A stretch of DNA of 64,000 nt from Methanoregula sp. (lineage in GTDB: Archaea > Halobacteriota > Methanomicrobia > Methanomicrobiales > Methanospirillaceae): positions 2,050,741-2,114,740 of the forward strand of contig CP112999.1 of NCBI GenBank assembly GCA_026625165.1. The letters run 5' to 3'. The translations under genes and the position numbers were made by a program. Below are positions 1 through 64,000 of this stretch, piece after piece. Positions within the stretch are counted from its first letter, which is position 1, and each line of letters starts with the position of its first letter. The notes beneath the pieces were generated by a model. The model ran no database searches, was not told the DNA's origin, and saw nothing but the letters and a program-made list of their open reading frames with translations.

Positions 1-684
1 GACGAATTCGTCCGGTATGCCGGCGAGGCGGTGCTTGCCGATATCCTTGACCGCGAACTTGCGCTGGACCTCTCCGCTACCCTCGCGAAGAAACCCGCGG
101 TCACCGCTGCCGGAGGGGTGGCGGCAACAGCTCCGCAGGCACCGTCCGGTATCACGATCCCCCATTTCCCGGTCAAGGTCAACGAGCAGGCGGCGATCCG
201 CACGGCCGGTATTCAGGGGACGGCAAAGCTCAGGTTCATGCCGTACTTCCTCTTCCACTACACAAGCACCGGGGAGCAGGTGTACAAGGACCGCCGCATC
301 CCGTTTGATGCCGACGGCTGGGGCGCAATAAACGCGATCAACGGCATCAAGATCGAGCTGGACGGAAAACAGGTAGTTGAGGACGAGATCCCCGCGGGCG
401 CCGAAGTCTCCGACCCGCATATCGCAAAAGAGGAGGCCGCGGAGCGGATCGTGAGCGAACTCATCGAACGCCTCACCCAGAAAGTCCGCATCAAGCAGGA
501 GAAAGGGGATGCGATCTTCTACGAGGAGAAGATCCTCAAACCCGACCGGAAGAATATCAAGGTTGACGCAAAGCAGGTCTTTATCCCGGTCTGGCAGATC
601 CGGGGCAAGAAGATTGTCGAAGTAAATGCCTTCACCGGTGAGCTCCTGTCAGAGCCAATGGACGAGGGCGTCGAGGTATTCTGA
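1..684 (+). CDS. Unknown protein, 5' end outside window
   Basis: The frame is open from the first base, so the gene starts upstream and only its last 227 residues are visible. The GTG at 31 lies inside the open frame and is unlikely to be the start. An Ala/Pro-rich linker (about residues 25-50 of the visible part) separates a short helix from an alpha/beta C-terminal region with a strongly charged helix around residues 145-175. No transmembrane segment, metal motif or nucleotide-binding motif is seen. I do not recognise the family and assign no function. The stop TGA lies 39 nt before the next gene on the same strand. Confidence 0.7.
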   Translation, partial: DEFVRYAGEAVLADILDRELALDLSATLAKKPAVTAAGGVAATAPQAPSGITIPHFPVKVNEQAAIRTAGIQGTAKLRFMPYFLFHYTSTGEQVYKDRRIPFDADGWGAINAINGIKIELDGKQVVEDEIPAGAEVSDPHIAKEEAAERIVSELIERLTQKVRIKQEKGDAIFYEEKILKPDRKNIKVDAKQVFIPVWQIRGKKIVEVNAFTGELLSEPMDEGVEVF

Positions 685-723
685 GAGCGGAGAGGCAAAC
701 GGAGATTTTTTTTAAATTTTTTT

Positions 724-2055
724 ATGATAATAATTCTTGGCGGGGGCCCTGCAGGGAGGATCGCATCGATCCGGCTTGCAAATGCAGGGAGGGATGTGAC
801 CCTTGTCGAATGCGGCGGGATTGGCGGGCAGTGCCTCCATTATGGCTGCATGCCCGTCTGCGCTCTCAATGATGCCGCCCGGTTCATCCGGCAGGCGCGC
901 CTGTTCCGGCAGATGGGGATCTCGGGGGAACCCCCTGCGATCAGTTTCCCGGCACTGCTCAAAGAGATGCAGGCAATCCAGCAGAAGATCGCCGGTATTC
1001 TCGACCACGAGACCCGGAGCGCCGGCGTTGGGATTACATACGGAAAGCATGGCAGGCTCTTGGGCAGGCAGGCATTCATTGGCGACGAACCGGTAGAGAG
1101 CGATGCCGTAATTGTTGCAACCGGCTCCCGTCCGAATGTGCCGAAGGTGGAGGGGGTCGGCCTCAGCGGCATCTTTACCCCGCATACTCTCCCCCTCGCC
1201 AAAAACCTTCCACGACGCCTTGTTATTGTTGGGGGAGGTGTGATGGCTGCAGAATACTCGTATATATTCAGTGCGTTTGGAAGCAAGGTCACCCTGATCA
1301 GCCGGAGCGGCTTTCTCAAATCCATCGATAAGCACCTGCGCCCGCTTGCCATCAGGGAACTTGATGACGTTACGATCATGGAAAACACGCCCCTCCTCTC
1401 TTTTGAAGGGTGCTCGCAGGTCACCGGAGCCAGGGTCGGGAGTGACAGCGGCGAGATGACGGTGCCTGCCGATGCGGTGCTGATCGCTGCGGGACTCGTG
1501 CCCCGTTCCGAGGCGATCGAGGGGGTGAGGAAAGGCACGGCAGGTGAGGTGATCGTAGACGATCATATGCGGACGAGCGTGCCGGGCGTGTATGCAGCCG
1601 GTGATGTGACCGGGCCGCCCTACCTCACGCCGATCGCACGCCATGAAGGGATTGTTGCCGCGGACAATATCCTTGGCATCGACCGGAAAATGGATAAGCG
1701 GTTCGTCCCGCAATCGATCAGCCTCGACCACGAGCTGGCGTTCTGCACAACGGGCAGCACGACGGCGATCTCAATGGCGATGCCGGGGCTCGCCGGGCCC
1801 GGAACGTTCTGGCATGTCCCTTCCGGTACCACGGGGCTTGCCAAAGTGATGGTCGAGCCGGACACCGGCGCTATCAGCGGGATCTGTGCCGCAGGCCCGG
1901 GCGGCGGGCTGATCGCAGGGTATCTCGCGTTTCTCATGCGCGAGGGTTACACGGCCCATGATTTTGAGGAATTTATCGAGGTGCACCCATCAACCGACAG
2001 TGTGTACGGGCTCCTGAAGTACGCATCGGAACAGCTCAGGCGCCGCTGGTCGTAG
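724..2055 (+). CDS. FAD-dependent pyridine nucleotide-disulfide oxidoreductase (dihydrolipoamide dehydrogenase-like)
   Basis: A 443-residue two-dinucleotide-fold flavoprotein of the class that passes electrons between NAD(P)H and a thiol/disulfide. Seen: an N-terminal FAD-binding GGGPAG motif at residues 6-11, the redox-active pair C37 and C42 in GGQCLHYGC, an NAD-binding VGGGVMAAEY stretch near residue 167, the second FAD motif AAGDVTG near 290, and a C-terminal dimerisation domain. That domain keeps the His-Pro of the usual HxHPTxxE catalytic motif but has Asp/Ser where Glu is normal. Members include dihydrolipoamide dehydrogenase and mercuric reductase. No lipoyl-enzyme subunits lie nearby, so the substrate is unknown. 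The ATG follows a T-rich stretch with no clear Shine-Dalgarno site, so the transcript may be leaderless. Confidence 0.85.
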   Translation: MIIILGGGPAGRIASIRLANAGRDVTLVECGGIGGQCLHYGCMPVCALNDAARFIRQARLFRQMGISGEPPAISFPALLKEMQAIQQKIAGILDHETRSAGVGITYGKHGRLLGRQAFIGDEPVESDAVIVATGSRPNVPKVEGVGLSGIFTPHTLPLAKNLPRRLVIVGGGVMAAEYSYIFSAFGSKVTLISRSGFLKSIDKHLRPLAIRELDDVTIMENTPLLSFEGCSQVTGARVGSDSGEMTVPADAVLIAAGLVPRSEAIEGVRKGTAGEVIVDDHMRTSVPGVYAAGDVTGPPYLTPIARHEGIVAADNILGIDRKMDKRFVPQSISLDHELAFCTTGSTTAISMAMPGLAGPGTFWHVPSGTTGLAKVMVEPDTGAISGICAAGPGGGLIAGYLAFLMREGYTAHDFEEFIEVHPSTDSVYGLLKYASEQLRRRWS

Positions 2056-2187
2056 GTGGATACCCTTATTATACAAAATGGCGGGGCACTTCCCGATGCT
2101 GATGGTATTATTACCGTTGGAATTAAAAAAATTACGATACAAAATCCGCAGGTGATACCCCTGCCCCCTGTGATACCAGGAGCCCCC

Positions 2188-3720
2188 ATGACCGATTCCG
2201 AGGACCAGATATCATTTGACCAGACCCGGCTTGACAAGGTGCGGGCACTGCATGAACAGGGTGTCGCGGTCTACCCGCATTCCTTTGACCGCAAGGACAC
2301 GGTGCAGGAGATCAAGGCCCGTTTTGCAGGTGCCACCCATGAGAAGAGTGCCGAACGGGTGACCACTGCCGGACGACTGTATATCATCCGCAACCATGGC
2401 AAGACGCTCTTTGCCGACCTCGGGGATGAGAGCGGGAAGATCCAGCTCTATATCCGCAAAAACGACATAGGGGAGGATAAGTTCAGTTTCTTCAACCAGT
2501 ACGTGGAACGAGGTGACTTCATCGGCGTGTCCGGGCATGTGTTCCGGACAAAACTCGGTGAGATCACGATCTGGGTGGACAATATAACGCTCCTGTGCAA
2601 AGCGGTCTGCCCACTGCCCGAGAAGTTCCACGGGTTAAAAGACATCGAGAAGCGGTACCGGCAGCGGTACGTCGACCTGATTGTCAACGAGGAAAGCCGA
2701 CAGACGTTCCGGATCCGGAGCAGGGTAATCGCCCTGATCCGCCGCTACCTTGATGAACGGGGATTTCTGGAATTCGAGACCCCTATCCTGCAGCCGGTCT
2801 ACGGTGGTGCAAACGCCCGCCCGTTCACTTCCTACCATAATTTCCTTGACCAGAAGCTCTTCCTCCGGATCGCACCCGAGCTGTACCTGAAACGGCTGGT
2901 TGTCGGGGGATTTGAGAAAGTGTTCGAGGTCGCCCGCAACTTCCGCAACGAGGACATCGATACCAACCACAACCCTGAGTTCTCGATGGTGGAGATTTAC
3001 TGGGCATACCGGGACTTCCGGGACATGATGAAACTTACCGAGAATTTCATCACGAGCCTCGTCTGGGAGATTTGCGGCAGTCTCGACATCATGTTTGGCG
3101 AGACGAAGATCAGCTTTGTAGCGCCGTGGAAGAAGCTGTCGATGTCTGATGCGGTCAAAGAATATGCTGGCATCGATATCTTTTCAAAGAGTACAGACGA
3201 GCTCCGCACGCTCGCACAGCAGCACAACCTTGACGAGTGGGAGAGCCCGCAGAGCCAGCGGGAGTTCCTCGTGCTCTTCTTTGAAGGGATGGTGGAGGAG
3301 AAGCTTGTCCAGCCCACCTTCATCTACGACTTCCCGATAGAGAACTCGCCGCTTGCCAAAAAACACCGCGAGAAAGAAGGGTTTACCGAGCGCTTCGAGC
3401 TCTTCATCTACGGAATGGAGATCGCAAACGGCTTCTCCGAGCTCAACGACCCGGTCGACCAGAAGGCCCGGTTTGACGCGCAGGACGAGAAGCGCCGGCA
3501 TGGCGACCTTGAGGCGCAGATGATCGATTATGATTTCATCAACGCATTAGGTTATGGCATGCCCCCTACGGGTGGCGTCGGGGTCGGCATCGATCGTCTG
3601 GTGATGCTCCTGACGAATAATAACTCGATTAAAGAGGTCATCCTGTTCCCGCAGATGAAAAAGGTGCAGGCAGAGGGGCAGCCTGACGAGAAAAGTCCTG
3701 ATGTGAATAACCCCTCATAA
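2188..3720 (+). CDS. lysS: Lysyl-tRNA synthetase, class II
   Basis: Charges tRNA-Lys with lysine in the cytoplasm. The frame is open further upstream to GTG 2056, but I choose ATG 2188: it follows an AGGAG site at about 2178-2182 and gives 510 residues, the normal size. An N-terminal OB-fold anticodon-binding domain (about 50-165) precedes the class II catalytic core. Motif 2 (FRNEDIDTNHNPEFS) and motif 3 (GGVGVGIDRL) are clear, as is the family-specific GGANARPF. Many archaea use the unrelated class I enzyme, so the class II form says something about this lineage. The 3' end overlaps the convergent rhomboid gene by 6 nt. Confidence 0.95.
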   Translation: MTDSEDQISFDQTRLDKVRALHEQGVAVYPHSFDRKDTVQEIKARFAGATHEKSAERVTTAGRLYIIRNHGKTLFADLGDESGKIQLYIRKNDIGEDKFSFFNQYVERGDFIGVSGHVFRTKLGEITIWVDNITLLCKAVCPLPEKFHGLKDIEKRYRQRYVDLIVNEESRQTFRIRSRVIALIRRYLDERGFLEFETPILQPVYGGANARPFTSYHNFLDQKLFLRIAPELYLKRLVVGGFEKVFEVARNFRNEDIDTNHNPEFSMVEIYWAYRDFRDMMKLTENFITSLVWEICGSLDIMFGETKISFVAPWKKLSMSDAVKEYAGIDIFSKSTDELRTLAQQHNLDEWESPQSQREFLVLFFEGMVEEKLVQPTFIYDFPIENSPLAKKHREKEGFTERFELFIYGMEIANGFSELNDPVDQKARFDAQDEKRRHGDLEAQMIDYDFINALGYGMPPTGGVGVGIDRLVMLLTNNNSIKEVILFPQMKKVQAEGQPDEKSPDVNNPS

Positions 3721-4527
3721 TCCTTTCACAGCTCTCACAATGCGGATGAGGTAGTCCGTATAATAAAAGATCCCGATAATTATTGAGATAATAACTATTA
3801 AATCGAAATTTTTCCTCTTTTCAGTTAATATATCGTACAGTAAAAAGACGATGAGGCCGGTGATAAATCCCCCAAAATGTGCAATACCATTGCTGATGGT
3901 ATTGCCAGCAGGCATAAACTGGCTTTCCAAAATCCCAATGAGCACAATTAACGCTACCATGATCGTCATAAAAATATATGATATGTAATAACGCCAGACA
4001 GCACCGGCAAATGCTTCCTTATGATCAAATTGTTCCAGTTTACCGCTCAGGAACCATGTTACAAAAATCATGAGAGCATAAGCAAGAAAGGCCGCATTGA
4101 TACCGGAAAATCCCTGCCCGCTGGTATCTGATCCAAAAAAATGCCACAGCCCAAGGGTCAGAAATGAGCAGATTACAGGTACAAGAAGGAGCGAAACTCC
4201 GGCAATAAGGAAGAACCTTTTTCTGTTGTTCTCGAAGGCGAAGATTGCGAGTATCGTAATGTAATAAAATACCATATTGCCGATCATATGGGGAAACAAT
4301 TGTGAATGGGTATATTCGTTCAGAACAAGAGTATGCAGATTCAGCAGATTCGACGTGTGGAATATCAGGGTTTTCTCTTTGATGTCCTGTGGCAGAGCAA
4401 AAACCAGAAGGAGGAGGAACGGTATGAACCCGAAAAAAAACACCCAAACGGGAGAACTCCAGGCCTTCAGGTTATTTTTCAATTGATCGGATTTTGAAAC
4501 CTGTGGCTGTACCGGGGCCGGATCCAT
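3715..4527 (-). CDS. Rhomboid-family intramembrane serine protease
   Basis: A 270-residue polytopic membrane protein with about seven hydrophobic segments. The rhomboid signature is complete: an HxxxN motif (H80...N84) in the second segment, the nucleophile in GFSG (S141), and the catalytic histidine in AHFGGFITG (H217). Rhomboids cut substrates within or next to a membrane helix. The overall similarity to bacterial GlpG is low, but motif order and spacing fit an active enzyme. It is transcribed alone and ends inside the 3' end of the convergent lysyl-tRNA synthetase gene. No substrate can be read from the neighbours. Confidence 0.8.
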   Translation of the reverse strand: MDPAPVQPQVSKSDQLKNNLKAWSSPVWVFFFGFIPFLLLLVFALPQDIKEKTLIFHTSNLLNLHTLVLNEYTHSQLFPHMIGNMVFYYITILAIFAFENNRKRFFLIAGVSLLLVPVICSFLTLGLWHFFGSDTSGQGFSGINAAFLAYALMIFVTWFLSGKLEQFDHKEAFAGAVWRYYISYIFMTIMVALIVLIGILESQFMPAGNTISNGIAHFGGFITGLIVFLLYDILTEKRKNFDLIVIISIIIGIFYYTDYLIRIVRAVKGL

Positions 4528-4622
4528 TATAGATTAGCGTAATCTACAGAGGAGATTAAGATATTGGATGCTTTCTTATTCGTGACAGAACTGTTATCCC
4601 AGCGTTTTTACAACATTTCTCC

Positions 4623-5213
4623 ATGACATCCAGTGAAACTCTCGTAAAACACCATCCCCACGAGGTGTTCTCCGCATCCCGCGCCGGACACCTCGACACC
4701 CGCCTGCGCCGGTTCATCTACCGCCCGGACCGGCTTGCTGAACGGTACGTGAAACCCGGCAACCGGGTCCTCGATTTCGGCTGCGGCCCGGGGTTCTTCA
4801 CCCGCGAGTTCGCAAAGCGGGTTGGTGACACCGGCACGGTGATCGCAGCGGACTTACAGGAGGAGATGCTCAAAATCCTGCGGGAGAGACTGGAGCCCGA
4901 GGGCCTCCTGCCATGTATCAGGACGCACCGGTGCGAACCGGACTCTCTTGGAATATCCCAAGACTATAACGGGACGATTGACGTGGCCTTCGCCATCTTC
5001 GTTGTTCACGAGGTGCCTGATCCTGAAAAACTGTTCCGGGAGATCATGGCGCTTGAAAAACCCGGCGGGACGTTCTTCTATTCGGAGCCGCCGTTCATCG
5101 TCTCCGGCAAAGAGTTCCGGGAGAACCTTGCGCTGGCGGAGGAGGCGGGGTTCCGGCTTGAGGGGACGAACTGGTATTTCGTGAACCGGGCAGCGGTGCT
5201 GAGGAAGGAGTGA
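4623..5213 (+). CDS. Class I SAM-dependent methyltransferase
   Basis: A 196-residue Rossmann-fold methyltransferase. Motif I, VLDFGCGPGFFTREF, lies at about residues 49-63, followed by the acidic SAM-ribose residue in VIAADLQ and a post-motif region IDVAFAIFVVHEVPDP where the metal-independent UbiE/Methyltransf_11 group has its motif II. The substrate cannot be told from sequence. It is divergent from the rhomboid gene and followed by a convergent membrane protein, so it is probably monocistronic. Confidence 0.8.
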   Translation: MTSSETLVKHHPHEVFSASRAGHLDTRLRRFIYRPDRLAERYVKPGNRVLDFGCGPGFFTREFAKRVGDTGTVIAADLQEEMLKILRERLEPEGLLPCIRTHRCEPDSLGISQDYNGTIDVAFAIFVVHEVPDPEKLFREIMALEKPGGTFFYSEPPFIVSGKEFRENLALAEEAGFRLEGTNWYFVNRAAVLRKE

Positions 5214-5341
5214 GGCGGGGGACCCCTCTCTGAACATAACTGGGGAGGGGGGCTCCCCTAAATCAGGATCTACCATATCCCGTCGGATCCGTGTTCAGCC
5301 GGCCGGTTCCGGCTGATTCGTAGAAATAACAGACCGGTTCT

Positions 5342-5971
5342 TCAGAAGATAACCGGGATATAGGCTGCAAGGTAGAATGGAATAAAACATGCCAGAACAC
5401 CGAGAACTACGACAACGATTGCCCTTTGTATTAAGATCTGACATGTATGCTTTATCGCGTAGACCCAGACGCAGCAGCACCAGAGCAGGAAGGCGTAGAA
5501 TATGATGGCGCTGACTGTCGCGGGATTGAGCAGGATGTTAGTGTGATATTCCGGCTGGGTGATGAGAAGGGATATCACGACAAGGCTGACAAGGCTGGAA
5601 ACTACCCACGGGAGCATCCCGTACCCGACATTCTGGAGCAGGGCCGGAAACGATCCGGATTGGGAGAATAGCCGGGAGATCAGGTACAAGATCACGGCTA
5701 GAAGGATCCAGCCGAGAGACGGCCACAGGACGTAACACCTGATAAGGTACCATGCATACCCCAGGACGGGGAAATGCATCCAGTTGATCGAACTGTCAAA
5801 TACCATCGTGTATACGATACTGAAACATAAGGGGATGATCGTGCCCAGCAGGGAGATGGCGCATCCTCCTGCAACGATGATCACCGGCGGGATCAGGTTG
5901 ACCTTCTCCAGTGCGATGTTTTTGAAAAAAGTATCCGGATAAAAGAGGAGATCTTTGAACCCGGATTTCAT
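5342..5971 (-). CDS. Yip1-like multipass membrane protein
   Basis: About 209 residues with five hydrophobic segments after a short cytoplasmic N-terminus that reads like the Yip1-family opening (a phenylalanine-rich 'P-x-x-F-F' stretch before the first segment). I start at ATG 5971; the frame runs on to 6073, but that extension crosses the low-complexity G-rich tract. There is no clear Shine-Dalgarno site before 5971. Archaeal Yip1-domain proteins have no settled function. The 5' side of the gene abuts the palindromic G-rich repeat region. Confidence 0.6.
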   Translation of the reverse strand: MKSGFKDLLFYPDTFFKNIALEKVNLIPPVIIVAGGCAISLLGTIIPLCFSIVYTMVFDSSINWMHFPVLGYAWYLIRCYVLWPSLGWILLAVILYLISRLFSQSGSFPALLQNVGYGMLPWVVSSLVSLVVISLLITQPEYHTNILLNPATVSAIIFYAFLLWCCCVWVYAIKHTCQILIQRAIVVVVLGVLACFIPFYLAAYIPVIF

Positions 5972-6014
5972 ATTAGAAAGTAGAGGGGGGAGATAATATA
6001 TCAGAAGGGTTATA

Positions 6015-6475
6015 GGGAGATTCTCCCACCTCAAAATTTCTGGGAGGGGGTACTCCCCCACCTTCGTACACAAGTGGGGGGAGCTGGTATGAGCAACACC
6101 GACCCAATGGAGGGGGCTGAGGGGGTACCTCGATCTAAGCGGGTGGGGGATACCTTATGGCATATGAGTGGGGGTACCCACCCATTTTCCACAAGAAGAG
6201 ACGGTTGCTGCGATGAAGTCTCCGTCGAAGACCAAAAACCGGAACAGGGTGGGGGTACCCCCTCATGTGCCCAAAGGTGGGGTGTGGGTCATCGTACTCA
6301 AGACCCCTCACGCGATTGCGAAAGGGGTCTCGGGCCCAGTGTGTGGGGGGTATACCCCAGGTCCCCAAGTGGGGGGTGCCACCCTGTTGTCGTCGGGAGG
6401 TTTCCGGGAATTGGGCTGGTGTGGGGAAAAACGAGGGGGGTAAATGGTTTTGGAGGTGGGGGTAGGGGGGAGGCC
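6015..6475. repeat. G-rich tract with dispersed palindromic GTGGGGGTACCC-type repeats
   Basis: This non-coding stretch holds at least six variants of a short palindromic unit built on G5-TA-CCC: near 6042-6062, 6121-6130, 6141-6154, 6168-6183, 6247-6263, 6341-6358 and 6368-6383, with a purely G-rich end at 6451-6472. A GGGAG-ATT-CTCCC hairpin lies at 6015-6027. Spacing is irregular (25-95 nt), so it is not a CRISPR array. Open frames occur on both strands, but their translations are low-complexity Gly/Pro strings and look accidental. Long G-runs on one strand could form G-quadruplexes. Confidence 0.6.
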
Positions 6476-6597
6476 TGTTGTCGCCATGCCTGATCATTTT
6501 GGAATTTTTTACACACAATGAGATCATGAAAGATTCTTCCTCCACTCATCCCATTTTAGCTAAATTAAATACGCCCATAACAACTCTGGATTGTATT

Positions 6598-6655
6598 TAT
6601 GGGCTTGGAAAATTCCCCGTTTTCCTATTTTGAAATTTATTCAGCCAAGCCCATA
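6598..6655 (+). promoter_or_regulatory. 11-bp perfect inverted repeat in a long leader
   Basis: TATGGGCTTGG at 6598-6608 is repeated as its exact reverse complement at 6645-6655, with 36 nt between the arms. An AT-rich element, TAAATTAAATA (about 6560-6570), lies just upstream and could be a TATA box. The repeat sits in the 5' region of the gene starting at 6795 and would form a stem-loop in the transcript or a protein-binding site in DNA. Confidence 0.45.
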
Positions 6656-6707
6656 CCCTATGAAAGCCTACACTAGTATGTCAAAGGGCGCCCCGAGACA
6701 ATCGGAA

Positions 6708-6732
6708 GAGGTTCATCAGAACCTCGACGAGG
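6708..6732 (+). promoter_or_regulatory. Overlapping, mutually exclusive hairpins in the leader
   Basis: GAGGTTC (6708-6714) and GAACCTC (6719-6725) form a perfect 7-bp stem with a 4-nt loop. The CCTC arm can instead pair with the CGAGG that follows, because 6722-6732 is a perfect palindrome around one base. Both cannot form at once. This lies about 65 nt before the start codon of the downstream gene. Confidence 0.35.
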
Positions 6733-6794
6733 AGAAGGGAGGCGTAAGCCGACCTTCGAATTGTAGAGAAACAAAAAAAGGAGAAATGAAAAAC

Positions 6795-7298
6795 ATGGCA
6801 GATTTCACGCAAAATTCAAACGTGAAAAGTGCGGTTCGCAACCTTGCGAGCCCAATAACCGACGTGGCTGCATTAGATGCAATCATCCAGTCGGTCATCC
6901 TGAACAATCCGTTCGGGTGTGTATCGTATATGAGCTCGGGCGTCAACCACCCGCCCGTAGAAAAGTCAAGAGAGTCCTACACGGCCAAGTTCGTGTACCA
7001 AGACGAGAACGCAAAGCGGATCGGTGTCGGGTCGGAGACCTACAACACCATCGCCGGCTTCAACAACGGGATTGCCGCAGTGCTCGCCAACAGTGCCAAT
7101 ATCACGGCACACGGCGGGACCCTGACCCATAACGCGGAAGCGGACACGTACTCGGTGACGCTGAGGTGCCACGACCCCACAGGAGAGATGTACTTCGTGA
7201 CATTCTCCCGCAACCGGGTGACGATCTCGTCATTCACGGACGAATCGATCCAGACCGTGATCGAGACATGGGCCGACGGCGTATCGGCACTCGCATAA
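6795..7298 (+). CDS. Unknown soluble protein with structured leader
   Basis: A 167-residue protein starting at ATG 6795, about 11 nt after an AAGGAG site (6778-6783); the in-frame ATG at 6786 is too close to that site. The frame is open back to 6591, but the upstream part is covered by hairpins and reads poorly as protein. The product has no membrane span, no cysteine motif beyond one Cys, and an alpha/beta composition with several Thr/Ser-rich strands in its second half. I do not recognise the family. A 24-codon frame follows 10 nt after its stop. Confidence 0.65.
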   Translation: MADFTQNSNVKSAVRNLASPITDVAALDAIIQSVILNNPFGCVSYMSSGVNHPPVEKSRESYTAKFVYQDENAKRIGVGSETYNTIAGFNNGIAAVLANSANITAHGGTLTHNAEADTYSVTLRCHDPTGEMYFVTFSRNRVTISSFTDESIQTVIETWADGVSALA

Positions 7299-7308
7299 GG
7301 TGAGTTGC

Positions 7309-7383
7309 ATGGACACAAGTTACGGAGTGACGAGTGTGCAAAAGAACAACGTTCTTCGATTAAAAGGAGACCAGAAGAAGTAA
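7309..7383 (+). CDS. Candidate 24-residue microprotein
   Basis: ATG 7309 is preceded by AAGGTGAG (7297-7304), a good archaeal ribosome-binding site overlapping the stop of the preceding gene, with five nucleotides between. The frame encodes 24 residues, hydrophilic and basic at the C-terminus (ending KGDQKK). The tight coupling to the upstream stop is the main support; length alone gives little statistical weight, and no homologue is recognised. Confidence 0.35.
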   Translation: MDTSYGVTSVQKNNVLRLKGDQKK

Positions 7384-7388
7384 CCGGC

Positions 7389-7403
7389 GGGGGATTCATC
7401 CCC
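7389..7403 (+). terminator. Stem-loop after the unknown gene and microprotein
   Basis: GGGGAT and ATCCCC pair around a 2-nt loop at 7390-7403, just past the stop at 7381-7383. It is followed by a pyrimidine-rich stretch (TCTCTTCTTCCC) rather than a clean T run, so it may be a processing or termination hairpin. Confidence 0.35.
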
Positions 7404-7519
7404 TGTCACCTCTCTTCTTCCCTGGTATCAGATATTAGTTCCCTCTCCTATCCCGATCCCGGTGGAAATACCTAAAAAAGATAATCCGGCAGATTCACAG
7501 ACAGACCGGCCGGTAGCTC

Positions 7520-7999
7520 TCACCTGTGGTACGGCTCGCCCCGCATGATCCGGAACGCACGATAGACCTGTTCCAGCAAAATCAGCCGGACCATCGGATG
7601 CGTAAATGTCATGGGAGAAAGCGACATCAGAATATCGCAGCGGTCCATCACAGCAGGGGAGAGCCCAAGGTCCCCTCCTATAATGAACGTGATACGGCTC
7701 TGACCGCCGACCTCGCGTTTTTTCAAAAATCCCGCCAGATCTTCACTCGAAAACTGCTGCCCGTTTACCGCAAGGGCAACGGTGCTGCTCCCGTCTGTAA
7801 TTGCAGAGAGGACGTTCTCGCCCTCACGGGCAAGGACCTGCTGCTTCTGTGCAGGTGATAGATCATCCGGCCGCTTTTCATCGGCAATCTCAATGACCCG
7901 TATCTTCACGTACGGCTGCAGGCGTTTAATGTACTCAGCGATGCCTGTATTAAGATAGGGCTCTTTGATCTTTCCGACTGCGACAATACTGATCTGCAT
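7520..7999 (-). CDS. rlmH: 23S rRNA pseudouridine-1915 N3-methyltransferase RlmH
   Basis: A SPOUT-class (trefoil-knot) methyltransferase that adds a methyl group to pseudouridine 1915 in helix 69 of large-subunit rRNA, using SAM. The 159-residue length matches the bacterial family. The start is ATG 7999, giving MQISIVAVGK, the usual opening; the TTG two codons upstream is unlikely. The C-terminal knot is clear: FIIGGDLGLSP followed by LSLSPMTFTHPMVRLILLEQVYRAF and the terminal YHR. RlmH is mainly bacterial and only patchy in archaea. Confidence 0.93.
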   Translation of the reverse strand: MQISIVAVGKIKEPYLNTGIAEYIKRLQPYVKIRVIEIADEKRPDDLSPAQKQQVLAREGENVLSAITDGSSTVALAVNGQQFSSEDLAGFLKKREVGGQSRITFIIGGDLGLSPAVMDRCDILMSLSPMTFTHPMVRLILLEQVYRAFRIMRGEPYHR

Positions 8000-8072
8000 G
8001 CGCAAATGATCTCCTGATTTTGGGGATTATACACGATGCCGTACTATTGGGCGCCCATGGCGGAAAAAAAGA

Positions 8073-8390
8073 TTACTTAAGGACTACTTTTTTTTCGTTT
8101 GTTTCGTCTTTCTGAGATGACAGGACATCCACCATAACATCCTTCATCATTTTTTTCATGAATTCACGCCCTTCTTCGGTTGCCATGTACTCCTTGAACA
8201 GTTCTTTGAACTGTCCCATGTCGAGGTGATTGTCCACAAAGCTTAATAAAGCTTGTGTGATGCAATCGGAGACCGTTGAAAACTTCTTTTCCTCATAGAC
8301 GAGTTTATTAACTTTTTCATAGATATTGGGCGGCATTTTGTAAGAAATTCCCACCCGTTCACCCCGGTTCAACGGTCCCTTTCCATTCAT
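8073..8390 (-). CDS. Ribbon-helix-helix (CopG/NikR-like) regulator
   Basis: A 105-residue protein whose residues 13-55 fit the ribbon-helix-helix DNA-binding fold: a short beta strand (VGISYKMP), helix A (NIYEKVNKLVYEE), a turn with FSTVSD, and helix B (CITQALLSFVDNH). The C-terminal half is a charged helix without NikR metal-ligand histidines, so it is not a nickel regulator by sequence. The start is ATG 8390 with AAGGA directly before it. It faces a membrane protein gene across 137 nt holding an inverted repeat that could be its operator. Confidence 0.7.
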   Translation of the reverse strand: MNGKGPLNRGERVGISYKMPPNIYEKVNKLVYEEKKFSTVSDCITQALLSFVDNHLDMGQFKELFKEYMATEEGREFMKKMMKDVMVDVLSSQKDETNEKKVVLK

Positions 8391-8441
8391 TCCTTAAAAG
8401 TTGAGCGAGGATAGTATAAAAAAATTCTCGATATTTCTTAA

Positions 8442-8477
8442 GTAATACTAAAAAGGAAACATTTCTATAGGTATTAC
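8442..8477. promoter_or_regulatory. Inverted repeat between divergent genes, possible operator
   Basis: GTAATAC (8442-8448) and GTATTAC (8471-8477) are exact reverse complements 22 nt apart, in an A/T-rich intergenic region upstream of both the RHH regulator and the divergent membrane protein. A related GAATAC follows at 8483. RHH proteins commonly bind such half-sites and repress their own genes; binding here is inference. Confidence 0.4.
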
Positions 8478-8527
8478 ATAAAGAATACAATTATATCGGG
8501 GCGGACGTTCCCGGTCAGGAGTGTTGG

Positions 8528-9004
8528 ATGATCGACCTTTACCAGTATTTTATCAGCATCCGGTATTACTTTATCCTTGAATCGTTGGTGTTCCTCTCAT
8601 TACTCGTTGTCACCATGTTGAAATTTGGGAAGAACCTGCAGGGTAAGGACCGTGCCGAATCATGGTCAAGCCCGGAACCCGCCTCAAAATTATATGGCTT
8701 TTCCGCATTCCTCATCTGGGGAACCGGTGCCGGTATGGTTCTGAATTCAGAAAAATTCCTTGTAATCATCGGTATCTGCCTGATCGTTGCCGCCCTCCAG
8801 CTCGCGTTCCATGTTGACCTCATAACCATGGCTGCATGGTGGCACTCAAAGACCGGGAAAACGATGATGGGACTCGGCTCAAAAGCCGACAAGACAAAAC
8901 ACAAACTGTATCTCCTGAATGCAAAACAGAGAGGTAAACTCTGTTTGGAAAAAGCAAAAAACCGAGGATATATCTGGCGAAACCGGATCATGGAACTCCA
9001 GTAA
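8528..9004 (+). CDS. Small membrane protein of unknown function
   Basis: A 158-residue protein with hydrophobic segments at about residues 12-32, 56-73 and 78-98, then a basic, lysine-rich C-terminal tail that would lie in the cytoplasm. No family is recognised. It is divergent from the RHH regulator gene, which probably controls it. About 230 nt with hairpins separates its stop from the radical SAM gene downstream, so it is not clearly part of that operon. Confidence 0.6.
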   Translation: MIDLYQYFISIRYYFILESLVFLSLLVVTMLKFGKNLQGKDRAESWSSPEPASKLYGFSAFLIWGTGAGMVLNSEKFLVIIGICLIVAALQLAFHVDLITMAAWWHSKTGKTMMGLGSKADKTKHKLYLLNAKQRGKLCLEKAKNRGYIWRNRIMELQ

Positions 9005-9177
9005 AATTTCTCTTTTCATCCTTTTTAACAAAAAAAAGATGCCTTAAATATTACCAAAGTCAATTTCTTAGGAAGTGGTCCATCCTGTCCATCAGGGAGT
9101 TTTCGGCATAGTCCCCGATGACTTTGTTCTGATTCCCGGCAGCAGGCAGGGCTACCGGGACCACGTTAATGCGGCGT

Positions 9178-9198
9178 AAACCAGTCTGTAACTGGTTT
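9178..9198 (+). promoter_or_regulatory. Palindromic element upstream of the radical SAM/Ycf35/Ycf46 operon
   Basis: AAACCAGT and ACTGGTTT form a perfect 8-bp stem with a 5-nt loop, followed by TT. It lies 35 nt before the first start codon of the operon. It may terminate the upstream transcript or be an operator of the operon. A second imperfect stem (CCCGG/CCGGG) lies at about 9135-9161. Confidence 0.4.
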
Positions 9199-9232
9199 TT
9201 ACAAAGGTCAATTCAACTACGGATGGTTATGG

Positions 9233-9817
9233 ATGATATTGAACCTGGCAAATTTCCTGTATCGCTCCTCTGCAAACGGTCCCGGGATCCGCGCAGCCCT
9301 CTGGGTGCAGGGGTGTCCCATCCACTGCAAGGGCTGTTATAACGAGGAGTTCTGGTCGTTTGAACCGAAGATGGCGGTAGAAGTTGGTGCACTGGCAGAA
9401 CAGATCACAAGGATCGAAGGGATCGAAGGAGTGACCTTCAGCGGCGGGGAGCCATTTTCACAGGCAGAAGCACTTGCACAGCTCGGGCAGGTTCTAATCA
9501 AAAAGGACTTAAATATCATTACATTTACCGGCTACCCGTACGACCACCTTATAACCGGAAATGATCCGGCATGGAAGGAATTGCTTGATGTAACCGACCT
9601 CCTTATTGCCGGGCCATATATCGCAGAGAACCGTTGCGACTCTGCGCTGTTTGGGTCTTCGAATCAGTCTCTAATCTTTTTGACCTCCCGGTTCAAAGGC
9701 CACCCGGATCTTGGCCGTGCTGCAACACAGAAGACGGAATTCATCATCGGACCGGACGGGACCGTCATAACAACAGGCTTTCCGGACAATGAGACCTTAA
9801 CGGAGATCTGGTCCTAG
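9233..9817 (+). CDS. Radical SAM protein, NrdG-like, first gene of the Ycf35/Ycf46 operon
   Basis: A 194-residue minimal radical SAM protein. The [4Fe-4S]-binding cysteines are C28, C32 and C35 in CPIHCKGC, and the SAM-binding GGEP motif is FSGGEPFSQ (about residues 65-73). Size and sequence resemble the activase of anaerobic ribonucleotide reductase, but no nrdD lies in the window. The gene leads an operon with a Ycf35-type gene 21 nt downstream, so a dedicated role in that system is more likely: activating a partner, modifying a peptide, or serving as an iron-sulfur redox component. The start ATG has only a weak ribosome-binding site, which would fit a leaderless transcript. Confidence 0.85.
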   Translation: MILNLANFLYRSSANGPGIRAALWVQGCPIHCKGCYNEEFWSFEPKMAVEVGALAEQITRIEGIEGVTFSGGEPFSQAEALAQLGQVLIKKDLNIITFTGYPYDHLITGNDPAWKELLDVTDLLIAGPYIAENRCDSALFGSSNQSLIFLTSRFKGHPDLGRAATQKTEFIIGPDGTVITTGFPDNETLTEIWS

Positions 9818-9838
9818 ATCCAGCGGAGGTGAGGTGAC

Positions 9839-10237
9839 ATGTCGCATTTCAGCCGTTTAAAAACCCAGTTCAAGAGCAGGGAGGTTCTGACTGAATGCCT
9901 CCAGGAGATGGGGTATGAGATTGAGACCAACAGGACGATTAAGGGATACGCAGGACACGAATTTGTGGACTTCTCAATAAAGACAAAGAATGGTTATGGG
10001 ATTGGCTTCCGGTTAAACGACCAGGGCACCTATGACATCATAGCCGACTGGTGGGGGGTCAGAGGGACAAAGCAGGAGAACCTAATTGACGGGCTGCAGG
10101 AACGCATAAACAGGATCCAGCGTGAATATGCCATCAGGATGGTGATGGAGCAGACCCGGCAAAACGGTTTTGAGATGATCGAGAGGGCTGACGAGAAAGA
10201 CGGGTCAGTCCGGATTGTCGTACGCAGGTGGGCGTGA
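9839..10237 (+). CDS. ycf35: Ycf35/DUF1257 family protein
   Basis: A 132-residue protein that opens MSHFSRLKTQF, the hallmark of the DUF1257/Ycf35 family of cyanobacteria and plastids, and continues with the family's ECLQEMGY and aromatic-rich YDIIADWWGV segments. A strong GGAGGTGA site (9826-9833) lies just before ATG 9839. The biochemical role of Ycf35 is unknown. Its usual neighbours, a Ycf46-type AAA+ ATPase and a DUF2997 protein, are both in this operon, which strengthens the call. No catalytic motif is visible; it may be an adaptor. Confidence 0.85.
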   Translation: MSHFSRLKTQFKSREVLTECLQEMGYEIETNRTIKGYAGHEFVDFSIKTKNGYGIGFRLNDQGTYDIIADWWGVRGTKQENLIDGLQERINRIQREYAIRMVMEQTRQNGFEMIERADEKDGSVRIVVRRWA

Positions 10238-10243
10238 TTCGGA

Positions 10244-11791
10244 ATGCCACAACACGAACCTGATTTCAAAAAAAGGATCGAGATCTACCTGCGGGCAAGG
10301 ATCACCCTCATCATTATTGTAACTCCTGAAGAGGAGCGTGTCATAGGGATGGTCAAGGAAGTATGCGACCAGTGGACCCCGCCACGCCAGTGCCTCTCAT
10401 GGGATGTTGTCGAGGGTTTTTGCGCAGTCTCCGGGGCAAAGACCTTCAACAGTTCGTCAAGGGACCTGCTCCTTGCACTTGATGATATGAACAAGACAGA
10501 CGAGAATGCTGTCATCATGTTAAAGGACTTCCATGACTTCTGGAACAACCCCCCGATCAGGCGCAAGATCCGGAACCTTGCCCAGAAGTTCCGGTACAGC
10601 CGGCGTTCCATCATCATTACCACACCGGTCTTAAAGATTCCGGACGAGATCCGCGACGAGGCTGTTGTTATTCATCTCCCTCCTCCGTCAGCTGATGAAC
10701 TTGAAAAGGAACTTGAAAAACTGGTTCAGACAAGCGGGATAAAGATGTCGCTGACCTCGTTGGGACGGGAGAAGCTGATCCAAGCATCCCTTGGGATGAC
10801 TCTGAACCAGGCACGGCGGGCGTTTGCAAAAGCTATTGTCACGCACGGGCAACTGGACGACAGGGATATTGAACTGATCGTTGCCGAGAAAAAAGATATC
10901 CTCTCACAGTGTGAAGCCCTGGAATTCTACAGCATTACAGAAACCCCGGATCGTGTGGGCGGGCTGCTGGTGTTAAAAGAATGGCTCCGGCTTCGCGAGC
11001 GGGCTTTTACAAGGGAGGCACGGGAATACGGGCTCCCGGCCCCAAAAGGGATCGCACTGATCGGCATACCAGGGACCGGCAAGAGCCTGACCGCAAAGAT
11101 GATTGCCGGGCTCTGGAGGCTCCCGCTCCTCCGGCTCGATGTTGGGGCGCTCTTTGGGAGCCTCCTTGGTGACTCGGAAGAGCGGACCCGGAGGGCCCTG
11201 ACCCTTGCCGAAACAATATCGCCGTGCATTCTGTGGGTGGACGAGATGGAAAAAGCCTTTGCAACCGGTTACGGGGATTCGGGGACAAGCCAGAGGGTAT
11301 TTGCACACCTGCTCACCTGGATGCAGGACAAGACTGCCCCCTGTTTTGTGGTTGCTACGGCAAACAACATCTCTGCACTGCCCCCTGAACTGTTGAGGAA
11401 AGGGCGGTTTGATGAGATCTTCTTCCTCGACCTCCCCAACGCGGCGGAGAGGAGGGAGATCTTCACCGTGCACTTAAAGAAGAGAAAATGTCTCCAGGAT
11501 GAGTTCGACCTTGACCTGCTTGCAAAAGCGTCTGAGGGGTATGTTGGTGCCGAGATCGAGCAGACCATCATCGATGCCATGTACCTTGCATTCAACCAGA
11601 ACATGCGGAAGATCACGACCGATGACATCCTTGCCTGCCTTGCCCGGCAGGTCCCGCTCTCAAAGTCCAAACGGGAAACAGTCGAGGCTCTGCGTGCCTG
11701 GCTGAACGAGGGCCGTGCCATATCCGCATCCTCAATGGAGGGGATGAAAGCCCCGGTTACCTCCAATATCCAGCTTGACCCTCTCCGTTAA
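10244..11791 (+). CDS. ycf46: Ycf46-like AAA+ ATPase
   Basis: A 515-residue protein with an N-terminal degenerate P-loop-like domain (about 1-220, without a Walker lysine) and a C-terminal AAA+ module. Seen: Walker A GIPGTGKS (residues 273-280), Walker B CILWVDEME (about 327-335), a sensor-1 region VVATANN, and the arginine-finger segment RKGRFDE (about 385-391), then the small helical lid. This is the Ycf46 architecture, a classic-AAA relative of FtsH/p97-type remodelling ATPases but without a protease. It starts 6 nt after ycf35 and is followed 18 nt later by the WD40 gene. It is probably the motor of the system and likely acts as a ring. Confidence 0.9.
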   Translation: MPQHEPDFKKRIEIYLRARITLIIIVTPEEERVIGMVKEVCDQWTPPRQCLSWDVVEGFCAVSGAKTFNSSSRDLLLALDDMNKTDENAVIMLKDFHDFWNNPPIRRKIRNLAQKFRYSRRSIIITTPVLKIPDEIRDEAVVIHLPPPSADELEKELEKLVQTSGIKMSLTSLGREKLIQASLGMTLNQARRAFAKAIVTHGQLDDRDIELIVAEKKDILSQCEALEFYSITETPDRVGGLLVLKEWLRLRERAFTREAREYGLPAPKGIALIGIPGTGKSLTAKMIAGLWRLPLLRLDVGALFGSLLGDSEERTRRALTLAETISPCILWVDEMEKAFATGYGDSGTSQRVFAHLLTWMQDKTAPCFVVATANNISALPPELLRKGRFDEIFFLDLPNAAERREIFTVHLKKRKCLQDEFDLDLLAKASEGYVGAEIEQTIIDAMYLAFNQNMRKITTDDILACLARQVPLSKSKRETVEALRAWLNEGRAISASSMEGMKAPVTSNIQLDPLR

Positions 11792-11809
11792 TCCCGGCAT
11801 TGAACACAT

Positions 11810-14641
11810 ATGCACGCATACCTGACAGCCCGCCAGAAGAAGATAAGGTCCTCACTCCCCCTTATTGGCGGCTTTATAAGGATGAAAGCCGCCAAGACTC
11901 TTGCCAGGGACGCCTCCCGCGGGGATACCCGGGCAGTCCGGATCCTTTCGGATGCACTCATTGCGTCAGATGACCCGGTTGTCAGAGATATTGCAGAGGG
12001 TTCTTTATCGGGTTTAGGCACTCCTGAAGCAATTGATGCATTCTGCGAATATGTCATTTCCACCAATGCTGAATCCCTCCTGAAAATTGTAAAAAAGAGA
12101 GGGTATTTTCCAAAGCATGATGAGAGGAAGGCGCTCTTCTTTTTTATCACAGGGCAGTTCCAGCAGTACGAGGACCTCGATTTTCAGGATGGCCGCCCTC
12201 TCCTCAGGAAGGCACTTGGGAGTTCCTCATTTGTGGTCCGGAAAAGGGTGCTTGAGACAGCACGCCGGGCGGGGCGCAGTTACCTGTTAAAAGATGTCTT
12301 TACCGGAAAGGAGAACCGTACAAGGATTGCAAATGTCTCATACAGTGAATGGAGATCGCTCATCGATGAATCTGTGGCTCAACAGCAATGGGATGAACTG
12401 TGGGACCTTCTGTTCATTTCGCCGCCCGGGTTGTCAGCTGAGATCGCACAGGTTCTTAATAAAGCGAAATGGATGCCAAATGATGAGGATGTGACACTCT
12501 GGTCTGATTTGAGGGTATCATGTCCCGAAAAACCGTTGCATCTCCATTTCACTGACAAGGGGTGCAGGACTCTGGACGCCCGCACCGACTGGGTAAACTG
12601 TCTTGCCATCTCCCCGGACGGGAAGATCCTTGCAGGCGGGACACGTGAGGGTTCGGTCCGCTGCTGGAGCCTGCCATACGGGAACCGGGCAGCCACACTC
12701 AAAGGACATGCGGGTATAGTCTCCTGCCTTGCCATCTCCCCGGACGGCTCCATGCTCGCAAGCGGTGGTAGCGATGGTACGGTACGCCTCTGGAACCTGC
12801 CGGGCGGATGTCCCGGGCCGGCCCTCCACCACCATGCCGCGGAAGTTTCCTGCCTTGCCATCTCCCCGGACGGCTCCATGCTCGCAAGCGGTGGCAGCGA
12901 TGGTACGGTACGCCTCTGGAACCTGCCGGGCGGATGTCCTGCAAGAGAGCTGGCGGGGCATACCGGAATGATAAGGTCGCTTGTCATCTCCCCGGACGGA
13001 TCCATCCTTGCAAGCGGCAGCAACGACAATACCATCTGCCTGTGGAGCCTGCCGGAGGGTAACCTTATCCAAAAGATGACAGGTCACTCCGACTGGGTCA
13101 GATCACTTGTTGTCAGCCCCGATGGGTCCATCCTTGCAAGCGGCAGCAATGACGGGACCATCCGGCTCTGGAACCTGCCGGAGGGTAACCTTATCCAAAA
13201 GATGACAGGTCACTCCGACTGGGTCAGATCACTTGTTGTCAGCCCCGATGGGTCCATCCTTGCAAGCGGCAGCAATGACGGGACCATCCGGCTCTGGAGC
13301 CTGCCGCAGAAAAAGACACTCAGGACACTCAAAGGGCACCATAGTGCCATCACCACGCTGGCAGTCACCCGGAATGGATCCCTGCTCATCAGCGGGTGCG
13401 ATAGCGGCACCATAAAGATCTGGAGCCTTCCCGGCGGCCAGCTAAAAAAGACTCTCAACGGACATGTGGGGCAGATCACATCACTTGCAGTCAGCCCAAA
13501 CAGCACCCTCTTTCTCAGCTGCAGCTGGGACGACACGGTCCGGGTATGGACCCTTCCGGACGGGGAATTTATGTCCGCCTTTGACGAGGGGAGGGCCTCA
13601 GGCAGGTCACTTGCCATCATGCCGGACGGGTCAAGGCTTGCCACGAGCGGGGGGGATCATACAGTACGCATGTTGCGGCTTGATGACGGGATGCCACTCA
13701 CCAGATTTGATTTCCCCAATGGCAGGGTATCGTGCCTTGCTGCATCCTGCGATGGGAAGATACTTGCCGCTGGCACTGATTCGGGTACCATTCTGCTGCT
13801 GGATGCGGGGTCGAATCAGGTTGTTGCCACCTTGGAGGGGCATGCCGGCAGGATAAGCTGCCTTGCGTTTTCCCCGGACAGTTCACTTCTTGCGTCCGGA
13901 AGCTGGGACGAGAGCATCAGGATTTGGAGCCTTCCTGATGGCAGGCATGATACTACATTAAGGGGGCATACCAGCACCGTCACTGCCCTTTCATTTGTGC
14001 ACGGCAGTGATTTGCTGGCAAGTGCGAGCAATGACAGGACAATACATCTCTGGAATGTCCCTCAAAGAAAGAAGATTGCTTTGCTCCAGGGGCATTCCGG
14101 GGTTGTGACCAGTCTTGCGGCCCTCCCGGATGGCAGTTCCATGGTAAGTGCTGGCTGGGACGGGGACATACGGTTCTGGGGTATTCCGGACGGCGCCCTG
14201 ATCAATTCAATGAATGCCATCGGAGGACGGGTTCTCTGCCTTTCGGTCTCGGCGGACGGATTGTTGTTTGCTACCGGAAATGATGATAGCACCATCGGCA
14301 TCTTCAGGCTGCCGGATGGCATTTGTCTCCAGACCCACAAAGGGCTCAAATCCCCGGTGGTCTCCCTCTCCATTACTCCAGACGGGAGAACACTTGTCGC
14401 CGGCTGCCGTGAAGGATCAATTTTTATATTCCGCCTTCCCTTTGTTAAACCGCTCGCCCTTGCATCACCGGCAGACCTTGAATATGTCCAGCAGGTATCC
14501 GCCAAGCTCAGCGACCAGGAAGCCATGTACAAGGGCTGGCTGTTCCTTGAGACATTACTGAGGGGTAAATTCCGCAATGACATTGCGATCGGTGAACCTG
14601 CAGTCACAGCCGGGATCTATGACATTGAGATCGTGGAGTGA
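11810..14641 (+). CDS. HEAT-like plus 15-repeat WD40 protein
   Basis: A 943-residue protein. Residues 1 to about 250 are alpha-helical with HEAT/armadillo-like spacing (for example VRKRVLETARRAGRSYLL). Residues about 255-877 hold 15 WD40 repeats of about 42 residues, most with the 'SPDGSxLASGSxDGTIRLW' pattern and a closing GH; 15 repeats would build two propellers, such as 7 plus 8 blades. A 65-residue alpha/beta tail follows. No enzymatic motif is seen, so it is probably a scaffold or recognition protein. Repeats 2-3 and 4-6 are nearly identical in DNA as well as protein, a sign of recent copying. It overlaps the Hsp70 gene by 4 nt, pointing to coupled translation. Confidence 0.9.
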   Translation: MHAYLTARQKKIRSSLPLIGGFIRMKAAKTLARDASRGDTRAVRILSDALIASDDPVVRDIAEGSLSGLGTPEAIDAFCEYVISTNAESLLKIVKKRGYFPKHDERKALFFFITGQFQQYEDLDFQDGRPLLRKALGSSSFVVRKRVLETARRAGRSYLLKDVFTGKENRTRIANVSYSEWRSLIDESVAQQQWDELWDLLFISPPGLSAEIAQVLNKAKWMPNDEDVTLWSDLRVSCPEKPLHLHFTDKGCRTLDARTDWVNCLAISPDGKILAGGTREGSVRCWSLPYGNRAATLKGHAGIVSCLAISPDGSMLASGGSDGTVRLWNLPGGCPGPALHHHAAEVSCLAISPDGSMLASGGSDGTVRLWNLPGGCPARELAGHTGMIRSLVISPDGSILASGSNDNTICLWSLPEGNLIQKMTGHSDWVRSLVVSPDGSILASGSNDGTIRLWNLPEGNLIQKMTGHSDWVRSLVVSPDGSILASGSNDGTIRLWSLPQKKTLRTLKGHHSAITTLAVTRNGSLLISGCDSGTIKIWSLPGGQLKKTLNGHVGQITSLAVSPNSTLFLSCSWDDTVRVWTLPDGEFMSAFDEGRASGRSLAIMPDGSRLATSGGDHTVRMLRLDDGMPLTRFDFPNGRVSCLAASCDGKILAAGTDSGTILLLDAGSNQVVATLEGHAGRISCLAFSPDSSLLASGSWDESIRIWSLPDGRHDTTLRGHTSTVTALSFVHGSDLLASASNDRTIHLWNVPQRKKIALLQGHSGVVTSLAALPDGSSMVSAGWDGDIRFWGIPDGALINSMNAIGGRVLCLSVSADGLLFATGNDDSTIGIFRLPDGICLQTHKGLKSPVVSLSITPDGRTLVAGCREGSIFIFRLPFVKPLALASPADLEYVQQVSAKLSDQEAMYKGWLFLETLLRGKFRNDIAIGEPAVTAGIYDIEIVE
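12701..13330 (+). repeat. Tandem 126-bp repeats inside the WD40 gene
   Basis: Blocks repeat at exactly 126 nt (42 codons), for example 12725 to 12851 and 13081 to 13207, with long stretches identical at synonymous positions. Other WD40 units in the same gene have diverged, so the identity reflects recent duplication or gene conversion rather than protein constraint. Confidence 0.85.
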
Positions 14642-16257
14642 TTAAAGAGATGACAGGACGCCTTGCTGTGGATTTCGGGACGAGCAACACGGTAGTCACG
14701 GTCTGGGACAGCGAAGCAGGGGGGGCACGCCCCCTTAATCTGCATGAATGGTCACGGCAATTAACAAAAGGGCTCGGCGGAAACGGTCATGAACGGAGCT
14801 GGGTCATCCCTTCCCTGATTCATTATTCTTCGGGCGGTGAACAGTGGCTGGGACAGCAGGTCATCGATAAGGGTCTTAATGGTTCACCTGCGACATTCCG
14901 GTGGCTCAAGCACTATATCAAGCAGCAGAGTGCGGTGAACGTGAACGTATGTGGCAGGCAGGTAAATTATTTCAAAGCCGGTGAGGATTTCCTATCTGCC
15001 ATACTCATGGCGATAGCCGGGGAGATCCAGCTTGGTGATGAGGAGGTCGCATTCACCGTACCGGTCGAGGCTTTTGAACATTACGAGAACTGGCTCGCCA
15101 ATGTTGCAGAAAAATCAGGGATAAGGCGCTTTGCCCTCATTGACGAGGCGTCAGCAGCAGCTATCGGATATGGCGTCCAGAGTAAAAAAGAGGATATTTT
15201 CATGGTCTTTGATTTCGGCGGCGGGACACTTGACATCTCGATAGTCCTGAATGAGCCTGTGTCGTGCGGCAGTTCCCGACACCGCTGCCGGGTCATCGGC
15301 AAGGCAGGTGAAGACCTCGGAGGGTCGCAGATCGACCGCTGGTTATTTTTGGAGATGTTGTCACGTATCGGGCTTGGGGCAGAGTCTGGTGAAGCCCGTA
15401 CTTTGGGGCATGTGCTATTGGCACAGTGCGAACAGGCAAAGGAGAGCCTCTCGTTCCAGGAGCGGGCTGAGATCAACATTACCGATCCGGTATCCGGCCA
15501 AACCCTCAAGGCCGACATTACCCGCAACGAGTTCGAACAGTTGCTCGACCGTCACGAGTTCTTCACCCGCATCCACATGACCCTCCAGCGGGCGCTGAAC
15601 GGGGCGTTCTCCCGCGGATACCAGGAAGACCAGATCTCCTCGATCCTCATGGTCGGGGGTTGCAGTTACATCCCGTCGGTGCAGACCCTCATCCGGCAGC
15701 GTTTCGGGACTTCGCGTGTAAAGTTCGACCGCCCGTTTGATGCCGTTGCACAGGGGGCTGCGGCATTTGTGAGCGGGACTGAACTCTGCGATTATATCCA
15801 GCACGATTATGCAATCCGGTACTGGAACCCGCAGTTCTCGAAATACGAATTCAGGCCTCTGGTCTCACGGGGAACGGCATACCCCTCAGAAGGGAATGTC
15901 GCCCGCATGCTTATCAGGGCAACCTATGACGGTCAGACCCAGATGGGGATCCCGGTATTTGAGATCGGAACTGCAGCATCCGGGAGCCACACCGGAGATA
16001 TTGAGCTGGTCAGGGATTCCGGTGGGGGGCTCCGGCTTGTGAAGAGTTCGCCAAAAGATGATGAACGGCAGGTGTATTACTGGATGAATGAGAAAATCCC
16101 GACGTTCCTTCTTGCTGAACCCCCGGCAAAGAAAGGTGAGACGAGGTTTGAGGTCACGTTTAATATTGACGGGAATAAACGGTTACTGGTATCTGCCCGT
16201 GACCTGGCGACCAATGCCTTTGTAAAAAGGGATTTTCCCGTAATCAAACTGGCATAG
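14638..16257 (+). CDS. Hsp70/DnaK-like chaperone lacking the helical lid
   Basis: A 539-residue Hsp70-family protein. The actin-fold ATPase domain is intact: phosphate-1 loop DFGTSNT (12-18), phosphate-2 DFGGGTLD (about 192-199) and the adenosine motif VGGCSYIPSV (about 340-349). A beta-sandwich-like substrate domain follows, ending with FEVTFNIDGN...LLVSARD, which matches DnaK's SBD-beta. The sequence then stops, about 100 residues short of DnaK, so the alpha-helical lid and any C-terminal tail are absent. GTG 14638 overlaps the WD40 stop (GTGA); ATG 14650 is the alternative start. No DnaJ or GrpE lies nearby. It is not the housekeeping DnaK. Confidence 0.88.
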   Translation: MIKEMTGRLAVDFGTSNTVVTVWDSEAGGARPLNLHEWSRQLTKGLGGNGHERSWVIPSLIHYSSGGEQWLGQQVIDKGLNGSPATFRWLKHYIKQQSAVNVNVCGRQVNYFKAGEDFLSAILMAIAGEIQLGDEEVAFTVPVEAFEHYENWLANVAEKSGIRRFALIDEASAAAIGYGVQSKKEDIFMVFDFGGGTLDISIVLNEPVSCGSSRHRCRVIGKAGEDLGGSQIDRWLFLEMLSRIGLGAESGEARTLGHVLLAQCEQAKESLSFQERAEINITDPVSGQTLKADITRNEFEQLLDRHEFFTRIHMTLQRALNGAFSRGYQEDQISSILMVGGCSYIPSVQTLIRQRFGTSRVKFDRPFDAVAQGAAAFVSGTELCDYIQHDYAIRYWNPQFSKYEFRPLVSRGTAYPSEGNVARMLIRATYDGQTQMGIPVFEIGTAASGSHTGDIELVRDSGGGLRLVKSSPKDDERQVYYWMNEKIPTFLLAEPPAKKGETRFEVTFNIDGNKRLLVSARDLATNAFVKRDFPVIKLA

Positions 16258-16284
16258 GAGAAAATAACATGGACTGTTCCGGGG

Positions 16285-16500
16285 GTGAACTTACTGGAGC
16301 CGCAGGAGCTTGAGATCATCATCAACAGGGAGGGCAATATCGAGGTCAGGGTACGCGGGTCAAAAGGGGACCAGTGCCTCGAGATTACCAGAGGCCTTGA
16401 GGAGAGTATAGGCAAACTCGAGCAGCGGGAGTATTCCCCTGAATATTACGAGGAACGGGTTGTTCTGCACGACGAAGGCACAATCCCAATAAAACGGTAA
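16285..16500 (+). CDS. DUF2997 small protein, last gene of the operon
   Basis: A 71-residue protein. The segment LEIIINREGNIEVRVRGSKG then CLEITRGLEESIG matches DUF2997, the small family found beside ycf35 and ycf46 in cyanobacteria. The start is GTG 16285, the only good one in frame. Oddly, the best ribosome-binding site (TAGGAG, 16255-16260) is placed for ATG 16269, which is in another frame and reaches a stop after 14 codons; a shift in the G5 run at 16281-16285 would join the two frames. This could be a leader peptide, programmed frameshift or sequence error. Function is unknown; the single conserved Cys in GDQCLEI could be a reactive or modified site. Confidence 0.8.
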   Translation: MNLLEPQELEIIINREGNIEVRVRGSKGDQCLEITRGLEESIGKLEQREYSPEYYEERVVLHDEGTIPIKR

Positions 16501-16592
16501 TACAATTTTATTGCCCGGGATCGGCATAGATTATCCATTTTTAAGGTCTGTACAAAACAATTCTCCCAAGAGAATGGAAAAATGAAATGCCT

Positions 16593-17807
16593 TTAACCAA
16601 ATATCTTCTTTGACTGTTCGAGTGCATCAACTGCCGGAAGTTTCTTGCCGGTCAAAAACTCGATGCATGCCCCGCCGCCGGTTGAGATATGGGTGAACTC
16701 CCGGGTCAGGCCAAGTTTTTCAATAACGACCGCGGTATGCCCGCCACCTACAACCGAGAACTCAACCCGCGATGCTGCACGGAGGAGCTCGTAGGTGCCG
16801 GTCGCGTAATCGGCATCCTCAAAGACACCGGCAGGACCGTTGAAGACAACCGTCCCCGCCTTCCTGATTGCGTTTTTTAGCGCAGCAATCGCGTCCATGC
16901 CGATATCAAGGACAGGTGCGTCCTCCGGAATCTTTTTCACCGGGTATTCAGCCCTTCTGTTGTCCTGTCGAACCGCGACAAATTCCGGCATGATTACACG
17001 ATCGCGGTAGCTGGCAAGGATTGCTGCCGCCTTTTTGATCTCGGGCTCATATTTCAGCTGGGCAATCAGCTGGGAGGAGGGCTTTCCGATATTGACCCCA
17101 TCGGCAGACAAAAAGACATTAGCGACCACGCCGATAACAATCACATAATCCGCGATGCCGTTAGCAAGCACGTGCTGGGCGACATCGATTGAATCATCAA
17201 CTTTCGTCCCGCCCAGCACCATACAGACGGGGCGTGGGGCACCGGAAAAGACTTTTGAGAGAGTAGACACTTCCTTTTCCATCAGAAGCCCCGCGGCAGA
17301 CCGCATGGAAAGTGGAAGCCCGACTATCGTGGGTTGGGAGCGGTGTGCGGTGCCAAATGCATCATTCACAAAGAAGTCTGCCATACCGGCAAGCTTTTTT
17401 ACGATATGGGTCTTTTTTGCATCCTCGGCCTTTAGCGTAAGGTTTTCTTCGGCATTGAACCGGACATTCTCCAGCATGATCACGTCGCCGGTTTTTGCTC
17501 CGGCGATCGCGTCGCGTGCATGCTTCCCGAAGATGCTGTCCACATATGTCACGGGACTCCCGAGGAGCTGCTCCAGCTTGTCGGCATGCGCCTGCAGTGT
17601 CGTAAAGTCCTTCTTCCCGGGCCGGCTCTGGTGGGTGATGATTACCGTCCGGCTTCCAGAAAGCGCCCTGATGGTAGGGAGATGTTCCTTGAACCGTTTA
17701 TCATCAAGGATAAGATGGGAAGCAGGATCGATGGGGGAATTCAGGTCGAGCCGGAGCAGGACCGTCTTTTTCTCACAACCAAGCTCCCCGATCGTCCCGA
17801 TTGCCAT
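16593..17807 (-). CDS. pgk: Phosphoglycerate kinase
   Basis: Interconverts 1,3-bisphosphoglycerate and 3-phosphoglycerate with ADP/ATP, in gluconeogenesis in methanogens. The 404 residues carry the substrate loop RLDLNSPID near the N-terminus, the ENVRFNAEEN segment, VNDAFGTAHRS, and the C-terminal nucleotide-site glycines GGGHTAVV. It lies only 14 nt behind the atpD gene on the same strand, so it may be read through from the ATP synthase operon. Confidence 0.95.
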   Translation of the reverse strand: MAIGTIGELGCEKKTVLLRLDLNSPIDPASHLILDDKRFKEHLPTIRALSGSRTVIITHQSRPGKKDFTTLQAHADKLEQLLGSPVTYVDSIFGKHARDAIAGAKTGDVIMLENVRFNAEENLTLKAEDAKKTHIVKKLAGMADFFVNDAFGTAHRSQPTIVGLPLSMRSAAGLLMEKEVSTLSKVFSGAPRPVCMVLGGTKVDDSIDVAQHVLANGIADYVIVIGVVANVFLSADGVNIGKPSSQLIAQLKYEPEIKKAAAILASYRDRVIMPEFVAVRQDNRRAEYPVKKIPEDAPVLDIGMDAIAALKNAIRKAGTVVFNGPAGVFEDADYATGTYELLRAASRVEFSVVGGGHTAVVIEKLGLTREFTHISTGGGACIEFLTGKKLPAVDALEQSKKIFG

Positions 17808-17821
17808 GACCCCGTCACCTT

Positions 17822-18451
17822 TTATGCCGTGCTCCGCGCCTTGATCTTTTTTAACCTGAAGAGCTCTTCTCGCTCCATCTCGTCGAGGCGCATTTTGATG
17901 AAGTCCTGGGCGGCAGTTAATTCCGGAATCACCTTAAACTCAAGTGCGTTTACTCGCCGTTTTGTCCGCTCGATCTCGTCGAGGAGGCGCTTCATGGTCG
18001 TCTCAATCTCAGCGCTCTCGATGATCGATTCAACAAGGTCTTCAAAAGCAGTCGCAGTCTCATCGATAACCGGGGATGTGCCGAGCACGCCGTAGCCCCG
18101 ATCCAAAAGGCTCTTTTTTACCTTGGATGAAGATATCTCAGGTACGATTACGCCCATGATGTTCTTGCTTTTTAGTGAGATCTCCGGCATTTCCTTGACA
18201 GAGAACGCCGCTGATTTGACGCTAAGAGCCCCTTCAACGGTATTTGCATACGCCATCCTCTCGACAGCCAGATCGTATCTGGTAAGAATTTCGCCCCGGC
18301 TGTCCCTTGCCTCTGCAAGCACCTTGAAAAATTCAAGGATCAGTCCATCGCGCTTCATCTTGAGGATCTTGTAGCCGCGCTCGGAGAGCTTAATCTTCTT
18401 TTTTAAGTTAATCAGTTCCGACCGGGTTGGCTTGATGTCACGCAGCGCCAT
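17822..18451 (-). CDS. atpD: A-type ATP synthase subunit D
   Basis: The central-shaft coiled-coil subunit that couples rotation of the membrane ring to catalysis. The 209 residues start MALRDIKPTRSELINLKKKIKLSERGYKILKMKRD-like (family signature KPT+SEL and a long N-terminal helix), with a second long helix at about residues 150-205 forming the antiparallel pair. It is the last ATP synthase gene of the operon, 6 nt after atpB. Confidence 0.94.
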   Translation of the reverse strand: MALRDIKPTRSELINLKKKIKLSERGYKILKMKRDGLILEFFKVLAEARDSRGEILTRYDLAVERMAYANTVEGALSVKSAAFSVKEMPEISLKSKNIMGVIVPEISSSKVKKSLLDRGYGVLGTSPVIDETATAFEDLVESIIESAEIETTMKRLLDEIERTKRRVNALEFKVIPELTAAQDFIKMRLDEMEREELFRLKKIKARSTA

Positions 18452-18457
18452 GGATCA

Positions 18458-19842
<1,385 letters not shown>

Positions 19843-19846
<4 letters not shown>

Positions 19847-21609
19847 GATGCCGACCTCAGTGCATTGAATTCTGAGTCCATATCCTTTGCAATCTTATCG
19901 AGCACTGGTTTATAGTCCTTGATGAACTTGATCTGAGGCAATTCGTTCTTGGACTTCACAGCATTGATATGGATCGGGGAAACCCCGGCTGCCTGTGCTG
20001 CGTAGGCAAGATCTGAATACAGGCGGATCGCCTTCATCATGTCGTACTGCTTCTTCATGCTGCAGAACGTATCGACTGCATCGTAGGCGTTCTGCTGCAG
20101 GAATACTTCCCGGATCATGCGGGCCACTTCGATTGTGATCTGCTCAGCCTCGGGTAGCGCATCGGAGCCAACCAGTTGGACGATCTCCTGCAGTTCCGCC
20201 TCTTTCTGGAGTACTTCCATCGCCCACGAGCGGAGCTTGTTCCACTCTGGAGAGACCTCCTTGTCGTACCAGTCATTGAGACTGTCGAGATAAAGGGAGT
20301 ATGAATTGAGCCAGTTGATTGACGGGAAATGCCGCCGCTGTGAGAGCTTGGCGTCAAGCGCCCAGAAGACTTTCACGATACGCAGCGTCCCTTGTGTGAC
20401 CGGCTCCGAGAAGTCACCACCCGGAGGGGATACGGCACCGATGACCGAGACCGACCCGTCGCCGCCGGAGAGCGTCTTGACAAGCCCTGCCCGTTCGTAG
20501 AACTCCGAGAGGCGGGCTGCAAGATAGGCGGGATACCCTTCTTCACCCGGCATCTCTTCGAGACGGCTGGAGATCTCACGCATCGCTTCCGCCCAGCGCG
20601 AGGTCGAATCTGCCATCAGCGAGACATCGTAGCCCATATCGCGGAAGTACTCTGCGATCGTGATACCGGTATAGACTGACGCTTCGCGGGCGGCGACCGG
20701 CATGTTGGACGTGTTGGCAATAAGGACCGTCCTTTCCATGAGCGGTTTTCCGGTCTTGGGGTCCTCGAGATGCGGGAACTCTGTCAGCACCTCTGTCATC
20801 TCGTTTCCGCGTTCCCCGCAGCCGATGTAGACGACGATCTCGGCATCCGACCACTTAGCAAGCTGCTGCTGGGTGACCGTCTTGCCGCTCCCGAACGGAC
20901 CAGGGATCGCGGCAGTTCCGCCCTTGGCAATCGGGAACAGACCATCGAGAATCCGCTGCCCTGTGATCAGCGGGATCTCCGGGTTCATCTTTTCTTTCAC
21001 AGGGCGGGGCACCCTGACCGGCCAGCGCTGCATCATCGGGAACTCGCGGTTGTCATCAAGGACGCATATAGTCTCTTCGACCGTGAATTCTCCGCTCTTG
21101 ATTGTTTTTACCGTGCCGGGCTTTGCATTTGGCGGGAGCATGACCTTGTGGACGATGTTGGTCTCCTGCACCTCGCCAAGGATCGATCCGCCCTGCACTT
21201 TGTCGCCGGCTTTAACAAGTGGCTTGAATGCCCACTTCTTGTCATGGGACAACCCGGATGCCGACACGCCGCGCTGGATAAAGTCGCCCATCTTGTCCAC
21301 GAGCACCGAGAGCGGGCGCTGGATACCATCATAAATGCTGGTCAGCAGCCCCGGCCCAAGCTCGATAGCAAGTGAGAGCCCGGTATTTTCTACCGGTTCG
21401 CCAGGCCTGATGCCCGATGTATCCTCATAAACTTGGATAATTATGTCTTCCCCGTTGATCTTGATGACTTCTCCCATCAGCGCTTCGTTGCCGACCTTTA
21501 CCACATCGTACATGTGGGCGTCAAGGTTGACTGCCGTGACGACTGGGCCGGCGATTCGTTTGAGAATTCCCTGTTTTGTCTCTTTTGGTTTCTTGCTCTT
21601 CACTTCCAC
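19843..21609 (-). CDS. atpA: A-type ATP synthase subunit A (catalytic)
   Basis: The catalytic subunit that makes ATP at the A1 hexamer, 588 residues. It has the Walker A motif GPFGSGKT (237-244), the catalytic-glutamate segment [10 protein letters not shown], Walker [15 protein letters not shown], and the non-homologous insert (about 120-195) that separates A/V-type from F-type subunits. No intein is present. The start overlaps the end of atpF by 10 nt. Confidence 0.97.
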
Positions 21610-21902
21610 AGATCAACACCCACCGATCTCTTGATTCTGTCTCTCATCGACAAACCCCCCTCTTCAGCGCCGATAGTGATCACAGTCGGCTTCACTGAGT
21701 TCTCAAGGGTGGAGCGGAGCCTGCGGGGGATCCGCTCCATATCACTGCTTTTTACGACAAGAATGCCGACAGAGGCATCATGCAATGCATTGTTAATGTA
21801 CTCTACAAGTTTCTCATCGCTTTCCGCTGCATAGGTCTTCCTTATTCCTGCAAGCCGGAAACCGAGGATGAACTCCCCGTTGCCGATCACCGCAATCTCC
21901 AT
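21600..21902 (-). CDS. atpF: A-type ATP synthase subunit F
   Basis: A 100-residue shaft-associated subunit. The pattern [18 protein letters not shown] at the N-terminus, followed by alternating strands and helices ([12 protein letters not shown]), is the compact Rossmann-like fold of subunit F. It begins directly after the atpC stop and overlaps atpA. Confidence 0.92.
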
Positions 21903-22961
21903 TCAGATCACCAGGTATTCCGATATCCGCTCGGCAGGGAGTCTGGACTCTTTCCCGCGGGCAATCGCACGCAGGTTGAACACCTCGTATTTCTTTTTCT
22001 CAAGATACGTGAGGATGGGGTGAACGGAGAATGGGTTGAGTTTTGACATCCGCTCCATCTGTGCGAGCTGCACCCGTGTAAGCCTGACCTCAATCTGGCT
22101 GGATGTATGTTCGCTCCTCAGCTCATCGAGAACGGTCTGGAGCAGCGACTGGCGTTTGATACGGGCTTTGAGAGCATCAATAAATTCACCCTGAGATTCA
22201 AGTGTGTTGAGTCTGGAGAGCTCGTCAATGGAAAACGACCCCCCGGGGATCATCATGTCGCCCGCATCCTCTTTAAACGCATTCGCACGGAGCCGGAATA
22301 GATTCTTGATATTTTTGATATCAATATCCAGCCGGATATAATCCAAGAACAGGTTCCCTCCTTTGATCCCGCTCTCAGCTTGGGCAATCAGCTCTGCATA
22401 GAACTGCTTATAGAGCTCGTTTTCCATATGTGCAAACGATCCTTCTTGAACCGCCTCCTGATAATTTTTCATGAGCACCGGATACAGGGGATGTCCTTTT
22501 AACGATTCAACAATCTTGTCAATGGACCCCTCTGCAAGCATACTGTCAAGTGTCTTCCTGTCAAGCGTACCCGCAGGTATCAGCACCTCCTTGATTTTAC
22601 CGGCTTTTATTCCCTGCTGCTTCCCGCGGAGGATAGTGAGCACATTCTGGATATCCCAGCGGTTAAGGTAGCCCCGTGTAAATTTCTGTAAACTCCCCGG
22701 GGTGATCGCAAGGATATTCTGATATTCCTTGGCGAGGTTCCAGCTGAGAGCTACTTCAATTAAGTCGATTCCTGAAAATGAATTGCCAAGCTCATCAATC
22801 TCCGGCTTGTATGTGGTCTCCTCGATGACACGGGTGATCTCAGGGAGGCTCATGTTCAGCATCCGTAAGTACTCCTCACGAGGGAGGAGCATGGACTTCC
22901 TCACACGAAGGCGGGTACATACGTAGATATAGGGGGCCGGACCTCCTGTCAACTCGATCAT
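21903..22961 (-). CDS. atpC: A-type ATP synthase subunit C
   Basis: A 352-residue, mostly helical subunit (homologous to V-ATPase subunit d) that sits on the membrane ring and seats the central shaft. It has the family's YIYVCTRLRVRKSMLL opening and three repeated helical lobes with DYIRLDIDIKNIKNLFRLRA in the middle. It lies 12 nt after atpE. Confidence 0.92.
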   Translation of the reverse strand: MIELTGGPAPYIYVCTRLRVRKSMLLPREEYLRMLNMSLPEITRVIEETTYKPEIDELGNSFSGIDLIEVALSWNLAKEYQNILAITPGSLQKFTRGYLNRWDIQNVLTILRGKQQGIKAGKIKEVLIPAGTLDRKTLDSMLAEGSIDKIVESLKGHPLYPVLMKNYQEAVQEGSFAHMENELYKQFYAELIAQAESGIKGGNLFLDYIRLDIDIKNIKNLFRLRANAFKEDAGDMMIPGGSFSIDELSRLNTLESQGEFIDALKARIKRQSLLQTVLDELRSEHTSSQIEVRLTRVQLAQMERMSKLNPFSVHPILTYLEKKKYEVFNLRAIARGKESRLPAERISEYLVI

Positions 22962-22973
22962 CCGCCACCCCTC

Positions 22974-23552
22974 TTATCCAAACAGAATATCTGACGCATC
23001 TTTGAGCCCTGATTCCCACACCTTGTCCAGAAATGTGCGGTAACTGTAATCAATCTGCAGCTCGCTGTCGGAACTCTCGACAATGATCCCGCCCTCGATA
23101 TCAACCGCGTTCCCGAGTTTGTATCCCTTGTAGGCACTGTCTTTTCCAAGAATTTCCTTTAATGCATTTTTGTCCCGGGCACAGCAATAGATGGTTCCCG
23201 TTTCAATCTCCCTGTGCACTGTAGCGAGGAGTTTTTTAATCGCTTCCTGGTGGAAGCTCTCGGGCAGAGCAGCCAGTTCGGCAAGGGCAGATGCATACAC
23301 CTGGTCAAGGAGCTGTTTTTGGGTATTTAACAGGTCCCTTTTGACGATAAGCTGGGCAGCGGAGACCTCCTGCTCCATGATGTGGGCAGTCTGTTTTTCC
23401 GCGTCCTCATCGGCGGCTATCTTGATCCCTTCTACACGTTTCTGTGCAGCGGAAAGGATTGAAGCGACCTCCTTTCTGGTCTCTTCCCTGATCCCCTCCG
23501 CCTCACTGCGCCCTTTCTGCCTTATATCATCGATGACGGCTTCCAGTCCCAT
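22974..23552 (-). CDS. atpE: A-type ATP synthase subunit E
   Basis: The peripheral-stalk subunit that pairs with subunit H. The 192 residues open with a long charged helix (MGLEAVIDDIRQKGRSEAEGIREE) that forms the stalk coiled coil, then a globular C-terminal domain with a GGIIVESSDSELQIDYSY-like strand block that binds the A1 head. The frame is open for another 57 codons, but these overlap atpK; ATG 23552 is the normal start. Confidence 0.93.
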   Translation of the reverse strand: MGLEAVIDDIRQKGRSEAEGIREETRKEVASILSAAQKRVEGIKIAADEDAEKQTAHIMEQEVSAAQLIVKRDLLNTQKQLLDQVYASALAELAALPESFHQEAIKKLLATVHREIETGTIYCCARDKNALKEILGKDSAYKGYKLGNAVDIEGGIIVESSDSELQIDYSYRTFLDKVWESGLKDASDILFG

Positions 23553-23565
23553 GGTTTGCCCCGCT

Positions 23566-23841
23566 TTAGAACAGAAGCAGTAATGCAACCACAAGACCAA
23601 AGATGACAATTGTTTCCGGAATGACTGTAAGCAGCAGCACAAGACCGAATACGTCCTTGTTCTCTGCTGTTGCACCGACTGCTGCAGATCCGATACCGTA
23701 CTCGGCAATTGCTGCAGCAACACCTGTGAGCCCGACTGCCATAGCGGCAGCGATCGCCCTCATTCCCAGCTGCGATGCCTTGATCATTTCAACTGTCATT
23801 CCTGCTGTTGCAACTGCAACGGTTGTTTCTTCTACTGCCAT
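23566..23841 (-). CDS. atpK: A-type ATP synthase proteolipid subunit K (c ring)
   Basis: A 91-residue membrane-ring subunit. After a short N-terminus, it has one hairpin: helix 1 at about 28-58, rich in Gly and Ala, and helix 2 at about 64-91. The ion-carrying carboxylate is E76 in VIPETIVIFGLV. It is thus the single-hairpin form, not one of the duplicated methanogen proteolipids. Whether it carries H+ or Na+ cannot be settled by eye. Confidence 0.94.
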   Translation of the reverse strand: MAVEETTVAVATAGMTVEMIKASQLGMRAIAAAMAVGLTGVAAAIAEYGIGSAAVGATAENKDVFGLVLLLTVIPETIVIFGLVVALLLLF

Positions 23842-23844
23842 GTT

Positions 23845-25803
23845 TTAATCCTCCGTAAATCTTCTTTTTAATCCGAATGGATGATACTTCTCGCCTCCAC
23901 CCTTGTAAAATTTGGTGAAGAATTCAACATACTGTAACCTCAGGGAATGCAGTCCGCTGCCGATCAACCCGAGAGCCGTGTTCAGCAGGTGACCGCCAAT
24001 CAGGACAGCTATCCCCATAATAATCATCAATACACCGATAATGGTCAGATTTTCAAACTGAGGTTCAATCAACATCCCGATGGCAATAAAGTTCACTACC
24101 ATCGCGATAGCCACAGAAGAGAGCCCTACAGCCACCAGACGTGCATATGACATCGTGTTACTGATAATCGAGGGGATCTCTATCAGTTCAAGCGGATTCT
24201 CACCGGCAATTCCCACAAGCCCGAGGACAACCATCACAGCACCGGCAAGTGCAGGTGCACTCAATCCCATAAAAACCGGTGGAAGGCCTACAAAGCTTGG
24301 CATCAGGGGCATCGCGCTCATAGACCATATGAGCAGCAGGATTCCCCACATGGCTGCAATCCAGCCTGCAGCTGCTGCCACCCCCCTCATCTCGCGGTGA
24401 TGGTAATGGTTTGCTGCGCTCAGGATCCTGCCAAGTGTAATCTGGACAATGCCGATCCATACTGCAAAGACAAGAAGTTCTGTCACTGCAGGTCCATGCC
24501 CCGTCGCATGGGTGCCGATATTCAAGTGCCTGCTGGGAAGCATTGAATTCCATGGAAGGGCAAACCCGAAGAATTCGCTGAAAAGAACGCCAAAGAAGAT
24601 ACTTGAGATGCTGGCATTTCTCATGATGTTCAGAAGACGGGTGACCCCATCCCCATGCAGGAACCTCCTCAGCCCCATTGACACGACCAGCAGGAGTGCC
24701 CCGTACCCGATGTCGCCAAGAATAATACCAAAGAAAAGGGGGAAGACGATCGAGACGACGAGCGTCGGGTCAATTTCATCATACCGGGGGCGTGAATGGG
24801 TATCGATCAAAAGTTCGGTCGGTTGTGCAAAGGGCGGGTTGTGATACTCGACCGGCGCGTGGTGATGATCACCATCTTCGTGGATCTCGGTCACAAATGC
24901 CCGGCTTTCTGTTGCAAGAGCCATCCCGGATTTGAGACGCTCTACCTCTTCAGCCGGTACCCAACCTTCAACGATGAACGCTTCGCCGGTTATCGCAAAC
25001 CGCAACGGTGCCTCCGCCTGTTCGACATCTGCGGTGAGCAGTTCCTCGCAGGCTGCGAGGAATTCGACCTGCTCCTTTTTGATCGTTTCGATGCGTTCCT
25101 GGATCCGGGCAATCTCCTGTTTTTGAGCGTCGATCTGCCCTAAGCAGCTGTTTATGATCTCCTGGGGGGATCCCTCGCCCTTTGGGATCGGGATTGCCAT
25201 AAAGTTTGCTTCCGTCAGGGTCTGCTGAACCTGACCGCTGTGTACCACAGGTACAAAAACAGCGATGTAACTCCCTTCCTTGGTCTGTGAAAAATAGGTC
25301 TCGTTCTCCACTCCAAAATCAGGTTTTTTTGAGATTTTGCCGGTAAACACGGCAAGGTTACCATACCCGCTGTACATCTCAAGATTAAGTGGCAATGAGA
25401 TAAACGGCCTGAGCTCGTTGATCCTTTGTAAAAGGTCTTTTACTGCCGTATCGCAAGCTGACTTTTTTGCGAGAAGCTGTTCCACCTCGTTCCCGATCGC
25501 AGCAAGGTTTGTATCAATAGTTTTTTTGAGCTGCTGTACCGGTACCCTTTTTTTCGGGACAACATCCCCGGACCTTACATTGAACGTGTTCTCAATGGAC
25601 CGGATCCTGATCAGCTGTGATGACGCTTCACTTGCCTGTGGGAACGGTTTTCCGATCGTTACACCGCGGTACTCATCTCCCTCTCTCTCAACAAACTCCT
25701 GTATATGAAATACATTGTGAGAATAGAGCTCTTTTATAACATCATCCATCAAGGTCTTGGAGCACACAATCACGAGGTGGCTCATCCTCTTAGGATGTAA
25801 CAT
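23845..25803 (-). CDS. atpI: A-type ATP synthase subunit I (a subunit)
   Basis: The 652-residue stator subunit of the membrane part. The N-terminal half (about 1-330) is cytoplasmic with a long coiled coil; the C-terminal half holds about eight membrane helices, including the half-channel helix with conserved SYARLVAVGLSSVAIA arginine. The opening MLHPKRMSHLVIV supports ATG 25803, which overlaps atpH by 14 nt. Confidence 0.95.
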   Translation of the reverse strand: MLHPKRMSHLVIVCSKTLMDDVIKELYSHNVFHIQEFVEREGDEYRGVTIGKPFPQASEASSQLIRIRSIENTFNVRSGDVVPKKRVPVQQLKKTIDTNLAAIGNEVEQLLAKKSACDTAVKDLLQRINELRPFISLPLNLEMYSGYGNLAVFTGKISKKPDFGVENETYFSQTKEGSYIAVFVPVVHSGQVQQTLTEANFMAIPIPKGEGSPQEIINSCLGQIDAQKQEIARIQERIETIKKEQVEFLAACEELLTADVEQAEAPLRFAITGEAFIVEGWVPAEEVERLKSGMALATESRAFVTEIHEDGDHHHAPVEYHNPPFAQPTELLIDTHSRPRYDEIDPTLVVSIVFPLFFGIILGDIGYGALLLVVSMGLRRFLHGDGVTRLLNIMRNASISSIFFGVLFSEFFGFALPWNSMLPSRHLNIGTHATGHGPAVTELLVFAVWIGIVQITLGRILSAANHYHHREMRGVAAAAGWIAAMWGILLLIWSMSAMPLMPSFVGLPPVFMGLSAPALAGAVMVVLGLVGIAGENPLELIEIPSIISNTMSYARLVAVGLSSVAIAMVVNFIAIGMLIEPQFENLTIIGVLMIIMGIAVLIGGHLLNTALGLIGSGLHSLRLQYVEFFTKFYKGGGEKYHPFGLKRRFTED

Positions 25804-26119
25804 GAAGTTGCTCCTTGAATCGTGAGACCAGAAAAATTACAGCTTTTTTAAGATTTTTGTCACCCTTCTGCCGCAGTGCTCCGGCACGCATCTCCCCTTC
25901 CCTGCGGGTTTCGGCGCTTTTCTGTGCTGCCTTTTCCCGGGCATCGTCGAGTCGCTTCTGTTTGTAGTCCTGCGCTTCTCTCTGTGCCTTGATGACCATA
26001 TTATCGGCTTCAAGTTCGGCATGAGGTATCATATGCTTCCTGTCAGCCTGAGCCTCACTGATCATCAGCCGGAATTCCTCTTCTGTCTTCTTGATCTCTT
26101 TCAGTACCTCAATTTTCAT
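25790..26119 (-). CDS. atpH: A-type ATP synthase subunit H, first gene of the operon
   Basis: The 109-residue partner of subunit E in the peripheral stalk, almost wholly a charged coiled coil (right-handed type) with many Glu, Lys, Arg and Ala. ATG 26119 follows a strong Shine-Dalgarno site (AGGAGG, minus strand, 26125-26130). Gene order after it is I-K-E-C-F-A-B-D, the standard methanogen arrangement. Confidence 0.9.
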   Translation of the reverse strand: MKIEVLKEIKKTEEEFRLMISEAQADRKHMIPHAELEADNMVIKAQREAQDYKQKRLDDAREKAAQKSAETRREGEMRAGALRQKGDKNLKKAVIFLVSRFKEQLHVTS

Positions 26120-26124
26120 CCAAC

Positions 26125-26172
26125 CCTCCTTTCACGGCATTATGATATTTGGTAAAAAAAACCATATATGTA
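26125..26172 (-). promoter_or_regulatory. Promoter and ribosome-binding site of the ATP synthase operon
   Basis: On the minus strand CATATATGG (about 26162-26170) is a good archaeal TATA box, about 43 nt before ATG 26119, which leaves room for a short leader carrying AGGAGG at 26125-26130. It is the only clear promoter seen ahead of the nine ATP synthase genes. Confidence 0.55.
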
Positions 26173-26223
26173 TTGTTATTTTACTCCGTCAAGGGGCACG
26201 GTGCGGGGTAAGAAAAATCCGGA

Positions 26224-26703
26224 TTAGTCCCTGATGAATTCAATGCTGGTTTGTGACCGGAAACGCATGATGCCGGCCAAGGGCGGCAGGTCGCTGATAC
26301 GGACACCTTTGGTTTCCCCCCGTAGCGTTATCCCGGATAATTCCCCGGATGCGCAGATCAGGTGCTGTTCGGGGTGAGTTCCCCGCAGGATGTTACAGGA
26401 TGTTGTAATGACAGGGCCAACGGAGACAACATACCGGAGCCGGCTGGAGCCAGGGTGGTTGCGTGGCAGGACGATAAGCGGGGTATGGTGACTCCGCACA
26501 AGCTCAATAAGCATCACACCAGCTTCCGGATCCCCTCCTTCAGGAGCGGAGACCACAACAAGGTCATCGGGCTCAACCGTCTGGCAATACTCATCAGACT
26601 CTGTCTCAATACAAAGGGCAAACCGTGTGTTTGCCTGTGCAACAATTAAAAAAGAGGAATCTGTCCTGACAAGCAGGAATTCGTCATGCGGGAGGACGAT
26701 CAT
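26224..26703 (-). CDS. Unknown protein coupled to a zinc-ribbon gene
   Basis: A 159-residue protein starting at ATG 26703, inside the stop of the zinc-ribbon gene (ATGA overlap); the longer open frame upstream is that gene read in the wrong frame. It seems all-beta with an alpha/beta middle: FLLVRTDSSFLIVAQ, PLIVLPRNHPGSSRLRYVVSVGP and a histidine/cysteine-bearing TSCNILRGTHPEQHLICASG stretch. No membrane span or nucleotide motif is visible, and I do not recognise the family. Confidence 0.65.
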   Translation of the reverse strand: MIVLPHDEFLLVRTDSSFLIVAQANTRFALCIETESDEYCQTVEPDDLVVVSAPEGGDPEAGVMLIELVRSHHTPLIVLPRNHPGSSRLRYVVSVGPVITTSCNILRGTHPEQHLICASGELSGITLRGETKGVRISDLPPLAGIMRFRSQTSIEFIRD

Positions 26704-26834
26704 GCCTCTGCGACGTCTTCTGACTGGCAGCTGGGGCACATGGGCTTTTTGCCTATGCCCTTGAATCGTTCTCCGCATTCCTTACACCGATAATCCTTGC
26801 CTGTTACGCGTTCGGGGGGAAGATCGATGTCCAC
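26700..26834 (-). CDS. 44-residue zinc-ribbon protein
   Basis: GTG 26834 is preceded at 4 nt by GGAGG on the minus strand, deciding the start over a GTG seven codons upstream. The protein holds two CxxC knuckles, CKEC and CPSC, 13 residues apart, the treble of a small zinc ribbon, then an acidic tail. Its stop overlaps the next gene's ATG. Such mini-ribbons may bind RNA, DNA or protein; no specific role can be read. Stop-start coupling suggests it works with the 159-residue protein. Confidence 0.7.
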   Translation of the reverse strand: MDIDLPPERVTGKDYRCKECGERFKGIGKKPMCPSCQSEDVAEA

Positions 26835-26945
26835 TGGGCCTCCAACTGTGCACACGGTAAAACACCTCACCACAACATCTTCACAAATCTATTTAAGGGT
26901 ATCTAAATACGGGAATGATTCCGTCCCTTGCCCCTTGCGGTCTAT

Positions 26946-28874
26946 TCAGATGATGAAGTTAAACGTGATGATCGATACGAAGAGAAGAACACACGAATGT
27001 TTGACACCGGCAGCAACGGATCCCTCACCCATCTGTCCGGCGATCATGCCCGAAAAGATTGCCTGCATCAGGCATGTATGGAAGAGCAGGCGCCCGAACG
27101 TCTGGATCGGGATTGTGCTTATAGCGGAAAAGGATCCTGCACTTGCAAGTTTTCCCAGTGAGACATTGGCAAGGACTGGAAGGAACTGTGTGGTGAGCAC
27201 GGCAACAACTGCCAGAAAGACAAAAAACGAGAGGTAAATGATTGCCGTGTAGATGAACATCTCCGTGGACCGTTCCCTTCTCAGGACTTCAGTCATTTTC
27301 GAATCAGAGGATGCAATTGAGAGCACCTCCCCGATCGATCCACTCATCTCGGATGCCTTCGTGATCAGCGTGACAGTTCGGGCTATGGAGGGGGTCCTGA
27401 CCCGTTCTTCAAAACGCATCAGCGCCTCGGTAAAGTTTGCCCCCCAGTCCATATCCTGTTTGATCCGCCGTATCTCATAGGAGAGCAGGCCAAGGTTGGT
27501 ATTGACCATGATCGCTATCGCCTGTGCAATGGTAAGTCCCACCTGGTTGATCCCCGCCATCCGCTCGAGGAAGTCGGGGATAAGCGATTCGATGCCAGTT
27601 ACCTTCCGTGCCCACACCTCGTAAAAAACCGCATAGGGAATGAGCACGATTAAAAGTGCCAGTACGATATGGTCATCAACCACATCGATAAGAATCTCAA
27701 TATCGGAATATCGGGGAATGGATATGAGCATCGTCACGACATAAATGAGGGCAATGGGGACGGTAATATAGAACGTGTGGTTGATGTTGCGTACAAAGCT
27801 ATCGAACGGGTGTTTGAGAAGGTGGGTAAAATTCCTTATCTTGTCATAATGGGCAAGCTGGGCAAAGAGCGACGCCTCCCCCCCGCGCTTCACAATCCGG
27901 ACATCTGCGTACTCTTCGAGCACCTTGGTCTTCACATACCGCTCACTTTTCTCGGCTTTCACCGAGATCATATCAAGGAGCAAAATGAAGATGAGCGAGC
28001 CGATAGGTATGAGGGCATATGTGACCATGGAGAGCTGGACAACGGCACCGCCACCAATCATCCCCATGACAACCATGATGATGATCAAAAAGAGCGGCCC
28101 GGCAACAAATATGGTAACATACGATTCTGCAACAATAGAAAGGAAATTTAAGAACTGTTTCTGCTCAAAGCGTGCTTCGTCCTGGTAGAGCCGCACCCTC
28201 ATCGACATGAACTCGGACATATCCCCGCCGCTCTCTATCACCGACAGGAGGTCTTCAAGAAAATTTTTAAGTTTCTCCGAGGGAGTGGTCTCAGAGAGGT
28301 GACGGATTGCGGAGACCATGTCATAGCCAAAGAAATCGGCGTCCCGGACGATCTGCCGGAACTCCAGTGCAACCTCACCGTAAATATTGGAGTTTTCTGA
28401 GAGTGAGCGGAAGATGACCATCAGCTGGGCGCCGCCGCGGCGCATCGAATACATATAGGCGACCGCGTTATGCAGCGTGAGGTTGATCCGGATAGACCGG
28501 TTCCTCTTCTCAATGTGCGGGAACTTAAGCAGGCTTGCATAGGCAACATAGGTACCTGCTGCAAAACAGATCACGACCGTGAGTACCTGAATGTACTGGC
28601 CAAAAGCAGCAGTGTAAAAAAATTCCGGCAGCTGAAGATTGAAAACATTGTACAGACCCACATTGCCGCTTCTGAGAAAAAGGACTATTGAACCTCCGAA
28701 GAAAAAACCGAACAGGGCGAGAAGGAGCCCGCAGAGGACTGCGATGTTCACTGACCTCCAGAGGTATTGCTCTACTGTCATGCCCATGCGTGCAGAGATC
28801 ATATCAACGTGAAGGTTTTGATATCTGACTGAGTCCCTGCGGATCCGATCCCGGAGGTAGTAACGAAGGTTCAT
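26946..28874 (-). CDS. FlaJ/TadC-type membrane platform protein
   Basis: A 642-residue protein with two type II secretion F-like domains, each followed by hydrophobic segments, the architecture of archaeal FlaJ-like platforms. About nine membrane segments cluster near residues 40-130, 245-300, 375-425 and 545-640. The family pattern GGD(M/W)xEF-like 'IESGGDMSEF' appears in the first F domain and a second, weaker copy around residue 480. It overlaps the GspE-type ATPase gene by 4 nt, so the two form a unit that would assemble a type IV pilus-like filament. No pilin or prepilin peptidase lies nearby. Confidence 0.85.
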   Translation of the reverse strand: MNLRYYLRDRIRRDSVRYQNLHVDMISARMGMTVEQYLWRSVNIAVLCGLLLALFGFFFGGSIVLFLRSGNVGLYNVFNLQLPEFFYTAAFGQYIQVLTVVICFAAGTYVAYASLLKFPHIEKRNRSIRINLTLHNAVAYMYSMRRGGAQLMVIFRSLSENSNIYGEVALEFRQIVRDADFFGYDMVSAIRHLSETTPSEKLKNFLEDLLSVIESGGDMSEFMSMRVRLYQDEARFEQKQFLNFLSIVAESYVTIFVAGPLFLIIIMVVMGMIGGGAVVQLSMVTYALIPIGSLIFILLLDMISVKAEKSERYVKTKVLEEYADVRIVKRGGEASLFAQLAHYDKIRNFTHLLKHPFDSFVRNINHTFYITVPIALIYVVTMLISIPRYSDIEILIDVVDDHIVLALLIVLIPYAVFYEVWARKVTGIESLIPDFLERMAGINQVGLTIAQAIAIMVNTNLGLLSYEIRRIKQDMDWGANFTEALMRFEERVRTPSIARTVTLITKASEMSGSIGEVLSIASSDSKMTEVLRRERSTEMFIYTAIIYLSFFVFLAVVAVLTTQFLPVLANVSLGKLASAGSFSAISTIPIQTFGRLLFHTCLMQAIFSGMIAGQMGEGSVAAGVKHSCVLLFVSIITFNFII

Positions 28875-30601
28875 TGGGATACCTTGCGGAGGTCAGAAAG
28901 GTTGTCGAGAACCCGTTGCCGGTCGATATGGAAAAGGTGGAAGAGCGATGCAACAGTGATATAATCATAGATACCCTGCTTCTGCATCGCATCGAGGATC
29001 TGCCGCCGGATCCTGATCTCGGACTCGACCTGATCCCGCGACCACCCGCGCCGTTCGGCGATTTCGGCATAGATCTGGGATCTACCGGTATAGGCGTACC
29101 GGTCGTGAACCGGATCATAGACAAAGACATTGTTCACCCTGAGGTTGCCGGTTGATGGATCAAGCCCCGCAATCTCCACGATCTCCTGAGCGCGGCGGAC
29201 CCGTTCGGTCCCCCGGTAGATGAGCCCCTGGACACTGATGATGTTGAGAGCCTGTACCATATTCCGGGGCACATTCAGCGGTTCTGATTCGAGCCGATGG
29301 ATGGCGGCATCGACACTCCCCGCATGCATGGTCGAAAAGGTCGTGTGCCCGGTGTTCATCGCCTGAAAGAGCGTCTGGGCTTCCTGCCCTCTCACTTCTC
29401 CGACAAGGATGTACTCCGGCCGCTGGCGCATCGCAGCCCGCAGGAGGTCAAACATGTCGATTGCAGAACCTCCCTCCATCAGTGCCGGGCGTGTCACGCT
29501 TGCGATCCAGTTCTCATGATAGAGGGTGATCTCACGTGTATCCTCGATACTCACCACCTTTGCCACCGGGGGGATGAACATGGAGACTGCATTAAGGGAT
29601 GTTGTCTTTCCGGATGCCGTACCCCCAATGAAAAGCAGGCTTTTATTATTCTCGATGGCAAGCCAGAAATAGACCAGCTCGTCGACATTGAATGTCCCGT
29701 AGTCCAGAAGTTCAATCGGCGAATAGGGCTCCTCCCGGAATTTACGTATAGTAAAGGAAGTCCCGCGTGTGGTAACCTCGGTGCCCAGCGTCAGGTTAAG
29801 TCGCGATCCTTCCGGCAGGGTTGCATCCAGCATCGGAGAGCCGGTCGAAATATGCTTGCCGGATCTCTGGGCAAGGGTGATCGCAAGCGAGTTTAGCACG
29901 TCGGACTCAAAGGCAATATTCGTCTTGATGTTCCGGTATTTCCGATGGTAAAGAAAAAGGGGGATATCGTTACCATCACAGGATATGTCCTCCAGCTGAG
30001 GGTCCTTCATGAGTGCATCGATGCGTGACCAGCCGATGAAGTTCCGAAGCAGGTAGTACTGGAGCTTAAACAGGGTGACTGGATCAAGGGTGAGCCCGTA
30101 TTCATTCAACAGGGCGTACATCTTGTCAAACAGGATCTTTTTTCGATCCTTTTGGATCTCGTCAGTCGAGAGAATCAGGACATCCCGGAGATCTTCATGA
30201 ATTCGTTCAAGGAGCTCGCGTTCGAACTCAGAGAGGGTGGGTTCAAACAACAGGTACTCGTTCTGATTGGTCTTCCGGTTCAGCGTGATGAAGATGAGCG
30301 ATCGCCCTTTCTCTACCCAGTACTGCTCGAGGAGCTCGTGCCATTCAGGAATATGTGCATCGACAAGGGACCCATGCTTTTCAACATCATATTCTTCGTA
30401 TTCCTGTTTTTCCCTGCGCTGTAAAAGGGAGGTAAGGGCATCGGGAATTTTAAGGCCGGGTTTTTTTGCAGGAAGGGTATCATCTTCTGTTACCAGTGCG
30501 GGGTGAAGATCTGGTTTTGCCTGTACCGGTTCTTCTGTTTCTGGTTTTTTTTGCAATGATTTTGACTTTGACAATTTATTGATGAGATCCTTGACCTGCA
30601 T
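28871..30601 (-). CDS. Type IV filament secretion ATPase (GspE/FlaI family)
   Basis: A 576-residue motor ATPase. ATG 30601 is chosen; the frame upstream of it is low-quality and overlaps the divergent promoter. After a Lys/Pro-rich tail (1-60) and N-terminal domain comes the RecA-like core: Walker A GGTASGKT (about 325-332), the Asp box near VVSIEDTREI, Walker B LLRAAMRQRPEYILVGEVRG, and the His box TGHTTFSTMHA. It would power the platform protein encoded just downstream. It resembles archaellum FlaI, but the set lacks the usual fla genes, so a pilus or secretion filament is more likely. Confidence 0.9.
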   Translation of the reverse strand: MQVKDLINKLSKSKSLQKKPETEEPVQAKPDLHPALVTEDDTLPAKKPGLKIPDALTSLLQRREKQEYEEYDVEKHGSLVDAHIPEWHELLEQYWVEKGRSLIFITLNRKTNQNEYLLFEPTLSEFERELLERIHEDLRDVLILSTDEIQKDRKKILFDKMYALLNEYGLTLDPVTLFKLQYYLLRNFIGWSRIDALMKDPQLEDISCDGNDIPLFLYHRKYRNIKTNIAFESDVLNSLAITLAQRSGKHISTGSPMLDATLPEGSRLNLTLGTEVTTRGTSFTIRKFREEPYSPIELLDYGTFNVDELVYFWLAIENNKSLLFIGGTASGKTTSLNAVSMFIPPVAKVVSIEDTREITLYHENWIASVTRPALMEGGSAIDMFDLLRAAMRQRPEYILVGEVRGQEAQTLFQAMNTGHTTFSTMHAGSVDAAIHRLESEPLNVPRNMVQALNIISVQGLIYRGTERVRRAQEIVEIAGLDPSTGNLRVNNVFVYDPVHDRYAYTGRSQIYAEIAERRGWSRDQVESEIRIRRQILDAMQKQGIYDYITVASLFHLFHIDRQRVLDNLSDLRKVSQ

Positions 30602-30813
30602 ATAACCTGCCCCCGCCGCCCTGCTTCTCCGTGATACTATCGAATTACTGTAGGAGAATGATTCTATATAAGTATGTGGTGAACACCTGCCCCAAAAAAG
30701 CCCGGTTTTGTCGCAGCGGCATTTCCCTGACAATTTTTATACCGGCAGATATCTTTATCATAAATCGTCAAGAGAGTCAATTGTCAGATATACTGGGAGT
30801 GAAACGGGTTTTT

Positions 30814-31641
30814 ATGGCACAGCAAGCCCAACAGAAGATGCCCACCGGCATATCGTCACTGGATCCAATAATTGATGGGGGAGTCCCCATGGGCTCTGTC
30901 ATTCTCCTGCTTGGTGATATCGGCGGGGGCAATTATGAGTTTGTGTACAGCTCGATAGTCAATACCCTCAACTCGGTGAGTCCGGTGGCTGATACCGGGG
31001 CGCACCACACACCCCAGATCAATTACACTACCTTCACACGCACCAGTGATGATGTAAAACAGGAGATAGCCAAATCGTTTCCGATGGAGGACGCTACCAA
31101 ATTAAAGGAGAAGATCCGGTTTGACGATCTTTCCGAGATCTATTTCGAGAACAGCGTAGTACCTGATGACTGGTATAGCCACGGGGATATCATAACACGG
31201 CTCCAGAAACGTGCCGACCATGCGGGTGTCCTTGCCCAACTATCCACGTCATTAAATACTGCCGAACCCAACAGCCTGATTGTCATCGATTCCATCACCG
31301 ATATCGCCACCCAGTGCACGAGCCCCCATCTCTGGCATAACCTTACCGGGCTCCTGCGGGGGCTCCAGCGGATATCCAAGCAGCGCAACCTGACGGTCTA
31401 TCTGCTGCTCACCCGGGGGATCCTCAAAGAAGAGGAGGAACGGGAAATTGCTGATATCGTTGATGCAGTCCTGCTCTTCCGGTGGGAGGAATCGAGCGGG
31501 GCACGCAGACAGCGGGTGATGTATTTCGAAAAATTCCGCGGGGTGATGACTCATCTTGAGGAGCGGGACCTTGTGAAATTCGCTGTACGAATATCGAAGT
31601 CCGGTGGATTTGAAGTTAGCAACATCCGGGTGGTCATATGA
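30814..31641 (+). CDS. RecA/KaiC-superfamily protein with degenerate Walker A (FlaH-like)
   Basis: A 275-residue RecA-fold protein starting at ATG 30814 (an in-frame GTG at 30799 and a longer open frame exist). The P-loop position reads GDIGGGNY (34-41), without the Lys-Thr/Ser pair needed to hold phosphates. The Walker B strand SLIVIDSITDIATQ remains. It may thus bind nucleotide weakly or not at all and act as a regulatory partner. It overlaps a KaiC-like gene with a perfect P-loop by 4 nt and is divergent from the FlaI/FlaJ-like pair. Confidence 0.75.
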   Translation: MAQQAQQKMPTGISSLDPIIDGGVPMGSVILLLGDIGGGNYEFVYSSIVNTLNSVSPVADTGAHHTPQINYTTFTRTSDDVKQEIAKSFPMEDATKLKEKIRFDDLSEIYFENSVVPDDWYSHGDIITRLQKRADHAGVLAQLSTSLNTAEPNSLIVIDSITDIATQCTSPHLWHNLTGLLRGLQRISKQRNLTVYLLLTRGILKEEEEREIADIVDAVLLFRWEESSGARRQRVMYFEKFRGVMTHLEERDLVKFAVRISKSGGFEVSNIRVVI

Positions 31642-32336
31642 GCGATGAGCGGATGAAAGTCGGGATCATCGGGCTGGATGATATGCTGGGCGGCGGGCTC
31701 ATCCCCGGGAGCATCTGTGCCATTATCGGGACATATGGTACCGGCAAGACGACGTTTGCACTCCAGTTTATCTGGGAGGGATTAAAAAAAGGCGAGCATA
31801 TCATCTATATCAGCCTTGAGGAGCGGGAGGAACGGATCTTTGAATACATGCTCCAGAAGGGCTGGGATATCAAACCGTTCATGAACAAGTCCCTTTTTGT
31901 TCTAAAACTCGACCCCACAGATTTCAACCTCGCCAACAACAGGATCAAGAACGAACTCCCCCGCCTGATCAAGCAGGTGAACGCATATCGTGTTGTCATT
32001 GACCCAATCTCGCTGTTTGAGGATCTCTTTGACTCGGATTCGATCCGGCGCCAGGAGATGTTCCGGTTTGTTGAGAGCATGCGGGACCAGAAATGCACCA
32101 TTATGATGACATCTGAAACCGACAAGGACAACCCTTTTTCCAGCCGTCATGCCCTCATTGAGTACCTTGCTGATACAGTAATCCTGCTCCGGTATGTCAG
32201 GCCATCTGACCTCACCGACGTCCATCTTGCCCTTGAAGTCGTGAAGATGCGCATGTCAGCACATTCCCGCGAGATCAAGCCCTACGAGATCCAGCAGGAC
32301 CAGGTACTCGTGTATTCAGAAGCCAATGTGTTCTAG
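31638..32336 (+). CDS. Single-domain KaiC-like ATPase
   Basis: A 232-residue RecA-superfamily ATPase with a canonical Walker A GTYGTGKT (31-38), a Walker B strand YRVVIDPISLFEDL (about 118-131) and a catalytic-Glu segment ISLEEREE. It is close to archaeal KaiC/FlaH-type proteins, which sense or regulate by ATP binding and self-assembly. Together with the degenerate paralogue upstream it could form a mixed ring that regulates the neighbouring filament ATPase, as FlaH does with FlaI in the archaellum; that link is inference. Confidence 0.82.
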   Translation: MSDERMKVGIIGLDDMLGGGLIPGSICAIIGTYGTGKTTFALQFIWEGLKKGEHIIYISLEEREERIFEYMLQKGWDIKPFMNKSLFVLKLDPTDFNLANNRIKNELPRLIKQVNAYRVVIDPISLFEDLFDSDSIRRQEMFRFVESMRDQKCTIMMTSETDKDNPFSSRHALIEYLADTVILLRYVRPSDLTDVHLALEVVKMRMSAHSREIKPYEIQQDQVLVYSEANVF

Positions 32337-32383
32337 AGTGCCTGCACTACGTCAATAAAATTTTTTTAGTGTCTGATCTGGTG

Positions 32384-32647
32384 TCAGACGTTGATCCCCA
32401 GAATCGATAACAGGACGAGGATCACGACACCTGGCAGGCCACCCACCACACAGATCAGGAGCGTTGCGAGGCTGTAGCCAAGGTCGGGTTTTCCGATCCA
32501 GTTCATGACATGGAAGAAGTTTAGGATAACCAAAAAAATAAGCCCGAGAATTGCGTTTATCAGCAGGACGGAGAGCTTCTTGACAAGATAGTATGCGATG
32601 GCGACCACCGCGACAATGACCATTATGGTGATGAGGATTGCACTCAT
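32384..32647 (-). CDS. BofA-like small membrane protein
   Basis: An 87-residue protein with three hydrophobic segments and the KLSVLLINAILGLIFLVILNFF then GGLPGVVILVLL pattern of the BofA family. In Bacillus BofA holds an intramembrane protease in check during sporulation; the archaeal homologues have no known role. It is the last gene of a block with lonB, tldD and pmbA-like genes, and starts 2 nt after the pmbA-like stop. Its linkage to proteolysis genes, including a rhomboid elsewhere in the window, is suggestive only. Confidence 0.75.
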   Translation of the reverse strand: MSAILITIMVIVAVVAIAYYLVKKLSVLLINAILGLIFLVILNFFHVMNWIGKPDLGYSLATLLICVVGGLPGVVILVLLSILGINV

Positions 32648-32649
32648 GC

Positions 32650-33933
32650 TTATTTACCAATGATCCGCTGGGAAATTAATCTTATCGACGGCAATACGAG
32701 CGATCCGATCTGGCGCACTTCTTCTGATATCCCGCCGATCTCTGTATGCATTGAAAAGATGTTACCGGCAAGCATCGCACTGCGGATAGGGGCCTGGAAC
32801 TTGCCATCCTCCATCCGGAACGAGTTTGAAATTTCCACGGAAAAGTCCCCGCTCATCGGGTTTGCCGTGTGGGCCCCTACAACACTATGGACATAGATTA
32901 CGGGTTCATCCGTAACATCTGTTCTGGGCCCGTCAACAATGAGATTATGGTGCCCGATTCCCGTCCCGCCATGAGCCCCGCTCCGCAGTGCGCTCGCAGT
33001 ACTCTCTTTTCCGTACCGGTATGCGGTACGAAGGTCGTACGCAAACGAGGCGAGGATACCTTCCCTGACAAAATCAATCCGTCGGGTCGGCATCCCCTCG
33101 GCATCCCAGAGCCTGCTCCCCAGCCCCTTTTTCCGGAAAGGGTCGTCATACATGGAGAACTGCGGGTCGATGACAGGTTCTCCAAGCCGGTTGGCAAGGT
33201 GTGAGCGCCCTGCATGCACGTTCTTTCCGGAGAGAGCTGGGATAAATGCCGCACCCAGAAGCTCGGCATAGGCAATCGGGGAGAGCAGGACGTCATATTC
33301 TCCGGTCTCAATATCGGTCCCCCCAGCAGATTGGGAAGCAAAAAACGCAGCTCTTTCCCCTACGGAATACGGGTCGATATCGTTGAAGCAGGACTGGGCA
33401 AACTCAGAGCCTGTGGACTGGCCCTTAATCGCTTCCAGCGAAATTGACACCCCGGTATGCCGGTGCGTATATCGTACCCCGTTGCTATTGGCAACCGTCT
33501 CATTCATTGATGAGATCGTTGCTGAACCTGATGTGACATCTGCGGGATGCTCGGCAGCACCATCAAGCATCTGTTCAAGTAATCCATATGCCGTATCGGG
33601 GCTGACCGACATTGTGGGATCATAGCAAAATGTCGCATCGGGAAACTCATAGCGCGGGGGGAGTCCGCCCCATTGCTGTGGTGAGGCAAGTTTTCCGCTT
33701 GCGATCGCTGCATCGAGGCACTCCTGCCACTGCCCGGGATCCTGGGTCGTTGACGACCCGATCCGCCCCCTATCAATCGTCCGTATGCCGAACCCACATT
33801 CATCTGACCGGATCGCAATACTGACGTTTTTACGTTTCAGGTCAGCCGAGATTGCAGTCCCTTCGCCGTAGAAAACCTCAACCTCTTCAACCCGTCGTGA
33901 CCCCTCTCTCAGGATCTGGTCAATCCATGCCAC
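32650..33933 (-). CDS. pmbA: PmbA/TldE-like member of the TldD/PmbA family
   Basis: About 427 residues. TldD and TldE (PmbA) form a heterodimeric metalloprotease in bacteria, where TldE is the inactive partner. Here the HExxxH motif is absent, as expected for PmbA. The C-terminal half has the family's GxxxHAGRSxLxxxLG and YDLRTAYRYGKESTASA elements. I choose GTG 33933 (then AWIDQIL); the frame runs on to 33966, within tldD. The start overlaps the tldD stop by 14 nt. Confidence 0.88.
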   Translation of the reverse strand: MAWIDQILREGSRRVEEVEVFYGEGTAISADLKRKNVSIAIRSDECGFGIRTIDRGRIGSSTTQDPGQWQECLDAAIASGKLASPQQWGGLPPRYEFPDATFCYDPTMSVSPDTAYGLLEQMLDGAAEHPADVTSGSATISSMNETVANSNGVRYTHRHTGVSISLEAIKGQSTGSEFAQSCFNDIDPYSVGERAAFFASQSAGGTDIETGEYDVLLSPIAYAELLGAAFIPALSGKNVHAGRSHLANRLGEPVIDPQFSMYDDPFRKKGLGSRLWDAEGMPTRRIDFVREGILASFAYDLRTAYRYGKESTASALRSGAHGGTGIGHHNLIVDGPRTDVTDEPVIYVHSVVGAHTANPMSGDFSVEISNSFRMEDGKFQAPIRSAMLAGNIFSMHTEIGGISEEVRQIGSLVLPSIRLISQRIIGK

Positions 33934-35260
33934 TGCCACCAACCACCGCGTTATCGAGCAGGACATGCGGTGCCCCGTCGCTTACTGGTACACTCTGTCC
34001 ACCTTTGCCGCAGTACCCCGGATGCATTGCCCTGTCATCTGCACACAAAAGGATGTCGTGCAGTGTTGAGAGGATATCTCCGGATAGCGATACGTCCCGC
34101 ACCATCTTTGTGCACTCACCTTTCTCGATCAGGTAGCCATACTCTGCATTGAACTGGAAGACACCACGGCCCGGGTCGACCTGTCCTCCCCGCGAACCCT
34201 TTAGCAGGATGCCGTTTTTGCATACCTCCATAATCTCTTCGCGTGTCGAATCCCCGTTCTCGATATAGGTGTTGCTCATCCGGACAAGCGGGGGTTCTGC
34301 CCCCAAAGCCCGTGCATGCCCCGCGATGCCGTTTCCTACAGCAGCAAGTGTCTCCCGGCTGTGCAGGAACGCGTTGACCACCCCCTTTTTGATGATTTCA
34401 GTACGCCGGACGGCAACACCTTCCGCATCAAACGGCTCAAATCCGAACTCGGGAAGTGACGGGTCATCAACGATAGTCAGCCGGTTATTGCTGATGCTCT
34501 CGCCTGTCTTGTGTGCAAGGACGGAATTGCCCTCCTGAACAAGGTCCCCTTCGCTCGCGTGCCCCACAGCTTCGTGGGCGAAAACACCGGCAAGCTCCGG
34601 GTCCAGAACCGCACGCATTCTTCCACCCTTTGCGTGCCCGGCACCAAGGAGTGAAACAGCAACTTCTGCTGCATTCCTGCCGAATTCCTGCCGGTGCCGT
34701 AAATCAAACCCGCGGATGGAGTGATTCCGCTCATAACCCATCTGCATGGTTCCATTGCGCGATGCAACGGCAAGCACATTGAACCCCGACCGGCAGATCT
34801 CATATGAGAATTCGTGCCCGGAGCTGTCTGAGAATGTTACCTGCTCTGACCGTTCGATGTAATTTGCCCGTCGACTGACCACTTCCGAGAGTGCCGCTGC
34901 CCGTTCAATCTCCGCGAGAAGTGAGGTCTTTTCCTCAATACTTACCTTTCGGGGGTCTTCCTTCATCACCGGAACCTTAAGGGCTTTTTGGGCTGCATCA
35001 TGCAGTTTCACATCCTGCCGGGTTATCGCTGCGAGTTTTACGGCGGAGTCAAGCAGTTTGTTGAATTTTTTATTTGGCACTGGTGTAAAATTGTCGATCT
35101 GGAGAATGCCCCAGCCACGGGGGCCAAGCACCCGGAGAATTGCGCGGTTGAAAAATGAAGTTCCGGCAGATTCCACATTGCCATTGTCAATGTCAATAAG
35201 CGTTGACTGGCCTGTTACATGCCGCAGGTCATAATACCTGATTCCCGTTGGCTCACTCAT
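33920..35260 (-). CDS. tldD: TldD metalloprotease subunit
   Basis: A 446-residue TldD-family zinc metalloprotease. The metal site is [13 protein letters not shown] (HExxxH) near residue 230, with a downstream Cys/His-bearing segment [13 protein letters not shown] that may provide the third ligand. In bacteria TldD/TldE trims unfolded peptides and matures microcin and CcdA-type substrates. The start overlaps the lonB stop by 4 nt. Confidence 0.92.
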
Positions 35261-37200
35261 GCGAGAGTCTGGTTGATGACGGGTGCGTCAACAAGCGCTT
35301 CGGTGGAGCGCATCGCCATCTTCTTGAGCTTGGAGAGGAACCCTTCGGTATTCTGCGGGACAAGCGCGTATTTTAAGACGTCATTAATGGTGTCCACCGG
35401 AATGACGGTAACCAGCGGGCGGTACCTCTCCTCAATCAGCACATCACCAATATTCATACGGGGGATAAGGATAGTTTTTATTCCCGCTTTTGCGGCTGCT
35501 TCGATCTTGAATGTTACTCCTCCAACAGGTAATACATCACCGCGTACAGAAAGTGATCCGGTCATCGCGACATCCTGCCTGACCGGAATCCCATCGATCG
35601 CGCTGATAACAGCAGTAGCAATACTGATCGAAGCGGAATCTCCTTCCGCCATATAAGTGCCGATAAACTGGATGTGGACATCCATGTTCTTGATGTCCTT
35701 TCCTGTGAACTTCTTAATCAAGGCACTAACATTCTTTATCGATTGCTGAACGATCGACCCTTCATCTGTTAGTGAAGGTTCTTTGCGTTTCTCCATAATG
35801 CCGGTGGCAATGATGTGTCCACTTTCTCCCTGTGCCGGGGTGACTTCTGCCATTATAGGAAGTACCGAACCTGAATCGCTTCCCATAACAGCCAGCCCGT
35901 TTACCCTGCCAATTCTTGTCCCTTCTACAACGGTGAGCTCATATTCCCGGCTCCTGCGGATATAATCATCCGAAACCTGATCCTCAATGGATCTGGCTGT
36001 TTCTTTCGCAGAAATCACATGGTCTGCTGTAGCAAACGGTGCATTTTCCTGCCGTGCGATATCCCCCGCCACACGAATCAGACCGCCTATGTCACGGAGC
36101 TTCAGGGTAAGGTGTCCCTTGCGGTTCGATCGCCTGCGTGCTTCACGGATAATCTCATCTATCGCGCTCTTGTCGAAATGAGGGATTTTACCGTCGTTTT
36201 TAACTTCCTGAGCAATAAACCGGATATATTTCCGGCGGTTTTCGTCATTGTCCTCCATACTCTCCGACATGTAGACTTCGTATCCATACCCGCGGATACG
36301 GGAACGCAGTGCCGGGTGCATTCCCTGGACGGCGTCAAGGTTCCCCGCTGCGATCATGATGAACCGGCAGGGAACCGGTTCTGTCCTCACCATCGCACCG
36401 CTCGAACGTTCGCTCTGCCCGGTGATGGGGAACTCTCCCTCCTGAAGCGCCGTTAGTAAACTCTGCTGGGAGTGCTGATCTAACAGGTTTATCTCATCGA
36501 TGAAAAGCACCCCGCCATGTGCACGGTGGATTGCACCTCCTTCGACCCGGTCGTGTGCGGGAGTCTCGAGCCCCCCGCTCTGGAACGGGTCGTGCCGGAC
36601 ATCGCCAAGGAGCGCCCCCGCATGGGATCCTGTTCCATCAATGAAGGGGGCTGTGCTCGTGTTATCATTAAAGACCAGCAATTTGGGCACCATAGCCTCT
36701 TCCCGGGGCGTGCTGTACCGCAGTGCCATAAAAATAAATGCCGCAGCAATGATCCCCATCAGCCACTGGAACGTGATGAATGCATACCCGATGATACCGA
36801 TGATGAGCAGCATCAGGAGAGTATTGCGGAACTGAATCTTGCGCTTTGCCTCTGCCTTATGGGCAGCGACAATCTGTTTTCCCCGGCCCACAGCCACCGT
36901 CCGGATCACCGGGTTGTTGGGGTCGTCAGAGTTGGGGTATACGAGGATATCCTGCAGTTCTTCCTTGGGTAAAAGCTCCGCCATCGCTTTTGCGAGCATG
37001 GATTTTCCGGTGCCGGGGCTGCCAATCATCATGACATGCCGCCGCTGGATCGCTGCCTTCCGTATAACCTCAACCGCATGCTCCTGGCCGATCACCTGGT
37101 CTATCAGTTTGGCAGGAACTTCGATAAGGGATGAAGCGCCAACGGGAGCCTCAGGCACGGTTTTAAAGTCTGTCACTGCGGGAGACGCTGGAGATTCCAT
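35257..37200 (-). CDS. lonB: Archaeal membrane-anchored Lon protease (LonB)
   Basis: A 647-residue ATP-dependent protease. The AAA+ domain has Walker A GSPGTGKS (60-67) and Walker [13 protein letters not shown]. As in other archaeal LonB proteins, two membrane helices (about 126-160) are inserted between the Walker motifs, tethering it to the membrane. The protease domain carries the Ser-Lys dyad S522 (EGDSAS) and K565 (VTFKIEAA), spaced as in E. coli Lon. It starts a block with tldD, pmbA-like and bofA-like genes and is probably its first gene. Confidence 0.96.
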
Positions 37201-37389
37201 GGTTTAAATTATCCTTTTATGTGGATTGAGCAACCTATAATGTGTATGATATCATTTAAGTAGTTTCAGCTGATGCCAGAGCGTAACATTTAGTTATCGG
37301 CGGGACGAATCGTTCATTCATAAGGGAAGTGCGCTGGCAGACCCTGTTACAGGCGACCTGCCGGTTTTAGCGGGTTAAAAAGTGATATC

Positions 37390-38235
37390 ATGAAGATTAT
37401 TTCCACTGAACCATCTCAGGTCCTCGCAGGCCGGATTGCCGATGCAGCCAAAACCAGCATAATTGATGTGAAGTTTTCTCGGTTTCCTGACGGCGAATTG
37501 TACCTGTGCGCCAATGGGCTGGAGGAAGATATGGTTATTGTGGGAAGCGTAGTGGATTCCGATTCGCTTGTCCAGCTGGTGCTTCTCATTGATGCCTGTG
37601 AAGGGTTGAATAACCAGCTCGTGATTCCCTATATGGGGTATGCACGGCAGGACAAACGGTTCAAAGCCGGAGAGCCTATAAGTGCCCGTGCAATCTCGCG
37701 GGTGCTCAGCCATGGCGTTAACCGTTGTATCACGGTCAATATCCATGATAAACGGGTCCTTTCCTATTTTGACATCCCCGCATCGGACATCTCACTTGCC
37801 AACGATATTGGCAGCTACATCAATAGTATGGGTTTCGATGACCCCCTCATCCTCGCCCCTGATGACGGAGCAGCGGCATTCGCAAAGGCGGTCGCTGCAT
37901 ATGGTTCATGGGACCAGGACCACCTCAACAAGACGCGGATTTCTGGTGATGAAGTACGCATAGCGCCAAGAACCCTCTCCGCAGCAGATCGCTCGGTGAT
38001 CATTGTTGACGACATTATTTCAACCGGAGGCACTATCGCAACTGCCGCTGCAATGCTCCGGGAGCAGGGTGCATGCGATGTCTTTGCCGCCTGCGTCCAT
38101 GGCGTGCTCACCGGGGGGGCTTTTGCCCGCCTGAAGGCATCTGGAATTCAAGAGGTTGTGTGCAGCGACACCATAGAGCGCGGATGCAGCAGGTTCAGCG
38201 CAGCCGATCGTATTGTGGAGGCATTGGCACAATAA
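37390..38235 (+). CDS. prs: Ribose-phosphate pyrophosphokinase (PRPP synthetase)
   Basis: Makes PRPP from ribose 5-phosphate and ATP for nucleotide, histidine and methanopterin synthesis. The 281 residues have the short archaeal form. The flexible KRFKAGEPISARAIS loop, the PRPP-binding VIIVDDIISTGGTI (about 201-214) and the ATP-site region are all present. Nob1 and GfcR genes follow at 26 and 20 nt, so the three are probably one transcript. A 190-nt upstream region separates it from lonB on the other strand. Confidence 0.95.
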   Translation: MKIISTEPSQVLAGRIADAAKTSIIDVKFSRFPDGELYLCANGLEEDMVIVGSVVDSDSLVQLVLLIDACEGLNNQLVIPYMGYARQDKRFKAGEPISARAISRVLSHGVNRCITVNIHDKRVLSYFDIPASDISLANDIGSYINSMGFDDPLILAPDDGAAAFAKAVAAYGSWDQDHLNKTRISGDEVRIAPRTLSAADRSVIIVDDIISTGGTIATAAAMLREQGACDVFAACVHGVLTGGAFARLKASGIQEVVCSDTIERGCSRFSAADRIVEALAQ

Positions 38236-38261
38236 TTTTTATTCCCGGACTGGATCCCTGT

Positions 38262-38717
38262 ATGAGCGCTGTCCTTGATACATCCCTTTTTTTTATCGAA
38301 TACCCGGTCTCCGGCGATCTGTATACCACGCCCTCAGTTGTGGAGGAGCTTGTCGACCTGCGCTCGAAATGCCGGTTTGAATCATTGCTCGCTTCCGGAT
38401 TGAGGGTTGCTACACCTTCAGCAGGAGGGATTGAAGTGGTCAGGAGAGCGGCAAAGAGGACCGGTGACGCAGACAAATTATCCGTTACTGACATAGACAT
38501 TCTTGCACTTGCGCTTGATCTGGGGGCGCCACTCTTCTCCGATGATTTTGCTGTCCATAATGTTGCGCACGAACTGGGCGTTACGATTGCGCCTGTCCAG
38601 CAGCGCAGTGCAAGAAAAAGGGTATGGAAATTCCGGTGCGCCGGGTGTAAACGTTTCTTTCGCGCACCCGGGGAGTGCCCTATCTGCGGCTCACCGATCA
38701 AAAGAACCATTAAATAG
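38262..38717 (+). CDS. nob1: Nob1-like endoribonuclease (PIN domain plus zinc ribbon)
   Basis: A 151-residue protein starting at ATG 38262. A PIN nuclease domain (VLDTSLFFI opening Asp, acidic DIDILALALDL and SDDFAVHNVA residues) is followed by a zinc ribbon with CxxC pairs (CAGC at about 127-130 and CPIC). In archaea and eukaryotes Nob1 makes the final cut at the 3' end of small-subunit rRNA. Confidence 0.92.
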   Translation: MSAVLDTSLFFIEYPVSGDLYTTPSVVEELVDLRSKCRFESLLASGLRVATPSAGGIEVVRRAAKRTGDADKLSVTDIDILALALDLGAPLFSDDFAVHNVAHELGVTIAPVQQRSARKRVWKFRCAGCKRFFRAPGECPICGSPIKRTIK

Positions 38718-38737
38718 GAGCCTGAAAATCTCTTCTC

Positions 38738-39349
38738 ATGTCTTCCCTTGATGACCTGATAGGAAGAGCAAAACTCCTGCTCTCGGAAGGTCACAGCCCC
38801 GGCCAGATTGCTGATGAACTCTCGCTCTCAATGGAAACGGTTACCTGGCTTCTTACTCAAGTAAAGGGTGCTGCTGCCCCAAAAGACGTCCATATCGACT
38901 GGACTGCAGTGAGCAGTTCCGCCCCTCTTCTCGAAGAGACTGCGCTCATGTTGCTAAGGCGCTACTATACTGACAGGGATATTCAATCAGGTACACCCAC
39001 CCGTGATGCCGGGGTGATCGTAGGGATCGCACTCTCCGGTATCCCACTTGCTACGATAATTGCCGTACAGGAGGATGCAAAGCTTGCCATTTACCATCCG
39101 GCAAAGCAGAGCGCAAGCGAGCGCCCCGTCGGTTCGATCTCCGGGAACTTTGCTCCTGTTTCCGGCGAACGCTGCATCATCGTTGATGATACAATCACTT
39201 CAGGTACAACAATGAAAGAGGTCGTAAAGTACCTTAAAAAGCATGGCGCAATCCCGGTCGCTATCTGGGTGATCTTTGACAAGCGCGGCATCAGGGATAT
39301 TGATGGGGTTCCAGTCTATTCGCTTTTCAAAATATCCCGAATTGACTGA
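38738..39349 (+). CDS. gfcR: GfcR-type regulator (HTH plus phosphoribosyltransferase fold)
   Basis: A 203-residue protein. An N-terminal helix-turn-helix ([21 protein letters not shown]) precedes an orotate phosphoribosyltransferase-like domain whose PRPP loop, [14 protein letters not shown], is intact. GfcR proteins control sugar and central-carbon genes in haloarchaea, with a phosphorylated sugar or PRPP-like ligand. The location behind prs suggests PRPP sensing. It was often annotated as PyrE; the HTH speaks against a plain enzyme. Confidence 0.85.
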
Positions 39350-39382
39350 TCTTTTCTTTTTTACCTCGCCAAGACAGCATAA

Positions 39383-39423
39383 TTTATATAGAAGTTCAAT
39401 TCCATCTTTTACAGCATCGGAGG
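39383..39423 (+). promoter_or_regulatory. TATA box and ribosome-binding site of the thermosome gene
   Basis: TTTATATA at 39383-39390 is a textbook archaeal TATA box; transcription would start about 25 nt later. GGAGG at 39419-39423 lies seven nucleotides before ATG 39431. Thermosome genes are usually highly expressed and heat-inducible, which fits the strong elements. Confidence 0.7.
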
Positions 39424-39430
39424 ATCTAGT

Positions 39431-41035
39431 ATGTTAGCTGGACAACCAATTATCATTTTAAAAAGCAATGTAGAGCGTAATTACGGGAAAGAAGCCCAGC
39501 GCTCGAATATTACTGCCGCAAAGGCAATCGCGGGAGCCGTACGGACTACGCTTGGTCCGCGAGGCATGGACAAGATGCTCGTCGGGTCAACCGGTGATAT
39601 CGTGATCACGAACGATGGTGCCACGATCCTGCAGGAGATCTCCGTTCAGCACCCGGGCGCAAAGATGGTGATCGAGGTCGCAAAGACGCAGGACGATGAA
39701 GTAGGCGACGGGACAACGACTGCCGTTATCCTTGTGGGAGCGTTCATGGAACAGGCAGAAACCCTCCTTGATCAGGGTATTCACCCGACCGTTATTGCAC
39801 AAGGATACCGGCTTGGCATGGAGAAGGCGATCGAGATCGTTGACGGGCTCTCGCTGAAAGTGGACCCGGCAGATAAGAAGATACTTGCAAAAATCTGCGA
39901 TACCGCAATTACCGGGAAGTCCATCGAAGCAGTCAAGGGAAAACTCGACGGGATTATTGTCGACGCCGTTGCCGCAGTCGTCCAGAAGGTCAACGGGAAG
40001 ATCACCATTGACGAGGACGATGTGATGGTGAAGAAGCAGCGCGGGCAGGCAATGGACGATGCTGAGCTGATCCACGGTGTTGTGATCGATAAAAAACGAG
40101 TTCATGAGGGTATGCCAAAGAAAGTGACCAAGGCAAAAGTCGCTCTCATCGCAACCCCGCTCGAGATCACCAAGACACAGGTGAAGGCAAAGATCAAGAT
40201 CTCGACTGCACAGCAGATCGCAGCGTTCTCCGTGCAGGAAGGCGAGGCATTGAAGAAACTGGCGGATTATGTCATTGACAGCGGTGCAAATGTACTCCTT
40301 TGTCAGAAAGGTCTTTCGGATCCAGTACAATTCCACCTTGCAAAAGCCGGCGTGCTTGCCATTGAAGACGTACCGGAAAGTGACATGAAGTATGCTGCAC
40401 AGGCACTGAATGGAACTGTCGTCAACAAGCCTGAAGACTTGTCCGCAAAAGATCTTGGAACCGCCGAGACTGTTGAGGAAGACAACAATGTCGATATCAT
40501 CAGGTTCAGCGGCTGCAAAAACCCCAAGGCAATCACAATCCTTTTGCGAGGTTCGAGCGATTATCTCCTCGATGAGCTTGAGCGTGCGGTAAACGATGGC
40601 AAACGCGTCGTCATGGACGCGATGGAAGACGGCACCTTTGTCGTTGGTGGATCTGCAGTAGAGATCGAACTTCTTATGAAGATCAAGGATTATGCAGCCA
40701 GTGTTGGCGGACGCGTCCAGCTCGCGCTCGAAGCCTATGCTGCGGCATTCGAATCCATTCCCCGTACACTCGCGGAGAACTCCGGTTACAATCCAATCGA
40801 CAAGCTCGTCGATCTCAAGACCGCCCATGCAAAGGGTAAGAAAAATGCTGGCCTGAACGTCTATACCGGAGATATCATCGACATGCATGCAGAGGGTGTC
40901 TTTGAACCCCTCCGTTCAAAACGTCAGGCAATCCAGAGCGCATCAGAAACTGCTGCCATGCTCGTGCGCGTGGACGATATGATGATCACCCAGCAGAAGA
41001 TGCCCGCGGGGATGCCAGGCGCCCCGATGGGATAA
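39431..41035 (+). CDS. thsA: Thermosome subunit (group II chaperonin)
   Basis: A 534-residue ring-forming, ATP-driven folding chaperone subunit of the CCT/TRiC family. Nucleotide-site motifs are clear: [21 protein letters not shown], and [10 protein letters not shown] with its catalytic Asp at about 95-104. The C-terminus is a short Gly/Met/Pro tail ([11 protein letters not shown]), as in other methanogen thermosomes. One subunit gene is seen here; others may lie elsewhere. Confidence 0.97.
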
Positions 41036-41047
41036 TCTGATCCCTTG

Positions 41048-41260
41048 TCAACCCCGTGAACAGGTCAGTACAATATCCACCTTTTTTTCCCTGATGGGAG
41101 CGTCCTGCGGGATGCTTTTGTTATTTTCACCGATGATGAGAACCGTGTCTGGATTGATCCCGATCTGTTTCAGTGCATCCTCATATGTACTGCCATCAAC
41201 ACCCGCATACTCAAGCACATTCCCGTCCGGCCTGACCGCCAGCCTGCAGTAAACAGTCAC
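41048..41260 (-). CDS. ThiS/MoaD-like beta-grasp protein without Gly-Gly end
   Basis: A 70-residue protein with the ThiS-like pattern: TYEDALKQIGINPDTVLIIGENNKSI (helix then strand) and a closing IREKKVDIVLTCSRG. Sulfur carriers and ubiquitin-like modifiers normally end in Gly-Gly, whereas this one ends Ser-Arg-Gly. It may be trimmed, work with one Gly, or have lost carrier activity; the Cys three residues from the end is also unusual. It converges with the thermosome gene, 12 nt away. Confidence 0.7.
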   Translation of the reverse strand: MTVYCRLAVRPDGNVLEYAGVDGSTYEDALKQIGINPDTVLIIGENNKSIPQDAPIREKKVDIVLTCSRG

Positions 41261-41306
41261 AAGAATAACTATTATAGGAATCAGTGTAAAAATGATCTGA
41301 ACCGGT

Positions 41307-41391
41307 GCCGAGGTAGTCTAGCCCGGTAAGGCGATGGTCTCGAAAACCATTGGTGCCCTGCACCTCGGGAGTTCAACTCTCCCCCTCGGCG
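41307..41391 (+). tRNA. tRNA-Ser (CGA)
   Basis: An 85-nt tRNA. Acceptor arms GCCGAGG (41307-41313) and CCTCGGC (41384-41390) pair perfectly, followed by discriminator G. The anticodon loop CTCGAAA gives CGA. A long variable arm follows, as in serine tRNAs, and the T-loop GTTCAACTC is standard. No intron is seen and CCA is not encoded. Confidence 0.93.
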
Positions 41392-41583
41392 TTGGAAAAG
41401 TTAATCGTTTCTCTATGCCTTTTGGTGTTCACCCTGTTCTTTGTTCCAGTTTTTCTCAATTTAATGATAAAGGACGAATTCCTTTTGTGGGATAACTATA
41501 GAGTGGCGCCGTTACCCGGCCAGAATAAACAGAATGCCTTGAAGATATCGGATACTGACAAGCAAGTGACAAAACCCATGTAA

Positions 41584-42146
41584 TTTTCTCCGGTAGATAC
41601 CAGAGCGCTTTCCCATCTCAAGAAAAAGACCGCAAGGATCTCCGTCATATCCAATACCGGCCTTGTCTTGATGAAATTTGTTGTCGGGTATGCTATATGC
41701 TCCATCAGTATTATATCGGAGGCGATCCACTCCCCCATGTACCTACTTGCCACCCTGATCGCCTTCTTCTCGGTACGCAAATCAGCTGAACCTCCCGATG
41801 CCGCACATTCATTTGGTCATGGGAAATTCGAGGACGTCCCAGGGCCTAATGAGGCACTGCTATCTTTGTCGCTGCGATCCTGATCATCCGGGAGGCCGTG
41901 ACAAAAATCATGAGCGAGCCGTCGGAACCGTTTTAGCATAATCTTCTCGTTGCCGGTATTGTCCTTGTCATGCCCGGAAAAGTCTCCGTAAAAGAATCCC
42001 ATGACTTTTCAGATCACCCTAAATCCGAAATCAAGATCGAATTTCCCCGGTTAAACATCACGATTCATATCGAGCCATGTAATGGGGGGTGTACCCGCTG
42101 CGGCTTGTTCTGCATGTTTTTCGATAAACAAAAATTGCAGGAATGA
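41584..42146 (+). pseudogene. Decayed cation diffusion facilitator (CDF) transporter
   Basis: Three pieces of a CDF-family metal efflux protein lie in order but in different frames. Piece one (41584 to about 41860) has the N-terminal helices with SIISEAIHS and SVRKSAEPPD...HSFGHGKFE. A one-base frameshift near 41860 leads into IFVAAILIIREAVTKIM, ended by TAG at 41934. The middle helices are gone. Piece three (about 41970-42146) is the cytoplasmic end: SVKESHDFSDHPKSEIK and NITIHIEPCNGGC, with a cysteine-rich tail. No start codon survives and the D of the usual HSxxD site reads Tyr. Confidence 0.8.
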
Positions 42147-42359
42147 TAAATAGACAGAAATTCGGGGTTTTTTACTAGTTTTCAACAGAATTTTTGCCCA
42201 ACCCGATCATGATGGCAGATGACTGCATAGTATCCTAAAAAAAATTAAATAGTGGATTGTTCAAGTATGTTCTGCTATTGGTTGTTTTCGATGAGCCTGC
42301 CCTTGACGGTGCCAGAGTTCCGAAAACCAATTTCTCTGAATGCCTGAAGTGATACTATC

Positions 42360-42560
42360 ATGAGGACCAGAAGGAATAAACCGCCGGTGTCCGGAGGGGC
42401 GAGATCGTTTCGGGCAGTCCGACGCCTTAACCTCAACCGCACATATGTCCCAATAAAAATAGGGGTGGTTGCAGGCTATATCCTTCTTGCGATGCTCTCG
42501 GCATCCACATCAATGTTCGGTATCCTTGTCGGTGCGATGCTCAGGATTGCAGGGTTCTGA
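42360..42560 (+). CDS. Possible small membrane protein
   Basis: A 66-residue frame: a very basic N-terminus (about 11 Arg/Lys in the first 35 residues), then one or two hydrophobic stretches (residues 35-64). GTGAT six nucleotides before the ATG could serve as ribosome-binding site. No family is recognised, and the surrounding DNA is decayed, so this may not be a gene. Confidence 0.35.
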   Translation: MRTRRNKPPVSGGARSFRAVRRLNLNRTYVPIKIGVVAGYILLAMLSASTSMFGILVGAMLRIAGF

Positions 42561-42633
42561 AAGTTGGCTTGAAGACCCCATTCAAGCAACTTTTTACCCA
42601 GGGGTCAAATCATTTTGATGATATTTCCCGTTT

Positions 42634-42858
42634 TTAAAAATATACCAGAACTCCAAGCATTCCATGAAGAAATGCAAGGAAAATGGAGAGAACCGCAAGC
42701 CGGGGATGCCATATAAAAGGAATGTTATTGATTCCTTTCATATTCAGAATGGCTATCAAAGCCGTAGTGAAAAACGAGAGAAGAGTAACAATTCCCAGAT
42801 ACATAATAAGAGGTTTGCCGAAGAGAAGAGAATATGAGATTTCTGTAAACATGGTCAC
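42634..42858 (-). CDS. Small membrane protein coupled to a cupredoxin
   Basis: A 74-residue protein with two membrane helices. The second begins with H51 and ends with H65, a 14-residue spacing like that of haem-ligand pairs in cytochrome b-type helices, but the partner helix with a further pair is missing. Its ATG overlaps the cupredoxin stop by 4 nt, so the two are translated together. It could anchor or pass electrons to the cupredoxin; that is inference. Confidence 0.6.
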   Translation of the reverse strand: MTMFTEISYSLLFGKPLIMYLGIVTLLSFFTTALIAILNMKGINNIPFIWHPRLAVLSIFLAFLHGMLGVLVYF

Positions 42859-43298
42859 TCCACGATCACGGTTCCGGTCATCTCAGGATGGATTTTACAA
42901 TAATATGGATATGTTCCCGGTTTATCGAATTTATTGCTCCAGGACTGCGCAGAGGATAGGACGGTTGAGTCAAGGGTGGTGTCCCGCCCGTCCTTATCAA
43001 CGAAAATGATCCGGTGCGGTGCAGAATCCTGGTTTTCCCAGCGCACAATTGATCCGCTCTTCACGGTCATAGTCCGGGGGGTGAATGCAAAATTTTTAAT
43101 TGTGATGGTATTTCCCGACACCGATGCCTGGCTGATGGGTGTTGGGACTGTTGTAGCAAGCAATGATGAAACGGTCTGCGCCGGAACCCCAATTGTTGGA
43201 GTTACCTGTGGCTGTACCGGCTCCGCTGCCTGCATACAGCCGGCACAAAGGACCGCTGCACCGATGAGAGAGATTGAGAGGAGGGAGAGGATTCTCAT
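42855..43298 (-). CDS. Cupredoxin lipoprotein (plastocyanin/amicyanin-like)
   Basis: A 147-residue exported blue-copper protein. The signal peptide ends in lipobox LCAGC (residues 17-21), so it is probably lipid-anchored outside the cell. A Thr/Pro-rich linker follows, then the copper fold. All type 1 copper ligands are present: His in SAPHRI and Cys, His and Met in CKIHPEM. It would carry single electrons. It is coupled to a small membrane protein gene and follows a second, degenerate cupredoxin gene. Confidence 0.88.
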   Translation of the reverse strand: MRILSLLSISLIGAAVLCAGCMQAAEPVQPQVTPTIGVPAQTVSSLLATTVPTPISQASVSGNTITIKNFAFTPRTMTVKSGSIVRWENQDSAPHRIIFVDKDGRDTTLDSTVLSSAQSWSNKFDKPGTYPYYCKIHPEMTGTVIVE

Positions 43299-43397
43299 AC
43301 CACACTATCGTTTAAAGCAAGCCATATATATTGTGGAGGAGGGTGCCAGACATGCATCTTCCCATGTATCAAAGAGGGATCTGCACTCGATTTTTTC

Positions 43398-43811
43398 TCA
43401 TTCCACAAGAACCGTCCCTTTCATATATGAATACTGTTTGTCGGTATAGACATACCGGCCTGGCGCTGTGAACGCGTTACTGAATGTCTGCCCTGTTGCA
43501 AGAGGACCTGAGTCAAATCTCATGATATCACTACCCAGATAAGTAACCGTGTGAGTTCGGGGATCCTCATTTGTCCAGACAACCGTAGTCCCGACTTTGA
43601 CGGTAATAAAGTCCGGGTCAAAGTTGTTTTCCTTAATCCGGATAGGAATGGTTACACCGGATCCACCTGAATGGGCAATTGTCTGGGGAGATATTGTCAT
43701 CATCGCTGCGGTGGGCGATGTGGTTACCGGTGATGCCGGGGACATCGTCATACACCCACAACTGATGAGGGCAAGTACAATCAGGAGCCCTAAAGGAATC
43801 GCAAGTTTCAT
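43398..43811 (-). CDS. Cupredoxin-fold lipoprotein lacking copper ligands
   Basis: A 137-residue relative of the neighbouring cupredoxin, with lipobox ISCGC (17-21) and linker. The first histidine survives (RTHTV), but the C-terminal ligand loop reads YTDKQYSYMKG: the Cys and second His are replaced and only the Met remains. A type 1 copper site cannot form. The fold may serve binding or structure instead. It lies 99 nt upstream of the intact paralogue on the same strand. Confidence 0.8.
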   Translation of the reverse strand: MKLAIPLGLLIVLALISCGCMTMSPASPVTTSPTAAMMTISPQTIAHSGGSGVTIPIRIKENNFDPDFITVKVGTTVVWTNEDPRTHTVTYLGSDIMRFDSGPLATGQTFSNAFTAPGRYVYTDKQYSYMKGTVLVE

Positions 43812-43980
43812 ACGAATAAGGTACCCTGACTAATAATTTAATATAATCTCCGGTGCTTTTTAGATACATCATTTGTTCAACCTGATGATTGCATCGCAGT
43901 GAATTTTGAATAGTATGCAAGGATACAGGGATTTAATATTCCAAATGTCCAATCCTTGTGGCAGAAATAAGGTGGCACCG

Positions 43981-44547
43981 ATGAAAAAAGTCCTCATTAT
44001 CTGCGGAAGCCCACGTCCTGATGGCAATACAGCGCAAATTGCACAAGAGTGTGCTAATGTGATTGAAAGCAATGGTGTGTCTGCAGAGGTCATATCGTTT
44101 GCCGGAAAAAAGATAGAGTCGTGCACCGCCTGCTACCAGTGCAAGGATCTTGGGGAATGCGTCATCGATGACGGACTCAACGAAGTCATAAAAAAACTTC
44201 GCAAAGCACATGGATTCATCATCGCATCTCCGGTATATTTCGGCACAGCCCGTGGCGATGTGATGTCAGCGCTCCAGAGGATCGGTATGGTCTCGATGGC
44301 ATCAGACGGATTCCTTTCAGGAAAAGTCGGCGGACCGATTGCAGTTGCACGAAGGGGTGGGCATACCGCGACCATCCAGGAGCTGCTGATGTTCTACCTG
44401 ATCAACGACATGATTGTGGTCGGGTCAAACTACTGGAACATGGTCTTTGGCAGAGACCCGGGTGAGATCTGGAGAGATGACGAGGGTATTGCCACAATCC
44501 GGGTCTTTGCCGGAAATGTTGCTAGTCTTGTCAAAAAACTTGGTTAA
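43981..44547 (+). CDS. Iron-sulfur flavoprotein (NADPH-dependent FMN reductase fold)
   Basis: A 188-residue flavodoxin-fold protein starting at ATG 43981. The FMN phosphate loop is GSPRPDGNTA (9-18), and a compact cluster motif C-x2-C-x2-C-x5-C (CTACYQCKDLGEC) matches the Isf family, in which FMN and a [4Fe-4S] cluster pass electrons from ferredoxin to oxygen or peroxide in methanogens. It stands alone, divergent from the cupredoxin genes. Confidence 0.88.
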   Translation: MKKVLIICGSPRPDGNTAQIAQECANVIESNGVSAEVISFAGKKIESCTACYQCKDLGECVIDDGLNEVIKKLRKAHGFIIASPVYFGTARGDVMSALQRIGMVSMASDGFLSGKVGGPIAVARRGGHTATIQELLMFYLINDMIVVGSNYWNMVFGRDPGEIWRDDEGIATIRVFAGNVASLVKKLG

Positions 44548-44780
44548 ATGGTTACGCTTTGTCAGAATCTTCCCGCATTTCTCACTTTTTTTAAAAAAAT
44601 CAATGTGCAATATTCTCCTCCAATAGGCTCTGGAGTCCAACAGGATCTGCTCTCCTCCCCGGATCCAAGACTTGATATTAATGGTGTATACGGTTCTGGA
44701 GGGATCCGGCCACTACCAATCCTCATTCTTACAGGATAACCTTGGGCCTTGTAACCGATCCATATTGCTCAAGAGAGAGA

Positions 44781-45662
44781 TTAAACATCCACGTGCAGAA
44801 CGAGGCGGATTATTATCCCGATCACAAATGAGATCCCCGCGATCCCCATGCTGATGGCCACCATCTCACCAAACCTTCGGATAAACGGCAGATCCTTTGC
44901 CACGGATATATAAAACGTAAACAAAAAGATCACGAGTACTGCGGCACCAAGGGTAAGGGGCAGGGCGATATAAGGATTGGAAAGGAGAAGGAAGGGAAGG
45001 ATCAGCAGGGCAACAGTCATGAGATAGGTGATGCCGGTATACAGCGAGGCTTTCAGCGGGTTTTTGGATCCGCTTTCTGATTTCTGTGACAGGTACTCGG
45101 ATGCTGCCATCGAGAGAGATGCGGCAACCCCCATGATAAGCCCGGCAATTGCTATTACCTGAGAGTTCTGGATAGCAAATGTGAGCCCGGCAAGTGAGCC
45201 CGTGAACTCAACAAGCGCATCGTTTAAACCCAGCACGACAGAACCGACATAGTGGAGACGCTCTTCATCCAAAAGCCCGATCAACTCCCGTTCATGGGCT
45301 TCCTCGTGGGCTAGGATTTCCTTTACTTCCGGGATGATCGTCCCGAGGTCGTGGTAGACCAGCTGGGCGCGTTTCTCTATTCCCTCCATCAGCTTGATCG
45401 AAAAGGTAATACCAAGGACACGTGCGAGGAGATAATAAAACCAGACCCGCAATACATCCGGTGCGACATCGCGTGACGTATACTTTTTCCAGATCAGGTA
45501 ATGTTCGTATTCCTGCGATGCAATCCGCGACAGTACTTCACGGTTATGGCTGTCACTAACTGAACCTGCAATCATTGTGTATATCCGGTGCTCGGTGATC
45601 TCCCCCCTCTGGAATGTGGTGATTTTATCAAGGGAAAGAGTGCCCAATGGATCTTTGTTCAT
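44781..45662 (-). CDS. Ferritin-like/VIT1 fusion (MbfA-type) iron or manganese transporter
   Basis: A 293-residue protein. The N-terminal 140 residues are a rubrerythrin/ferritin-like helical bundle with metal-binding carboxylate and His pairs (RGEITEHRIY, SQEYEHYLIW, HEEAHERELI). The C-terminal half has five membrane helices of the CCC1/VIT1 family. Fusions of this kind (MbfA) export iron. It would help hold down free iron, in line with the peroxide-protection genes of the window. Confidence 0.88.
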   Translation of the reverse strand: MNKDPLGTLSLDKITTFQRGEITEHRIYTMIAGSVSDSHNREVLSRIASQEYEHYLIWKKYTSRDVAPDVLRVWFYYLLARVLGITFSIKLMEGIEKRAQLVYHDLGTIIPEVKEILAHEEAHERELIGLLDEERLHYVGSVVLGLNDALVEFTGSLAGLTFAIQNSQVIAIAGLIMGVAASLSMAASEYLSQKSESGSKNPLKASLYTGITYLMTVALLILPFLLLSNPYIALPLTLGAAVLVIFLFTFYISVAKDLPFIRRFGEMVAISMGIAGISFVIGIIIRLVLHVDV

Positions 45663-45679
45663 GAAGTGTCTCCTCCCTG

Positions 45680-47830
45680 CTATGTGATACCTGTTTTATT
45701 ATCAACAAACCCTTTAACAATAGATACCGGAACCTTACGGATTGTCTCAATAAACTCTTCAACATGGTAATGCTCCGAGAGTGCCATATCCTGCAGGACA
45801 GGTTCTGGCAGCACCATACCGAACTTCCACGATTCTGCAGGTAGTGCTGCCAGTCGTGCACCGATGGAATCACGGTCAAGGGTTTTGATTGCATACAACG
45901 CTTGCTCAACCTGTACTGCCCCTCCATCCTTTTCCACGTTCCTTGCAAGAACAATAAAATCGCTGTACCGCACTTTTGCCCGTTTTCCAAGCTCCTGCGA
46001 GAGCAGGATCGTGAGGAGCCGGTTGAATTGGATCCCATAGAGCGAAAGTACGACCACGTCAATACGATTCCCCGACCTGCGCTCCCAGATTACAAGCCCT
46101 GTCGGGGGAATTCCAGAAGGCATGCGCCGGATCCGTTTATCCAGTATCTCCTGCTCATGGTTAAGCAGCGGGAGCCGGGTTCCCCCCCTTGAAACGATCT
46201 TCTGGACCGAATCGCAAACAAGAGGTGAAAATCCGGCTTGTCCGCCTCCAGTCCAGAATGCCCGGGATGTCTGTTCGGTGCCGGGTACGACCACCACGAG
46301 ATTGTGACCCTCGTCGCACTTCACCATCGACCAGACCTTACCACCTAACGAGAACTCACCGGCCGACCGACTCGAAACGAACCGGGCATCCAGCTTTCCG
46401 ATCAATTCCCCATCGGGGGTTACTGCACGGTATTCCCCGACCCCGGTGATTACCGAGTACAGATCCTTCCAGTTCGAGTTCCCGAATGTCCGTTCAGCCT
46501 GTTCACCAATCATCAGCATGTCACCATCAGTTGAGAGGTATCCTTTTATTATTGCATGATTGACGACCTGCCGGATTGTAGACATTGGAATACGTGAAAA
46601 CGGGGGAAATGCACGCAGGGTGCGCTCAAGCTGTTTCAGCGTTGTCCGGCCTGTACGGTGAACGAACAAAAACATCTGCTGGACAAGCACGTTATACGGA
46701 CGTTGCTGCGGGTGGAGCGGTTCGACTGCTCTTTTCATGGCGCTTTCAATGATGGCGGTGCTGCAGAGCAGTTCGCAGGCATCGCGCAGGACCCATGCGA
46801 CATATGCCGATTTTCCTCGCCTGCCACTCCTGCCCATCCGTTGCAGGAACGATGAGACCGAGTTCGGCGGACCCAGCTGTACGACTACGTCAAGGTCGCC
46901 GATATCGATCCCCAGTTCGAGTGTGCTCGTGCAGATGATACAGGCACCGCCCGATCTTGAGAACGCATCCTCCGCTTCCTTACGTACAGCTGATGAAAGC
47001 GAAGAGTGATGGATATATACATTCTCCATCCGGGGAGAGATCGCGTTCATAACATTCTCCGCATCGCGCCGACTGTTCACAAAAACAAGCGCTTTTTTAT
47101 CCGCGACGATACGGACAACTGCATCAATCCGGTCTTTTTCCTCTGCTTCAATGACAAAGGAGAAACGTTTCTGCTTTGCTGAGGCCTGAACAGCGACCAC
47201 CTCCTCATTATGACGGTGATCCGAGAGCCACCCGAGGATCTCGTCGGGGTTCCCCACAGTCGCAGAAAGTCCGATCCTCTGGACCGGGCGCTGCGCGATG
47301 CAGTCGATCCGGTACAGCAGTGTCTTTAAATGCACCCCGCGTTCAGACTCGACAAACGCATGCAGCTCATCAATTATGACAGCACGGAGATTTTTCAGTG
47401 CAGCGGCAAGCTTTGGTTCGTGGAGCAGTACTTCAAGAGACTCCGGGGTGATCATCAGGATGTGTGGCTTTTCCCCTTCCTTCCATGCCCGGTCGCCTTT
47501 CGGGACATCCCCATGCCATTTCATCACCACAAGTCCTGTGGGAATACAGAAGTCTGCGAACCGCTCCTCCTGGTCATTGATAAGCGCTTTGAGCGGCGAG
47601 ATATACAGGCATGCGATCCCCTGCCGCCCTTCCCATAACAGGTCATCGATGACAGGAATCAGGGCGGCTTCCGATTTGCCCCCGGCTGTCGGGGCAATAA
47701 CCAGCACGTCGCTTCCCTTTGATATGGCATAGTACGATAGTTCCTGCACCTCCCGAAGCTCAGTCCACCCAAGCCGCTGGGAGAGAACGGTCTGGAGCGA
47801 TTCGTGGAGCAATGCAAATACCGATGCCAT
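45680..47830 (-). CDS. Lhr-like DEAD/H-box helicase
   Basis: A 716-residue superfamily 2 helicase. Motif I is APTAGGKS (about 45-52), motif II is IIDELHAF, motif III is GLSATVGNP, motif V is CTSTLELGIDIGDLD and motif VI is QRMGRSGRRG. The length and DELH box fit the Lhr family's shorter archaeal forms, which unwind DNA or RNA:DNA hybrids in repair. The C-terminal 330 residues follow the winged-helix and Lhr-core region. Confidence 0.88.
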   Translation of the reverse strand: MASVFALLHESLQTVLSQRLGWTELREVQELSYYAISKGSDVLVIAPTAGGKSEAALIPVIDDLLWEGRQGIACLYISPLKALINDQEERFADFCIPTGLVVMKWHGDVPKGDRAWKEGEKPHILMITPESLEVLLHEPKLAAALKNLRAVIIDELHAFVESERGVHLKTLLYRIDCIAQRPVQRIGLSATVGNPDEILGWLSDHRHNEEVVAVQASAKQKRFSFVIEAEEKDRIDAVVRIVADKKALVFVNSRRDAENVMNAISPRMENVYIHHSSLSSAVRKEAEDAFSRSGGACIICTSTLELGIDIGDLDVVVQLGPPNSVSSFLQRMGRSGRRGKSAYVAWVLRDACELLCSTAIIESAMKRAVEPLHPQQRPYNVLVQQMFLFVHRTGRTTLKQLERTLRAFPPFSRIPMSTIRQVVNHAIIKGYLSTDGDMLMIGEQAERTFGNSNWKDLYSVITGVGEYRAVTPDGELIGKLDARFVSSRSAGEFSLGGKVWSMVKCDEGHNLVVVVPGTEQTSRAFWTGGGQAGFSPLVCDSVQKIVSRGGTRLPLLNHEQEILDKRIRRMPSGIPPTGLVIWERRSGNRIDVVVLSLYGIQFNRLLTILLSQELGKRAKVRYSDFIVLARNVEKDGGAVQVEQALYAIKTLDRDSIGARLAALPAESWKFGMVLPEPVLQDMALSEHYHVEEFIETIRKVPVSIVKGFVDNKTGIT

Positions 47831-47940
47831 GTGTACAGTAGCATTTCGGTGGGGATGTTATGGGTTTTTGGTTCGGTTTTCCGGAGGTAAGGCTTCAATA
47901 TCCCAGAAAGATTACTGTTGATATTGCATGAGGGAATGTA

Positions 47941-48200
47941 TATGCAATCATCCCCTTGTTTATAAATCGGGCGATCCCGGATCTCTTTGTTGTCATCTTC
48001 ATGCTAGCCCTGCTGTCGGCAGCAATGTCCATGTTGTTCTCACTTTATCATACGATGGGCACTACGCTCATCTGTGATATCTGGGATGGGGGGGTGACAA
48101 ACGCTGCGATCGCGAGTATAGTCACCGGAGCGGTTATATGATTTGTGTGGATAGCATTTGTCTACGCAGCAGAGCAAAAACCACCGGGGATTTGCCGATA
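47941..48200 (+). pseudogene. C-terminal remnant of a sodium/solute symporter
   Basis: The frame from 47941 reads as the second-last helices of an SSS-family symporter: IPDLFVVIFMLALLSAAMSMLFSLYHTMGTT. A TGA at 48139-48141 stands where the family has Trp, and the same frame then continues FVWIAFVYAAEQK, the usual last helix. Nothing upstream resembles the other helices. It is a stump, not a gene. Confidence 0.75.
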
Positions 48201-48289
48201 TCAAAAAAATTCATTTTTCTCTTACTCCAATCCCTGATGGGATTGTTGAGAGGAAAAAACCTTTTTAGTTGTAAAAAGGACTGATCAGC

Positions 48290-48628
48290 ATGGATCTCAC
48301 CAAGGAAAAGATCATTACCTACCGAGTCGGTTCACCCCCCCTGACGCGGAAGGAGACCTTTGAGCTTCTCAAAGCCGTGCCTGGGTGGTCGCTCAATAAC
48401 GGCCACCTCACCCACACCTTCACTTTTGAATCCAGTTCCGAGTCCCTGTCATTCATCAACGACGTTATGGGATTCTCACAGGCAGAGGGGCACCTTCCCG
48501 ATGTCAACCTCAGGGAGGCGAGAATTGTAGAGGTCTCGTATTATACATATCCTGCTGGGGGACTCACGTGGAATGATTTTATAATGGCGGCAAAGTTAAA
48601 CGAGAAAGGATATAGAAAACAGGAATAA
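48290..48628 (+). CDS. Pterin-4a-carbinolamine dehydratase-like protein
   Basis: A 112-residue protein of the PCD/DCoH family. LKAVPGWSLNNGHLTHTFTF and the active-site region QAEGHLPDVNLREARIVEVSYYTYPAGGLTWNDF follow the family pattern (E-x-x-x-H-P-type motif and Trp-x-Asp). The bacterial enzyme dehydrates a hydroxylated tetrahydrobiopterin, a cofactor not made by methanogens, so the substrate here may be another pterin or the protein may have a different job. Confidence 0.85.
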   Translation: MDLTKEKIITYRVGSPPLTRKETFELLKAVPGWSLNNGHLTHTFTFESSSESLSFINDVMGFSQAEGHLPDVNLREARIVEVSYYTYPAGGLTWNDFIMAAKLNEKGYRKQE

Positions 48629-48664
48629 CCAATAAAAAAAACCTTTGAAATTTCTCTTTTCTCC

Positions 48665-49087
48665 TTAAACCCCAAAATTCCTCACAACCTTCGCATGGAT
48701 CAATTCCTTTGGCACTGCCCCGATAAGCCGGTCTATCATCTGCCCGCTTGAGAAGAAGAGCAGGCAAGGGATTGCGGAGATGCCAAACTTCATCGCGAGC
48801 CGCTGGTTGTGATCGGTATCGCACTTTGCAAACGTGACTTTTCCCGCAAACTCCTGTGCAAGTTCCTCAACAATCGGGGCAACACGCCTGCACGGTCCGC
48901 ACCACTCCGCCCAGAAATCGATCACGAGTGCCGGGTGCTGCTGCAGTACATGAGCAAAATGGACTTCGTCAACAGGTATCACGACAGCATGCCCGACAGC
49001 AGGTGCCGCTCTCTTTGCGGGATCGAACCGATCCCGAAGATCCTGCATTTTTTTCTCCCGTATCTTTGCAAGTTCATCATCTGCCAT
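48665..49087 (-). CDS. trxA: Thioredoxin with N-terminal extension
   Basis: A 140-residue thioredoxin-fold protein with the WCGPC active site (about 62-66) and the cis-Pro in AIPCLLFF. An extra 40 residues at the N-terminus (charged, basic helix) precede the fold. It reduces protein disulfides and may be served by the glutaredoxin-thioredoxin reductase fusion at 58.5 kb. Note the additional Cys just after cis-Pro, which is not standard. Confidence 0.92.
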   Translation of the reverse strand: MADDELAKIREKKMQDLRDRFDPAKRAAPAVGHAVVIPVDEVHFAHVLQQHPALVIDFWAEWCGPCRRVAPIVEELAQEFAGKVTFAKCDTDHNQRLAMKFGISAIPCLLFFSSGQMIDRLIGAVPKELIHAKVVRNFGV

Positions 49088-49203
49088 GATCCCATATTTA
49101 CCAAAACCAAGTAATTAAGGAGCTGCAAGGGGATCAGGAGAGGAATGCGACGTGAGTAAACTATATCAGCGCAACCCTGCAATATATTAACCCTGATTAC
49201 GGA

Positions 49204-49278
49204 AGCGAGGTAGGGTAGTCAGGATATCCCGACGGGCTCATAACCCGTAGACCGATGGTTCAAATCCATCCCTCGCTA
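49204..49278 (+). tRNA. Initiator tRNA-Met (CAT)
   Basis: A 75-nt tRNA with acceptor arms AGCGAGG (49204-49210) and CCTCGCT (49271-49277), then discriminator A. The anticodon loop is CTCATAA. The anticodon stem ends in three consecutive G:C pairs (GGG/CCC) and the first pair is A:U, both typical of archaeal initiator rather than elongator Met or Ile2 tRNAs. Confidence 0.92.
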
Positions 49279-49368
49279 CTTCTTTTTTTGTAATGGTTAT
49301 CCCGTTATGATAATGTAACTCGGGGATTTTTAAGTGAGATGTCCCAATAAAAATAAAAATCACTACAT

Positions 49369-50796
49369 TTACAATTCCGCTTCAAACGATCCGAGGTTTG
49401 CCTGATACGTGCCCGCAATAAAATCTATCTGCGGGGTTATCCCCTCTTCACCATCGATGGGCAGTGGATAGCATCCGGTCAGGCAGCCGGTACAAAGGTG
49501 TTCCTTCCCACAGCCAATCGCCTCAACCAGTGCTTCGAGCGATATGTGGTGGAGCGATGATGCAGTAATGCTCTTGCGCACTTCCTCTTCTTTCTTGTCA
49601 CTAGCGATCAGCTCCTGCCGTGTCGGCATGTCCACACCAAGATAACACGGTGCTTTAATCTGGGGCGAGCCGATCCGAACATGGACTTCGCGGGCACCAG
49701 CTTCCCGCATCATATCGATGATACGCTTTGATGTAGTTCCCCGCACGATGCTGTCATCAACAAGTACGACGGATTTGTCTGCGAGGTGCGCCTGGATTGG
49801 GTTGAGCTTGATCCGTACTGCTTTCTCACGCTGCCTCTGGTTTGGCATGATGAACGTCCGCCCCATGTACCGGTTCTTCATCAGGCTCTCGGCATAGGGC
49901 GTACCCGAGCGCCGTGCATACCCGATTGCATACGCGACCCCGGAATCCGGTACCGGCGAGACCGCATCCGCGGTAACCGGATCTTCGTCAAAGAGTTTTC
50001 CCCCTATAATACGGCGCACATCATATACCAGAACTCCGTCGATGACCGAGTCCGCACGCGAGAAGTAGATATATTCAAAGATGCAGTGGGCGTGGGTCCC
50101 TGCGACTGCGATCTGGGTGCAACGGATTCCCTCGTTGTCAATCCTTACAAGCTCCCCGGGTTTAATATCCCGCAGGAATTTCCCATTGAGCGCATCGACA
50201 GCAACACTCTCGGATGCGACCATGTATCCCCGTTCGGTTTTACCAAGGCAGTAAGGTTTAATCCCGAGCGGGTCACGGAACGCATACAGGACCCCGTCGA
50301 TCATCATCACGACAGAATAGGAACCCTGCAACCGTTGCATGCACAAGTGGACTGCATCTTCGACACTTCCCGATTCGCTGATCTCATCGATTAGGATCCT
50401 TGCGATGATTTCCGTATCCGTGGTAGTGGTAAAGATCTGCCCCGACTGTTCGAATTCACTCCGGAGCTCGCGGGTATTGACAAGGTTTCCATTATGCGCA
50501 AGGGAAAAGGAGTGCGACTTGAACTGGAAGTTGAGTGGCTGGATATTTTCCGGGAGATTGGAACCGGTCGTGGGGTACCGTACGTGCCCGATGCCGGTCG
50601 TACCTTTCAATTCTTCAAGAACAGCCGGGGAAAAAACATCGGCGACAAGTCCTGCCCCCTTGAATTTATGCAGGGTTGTGCCATTGAAAGTGGATATTCC
50701 TGCGCTCTCCTGTCCGCGGTGCTGGAGCGCATACAGGGCATAATAAAGCTGGATGGACACACCGCCAGCATCCACGATGCCAACGATTCCACACAT
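49369..50796 (-). CDS. purF: Amidophosphoribosyltransferase
   Basis: Catalyses the first step of purine synthesis, PRPP plus glutamine to phosphoribosylamine. The 475 residues open MCGIVGIVD, whose Cys2 is the Ntn glutaminase nucleophile after removal of Met. The PRPP loop VVLVDDSIVRGTTSK lies near residue 350. The C-terminal half also has cysteines in HLCTGCLTGCY, as in the iron-sulfur type. It is third in an operon with Sm-like and L37e genes. Confidence 0.96.
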   Translation of the reverse strand: MCGIVGIVDAGGVSIQLYYALYALQHRGQESAGISTFNGTTLHKFKGAGLVADVFSPAVLEELKGTTGIGHVRYPTTGSNLPENIQPLNFQFKSHSFSLAHNGNLVNTRELRSEFEQSGQIFTTTTDTEIIARILIDEISESGSVEDAVHLCMQRLQGSYSVVMMIDGVLYAFRDPLGIKPYCLGKTERGYMVASESVAVDALNGKFLRDIKPGELVRIDNEGIRCTQIAVAGTHAHCIFEYIYFSRADSVIDGVLVYDVRRIIGGKLFDEDPVTADAVSPVPDSGVAYAIGYARRSGTPYAESLMKNRYMGRTFIMPNQRQREKAVRIKLNPIQAHLADKSVVLVDDSIVRGTTSKRIIDMMREAGAREVHVRIGSPQIKAPCYLGVDMPTRQELIASDKKEEEVRKSITASSLHHISLEALVEAIGCGKEHLCTGCLTGCYPLPIDGEEGITPQIDFIAGTYQANLGSFEAEL

Positions 50797-50808
50797 GGTA
50801 CAGCCCTG

Positions 50809-50991
50809 TTAATGTGTCGGGATTTTTGGTCTCTTGTTGATCCACTTGTAGCTGCGAAGCTTGGTGCTTCTTCCAAACCCGCAGGCAGAACAGACTTTCT
50901 TCTGTGCGTGATACGAGATGCGGCCACACCGCCGGCAGGCGATATGGGTCTTCTTGTTCATTTTACCCATTGAGGGCGTGCCCTTTGACAT
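50809..50991 (-). CDS. rpl37e: 50S ribosomal protein L37e
   Basis: A 60-residue basic ribosomal protein. A zinc ribbon is formed by CRRC and CSAC, followed by [10 protein letters not shown], which matches archaeal and eukaryotic L37. It is translated between the Sm-like gene (11 nt before) and purF (12 nt after), a common archaeal arrangement. Confidence 0.96.
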
Positions 50992-51002
50992 TTATATTCA
51001 CC

Positions 51003-51236
51003 TCAGGATTGTTCGATGGATGGCGATATGTAGATGACGTTATCCCCACGGACAATCAGCGTCCCGACCTTTTGAACCTGCCCGTTCTCCATCTCCTCTG
51101 CCTTGTCAAGGACAAGGTTCATGTGGACGTCATACCCCTGGAGAACACCACGGATTTCCCTTCCGCCCTTTAATGAAACGAGGACCGGCTGCCGGTTCAG
51201 CACCGAATCCAAAATATCCAACGGTCGTTTGGTCAT
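51003..51236 (-). CDS. Sm-like RNA-binding protein (SmAP/LSm)
   Basis: A 77-residue Sm-fold protein that forms a heptameric ring on U-rich RNA. Sm1 ([26 protein letters not shown]) and Sm2 ([13 protein letters not shown]) motifs are both intact, with the RNA-binding Asp/Asn of Sm1 and the RGDN of Sm2. It is the first gene of the L37e-purF operon. Confidence 0.96.
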
Positions 51237-51435
51237 ATCATTACCCTGATACCATCGCTCTGGAGTATAATTGTGCGTGAGCAGGATACTTAAACATACC
51301 GTAGCACCTTATCCGAGATGATTTCTTCCGTCAATAGACAATTGAACCAGCGAAAGATTTTATTTTAAAGATAATGGGTTCATCACACCCTGTAAGAAAC
51401 TATTTCTCACCAGAGCGGACACATTTGTCCAAATT

Positions 51436-51933
51436 ATGAAAAAGTTTGTGATTAAAAAACGTCATACGATCCGAAAAGGACAGGTTGCAGAAATCTTTGC
51501 CCGCTTAAAGGAACAGATCGGCGAAGGCGCAGCACTGTTTTCCGCAGATACAATCGAGATCCTCGAGACCAGCACTGATCTTGCTTTTTACCTTGTCAAC
51601 AAAAAACCGATGCTGATGGAGTATGGTGGCTGGATATTTCCCACACTCAGGGGAGCGATTGAAAGACCTTTTCCGCAGCGCCGGATCTCTGTTGATGCCG
51701 GTGCAATCCCTTATGTCGTCAACGGAGCTGATGTGATGCGTCCCGGCATAACCGGCGTAAGTCTGGATGTGTGTGCAAATGCCCCGGTCCAAGTGGTGGA
51801 TGAGCGGCATAAAAAACCTCTTGCGATTGGTCTTGCGCTCTTTGACGCCACGCAGATCTGGAAGAGCGCCGCAGGAAAGATGTGCAAGAATGTTCATTAC
51901 GTCGGTGATGAGATCTGGAACGTTGAACTCTGA
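51436..51933 (+). CDS. PUA-domain RNA-binding protein
   Basis: A 165-residue protein of the archaeal MCT-1/Tma20-like type. The N-terminal half resembles the pre-PUA domain and the C-terminal half (about 85-160) has the PUA pattern VDAGAIPYVVNGADVMRPGI. Such proteins bind RNA and may act in translation initiation or rRNA processing. The gene is divergent from the Sm-like gene and 113 nt ahead of sepF. Confidence 0.88.
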   Translation: MKKFVIKKRHTIRKGQVAEIFARLKEQIGEGAALFSADTIEILETSTDLAFYLVNKKPMLMEYGGWIFPTLRGAIERPFPQRRISVDAGAIPYVVNGADVMRPGITGVSLDVCANAPVQVVDERHKKPLAIGLALFDATQIWKSAAGKMCKNVHYVGDEIWNVEL

Positions 51934-52046
51934 ACACCTGATAGTCCCATTTTTGGTTCCTTGTGCACGTTTCTGTGGTTCCGGAGCCTGTTTTTCGTCA
52001 ACAAAGGATAGATACTATTAAATAAAATTCTTTATACAGTTTTGTT

Positions 52047-52415
52047 ATGGTTAAAATCATAGATACGCTCCTTGGCAAGAGCTCCGGAAGCTCGGACGAT
52101 GATTATATGGATCTGGACCTCACGTCCTATGAAGAACATGGCACCGGATCGCCAGCCCTCCTTGTAAAAATTGCAACCATCAGCGACCTCAAGGACACAC
52201 CCCGGGTCAAAGATGAGGTATATTCCGGCAATATTGTGATCGTCGATATTTCCCGGCTCAAAATGGACAAAATATCTTATGAGCGGGTCTTAAAAGATTT
52301 AAAAGAGGTTGCAAAAGACGTCAACGGGGACATCATCGGACTCGGTGACCAGCGCTATGTTGTCCTGACGCCTATGTCCGTCAAGATTTCCCGCGACAAG
52401 ATTGGCGGAGCATAA
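52047..52415 (+). CDS. sepF: Archaeal SepF cell-division protein
   Basis: A 122-residue protein that anchors FtsZ to the membrane. A short amphipathic N-terminal helix (MVKIIDTLLGK) and an acidic linker precede the SepF fold, with the SGNIVIVDIS strand and DVNGDIIGLGDQRYVVLTP block. In FtsZ-using archaea without FtsA, SepF is the main anchor. A ZPR1-like gene starts 4 nt after its stop. Confidence 0.93.
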   Translation: MVKIIDTLLGKSSGSSDDDYMDLDLTSYEEHGTGSPALLVKIATISDLKDTPRVKDEVYSGNIVIVDISRLKMDKISYERVLKDLKEVAKDVNGDIIGLGDQRYVVLTPMSVKISRDKIGGA

Positions 52416-52419
52416 AAGA

Positions 52420-52950
52420 GTGCGCACCGTCGTTCCGGGCCCATGTCCATCCTGTGCAAACGAGATAGAATATCTATACCAGACCGAAAATATTCCATTT
52501 TTTTCTGACATCCTCCTCATCAGTGCGAACTGTCCATTATGTGGTTACCGGTATGTCGATACCCAGCTCCTCAAATCGGCTGAACCCTGCAGATACGAGT
52601 ACTCATGTTCCGGCGCGGAGGATTTTGCGATCCGCGTAGTCCGAAGCATGACCGGGACAGTGAAGATTCCCGAGCTGGGGGTGCAGATCGACCCGGGGCC
52701 AGCCTGCGATGGATTTGTCACCAACATTGAGGGTGTCCTTGATCGGATCGAGCGTATCGTGCAGGGTACCCTTCTCTGGGCGGAGAACGAGGAGCGGGAA
52801 AACGCACAAGTGCTTCTCGGTAAAATCAGACGGGCGCGCGAGGGGACGTTCCCGTTTACCCTGATTATCGAAGACCCTTCGGGTAACAGTGCCATCATTT
52901 CGGAAAAAGTGAGAAAATCACCACTTCACGCTGACACAAAAAATTGTTAG
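52420..52950 (+). CDS. ZPR1-type zinc-finger protein
   Basis: A 176-residue protein of the archaeal ZPR1 family. The four-Cys finger is CPSCANE...CPLCGYR, and the following beta domain (VRSMTGTVKIPELGVQIDPGP) matches the A/B module of ZPR1. I start at GTG 52420, 9 nt after a GGAG; a TTG at 52402 would overlap sepF. In eukaryotes ZPR1 binds translation factor eEF1A. Its 3' end overlaps purM by 4 nt. Confidence 0.88.
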   Translation: MRTVVPGPCPSCANEIEYLYQTENIPFFSDILLISANCPLCGYRYVDTQLLKSAEPCRYEYSCSGAEDFAIRVVRSMTGTVKIPELGVQIDPGPACDGFVTNIEGVLDRIERIVQGTLLWAENEERENAQVLLGKIRRAREGTFPFTLIIEDPSGNSAIISEKVRKSPLHADTKNC

Positions 52951-53939
52951 GTGATCTCGATATCTCCAAGCCAGACCCCGGGCTTATGACGGATCTCCCC
53001 CACTAATTTTGCACCTGCAACTTCCCGCATGACACAGTCAACACCCGATTTTGGCACTATATACGCAAACCCCATCCCCATGTTGAATGTGCGGTACATC
53101 TCGACTGTTTCAATCCCTCCGTTCTCCTGGATCCAAGTAAAGATCTCCGGAGGTTTGATCGGGTCAGTAAAGTAGAACCCATGGGGACTCAGTCGTTTGA
53201 AATTGAGTAAACCTCCCCCAGTGACATGACACATGCCATGTATGGTGCACCGCTGTGCAACCCGCAGGGTTTCAGCATAAATCCGGGTCGGGGTAAGAAG
53301 TTCCTCGCCGAGAGTCTTTTTGTTGGAAAGCCGGGTCTCAAAATCTGCATGTTCTTCCGCGACACTACGGGCAAGCGTGAGCCCGTTGCTGTGGATTCCG
53401 GTGGAGGGCACACCAATGATGGCATCGCCGGGTTTAATTTTTTCACCGGTCACAACCCGGTCTTTCTTCTGGATGCCAAGGCATGTCCCGGCTAGGTCGA
53501 GCCCGTTGACCAGCCCCTTGAGTGTCGCCGTCTCTCCTCCTACGATATCGATATTTGACTGCCGTGCGCCTTCATTCAGGCCTATGCCAATCTGTGACAT
53601 CTTCTCCGCAGAGAGCCTGTCGGTGGCGATGTAGTCTACAAATGCAACTGGTTCAAGGTTCATGACATAGAGGTCATTGACATTCATCGCAACGCAGTCG
53701 ATACCCACGGTGGTCCAGTCCTGCATCATGTCTGCGACAAGCATCTTGGTGCCAACCCCATCAGTTGTGAGGGCGAGTACATTATCGCCAAATTCCAAAA
53801 GACCGGCATAATGCCCGACCTTCCCGGTCATCCTGGGAGAGCCAGTGCGCCTGAAGGTGAGATTTTTTATCAACGACTTTATTGCGGTTGCTTCAAGGTC
53901 GATGTCCACTCCCGCATCTGCATAGGAGCGGCTACTCAT
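52947..53939 (-). CDS. purM: Phosphoribosylformylglycinamidine cyclo-ligase
   Basis: The fifth step of purine synthesis, closing the imidazole ring with ATP. The 330 residues start at ATG 53939 (MSSRSYADAGVDI) and hold the AIR-synthetase motifs LTTDGVGTKMLVA, GETATLKGLV and HVTGGGLLNFKRLS. The longer open frame is out of phase with aspartate kinase and is rejected. It overlaps the end of lysC by 8 nt, so the two are co-transcribed. Confidence 0.96.
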   Translation of the reverse strand: MSSRSYADAGVDIDLEATAIKSLIKNLTFRRTGSPRMTGKVGHYAGLLEFGDNVLALTTDGVGTKMLVADMMQDWTTVGIDCVAMNVNDLYVMNLEPVAFVDYIATDRLSAEKMSQIGIGLNEGARQSNIDIVGGETATLKGLVNGLDLAGTCLGIQKKDRVVTGEKIKPGDAIIGVPSTGIHSNGLTLARSVAEEHADFETRLSNKKTLGEELLTPTRIYAETLRVAQRCTIHGMCHVTGGGLLNFKRLSPHGFYFTDPIKPPEIFTWIQENGGIETVEMYRTFNMGMGFAYIVPKSGVDCVMREVAGAKLVGEIRHKPGVWLGDIEIT

Positions 53940-55332
53940 CCGATGCCTCCGAGAGCCGGAACTCATCGTGGAGAACCCGGACAGCGCGTGGACCGTCCTC
54001 CTGCCGGACCACAAACGAGATATTTGCCTCACATGACCCCTGGGAGATCATCATCACGTTGATTCCCTCGCGGCCAAGTGCTGTGAAGATCCGGCCACCG
54101 GTTCCCGGTGCACCCACCATACCCGATCCAACGACTGCAACAGCTGCTACATTCCGGTTCTCGATCACTTCCCTCACGATCCCTTGTTTTACAAGAGGGC
54201 TCAGCGCTTCGGTCGCGACCGGAAGATGCGATTCGTCGATAATCAGCGAGATATTTGCCTCTGACGAACCCTGTGAAATCATCATCACGTTCACCTCGCG
54301 GTCGGCGAGTGCAGAGAAGATTGCCTGTGCAACACCAGGGCGACCGATCATCTGTGCCCCGTTAATGTTCACCGATGCGACCTTCTCTATGTATGTCAGG
54401 GCTTTGACAACCCGGTTATCGCGCTTCTGGTTGCGCACGATGGTTGTCCCGGGATGCGACGGGTTGAACGTGTTCTTGACCCGCACAAGGATATTCTTGC
54501 GCATCGCCGGTTCAATCGAACGGGGGTGCATAACCTTTGCACCAAAGAACGAGAGCTCCATCACTTCAAGATAGGAGAGCTCAGGCATCACCCGGGCATT
54601 GTTGATCACCCGCGGATCAGATGTCATGATCCCATCGACGTCAGTCCAGATCCAGATCTCGTTTGCATCGATACCGGCACCAATGATCGATGCCGAGTAA
54701 TCCGAACCGCTCCTCCCAAGCGTCGTGACAATTCCCGTGGCAGTGCATCCCATGAACCCCATGATGACCGGAACAGAATTTTTCACAACCGCACCGAGCC
54801 GTCGGCGGACCCGTTCATCACAATCCGGTAATGCCGTGGATTCTCCGTGCTGGGGTGTCGTCACGATGCCCGCCTCACAGCCATCCAGCACCACCGAGGG
54901 AATCCCCCGTTCTTCCAGAGCTGCCCCGATGATTGGGGCAAGAAGCCGCTCACCATAGGAAATAATGTAATCCTTTGAGCGGGGGGTCAGCTCCCGCAGG
55001 TTATGCACGGCATGAAGGATATTATTGAGGTCCCGTAGCCGCTCCTCGATGATCGGCCCGACCTCATTGATATAATCCGGGGCGGCACCCTTGAGTGTTG
55101 TCATGTGACGGGTGCGCAGGGATTGGATCAGGGGTTCGATCGCAGATTCGTCTTTGCTTTCCGGAAGTTTCACAGCGATCTCGATGAGCTGGTCGGTGAC
55201 CCCCCGCTGTGCTGACACGACGACCGCGAGTTCGTCACCTTGTCTGTGGTGGTGTTCCAGAATATCAACAACGCGGGCGATACACGGGGCATCGGCAACA
55301 GAAGTCCCGCCAAATTTCATTAAAAGTCTCAT
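53932..55332 (-). CDS. lysC: Aspartate kinase
   Basis: Phosphorylates aspartate at the head of the lysine, threonine and methionine pathway. The 466 residues begin at ATG 55332 with MRLLMKFGGTSVADAP. The kinase domain (to about 300) has GRSGSDYSA and WTDVDGIMTSDPR; two ACT domains follow, each with ISQGSSEANIS or SQGSCEANIS, where end-product binding is expected. The 59-codon upstream extension lies in the divergent Tfr promoter and is dropped. Confidence 0.96.
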   Translation of the reverse strand: MRLLMKFGGTSVADAPCIARVVDILEHHHRQGDELAVVVSAQRGVTDQLIEIAVKLPESKDESAIEPLIQSLRTRHMTTLKGAAPDYINEVGPIIEERLRDLNNILHAVHNLRELTPRSKDYIISYGERLLAPIIGAALEERGIPSVVLDGCEAGIVTTPQHGESTALPDCDERVRRRLGAVVKNSVPVIMGFMGCTATGIVTTLGRSGSDYSASIIGAGIDANEIWIWTDVDGIMTSDPRVINNARVMPELSYLEVMELSFFGAKVMHPRSIEPAMRKNILVRVKNTFNPSHPGTTIVRNQKRDNRVVKALTYIEKVASVNINGAQMIGRPGVAQAIFSALADREVNVMMISQGSSEANISLIIDESHLPVATEALSPLVKQGIVREVIENRNVAAVAVVGSGMVGAPGTGGRIFTALGREGINVMMISQGSCEANISFVVRQEDGPRAVRVLHDEFRLSEASDE

Positions 55333-55393
55333 GGCTTTCTCACTCGTGCTGTGCCATTTATTTATGATAGTATACACCCCACAGAGTAATAAG

Positions 55394-57022
55394 ATGCGTG
55401 CAGATGAGGGTGGAACGGATTGCCATGTGCTGGTGATTGGCAGCGGTGGCGCAGGAGTGCGTGCAGCAATCGAAGCGTCAGCATATGGCGATGTTGTGCT
55501 CATCTCCAAAACGATTGTTGGAAAGGGAGGATGTACCCCGATGGCAGAGGGGGGCTACAATGCCGTACTCCGGGAACAGGACTCCTGCGGGATCCATTTC
55601 GAGGACACGATGAAAGGGGGTGCGTTCCTCAACGACCCGGATCTTGTAAAAATACTTGTTGCCGAGTCCCCGCAGCGGATGGATGACCTGATCCGCTGGG
55701 GCGCAGTCTTTGACGTGACAGAGGACAGCAAGGTTGCCCAGCGCCCGTTCGGGGGACAGCGGTTCCCGCGGACATGCTATGCCGGCGACCGTACCGGTCA
55801 CGAGATGATGACGACACTTGTGGAACGGCTCAACGGACTTCCGGTCGAGACGCTGGCCGATACAACGGTTATCGATCTTCTCAAAGACGGCGACCGCGTC
55901 ATAGGGGCATGCGCACTGGATGAAAAGGGTGATCTGATCACCATAACAGCAGACAGTACCATCCTTGCAACTGGGGGAGGGACGCGGGTGTTTGACATCT
56001 CCACAAATTCGGCAAGCGGGACCGGAGACGGCTATGCAATCGGGTACCGGGCCGGGGCGGAACTGATCGATATGGAGATGGTGCAGTTCCACCCGACCGG
56101 TGCGGTCTTCCCGTATGACGCACGCGGGAGGCTTGTTACTGAGGCGGTGAGGGGTGAGGGGGGCGTCCTTAAGAACATGCTCGGTGAGCGGTTCATGAAA
56201 CAGTATGACCCGGAACGGATGGAGCTCTCCACCCGTGACGTGGTCGCACGGTCGATTGCCTCGGAGATTAACAAAGGGCGCGGCACGAAGAACGGCGGGG
56301 TGTATCTTGATGTCACCCACCTGCCCAGTGAACAGATCGAGAGCCGGCTTCCGGTGATGCTCGAACAGTTCCTCAAGTTCGGTGTTGACATCAGGACTGA
56401 ACCGATGGAGGTGGCGCCAACTGCACACCATATTATGGGCGGACTCCGGATCACTCCGCGATGCGAGACAACACTCCCGGGGCTCTTTGCCTGTGGCGAG
56501 GTTTCGGGTGGAGTACATGGCGCAAACCGGCTCGGGGGTAACGCACTTGCGGAAACACAGGTTTTCGGGAGACGGGCTGGAGAATCTGCGGGAATGTCAG
56601 AAAAACGGATTAAAACCGTCAATGCCCTCCAAATAGAGGCTCAGCAGGAACGGCTCTTACGGTTCCTGGATGGGGCAACCAGACCTGTAACCGTTGCACA
56701 GCAACTCCAGCTCGCAATGTGGGAAGGGGCTGGGATCTTCCGGAATGCAAATGATCTCCGTTCAACTCTTGTAAAGGTGATGCACCTTCCCGCATCTGAC
56801 CTTAAAGCTGAATCTGCACGTAACTATATTGAGTGCTGCACGGTTCAGAATATGTGCCTTACCGCATCGCTTATCTGCAAGAGCGCTCTCCTTCGCCCAG
56901 AGTCGCGGGGGGCACACGTGCGCACCGATATCTGCCATGCATGGGATGCAACTTCCTCGCCGTTTGCGCACACATACATATCGCAAGCCCGTGAAGGGAT
57001 TGAGAGGAGGGTGTACACATGA
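55394..57022 (+). CDS. tfrA: Thiol:fumarate reductase subunit A
   Basis: The flavoprotein subunit that reduces fumarate to succinate while CoM-SH and CoB-SH are oxidised to the heterodisulfide. Starting at ATG 55394, it has 542 residues. The FAD site is VIGSGGAGVRAA, and the succinate dehydrogenase-type active site is seen in MVQFHPTG and HxMGGLRI (HHIMGGL). The lysC gene is divergent 61 nt away. The stop overlaps tfrB by 4 nt. Confidence 0.93.
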   Translation: MRADEGGTDCHVLVIGSGGAGVRAAIEASAYGDVVLISKTIVGKGGCTPMAEGGYNAVLREQDSCGIHFEDTMKGGAFLNDPDLVKILVAESPQRMDDLIRWGAVFDVTEDSKVAQRPFGGQRFPRTCYAGDRTGHEMMTTLVERLNGLPVETLADTTVIDLLKDGDRVIGACALDEKGDLITITADSTILATGGGTRVFDISTNSASGTGDGYAIGYRAGAELIDMEMVQFHPTGAVFPYDARGRLVTEAVRGEGGVLKNMLGERFMKQYDPERMELSTRDVVARSIASEINKGRGTKNGGVYLDVTHLPSEQIESRLPVMLEQFLKFGVDIRTEPMEVAPTAHHIMGGLRITPRCETTLPGLFACGEVSGGVHGANRLGGNALAETQVFGRRAGESAGMSEKRIKTVNALQIEAQQERLLRFLDGATRPVTVAQQLQLAMWEGAGIFRNANDLRSTLVKVMHLPASDLKAESARNYIECCTVQNMCLTASLICKSALLRPESRGAHVRTDICHAWDATSSPFAHTYISQAREGIERRVYT

Positions 57023-58479
57023 ACCGCCTTACCGTAGAGGTATACCGGTTCGATCCCACTACAGATACCAGTGGGAGGCTCGTCCCTTACACCGTTCAGA
57101 TGAACGAAGGCGCCCGGGTTCTTCATGTGCTTCACGCGATCCACGATTCGATCGACCAGACGCTCTCGTACCGGTACTGCTGCGGATCCGGGCAGTGCGG
57201 AAGCTGTGCAGTGCAGGTAAACGGTGAACCGGTGCTAGCCTGCATGGAGGAGGCACGGGATGGCATGATCATCGAACCGTTAAAACTCGCGATAAAAAGA
57301 GACCTTGTTGTCGATCTCGCACAAAATCTTGACTCAATTGCATTCCTTACTCCAAAATCAGAGCTCGTGATGCCGGCAAAGGAAGAGATCGATGCGATAA
57401 AACCGCTCCGGAGCTGTATTGAATGCCTCTGCTGCGTCTCGGTGTGTCCCGCCATGGACGTGACAAAATTTCTCGGCCCCACGGCGATGCGACAGGAAAT
57501 GCGGCTCACGCTTGACCCACGGGACTCAAAAGACCGGATCCCGGAAGCGGTTGAACAGGGTCTGTTCACCTGCACCTCCTGCCAGGCATGCTGGAAGGTA
57601 TGCCCAAAGGATATCGAAATTCCGGGCAAAGCGATCGAGAAGCTACGTGCCCTCGCAAACAAAAAAGGTTTCACGCTCCCACGTCACCAGGAGGTGGCAG
57701 CACTTGTCAGGGAAACGGGAAGGAGCGTTACCCGCATTGAGCCGACATTTTTGGAACACGCAGGAGAGGTGCTGGAGCCTTTCGGTACAAGAATCCCCAA
57801 AACAACGATAGGTTTTTTTGTGGGGTGCATGTACAATATGCGCCTGCCAAAAACGGCGCTTGATGCCATGGAGGTCCTCAGACGCAATGGGTTCCGTATC
57901 ATTATTCCCAAAGAGCAGGTCTGTTGTGGTTCACCGCTTATCCGGACCGGCCAGCTTGATTATCTCGATGCACTGAAACGGAAGAATATTGAAACATTCA
58001 GGTCCCGGGGGGTAGACGCCGTTATGACAATGTGTGCCGGGTGTGGTTCCACGCTGAAAAACGATTACAAGAATCTGCCGTTTACGGTCATGGACATCAA
58101 CGAGGTGCTTACAAAATACGGAATTGAGCCCCCGGCACACCTGCCAATCAGGGCCACATATCATGATCCCTGCCATCTCCTTCGCGGGCAGGGTATCCGC
58201 GAACAACCCCGGCAGCTGATCCGGCAGGTCGTGGATCTTATTGAGATGCCCGCAATATGCTGCGGTTCAGGCGGGGGTGTGAAATCCGGAATGCCGGATG
58301 AGGCGGCCGCGCTTGGCAAACGAAGAGGCGAGGAGATTCAAAAGACAAAGGCGGATATCGTAATATCATCATGCCCGTTCTGCGAGTTCCATATTGCCGG
58401 ACACACAGATCTCCCGGTAAAGAATATCGCAAGTATTCTGCTAGAAGGTTACAGGCAGAAAGATAAAAAAGGACAATAA
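57019..58479 (+). CDS. tfrB: Thiol:fumarate reductase subunit B
   Basis: A 486-residue iron-sulfur subunit that takes electrons from CoM-SH and CoB-SH. It has a plant-type [2Fe-2S] domain (CCGSGQCGSC...C), two cluster motifs (CIECLCCVSVCP and CTSCQACWKVCP) and two HdrB-like CCG domains (VCCGSPL and ICCGSGGG). The last part matches the catalytic subunit of heterodisulfide reductase, which explains the thiol specificity. Confidence 0.94.
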   Translation: MNRLTVEVYRFDPTTDTSGRLVPYTVQMNEGARVLHVLHAIHDSIDQTLSYRYCCGSGQCGSCAVQVNGEPVLACMEEARDGMIIEPLKLAIKRDLVVDLAQNLDSIAFLTPKSELVMPAKEEIDAIKPLRSCIECLCCVSVCPAMDVTKFLGPTAMRQEMRLTLDPRDSKDRIPEAVEQGLFTCTSCQACWKVCPKDIEIPGKAIEKLRALANKKGFTLPRHQEVAALVRETGRSVTRIEPTFLEHAGEVLEPFGTRIPKTTIGFFVGCMYNMRLPKTALDAMEVLRRNGFRIIIPKEQVCCGSPLIRTGQLDYLDALKRKNIETFRSRGVDAVMTMCAGCGSTLKNDYKNLPFTVMDINEVLTKYGIEPPAHLPIRATYHDPCHLLRGQGIREQPRQLIRQVVDLIEMPAICCGSGGGVKSGMPDEAAALGKRRGEEIQKTKADIVISSCPFCEFHIAGHTDLPVKNIASILLEGYRQKDKKGQ

Positions 58480-58489
58480 ATCCTGTTTT

Positions 58490-59653
58490 TTATGTATCCG
58501 GTCTCCTGTTCCGCATCACATAGCCATGTGCTTCAAGGGCAGCTTTTGCACCTTCGCCGGCAGCGATGACGATCTGTTTGCTCTTTACAGAAGTGACATC
58601 CCCCGCAGCGAAGATGCCGGGCACACTTGTGTGACAGTTGATATCGATTGCCACTTCGCCTCGTTCGTTGAGTGTGACAAGGTCTTTTACGATAAGGGTG
58701 TTTGGCTGCCAGCCAATTTCCACAAAGAGCCCGTCAACCTTGAGGGTCTGTTCGGCACCCTTATCATCCCTGATGGTAATTCCTGTCAGGAACCCGTCAC
58801 CATGCAGTGCAGATATCTGTGCCGGCATATGGATCATGATGGAAGGTTTTGATTTAAGCATATCAAGATAAACTTCATCGGCGCGGATGCTTTTGCGCAC
58901 GATCAGGCTGACCGATGCAGCAATGCTGCTCATCTCGACTGCGGTCTGGAGCGCGGAATTTCCGCCGCCCACAACTGCCACCTTCTTGCCTTGGTAGAGC
59001 GGCCCGTCGCATGTTGAGCAAACAGAAAGCCCGCGCCCGAGGTACTTCTCTTCGCCGGAGACTCCAAGGTTTTTGGGGTGGTTGCCCTGCGCAAGGATAA
59101 TGCTGGTTGCAGAATAGGTTGCACCGGTTGCAGTTTTTACTGTGAAGATGTCCTCCTCCCTTGCGATCCCTTCGACACCGTCAAGTTCAAGCTGGATGTT
59201 TAAGGATCGCGCCTGTTCCTCAAACTTTTTCATCAGGTCTTCTCCCGTGACCATCCGGTAGCCCATATAGTTTTCAATTGCCCATGACTGCAGCGCCTGC
59301 CCCCCGATGTTTTCTGAGATTATGACTGTTTTGAGCATTTTGCGGGCGCAGTACATTCCCGCCGTAAGCCCCGCCGGGCCCGCACCGACGATCAGGACAT
59401 CGAACTGCTGGCTTTTTTCTGTATCCCCGAATAATTCGTTGAGCCGCCGGGAATCAAAACCAACAATAATCTCATCATTGACAGTAATAACAGGAACCCC
59501 TCGTTGTCCTGATATAGCGACCATTTTTTTTGCCGCTTCGACATCATCCCCGACATCGATGCTGGTATAGGGCACATTGTTTTTGTCAAGGAATGCCTTA
59601 GTCATACGGCAGTACGGACAGTTTTTCGTGGAATAGACGCTGACCTTCTGCAT
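58490..59653 (-). CDS. Glutaredoxin-thioredoxin reductase fusion
   Basis: A 387-residue fusion. Residues 1-80 are a glutaredoxin domain with active site CPYC (12-15) and the cis-Pro GVPVITV. Residues about 84-387 are a thioredoxin reductase-like flavoprotein with FAD motif VGAGPAGLTA, redox pair CSTC (212-215), NAD(P)-binding VVGGGNSALQ and C-terminal FAAGDVTS. ATG 59653 is chosen over a GTG one codon earlier. The electron donor could be F420H2, NADPH or ferredoxin; the sequence does not decide. Confidence 0.93.
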   Translation of the reverse strand: MQKVSVYSTKNCPYCRMTKAFLDKNNVPYTSIDVGDDVEAAKKMVAISGQRGVPVITVNDEIIVGFDSRRLNELFGDTEKSQQFDVLIVGAGPAGLTAGMYCARKMLKTVIISENIGGQALQSWAIENYMGYRMVTGEDLMKKFEEQARSLNIQLELDGVEGIAREEDIFTVKTATGATYSATSIILAQGNHPKNLGVSGEEKYLGRGLSVCSTCDGPLYQGKKVAVVGGGNSALQTAVEMSSIAASVSLIVRKSIRADEVYLDMLKSKPSIMIHMPAQISALHGDGFLTGITIRDDKGAEQTLKVDGLFVEIGWQPNTLIVKDLVTLNERGEVAIDINCHTSVPGIFAAGDVTSVKSKQIVIAAGEGAKAALEAHGYVMRNRRPDT

Positions 59654-59780
59654 CACACGGCGTGTGCCTTCAAATTAAAAAAATATGCCGTTCGTATCCT
59701 TGAAAAAAATCATTGGATGTTGTCAGGGTATCGCAATGTTCTTTTTACCCTTTACCCAATACTGCATACGTGAATAGCCT

Positions 59781-61076
59781 GTGATCGTCGGATCCGGTGC
59801 ACGGTTGGTTGGACAGTGTGTCCTTCTCGGGATTCTGGTGTATTTGCTTGCTGCAGGTGTGCATGCTGCTCCCGGCACCACCAGCCCTTCACCTGAGCCG
59901 GTTGCCTACCTGAATATGAATGAAGGAAGCGGGCAGTACCTTCTCGACATTTCAGGCAACGGGAATTCCGGCACGATCCACAACGCTTCACGCACGGACA
60001 ATGGTGCGTGCAGCGGAGGGTTGCAGCTCAGTGGTTCTGGCGAGTATGTCGCAATCCCCTACAGTTCAAAAAACCACCCTGATACAGAGATCACGGTTGA
60101 CCTCTGGTTTGCAATATATTCGTATGACCGGCAGGTCCTGATCTCATCATACAAAGACGGGGGATACCGGATGGCGTTTGATGACGGGGGTGACCTGTGG
60201 TGGACAGTCAGTTCCGTAGGTGCGGGCGATATTGCGGTACCTATCCAGCATGAATACATCCGCCCCAACCAGTGGCACCATGTCGCTGGAACCTATGATG
60301 GCCGCACTGCAAAGATCTACCTTGACGGTATCCTGCGCAATATGGTAAATGCTTCAGGACCGATCCATTATTCCTACAATAATTATGTCATGCTCGGGGT
60401 CGATGCGGGAACTGTCGACCGGCCCGACCCACAGTGCAACGGGTATATGAAAGGCGGGCTTGATGAGGTCAGGATCCATAACCGTGCTCTTACGTATGGA
60501 GAGGTTATGGATGCCCGGTTCAGCTGTACACTGGAGCCGGTGCCTTTGACCTATGAAAAAACACTCCGTACATTGCCTGCGGAGTGCAGCTACCTTTCGA
60601 CTTCGTTTGCTCTGAAAGGCGGTGAGGAAATGGTTCACAGGATTATTATGACGGACGCTCAACAACAGGCCGTCTGGCATGTACAGGTGCCGCCGGGCTC
60701 CACAATCGCGGTGAATGTAAAAGATACATATTCTCAGGTCTACCCTGACGCATGGTATATCGAGATCGATGACGGCACGACCAGGCTCACCCGTTCGGTA
60801 GCATTTCCCAATACCCTCAATACTCCGTCCGAAGCGATCATCCCTTCAGGAAATGCAACCATAATCATCAGGTACTTTGACGGCGTCAACCGTTTCCCTT
60901 CATCCGCTTACATCGAAGTCCATTGCACTGCACCGCCACCCCCAATCCAGGAACCGCCCCACCCGATATTCTCAAATCCCATTATCGTCATCTACTCTGC
61001 ATCATGGGCAACCCTGATTGCCATTGTGCTGGTAATCTTCTGGCTCCACCGGCGCAACAGGGATAAGGTCACATGA
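59781..61076 (+). CDS. LamG-domain surface protein with C-terminal membrane anchor
   Basis: A 431-residue exported protein: signal sequence (about 8-29), a concanavalin-like LamG/Laminin_G_3 domain (about 40-245, with the typical WHHVAGTYDGRTAKIYLDG and GGLDEVRIHNRALT), a second beta-rich domain, a Pro-rich stretch and a single membrane helix (about 403-423) with a basic tail. It would display a glycan-binding domain outside the cell. The start GTG 59781 has no strong ribosome-binding site. Confidence 0.8.
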   Translation: MIVGSGARLVGQCVLLGILVYLLAAGVHAAPGTTSPSPEPVAYLNMNEGSGQYLLDISGNGNSGTIHNASRTDNGACSGGLQLSGSGEYVAIPYSSKNHPDTEITVDLWFAIYSYDRQVLISSYKDGGYRMAFDDGGDLWWTVSSVGAGDIAVPIQHEYIRPNQWHHVAGTYDGRTAKIYLDGILRNMVNASGPIHYSYNNYVMLGVDAGTVDRPDPQCNGYMKGGLDEVRIHNRALTYGEVMDARFSCTLEPVPLTYEKTLRTLPAECSYLSTSFALKGGEEMVHRIIMTDAQQQAVWHVQVPPGSTIAVNVKDTYSQVYPDAWYIEIDDGTTRLTRSVAFPNTLNTPSEAIIPSGNATIIIRYFDGVNRFPSSAYIEVHCTAPPPPIQEPPHPIFSNPIIVIYSASWATLIAIVLVIFWLHRRNRDKVT

Positions 61077-61123
61077 TGCAGTTGCCTGACTTTGAGTTTT
61101 TTAAAATTGTGATGGAAAAATGG

Positions 61124-61627
61124 TTAGATAGTTATCTCGCGAAACTGCTTGCCGAAAACTCCGCAGATAGGACATTTATCCGGGGCTTTTCCCAGCTCGA
61201 TATTCCCGCAGACCGGGCAGAGGAGGATCTTCTCACGGCCCATGTCACTACCCGCCTTTAAAAGCGAAAGTGCCTTTTCATACAGTTTTGCATGCACCTC
61301 TTCTGCTTTCATCGCATAGGTAAAAGCAAGCACGGCATCTGTCTTCTTCTCGCTCTCGGCCACTTTCACAAACCCGGGATACATTTCGGTAAACTCATGG
61401 GTCTCCCCTGCAATGCTCTCTTTGAGGTTGTTCTGCGTGATACCGACAGCCCCGAGCACCTTCAATAGCTTCTTCGCATGAATTGCCTCTGCTTCTGAAG
61501 CTGCTTTGAAAAGTGTCGCAATATTCTTAAAACCCTCGTCTGCAGCCTTGTCAGAAAACGCCTGGTATTTCCGGTTTGCCTGAGATTCGCCGGCATAGGC
61601 TTCCTTTGCATTCTCGACTGTTGCCAT
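61124..61627 (-). CDS. rbr: Rubrerythrin
   Basis: A 167-residue peroxide reductase. The ferritin-like domain (to about 128) has paired carboxylates (GESQANRKY, EAEAIHAKKL, MKAEEVHAKLYEKAL). The C-terminal rubredoxin-type site is CPVC and CPIC. It reduces hydrogen peroxide in anaerobes and may take electrons from rubredoxin-like proteins encoded nearby. Confidence 0.95.
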   Translation of the reverse strand: MATVENAKEAYAGESQANRKYQAFSDKAADEGFKNIATLFKAASEAEAIHAKKLLKVLGAVGITQNNLKESIAGETHEFTEMYPGFVKVAESEKKTDAVLAFTYAMKAEEVHAKLYEKALSLLKAGSDMGREKILLCPVCGNIELGKAPDKCPICGVFGKQFREITI

Positions 61628-61788
61628 GAGGATATACTATGGACAAAAAATACTTAAAGATTCTTCATCGGGCAGTCGGCAGAAAATACCGAGAGCACCG
61701 ATAAAAATTAAAAAGAAAGATTTTTCCTTCATGGAAATGACCGAAAAGAGATGAAATTGTTCGGGCTGGTTCCGGGTGCTGTGACTGC

Positions 61789-62454
61789 ATGAAAAAGATG
61801 AAGGATGTGCTGCCGAGTGATCGCCCCCGCGAGAAGTTAGTGGCAAAAGGTCCGGCGGCGCTCACTGATACAGAGCTTGTCGAGGCAATTATCGGCAGGG
61901 GCACGGTGAAGCGCGATGTCCGGATGATTGCAAGGGATATATCGGAAAAAATCCGTATTGCCAGTGGTCTGCCATCGTATACGGATCTCCGGGATATTGA
62001 GGGAGTTGGGGAGACAAAGGCTGCACAGGTGATGGCATGTTTTGAACTGGGGCGCCGGCATTATGCAGAGAAGAACTGTGCACGCCGGATCATAAAACCC
62101 GAAGACATCCTCCCGCTGGTCGATGAATACCGGGGGCACCGGCAGGAGCACTTTATCTGCATCTCACTCAACGGGGCCGGTGAGATGCTCGGTAAAAGGG
62201 TAATCACCGTGGGGCTCCTCAACCACAGCCTCGTCCACCCGCGGGAAGTCTTTGCAGATCCGATAACCGACCGTGCTGCGTCAATCATCTGCGTCCACAA
62301 CCACCCGTCGGGATCACTCGAACCAAGCTCACAGGATATCGCCATAACCCAACAACTCAAAGATGCCGGAATAACACTCGGGATCCAACTCCTCGACCAT
62401 ATTATCGTGACAAAAGAGGGATTTGTCAGTCTCAAGGAAAGAGGACTGATCTAA
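61789..62454 (+). CDS. radC: RadC-family JAB/MPN protein
   Basis: A 221-residue protein with an N-terminal helix-hairpin-helix-like region and a JAMM metal-binding motif (VHNHPSG followed by Asp at S-Q-D, about residues 164-178). The name RadC is historical; in bacteria its role is unclear, possibly in DNA repair or competence. This member has the complete metal site. Confidence 0.92.
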   Translation: MKKMKDVLPSDRPREKLVAKGPAALTDTELVEAIIGRGTVKRDVRMIARDISEKIRIASGLPSYTDLRDIEGVGETKAAQVMACFELGRRHYAEKNCARRIIKPEDILPLVDEYRGHRQEHFICISLNGAGEMLGKRVITVGLLNHSLVHPREVFADPITDRAASIICVHNHPSGSLEPSSQDIAITQQLKDAGITLGIQLLDHIIVTKEGFVSLKERGLI

Positions 62455-62470
62455 GTCAACGGTCATCCAA

Positions 62471-63067
62471 TCAGTTGTTTTTTAAAAGTACACCCATCGC
62501 AAATCCCTTTTTGTATGCTGCTTCCAGCAGCTCAGGGTGTTTTCCCACATCCTGAATGGTATCCATATCGTTGATCATGAGCTCGTCCCAGTATTTGCAG
62601 TCGATAATATCCAAGAACGCTTCCACGGTCTTCTTTGCCCCGACAAAAACATCCGGGATTTTCATACCGGAGATGCAGATAAAGAGCGCCAAACGGTTTT
62701 TTTTCCGGTCCCGGCTGATGAACGGCTGATTCCTGACGTATTTTGCCATGAAAAAGACCTGGAAACGGTCCATGAACGATTTGAGCTTGCCGGGGATTCC
62801 CATGGTCATGACAGGTGTTGCGATGATAAGGCTGTCCATGTCCTTGAATTTCCCGTACATCGGCTGCATGTCATCGTCCATGATACAGGTGTCATGTTCC
62901 TTACAGAACATCATCTCCATGCAAGACTGGAAATCAAGGTTGGTGACAACAATAGTCTCAGTTTCGCACCCTGCATCCCGTGCTCCCTTCAGTGCTTTTT
63001 CGAGAAGTTTTGCCGTATTTCCCTCGGTGAGCGGGCTCCCGAGCAATCCGATAACCTTCTTTCCCAT
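62471..63067 (-). CDS. NADPH-dependent FMN reductase-like flavoprotein
   Basis: A 198-residue flavodoxin-fold protein starting at ATG 63067. The FMN loop is GSPLTEGNTA (10-19). Three cysteines lie in SCMEMMFCKEHDTC (about 48-61), spaced five and five residues apart, unlike the CxxCxxC of iron-sulfur flavoproteins, so cluster binding is uncertain. The later RKKNRLALFICISGM region suits the family. It is related to the flavoprotein at 43.98 kb. Confidence 0.82.
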   Translation of the reverse strand: MGKKVIGLLGSPLTEGNTAKLLEKALKGARDAGCETETIVVTNLDFQSCMEMMFCKEHDTCIMDDDMQPMYGKFKDMDSLIIATPVMTMGIPGKLKSFMDRFQVFFMAKYVRNQPFISRDRKKNRLALFICISGMKIPDVFVGAKKTVEAFLDIIDCKYWDELMINDMDTIQDVGKHPELLEAAYKKGFAMGVLLKNN

Positions 63068-63193
63068 ATTTATGACTATACCCGGCCCGGTTCGATATAA
63101 CTTTTCATCTGGAATCCTTTCATGTAGCAAATGACTTGCACGAACACAAGTGATAAATACATTTCCGCAACAATGAGAAGTTTGGTGATTTTA

Positions 63194-63424
63194 TTGACCG
63201 AACAGAAGACATACACCGCAGGACAGAAAGTCGGCGCGGGCAAGTACGTCTGCCTTGACTGCGGAAAGGAGTATAACCTTGACAAGAGTGAGCAGGACCT
63301 CAGAAAATGCCCGTCCTGCGCATGCGAGGAGTACCAGTGCTTCCCGATGACCCACATCCGCCCGGATATCAAGACACCGGAGGATGCGAAGCACCCGCCA
63401 AAACGCGGGAAAAGCAACATCTAA
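63194..63424 (+). CDS. Rubredoxin-like zinc-ribbon protein
   Basis: A 76-residue protein. TTG 63194 is chosen because GGTGAT (63184-63189) lies 4 nt before it; an ATG at 63173 has no such site. Two CxxC pairs (CLDC and CPSC), 17 residues apart, form the metal site, and the YTAGQKVGAGKYVCLDCG opening recalls proteins that accompany rubrerythrin. It may be an electron carrier or a zinc-ribbon protein; the sequence does not decide. Confidence 0.7.
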   Translation: MTEQKTYTAGQKVGAGKYVCLDCGKEYNLDKSEQDLRKCPSCACEEYQCFPMTHIRPDIKTPEDAKHPPKRGKSNI

Positions 63425-63551
63425 CCCCATTTTTCTTTCGCATTTGTATAGCCGGTTAACCACCGGTCGTCGAGCCAGTCAGGCAACGCATCTCCGTCAC
63501 CATGACTATCGCTCGCGGCCCGGTTATCATTGATGAATAGAGGAAAAGATC

Positions 63552-63680
63552 ATGGTGAATGTCTCAAAGGAGGGGCAGGTCTTCAAATGCGAGATCTGCG
63601 GTAACGTGGTGATAGTAAAAGAAGCCGGTGGCGGAGAACTTGTCTGCTGCGGCGAACCGATGCAACTGGAGAGTGCGTAA
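63552..63680 (+). CDS. Desulforedoxin-type mini-protein
   Basis: A 42-residue protein with the complete desulforedoxin motif: CEIC near residue 13 and an adjacent Cys pair in VCCGEPM near the C-terminus. This matches the N-terminal domain of desulfoferrodoxin, without the superoxide reductase domain, so it is expected to bind one Fe(SCys)4 centre and carry electrons. The next gene starts 3 nt after its stop, so they are co-transcribed. Confidence 0.85.
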
Positions 63681-63683
63681 AAT

Positions 63684-64000
63684 ATGGACAAGAGGATCAA
63701 GGATTTGGAAAAGAAGATCGGCAAGGTTCCCCGGTTCTTCAAGGAACTCTGTGACAAGGATCCAGAGATGTTCGAGATGGTGATGAAGCTGGAAGAGCAC
63801 ATCTGGGACGACGGTAAGCTCTCGCGGAAGACCAAGAAGCTGATCGCAATCGCGATTGCGGCTGCCCTGCGTGACCAGCACGCCGTGCGGGCGCAGCTCT
63901 CCGGCGCGGCAAACCTTGGCGTGACAAAAGAAGAGGTTGATGAGGCGCTTCGGGTGACGTTTCTGCTCTCGGGAATGCCGGCATACGTGTACGGCAAGGC
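63684..64000 (+). CDS. Carboxymuconolactone decarboxylase-family protein, 3' end outside window
   Basis: The 105 visible residues are almost all helical and match the CMD/AhpD fold (KLSRKTKKLIAIAIAAAL then an ALRVTFLLSGMPA helix). The peroxidase-type Cys-x-x-Cys seen in AhpD is missing: the position reads RDQHAVRAQ. It may be a structural or non-redox member. Its start is 3 nt after the desulforedoxin-type gene, which suggests a shared role in oxygen defence. The gene runs off the window. Confidence 0.8.
   Translation, partial: MDKRIKDLEKKIGKVPRFFKELCDKDPEMFEMVMKLEEHIWDDGKLSRKTKKLIAIAIAAALRDQHAVRAQLSGAANLGVTKEEVDEALRVTFLLSGMPAYVYGK

Follow-up and report, generated by a model that had tools for sequence, protein, structure and literature searches.

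In the window, a stretch of 64,000 nucleotides from Methanoregula sp. (contig CP112999.1, positions 2,050,741 to 2,114,740), six genes follow each other on the same strand:

9233..9817, + strand: radical SAM protein of 194 aa, NrdG-like in size; Fer4_12 match with E 4.6e-31; CxxxCxxC motif (GCPIHCKGC)
9839..10237, + strand: DUF1257 protein (Ycf35 family) of 132 aa; Pfam DUF1257, E 5.7e-22
10244..11791, + strand: Ycf46-type AAA+ ATPase of 515 aa; AAA and AAA_lid_3, E 6e-29
11810..14641, + strand: WD40 protein of 943 aa with a probable HEAT-like N-terminus; WD40, E 1.2e-138, in 14 stretches
14638..16257, + strand: lidless Hsp70 of 539 aa with a GTG start; HSP70, E 3.3e-31, and alignment to BiP
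16285..16500, + strand: DUF2997 protein of 71 aa; Pfam DUF2997, E 7.9e-17; GxxGxxC motif (Cys31)

The six reading frames described in the first-pass annotation are all open and spaced as it had claimed, and its family designations were confirmed by profile matches. In gene order, the intergenic gaps are 21, 6 and 18 nt, followed by a 4-nt overlap, in which the GTG start of the Hsp70 gene overlaps with the stop of the WD40 gene, and a gap of 27 nt. Scans for promoters and terminators yielded nothing usable above chance. The genome, a single contig of 2.17 Mb, harbors one DUF1257 gene.

Of 199 genomes sampled from the order, 35 have DUF1257 genes, and all 35 belong to Methanoregulaceae, the family that the window genome shares with Methanoregula and Methanolinea; outside this family none was found when 295 genomes were sampled from the phylum. 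Within the family, 71 loci were examined, 34 from whole genomes and 37 from a named genome collection, with overlap between both sources. The order radical SAM-DUF1257-Ycf46-WD40-Hsp70-DUF2997 is present in all 60 untruncated loci; the remaining 11 are cut at a contig end or at the end of the fetched stretch, and none of them conflicts with this order. Grouped by sequence, the loci fall into 46 distinct cassettes, of which 38 are complete, with the window counted separately. Whether the six families stay together had been raised as a question in the first-pass annotation, and they do so in identical order in each of these 38 complete cassettes, as in the window. It had also allowed for the WD40 and Hsp70 genes being missing from all related loci; both are found there. 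Identity of archaeal cassette proteins to those of the window varies from 69-76% for Ycf46, the most conserved one, over 41-53% for the radical SAM protein, 42-54% for DUF1257 and 32-50% for Hsp70 to 25-34% for the WD40 protein. Judged from these comparisons, the shared order is not due to chance. The conserved neighborhood argues for a shared function, not for physical contact of the gene products.

In most relatives the cassette adjoins endA, trpS, pheS, and pheT (gene names were read from the sequence), and an endonuclease IV-like gene is located on its far side. In four cassette-less relatives (G011, G149, G105, and G017) the endonuclease IV-like gene directly follows endA, an arrangement corresponding to the empty site. 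The genome of the window has its endA region at 525 kb without the cassette, which resides at 2.06 Mb beside a gene read as pgk. By these arrangements, the cassette as a whole has changed its place in the window genome and is missing in its entirety from the endA site of the cassette-less relatives. A necessary link to the tRNA-related genes endA, trpS, and pheST is ruled out, since the window genome carries the cassette elsewhere. At least 20 of the listed genomes of the family are devoid of it. The six genes form one unit, being kept together, lost together, and moved together, and by spacing and conserved order they may constitute an operon. In a tree of Ycf46 sequences, Methanoregulaceae form one clade (100/100) with a long stem, placed within a group (100/99) that also contains Anaerolineae, a Pseudanabaena plasmid and one further bacterial sequence. 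A single transfer into the ancestor of the family, with mainly descent and loss thereafter, fits best, the direction being left unproven by the tree.

The smaller proteins were analyzed individually. Membership of the first gene product in the radical SAM superfamily is indicated by its CxxxCxxC motif and the Fer4_12 match; the Radical_SAM profile gave 29.2 bits, just below the cut-off of 29.5. The best NCBIfam match was NrdG (TIGR02491) with 95.9 bits at a cut-off of 126.1, and the protein is thus not classified as NrdG. The motif is kept in 37 of the 38 distinct cassettes, and the exception is probably L034, the contig of which starts inside the radical SAM gene. DUF1257 covers its Pfam model completely (PF06868, positions 1-103 of 103, 78.3 bits at a cut-off of 22.2), and its MSH start and G56 are invariant among 40 homologues. 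DUF2997 reached 61.3 bits (PF11211, cut-off 24.1). Among 32 homologues from several phyla only G17, G28, C31, and G43 are invariant, and GxxGxxC is found in all 38 distinct cassettes. AlphaFold2 models were fair for DUF1257 (pLDDT 83, pTM 0.71) and weak for DUF2997 (pTM 0.40), and fold searches with either model against the PDB gave no match at E 0.001 or better. A relationship of DUF2997 to copper chaperones was rejected, as the match (E 0.09) was at noise level. From their size and conservation, it may be guessed that DUF1257 and DUF2997 act as adaptors. In the WD40 protein, for which 15 repeats had been claimed, 14 pass individually, so that 15 is about right. Its C-terminal tail is conserved, and the gene contains recent tandem repeats of 126 bp with 95% matches at 13001-13306.

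The C-terminal AAA module of the Ycf46-type protein in the window contains the motifs GIPGTGKS (Walker A), WVDEMEKAF (Walker B), and RKGRFDE. The profile libraries used are without any model named after Ycf46, and the protein was assigned to this family by its full-length likeness, reaching beyond the AAA domain, to a Ycf46-like AAA protein of cyanobacteria (44% identity over 503 aa, N-terminal part included). The gene for the latter adjoins DUF1257 on a cyanobacterial chromosome (L206), and we take it to be Ycf46 itself. Identity to the protein of Levilinea is 61%. Walker A, Walker B, and GRFDE are intact across the archaeal set; two distinct sequences outside the strict pattern have a Walker B ending in DEMEKGF.

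A different picture was obtained for Hsp70. As the first-pass annotation had stated, the protein is without lid: in an alignment with BiP, residues 486-526 match the last part of the substrate-binding beta domain (SBD-beta), and the protein ends at residue 539. It is not a canonical Hsp70 of the DnaK type, since SBD-beta is present, the lid is absent, and most archaeal relatives have lost the phosphate-2 loop. A separate, canonical DnaK is encoded elsewhere in the window genome. The phosphate-2 motif of the window protein (DFGGGTLD) is intact, and of the 38 other distinct archaeal cassettes, nine have a canonical loop (DxGGGTxD) and 29 have none. Anaerolineae copies mostly keep the glycines of the loop, with the second Asp replaced by His or Asn. 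Archaeal copies that have lost the loop share a mean pairwise identity of 0.34 over the ATPase domain and of 0.53 over SBD-beta; among loop-intact copies the values are 0.60 and 0.59, respectively. Identity pattern and loop loss therefore indicate that the ATPase domain of Hsp70 has relaxed and the binding domain is constrained. The Hsp70 of the window and its loop-intact relatives could be normal ATPases. ATP-driven remodeling by both Ycf46 and Hsp70, as proposed at first, is consistent with the Ycf46 motifs, but for Hsp70 it conflicts with the loss of the loop from the majority of archaeal copies and with the missing second Asp in most copies from Anaerolineae. The intact ATPase motifs of Ycf46 and the mostly lost phosphate loop of Hsp70 argue that Ycf46 is probably the ATP-driven motor of the cassette. 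Hsp70 and the WD40 protein are probably binding parts.

The first-pass annotation had presented the set as a feature of a methanogen. This view had to be abandoned, as the same six families, joined by GrpE, occur in Anaerolineae, a core of Ycf46, DUF1257, DUF2997, and radical SAM in Bacillota, and related sets in Actinomycetota. In Anaerolineae (Levilinea, Ornatilinea, and Anaerolinea; L106-L115), genes for Ycf46, a repeat protein, Hsp70, DUF1257, DUF2997, a radical SAM protein, and a WD40 protein are found in one run, but gene order differs from that of the window, GrpE is added in some, and there is often a second WD40/HEAT gene. The GrpE gene adjoins that for Hsp70 in some bacteria. A Pseudanabaena plasmid carries GrpE, Hsp70, DUF1257, DUF2997, Ycf46, and WD40 genes. 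Bacteria related to records titled 'Deltaproteobacteria' (one labelled Myxococcota) have HEAT and a divergent Hsp70 besides Ycf46, DUF1257, and DUF2997. No radical SAM gene was found in these Myxococcota/'Deltaproteobacteria'-like sets except L181, and none beside the cyanobacterial sets, and the radical SAM gene may therefore be optional. It does accompany Ycf46 sets in Anaerolineae, Paenibacillus, Rhodococcus, Paenarthrobacter, and Treponema, the latter with a pair of radical SAM and Ycf46. Cores of four or nearly four genes, Ycf46, DUF1257 or a look-alike, DUF2997, and radical SAM, are located on plasmids of Paenibacillus, Bacillus licheniformis, Rhodococcus, and Paenarthrobacter. In the first three (L234, L235, and L232, respectively), Ycf46, DUF2997, and a nearby radical SAM-type protein are present as in the window, and DUF1257 is annotated in both Bacillota, but neither Hsp70 nor WD40 is annotated alongside. 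The radical SAM gene of the Bacillus set lies some 3 kb upstream. Actinobacterial sets have an unannotated protein of 141 aa in the DUF1257 slot, which gave no match in Pfam and by its place is presumably DUF1257-like.

Among cyanobacteria, DUF1257 was detected in 59 of 117 sampled genomes. A cluster duf2997-ycf35-fed7 has been described in these bacteria, with Fed7 being a 4Fe-4S ferredoxin (PMC4284462), and was seen in locus L205. As in the cassette, DUF1257 and DUF2997 are adjacent to each other and next to an Fe-S protein, but this is the ferredoxin Fed7 where the window has radical SAM. The Ycf46-type AAA+ gene is found with a second DUF1257 gene at a separate chromosomal place (L206), and two chromosomal clusters (L202 and L205) contain no Hsp70, HEAT, or WD40 gene. 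The ycf35 and ycf46 genes of plastids appear as remnants of the cyanobacterial cluster. In Synechocystis, Fed7 binds a DnaJ-like protein in two-hybrid assays, and a mutant in fed7 tolerates iron limitation and oxidative, metal, and salt stress less well (PMC4284462). Binding to the DnaJ-like protein and the stress phenotype connect Fed7, by independent experiments, with the Hsp70 system, and these data are the sole experimental support found for the mechanism considered below. Ycf46 has been tied to CO2 utilization in Synechocystis, according to the passage of PMC12172450 that cites Jiang et al. 2015.

Two well-known systems share features with the cassette. Among solved structures, the AAA+ module is nearest in sequence to p97/Cdc48, but Ycf46 has one recognizable AAA ATPase module. 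Cassette Hsp70 resembles that of the DnaK-GrpE-ClpB system in having SBD-beta, but is without the lid and often without the ATPase loop. From both systems the cassette differs by the addition of DUF1257, DUF2997, and the radical SAM protein. A description of the whole six-gene system was not found in the open-access papers searched, of which three mention DUF1257 or DUF2997.

The reading we favor, with confidence somewhat short of even, is that the six genes specify one dedicated machine for protein remodeling or maturation, with Ycf46 as motor, a radical SAM or other Fe-S protein as partner, and client binding by the WD40 protein and Hsp70. In such a machine Ycf46 would be driven by ATP, and DUF1257 and DUF2997 would be small conserved adaptor subunits coupling it to the iron-sulfur partner, which in cyanobacteria would be Fed7 and in the window, Anaerolineae, Paenibacillus, and actinobacteria an NrdG-like radical SAM protein. 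Clients would be bound by the HEAT/WD40 protein together with the lidless Hsp70, the latter contributing mainly its SBD-beta, with ATP hydrolysis being dispensable in most lineages. The radical SAM protein would assist in opening, repairing, or modifying the client, which is likely to be a redox or radical-sensitive protein. The features behind this reading are the conserved unit, the intact motor motifs, the decay of the Hsp70 ATPase with its binding domain conserved, the recurring Fe-S partner, and the invariant cysteine of DUF2997; what we infer are a physical complex, the roles as adaptors, the kind of client, and the radical SAM chemistry.

Other explanations have to be considered. The set could serve general stress proteostasis as a DnaK/ClpB-like system for disaggregation and refolding, with Hsp70 and Ycf46 both cycling ATP and the WD40/HEAT parts holding aggregates. 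The proximity of Hsp70 and GrpE to the AAA+ protein in Anaerolineae and on the Pseudanabaena plasmid, the intact loop in the window, and the connection of Fed7 to DnaJ and stress tolerance in Synechocystis (PMC4284462) would fit, but a general disaggregase has no place for a radical SAM enzyme, a canonical DnaK is already present in the genome, and most archaeal Hsp70 copies are without the loop, which is damaged in most of those from Anaerolineae, rendering this explanation rather unlikely. The role in stress or conflict suggested in the first-pass annotation gains little on its conflict side, in which the fast-evolving WD40 protein would sense an invader and Ycf46 and Hsp70 would switch the system on. 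Much faster divergence of the WD40 protein and Hsp70 than of Ycf46, the recent tandem duplication in the WD40 gene, loss in part of the family, and core sets on plasmids lend it weak support, and the AAA part resembles IetA, merely as an AAA ATPase. However, the cassette occurs in single copy, in a single order, and at one preferred site, is mostly inherited vertically with a tree following genus, contains no recognized effector domain (nuclease, protease, or pore), and has homologues that are plastid housekeeping genes. A PADLOC search with the cassette proteins gave only generic AAA (IetA) and HEAT/WD40 matches and weak radical SAM or Hsp70 matches, none of them dedicated. A conflict role is possible, but distinctly improbable and less likely than the remodeling reading.

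Two further explanations concern the radical SAM protein. DUF2997 could be its substrate, with the GxxGxxC loop being modified or carrying a radical or thiol, and Ycf46 loading or unloading DUF2997. The four residues invariant across phyla, the adjacency of both genes in Anaerolineae and Paenibacillus, and the small, NrdG-like size of the enzyme, suggestive of a protein substrate, are in line with this idea, which is nevertheless unlikely, since the motif is also kept in cyanobacteria, where the neighbor is a ferredoxin and not radical SAM, and the DUF2997 model is weak. It is very improbable that the radical SAM gene merely specifies the activase of class III ribonucleotide reductase (NrdD) in an otherwise unrelated operon. 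The cassette protein does have the top NrdG score of the genome, in which NrdD is split and its glycyl-radical subunit encoded separately, but this score is under the cut-off, a second, NrdG2-like radical SAM gene is present, and radical SAM genes accompany Ycf46 sets across phyla. NrdD with a separate tail is found in six cassette-less relatives, by which activation of NrdD as the sole role is ruled out.

Returning to the remodeling machine, it is possible, if doubtful, that it represents a class new to description, occurring in archaea and bacteria and in reduced form in plastids, in which a Cdc48-like motor would be combined with client modification or repair by Fe-S/radical SAM proteins and with a pseudo-Hsp70 acting solely as peptide clamp. 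Ycf35 and Ycf46 are retained in cyanobacteria and red-algal plastids, and to our knowledge no biochemistry is known for them. The cassettes of archaea and Anaerolineae reveal the genes that accompany Ycf35 and Ycf46, and the sets of Paenibacillus and Bacillus bring the core of Ycf46, DUF1257, DUF2997, and an Fe-S protein into culturable laboratory bacteria. Recurrence of this core across bacteria together with an iron-sulfur enzyme would offer a practical route to its function, and an Hsp70 whose ATPase decays while its binding domain is conserved yields a clear and testable prediction on how the machine may work.

In the WD40 protein of the cassette, the repeats encoded at window positions 12723-13306 form a tandem array with a period of 126 bp and 81-95% matches, and are recent tandem duplications. 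In contrast to these internal repeats, the whole protein shows just 25-34% identity to its relatives.

The class III ribonucleotide reductase of the window's genome is split into two separate pieces, about 1.35 Mb apart (coordinates after L-numbers are those within the locus of that number):

L217:1420-3606 (-); G000:C1:1529888, NrdD body, 728 aa, without tail
L218:1489-1851 (-); G000:C1:178863, glycyl-radical protein, 120 aa, own gene, with zinc-ribbon cysteines and RVTGYL glycyl-radical motif

In all ten relatives tested, NrdD matches were likewise detected at two places.

Small proteins are encoded between Hsp70 and Ycf46 in three loci:

L182:7168-7380, C-terminal LCG
L185:7208-7399, C-terminal LCG
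L187:11070-10879 (-), C-terminal LCG

All three consist of 63-70 aa and exhibit a DUF2997-like hairpin sequence; for the one tested, no Pfam match was obtained. Their conserved LCG end could be a carrier-type tail.

A single cyanobacterial genome, Desmonostoc (L118, L201, L203), harbors seven DUF1257 and seven DUF2997 matches, several of them in DUF1257-DUF2997-Ycf46 cassettes. A DUF2997-DUF1257 pair is also present in the cyanophage P-SSM2 of Prochlorococcus (L069:4802-5381), with ferredoxin and hsp20 genes nearby.

On plasmid pTRESU01 of Treponema succinifaciens, two regions about 54 kb apart are both surrounded by contractile-tail genes:

L066:8001-8408, DUF1257 gene
L231:4351-6506, radical SAM-Ycf46 pair

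This DUF1257/Ycf46 family is possibly connected with contractile injection systems.
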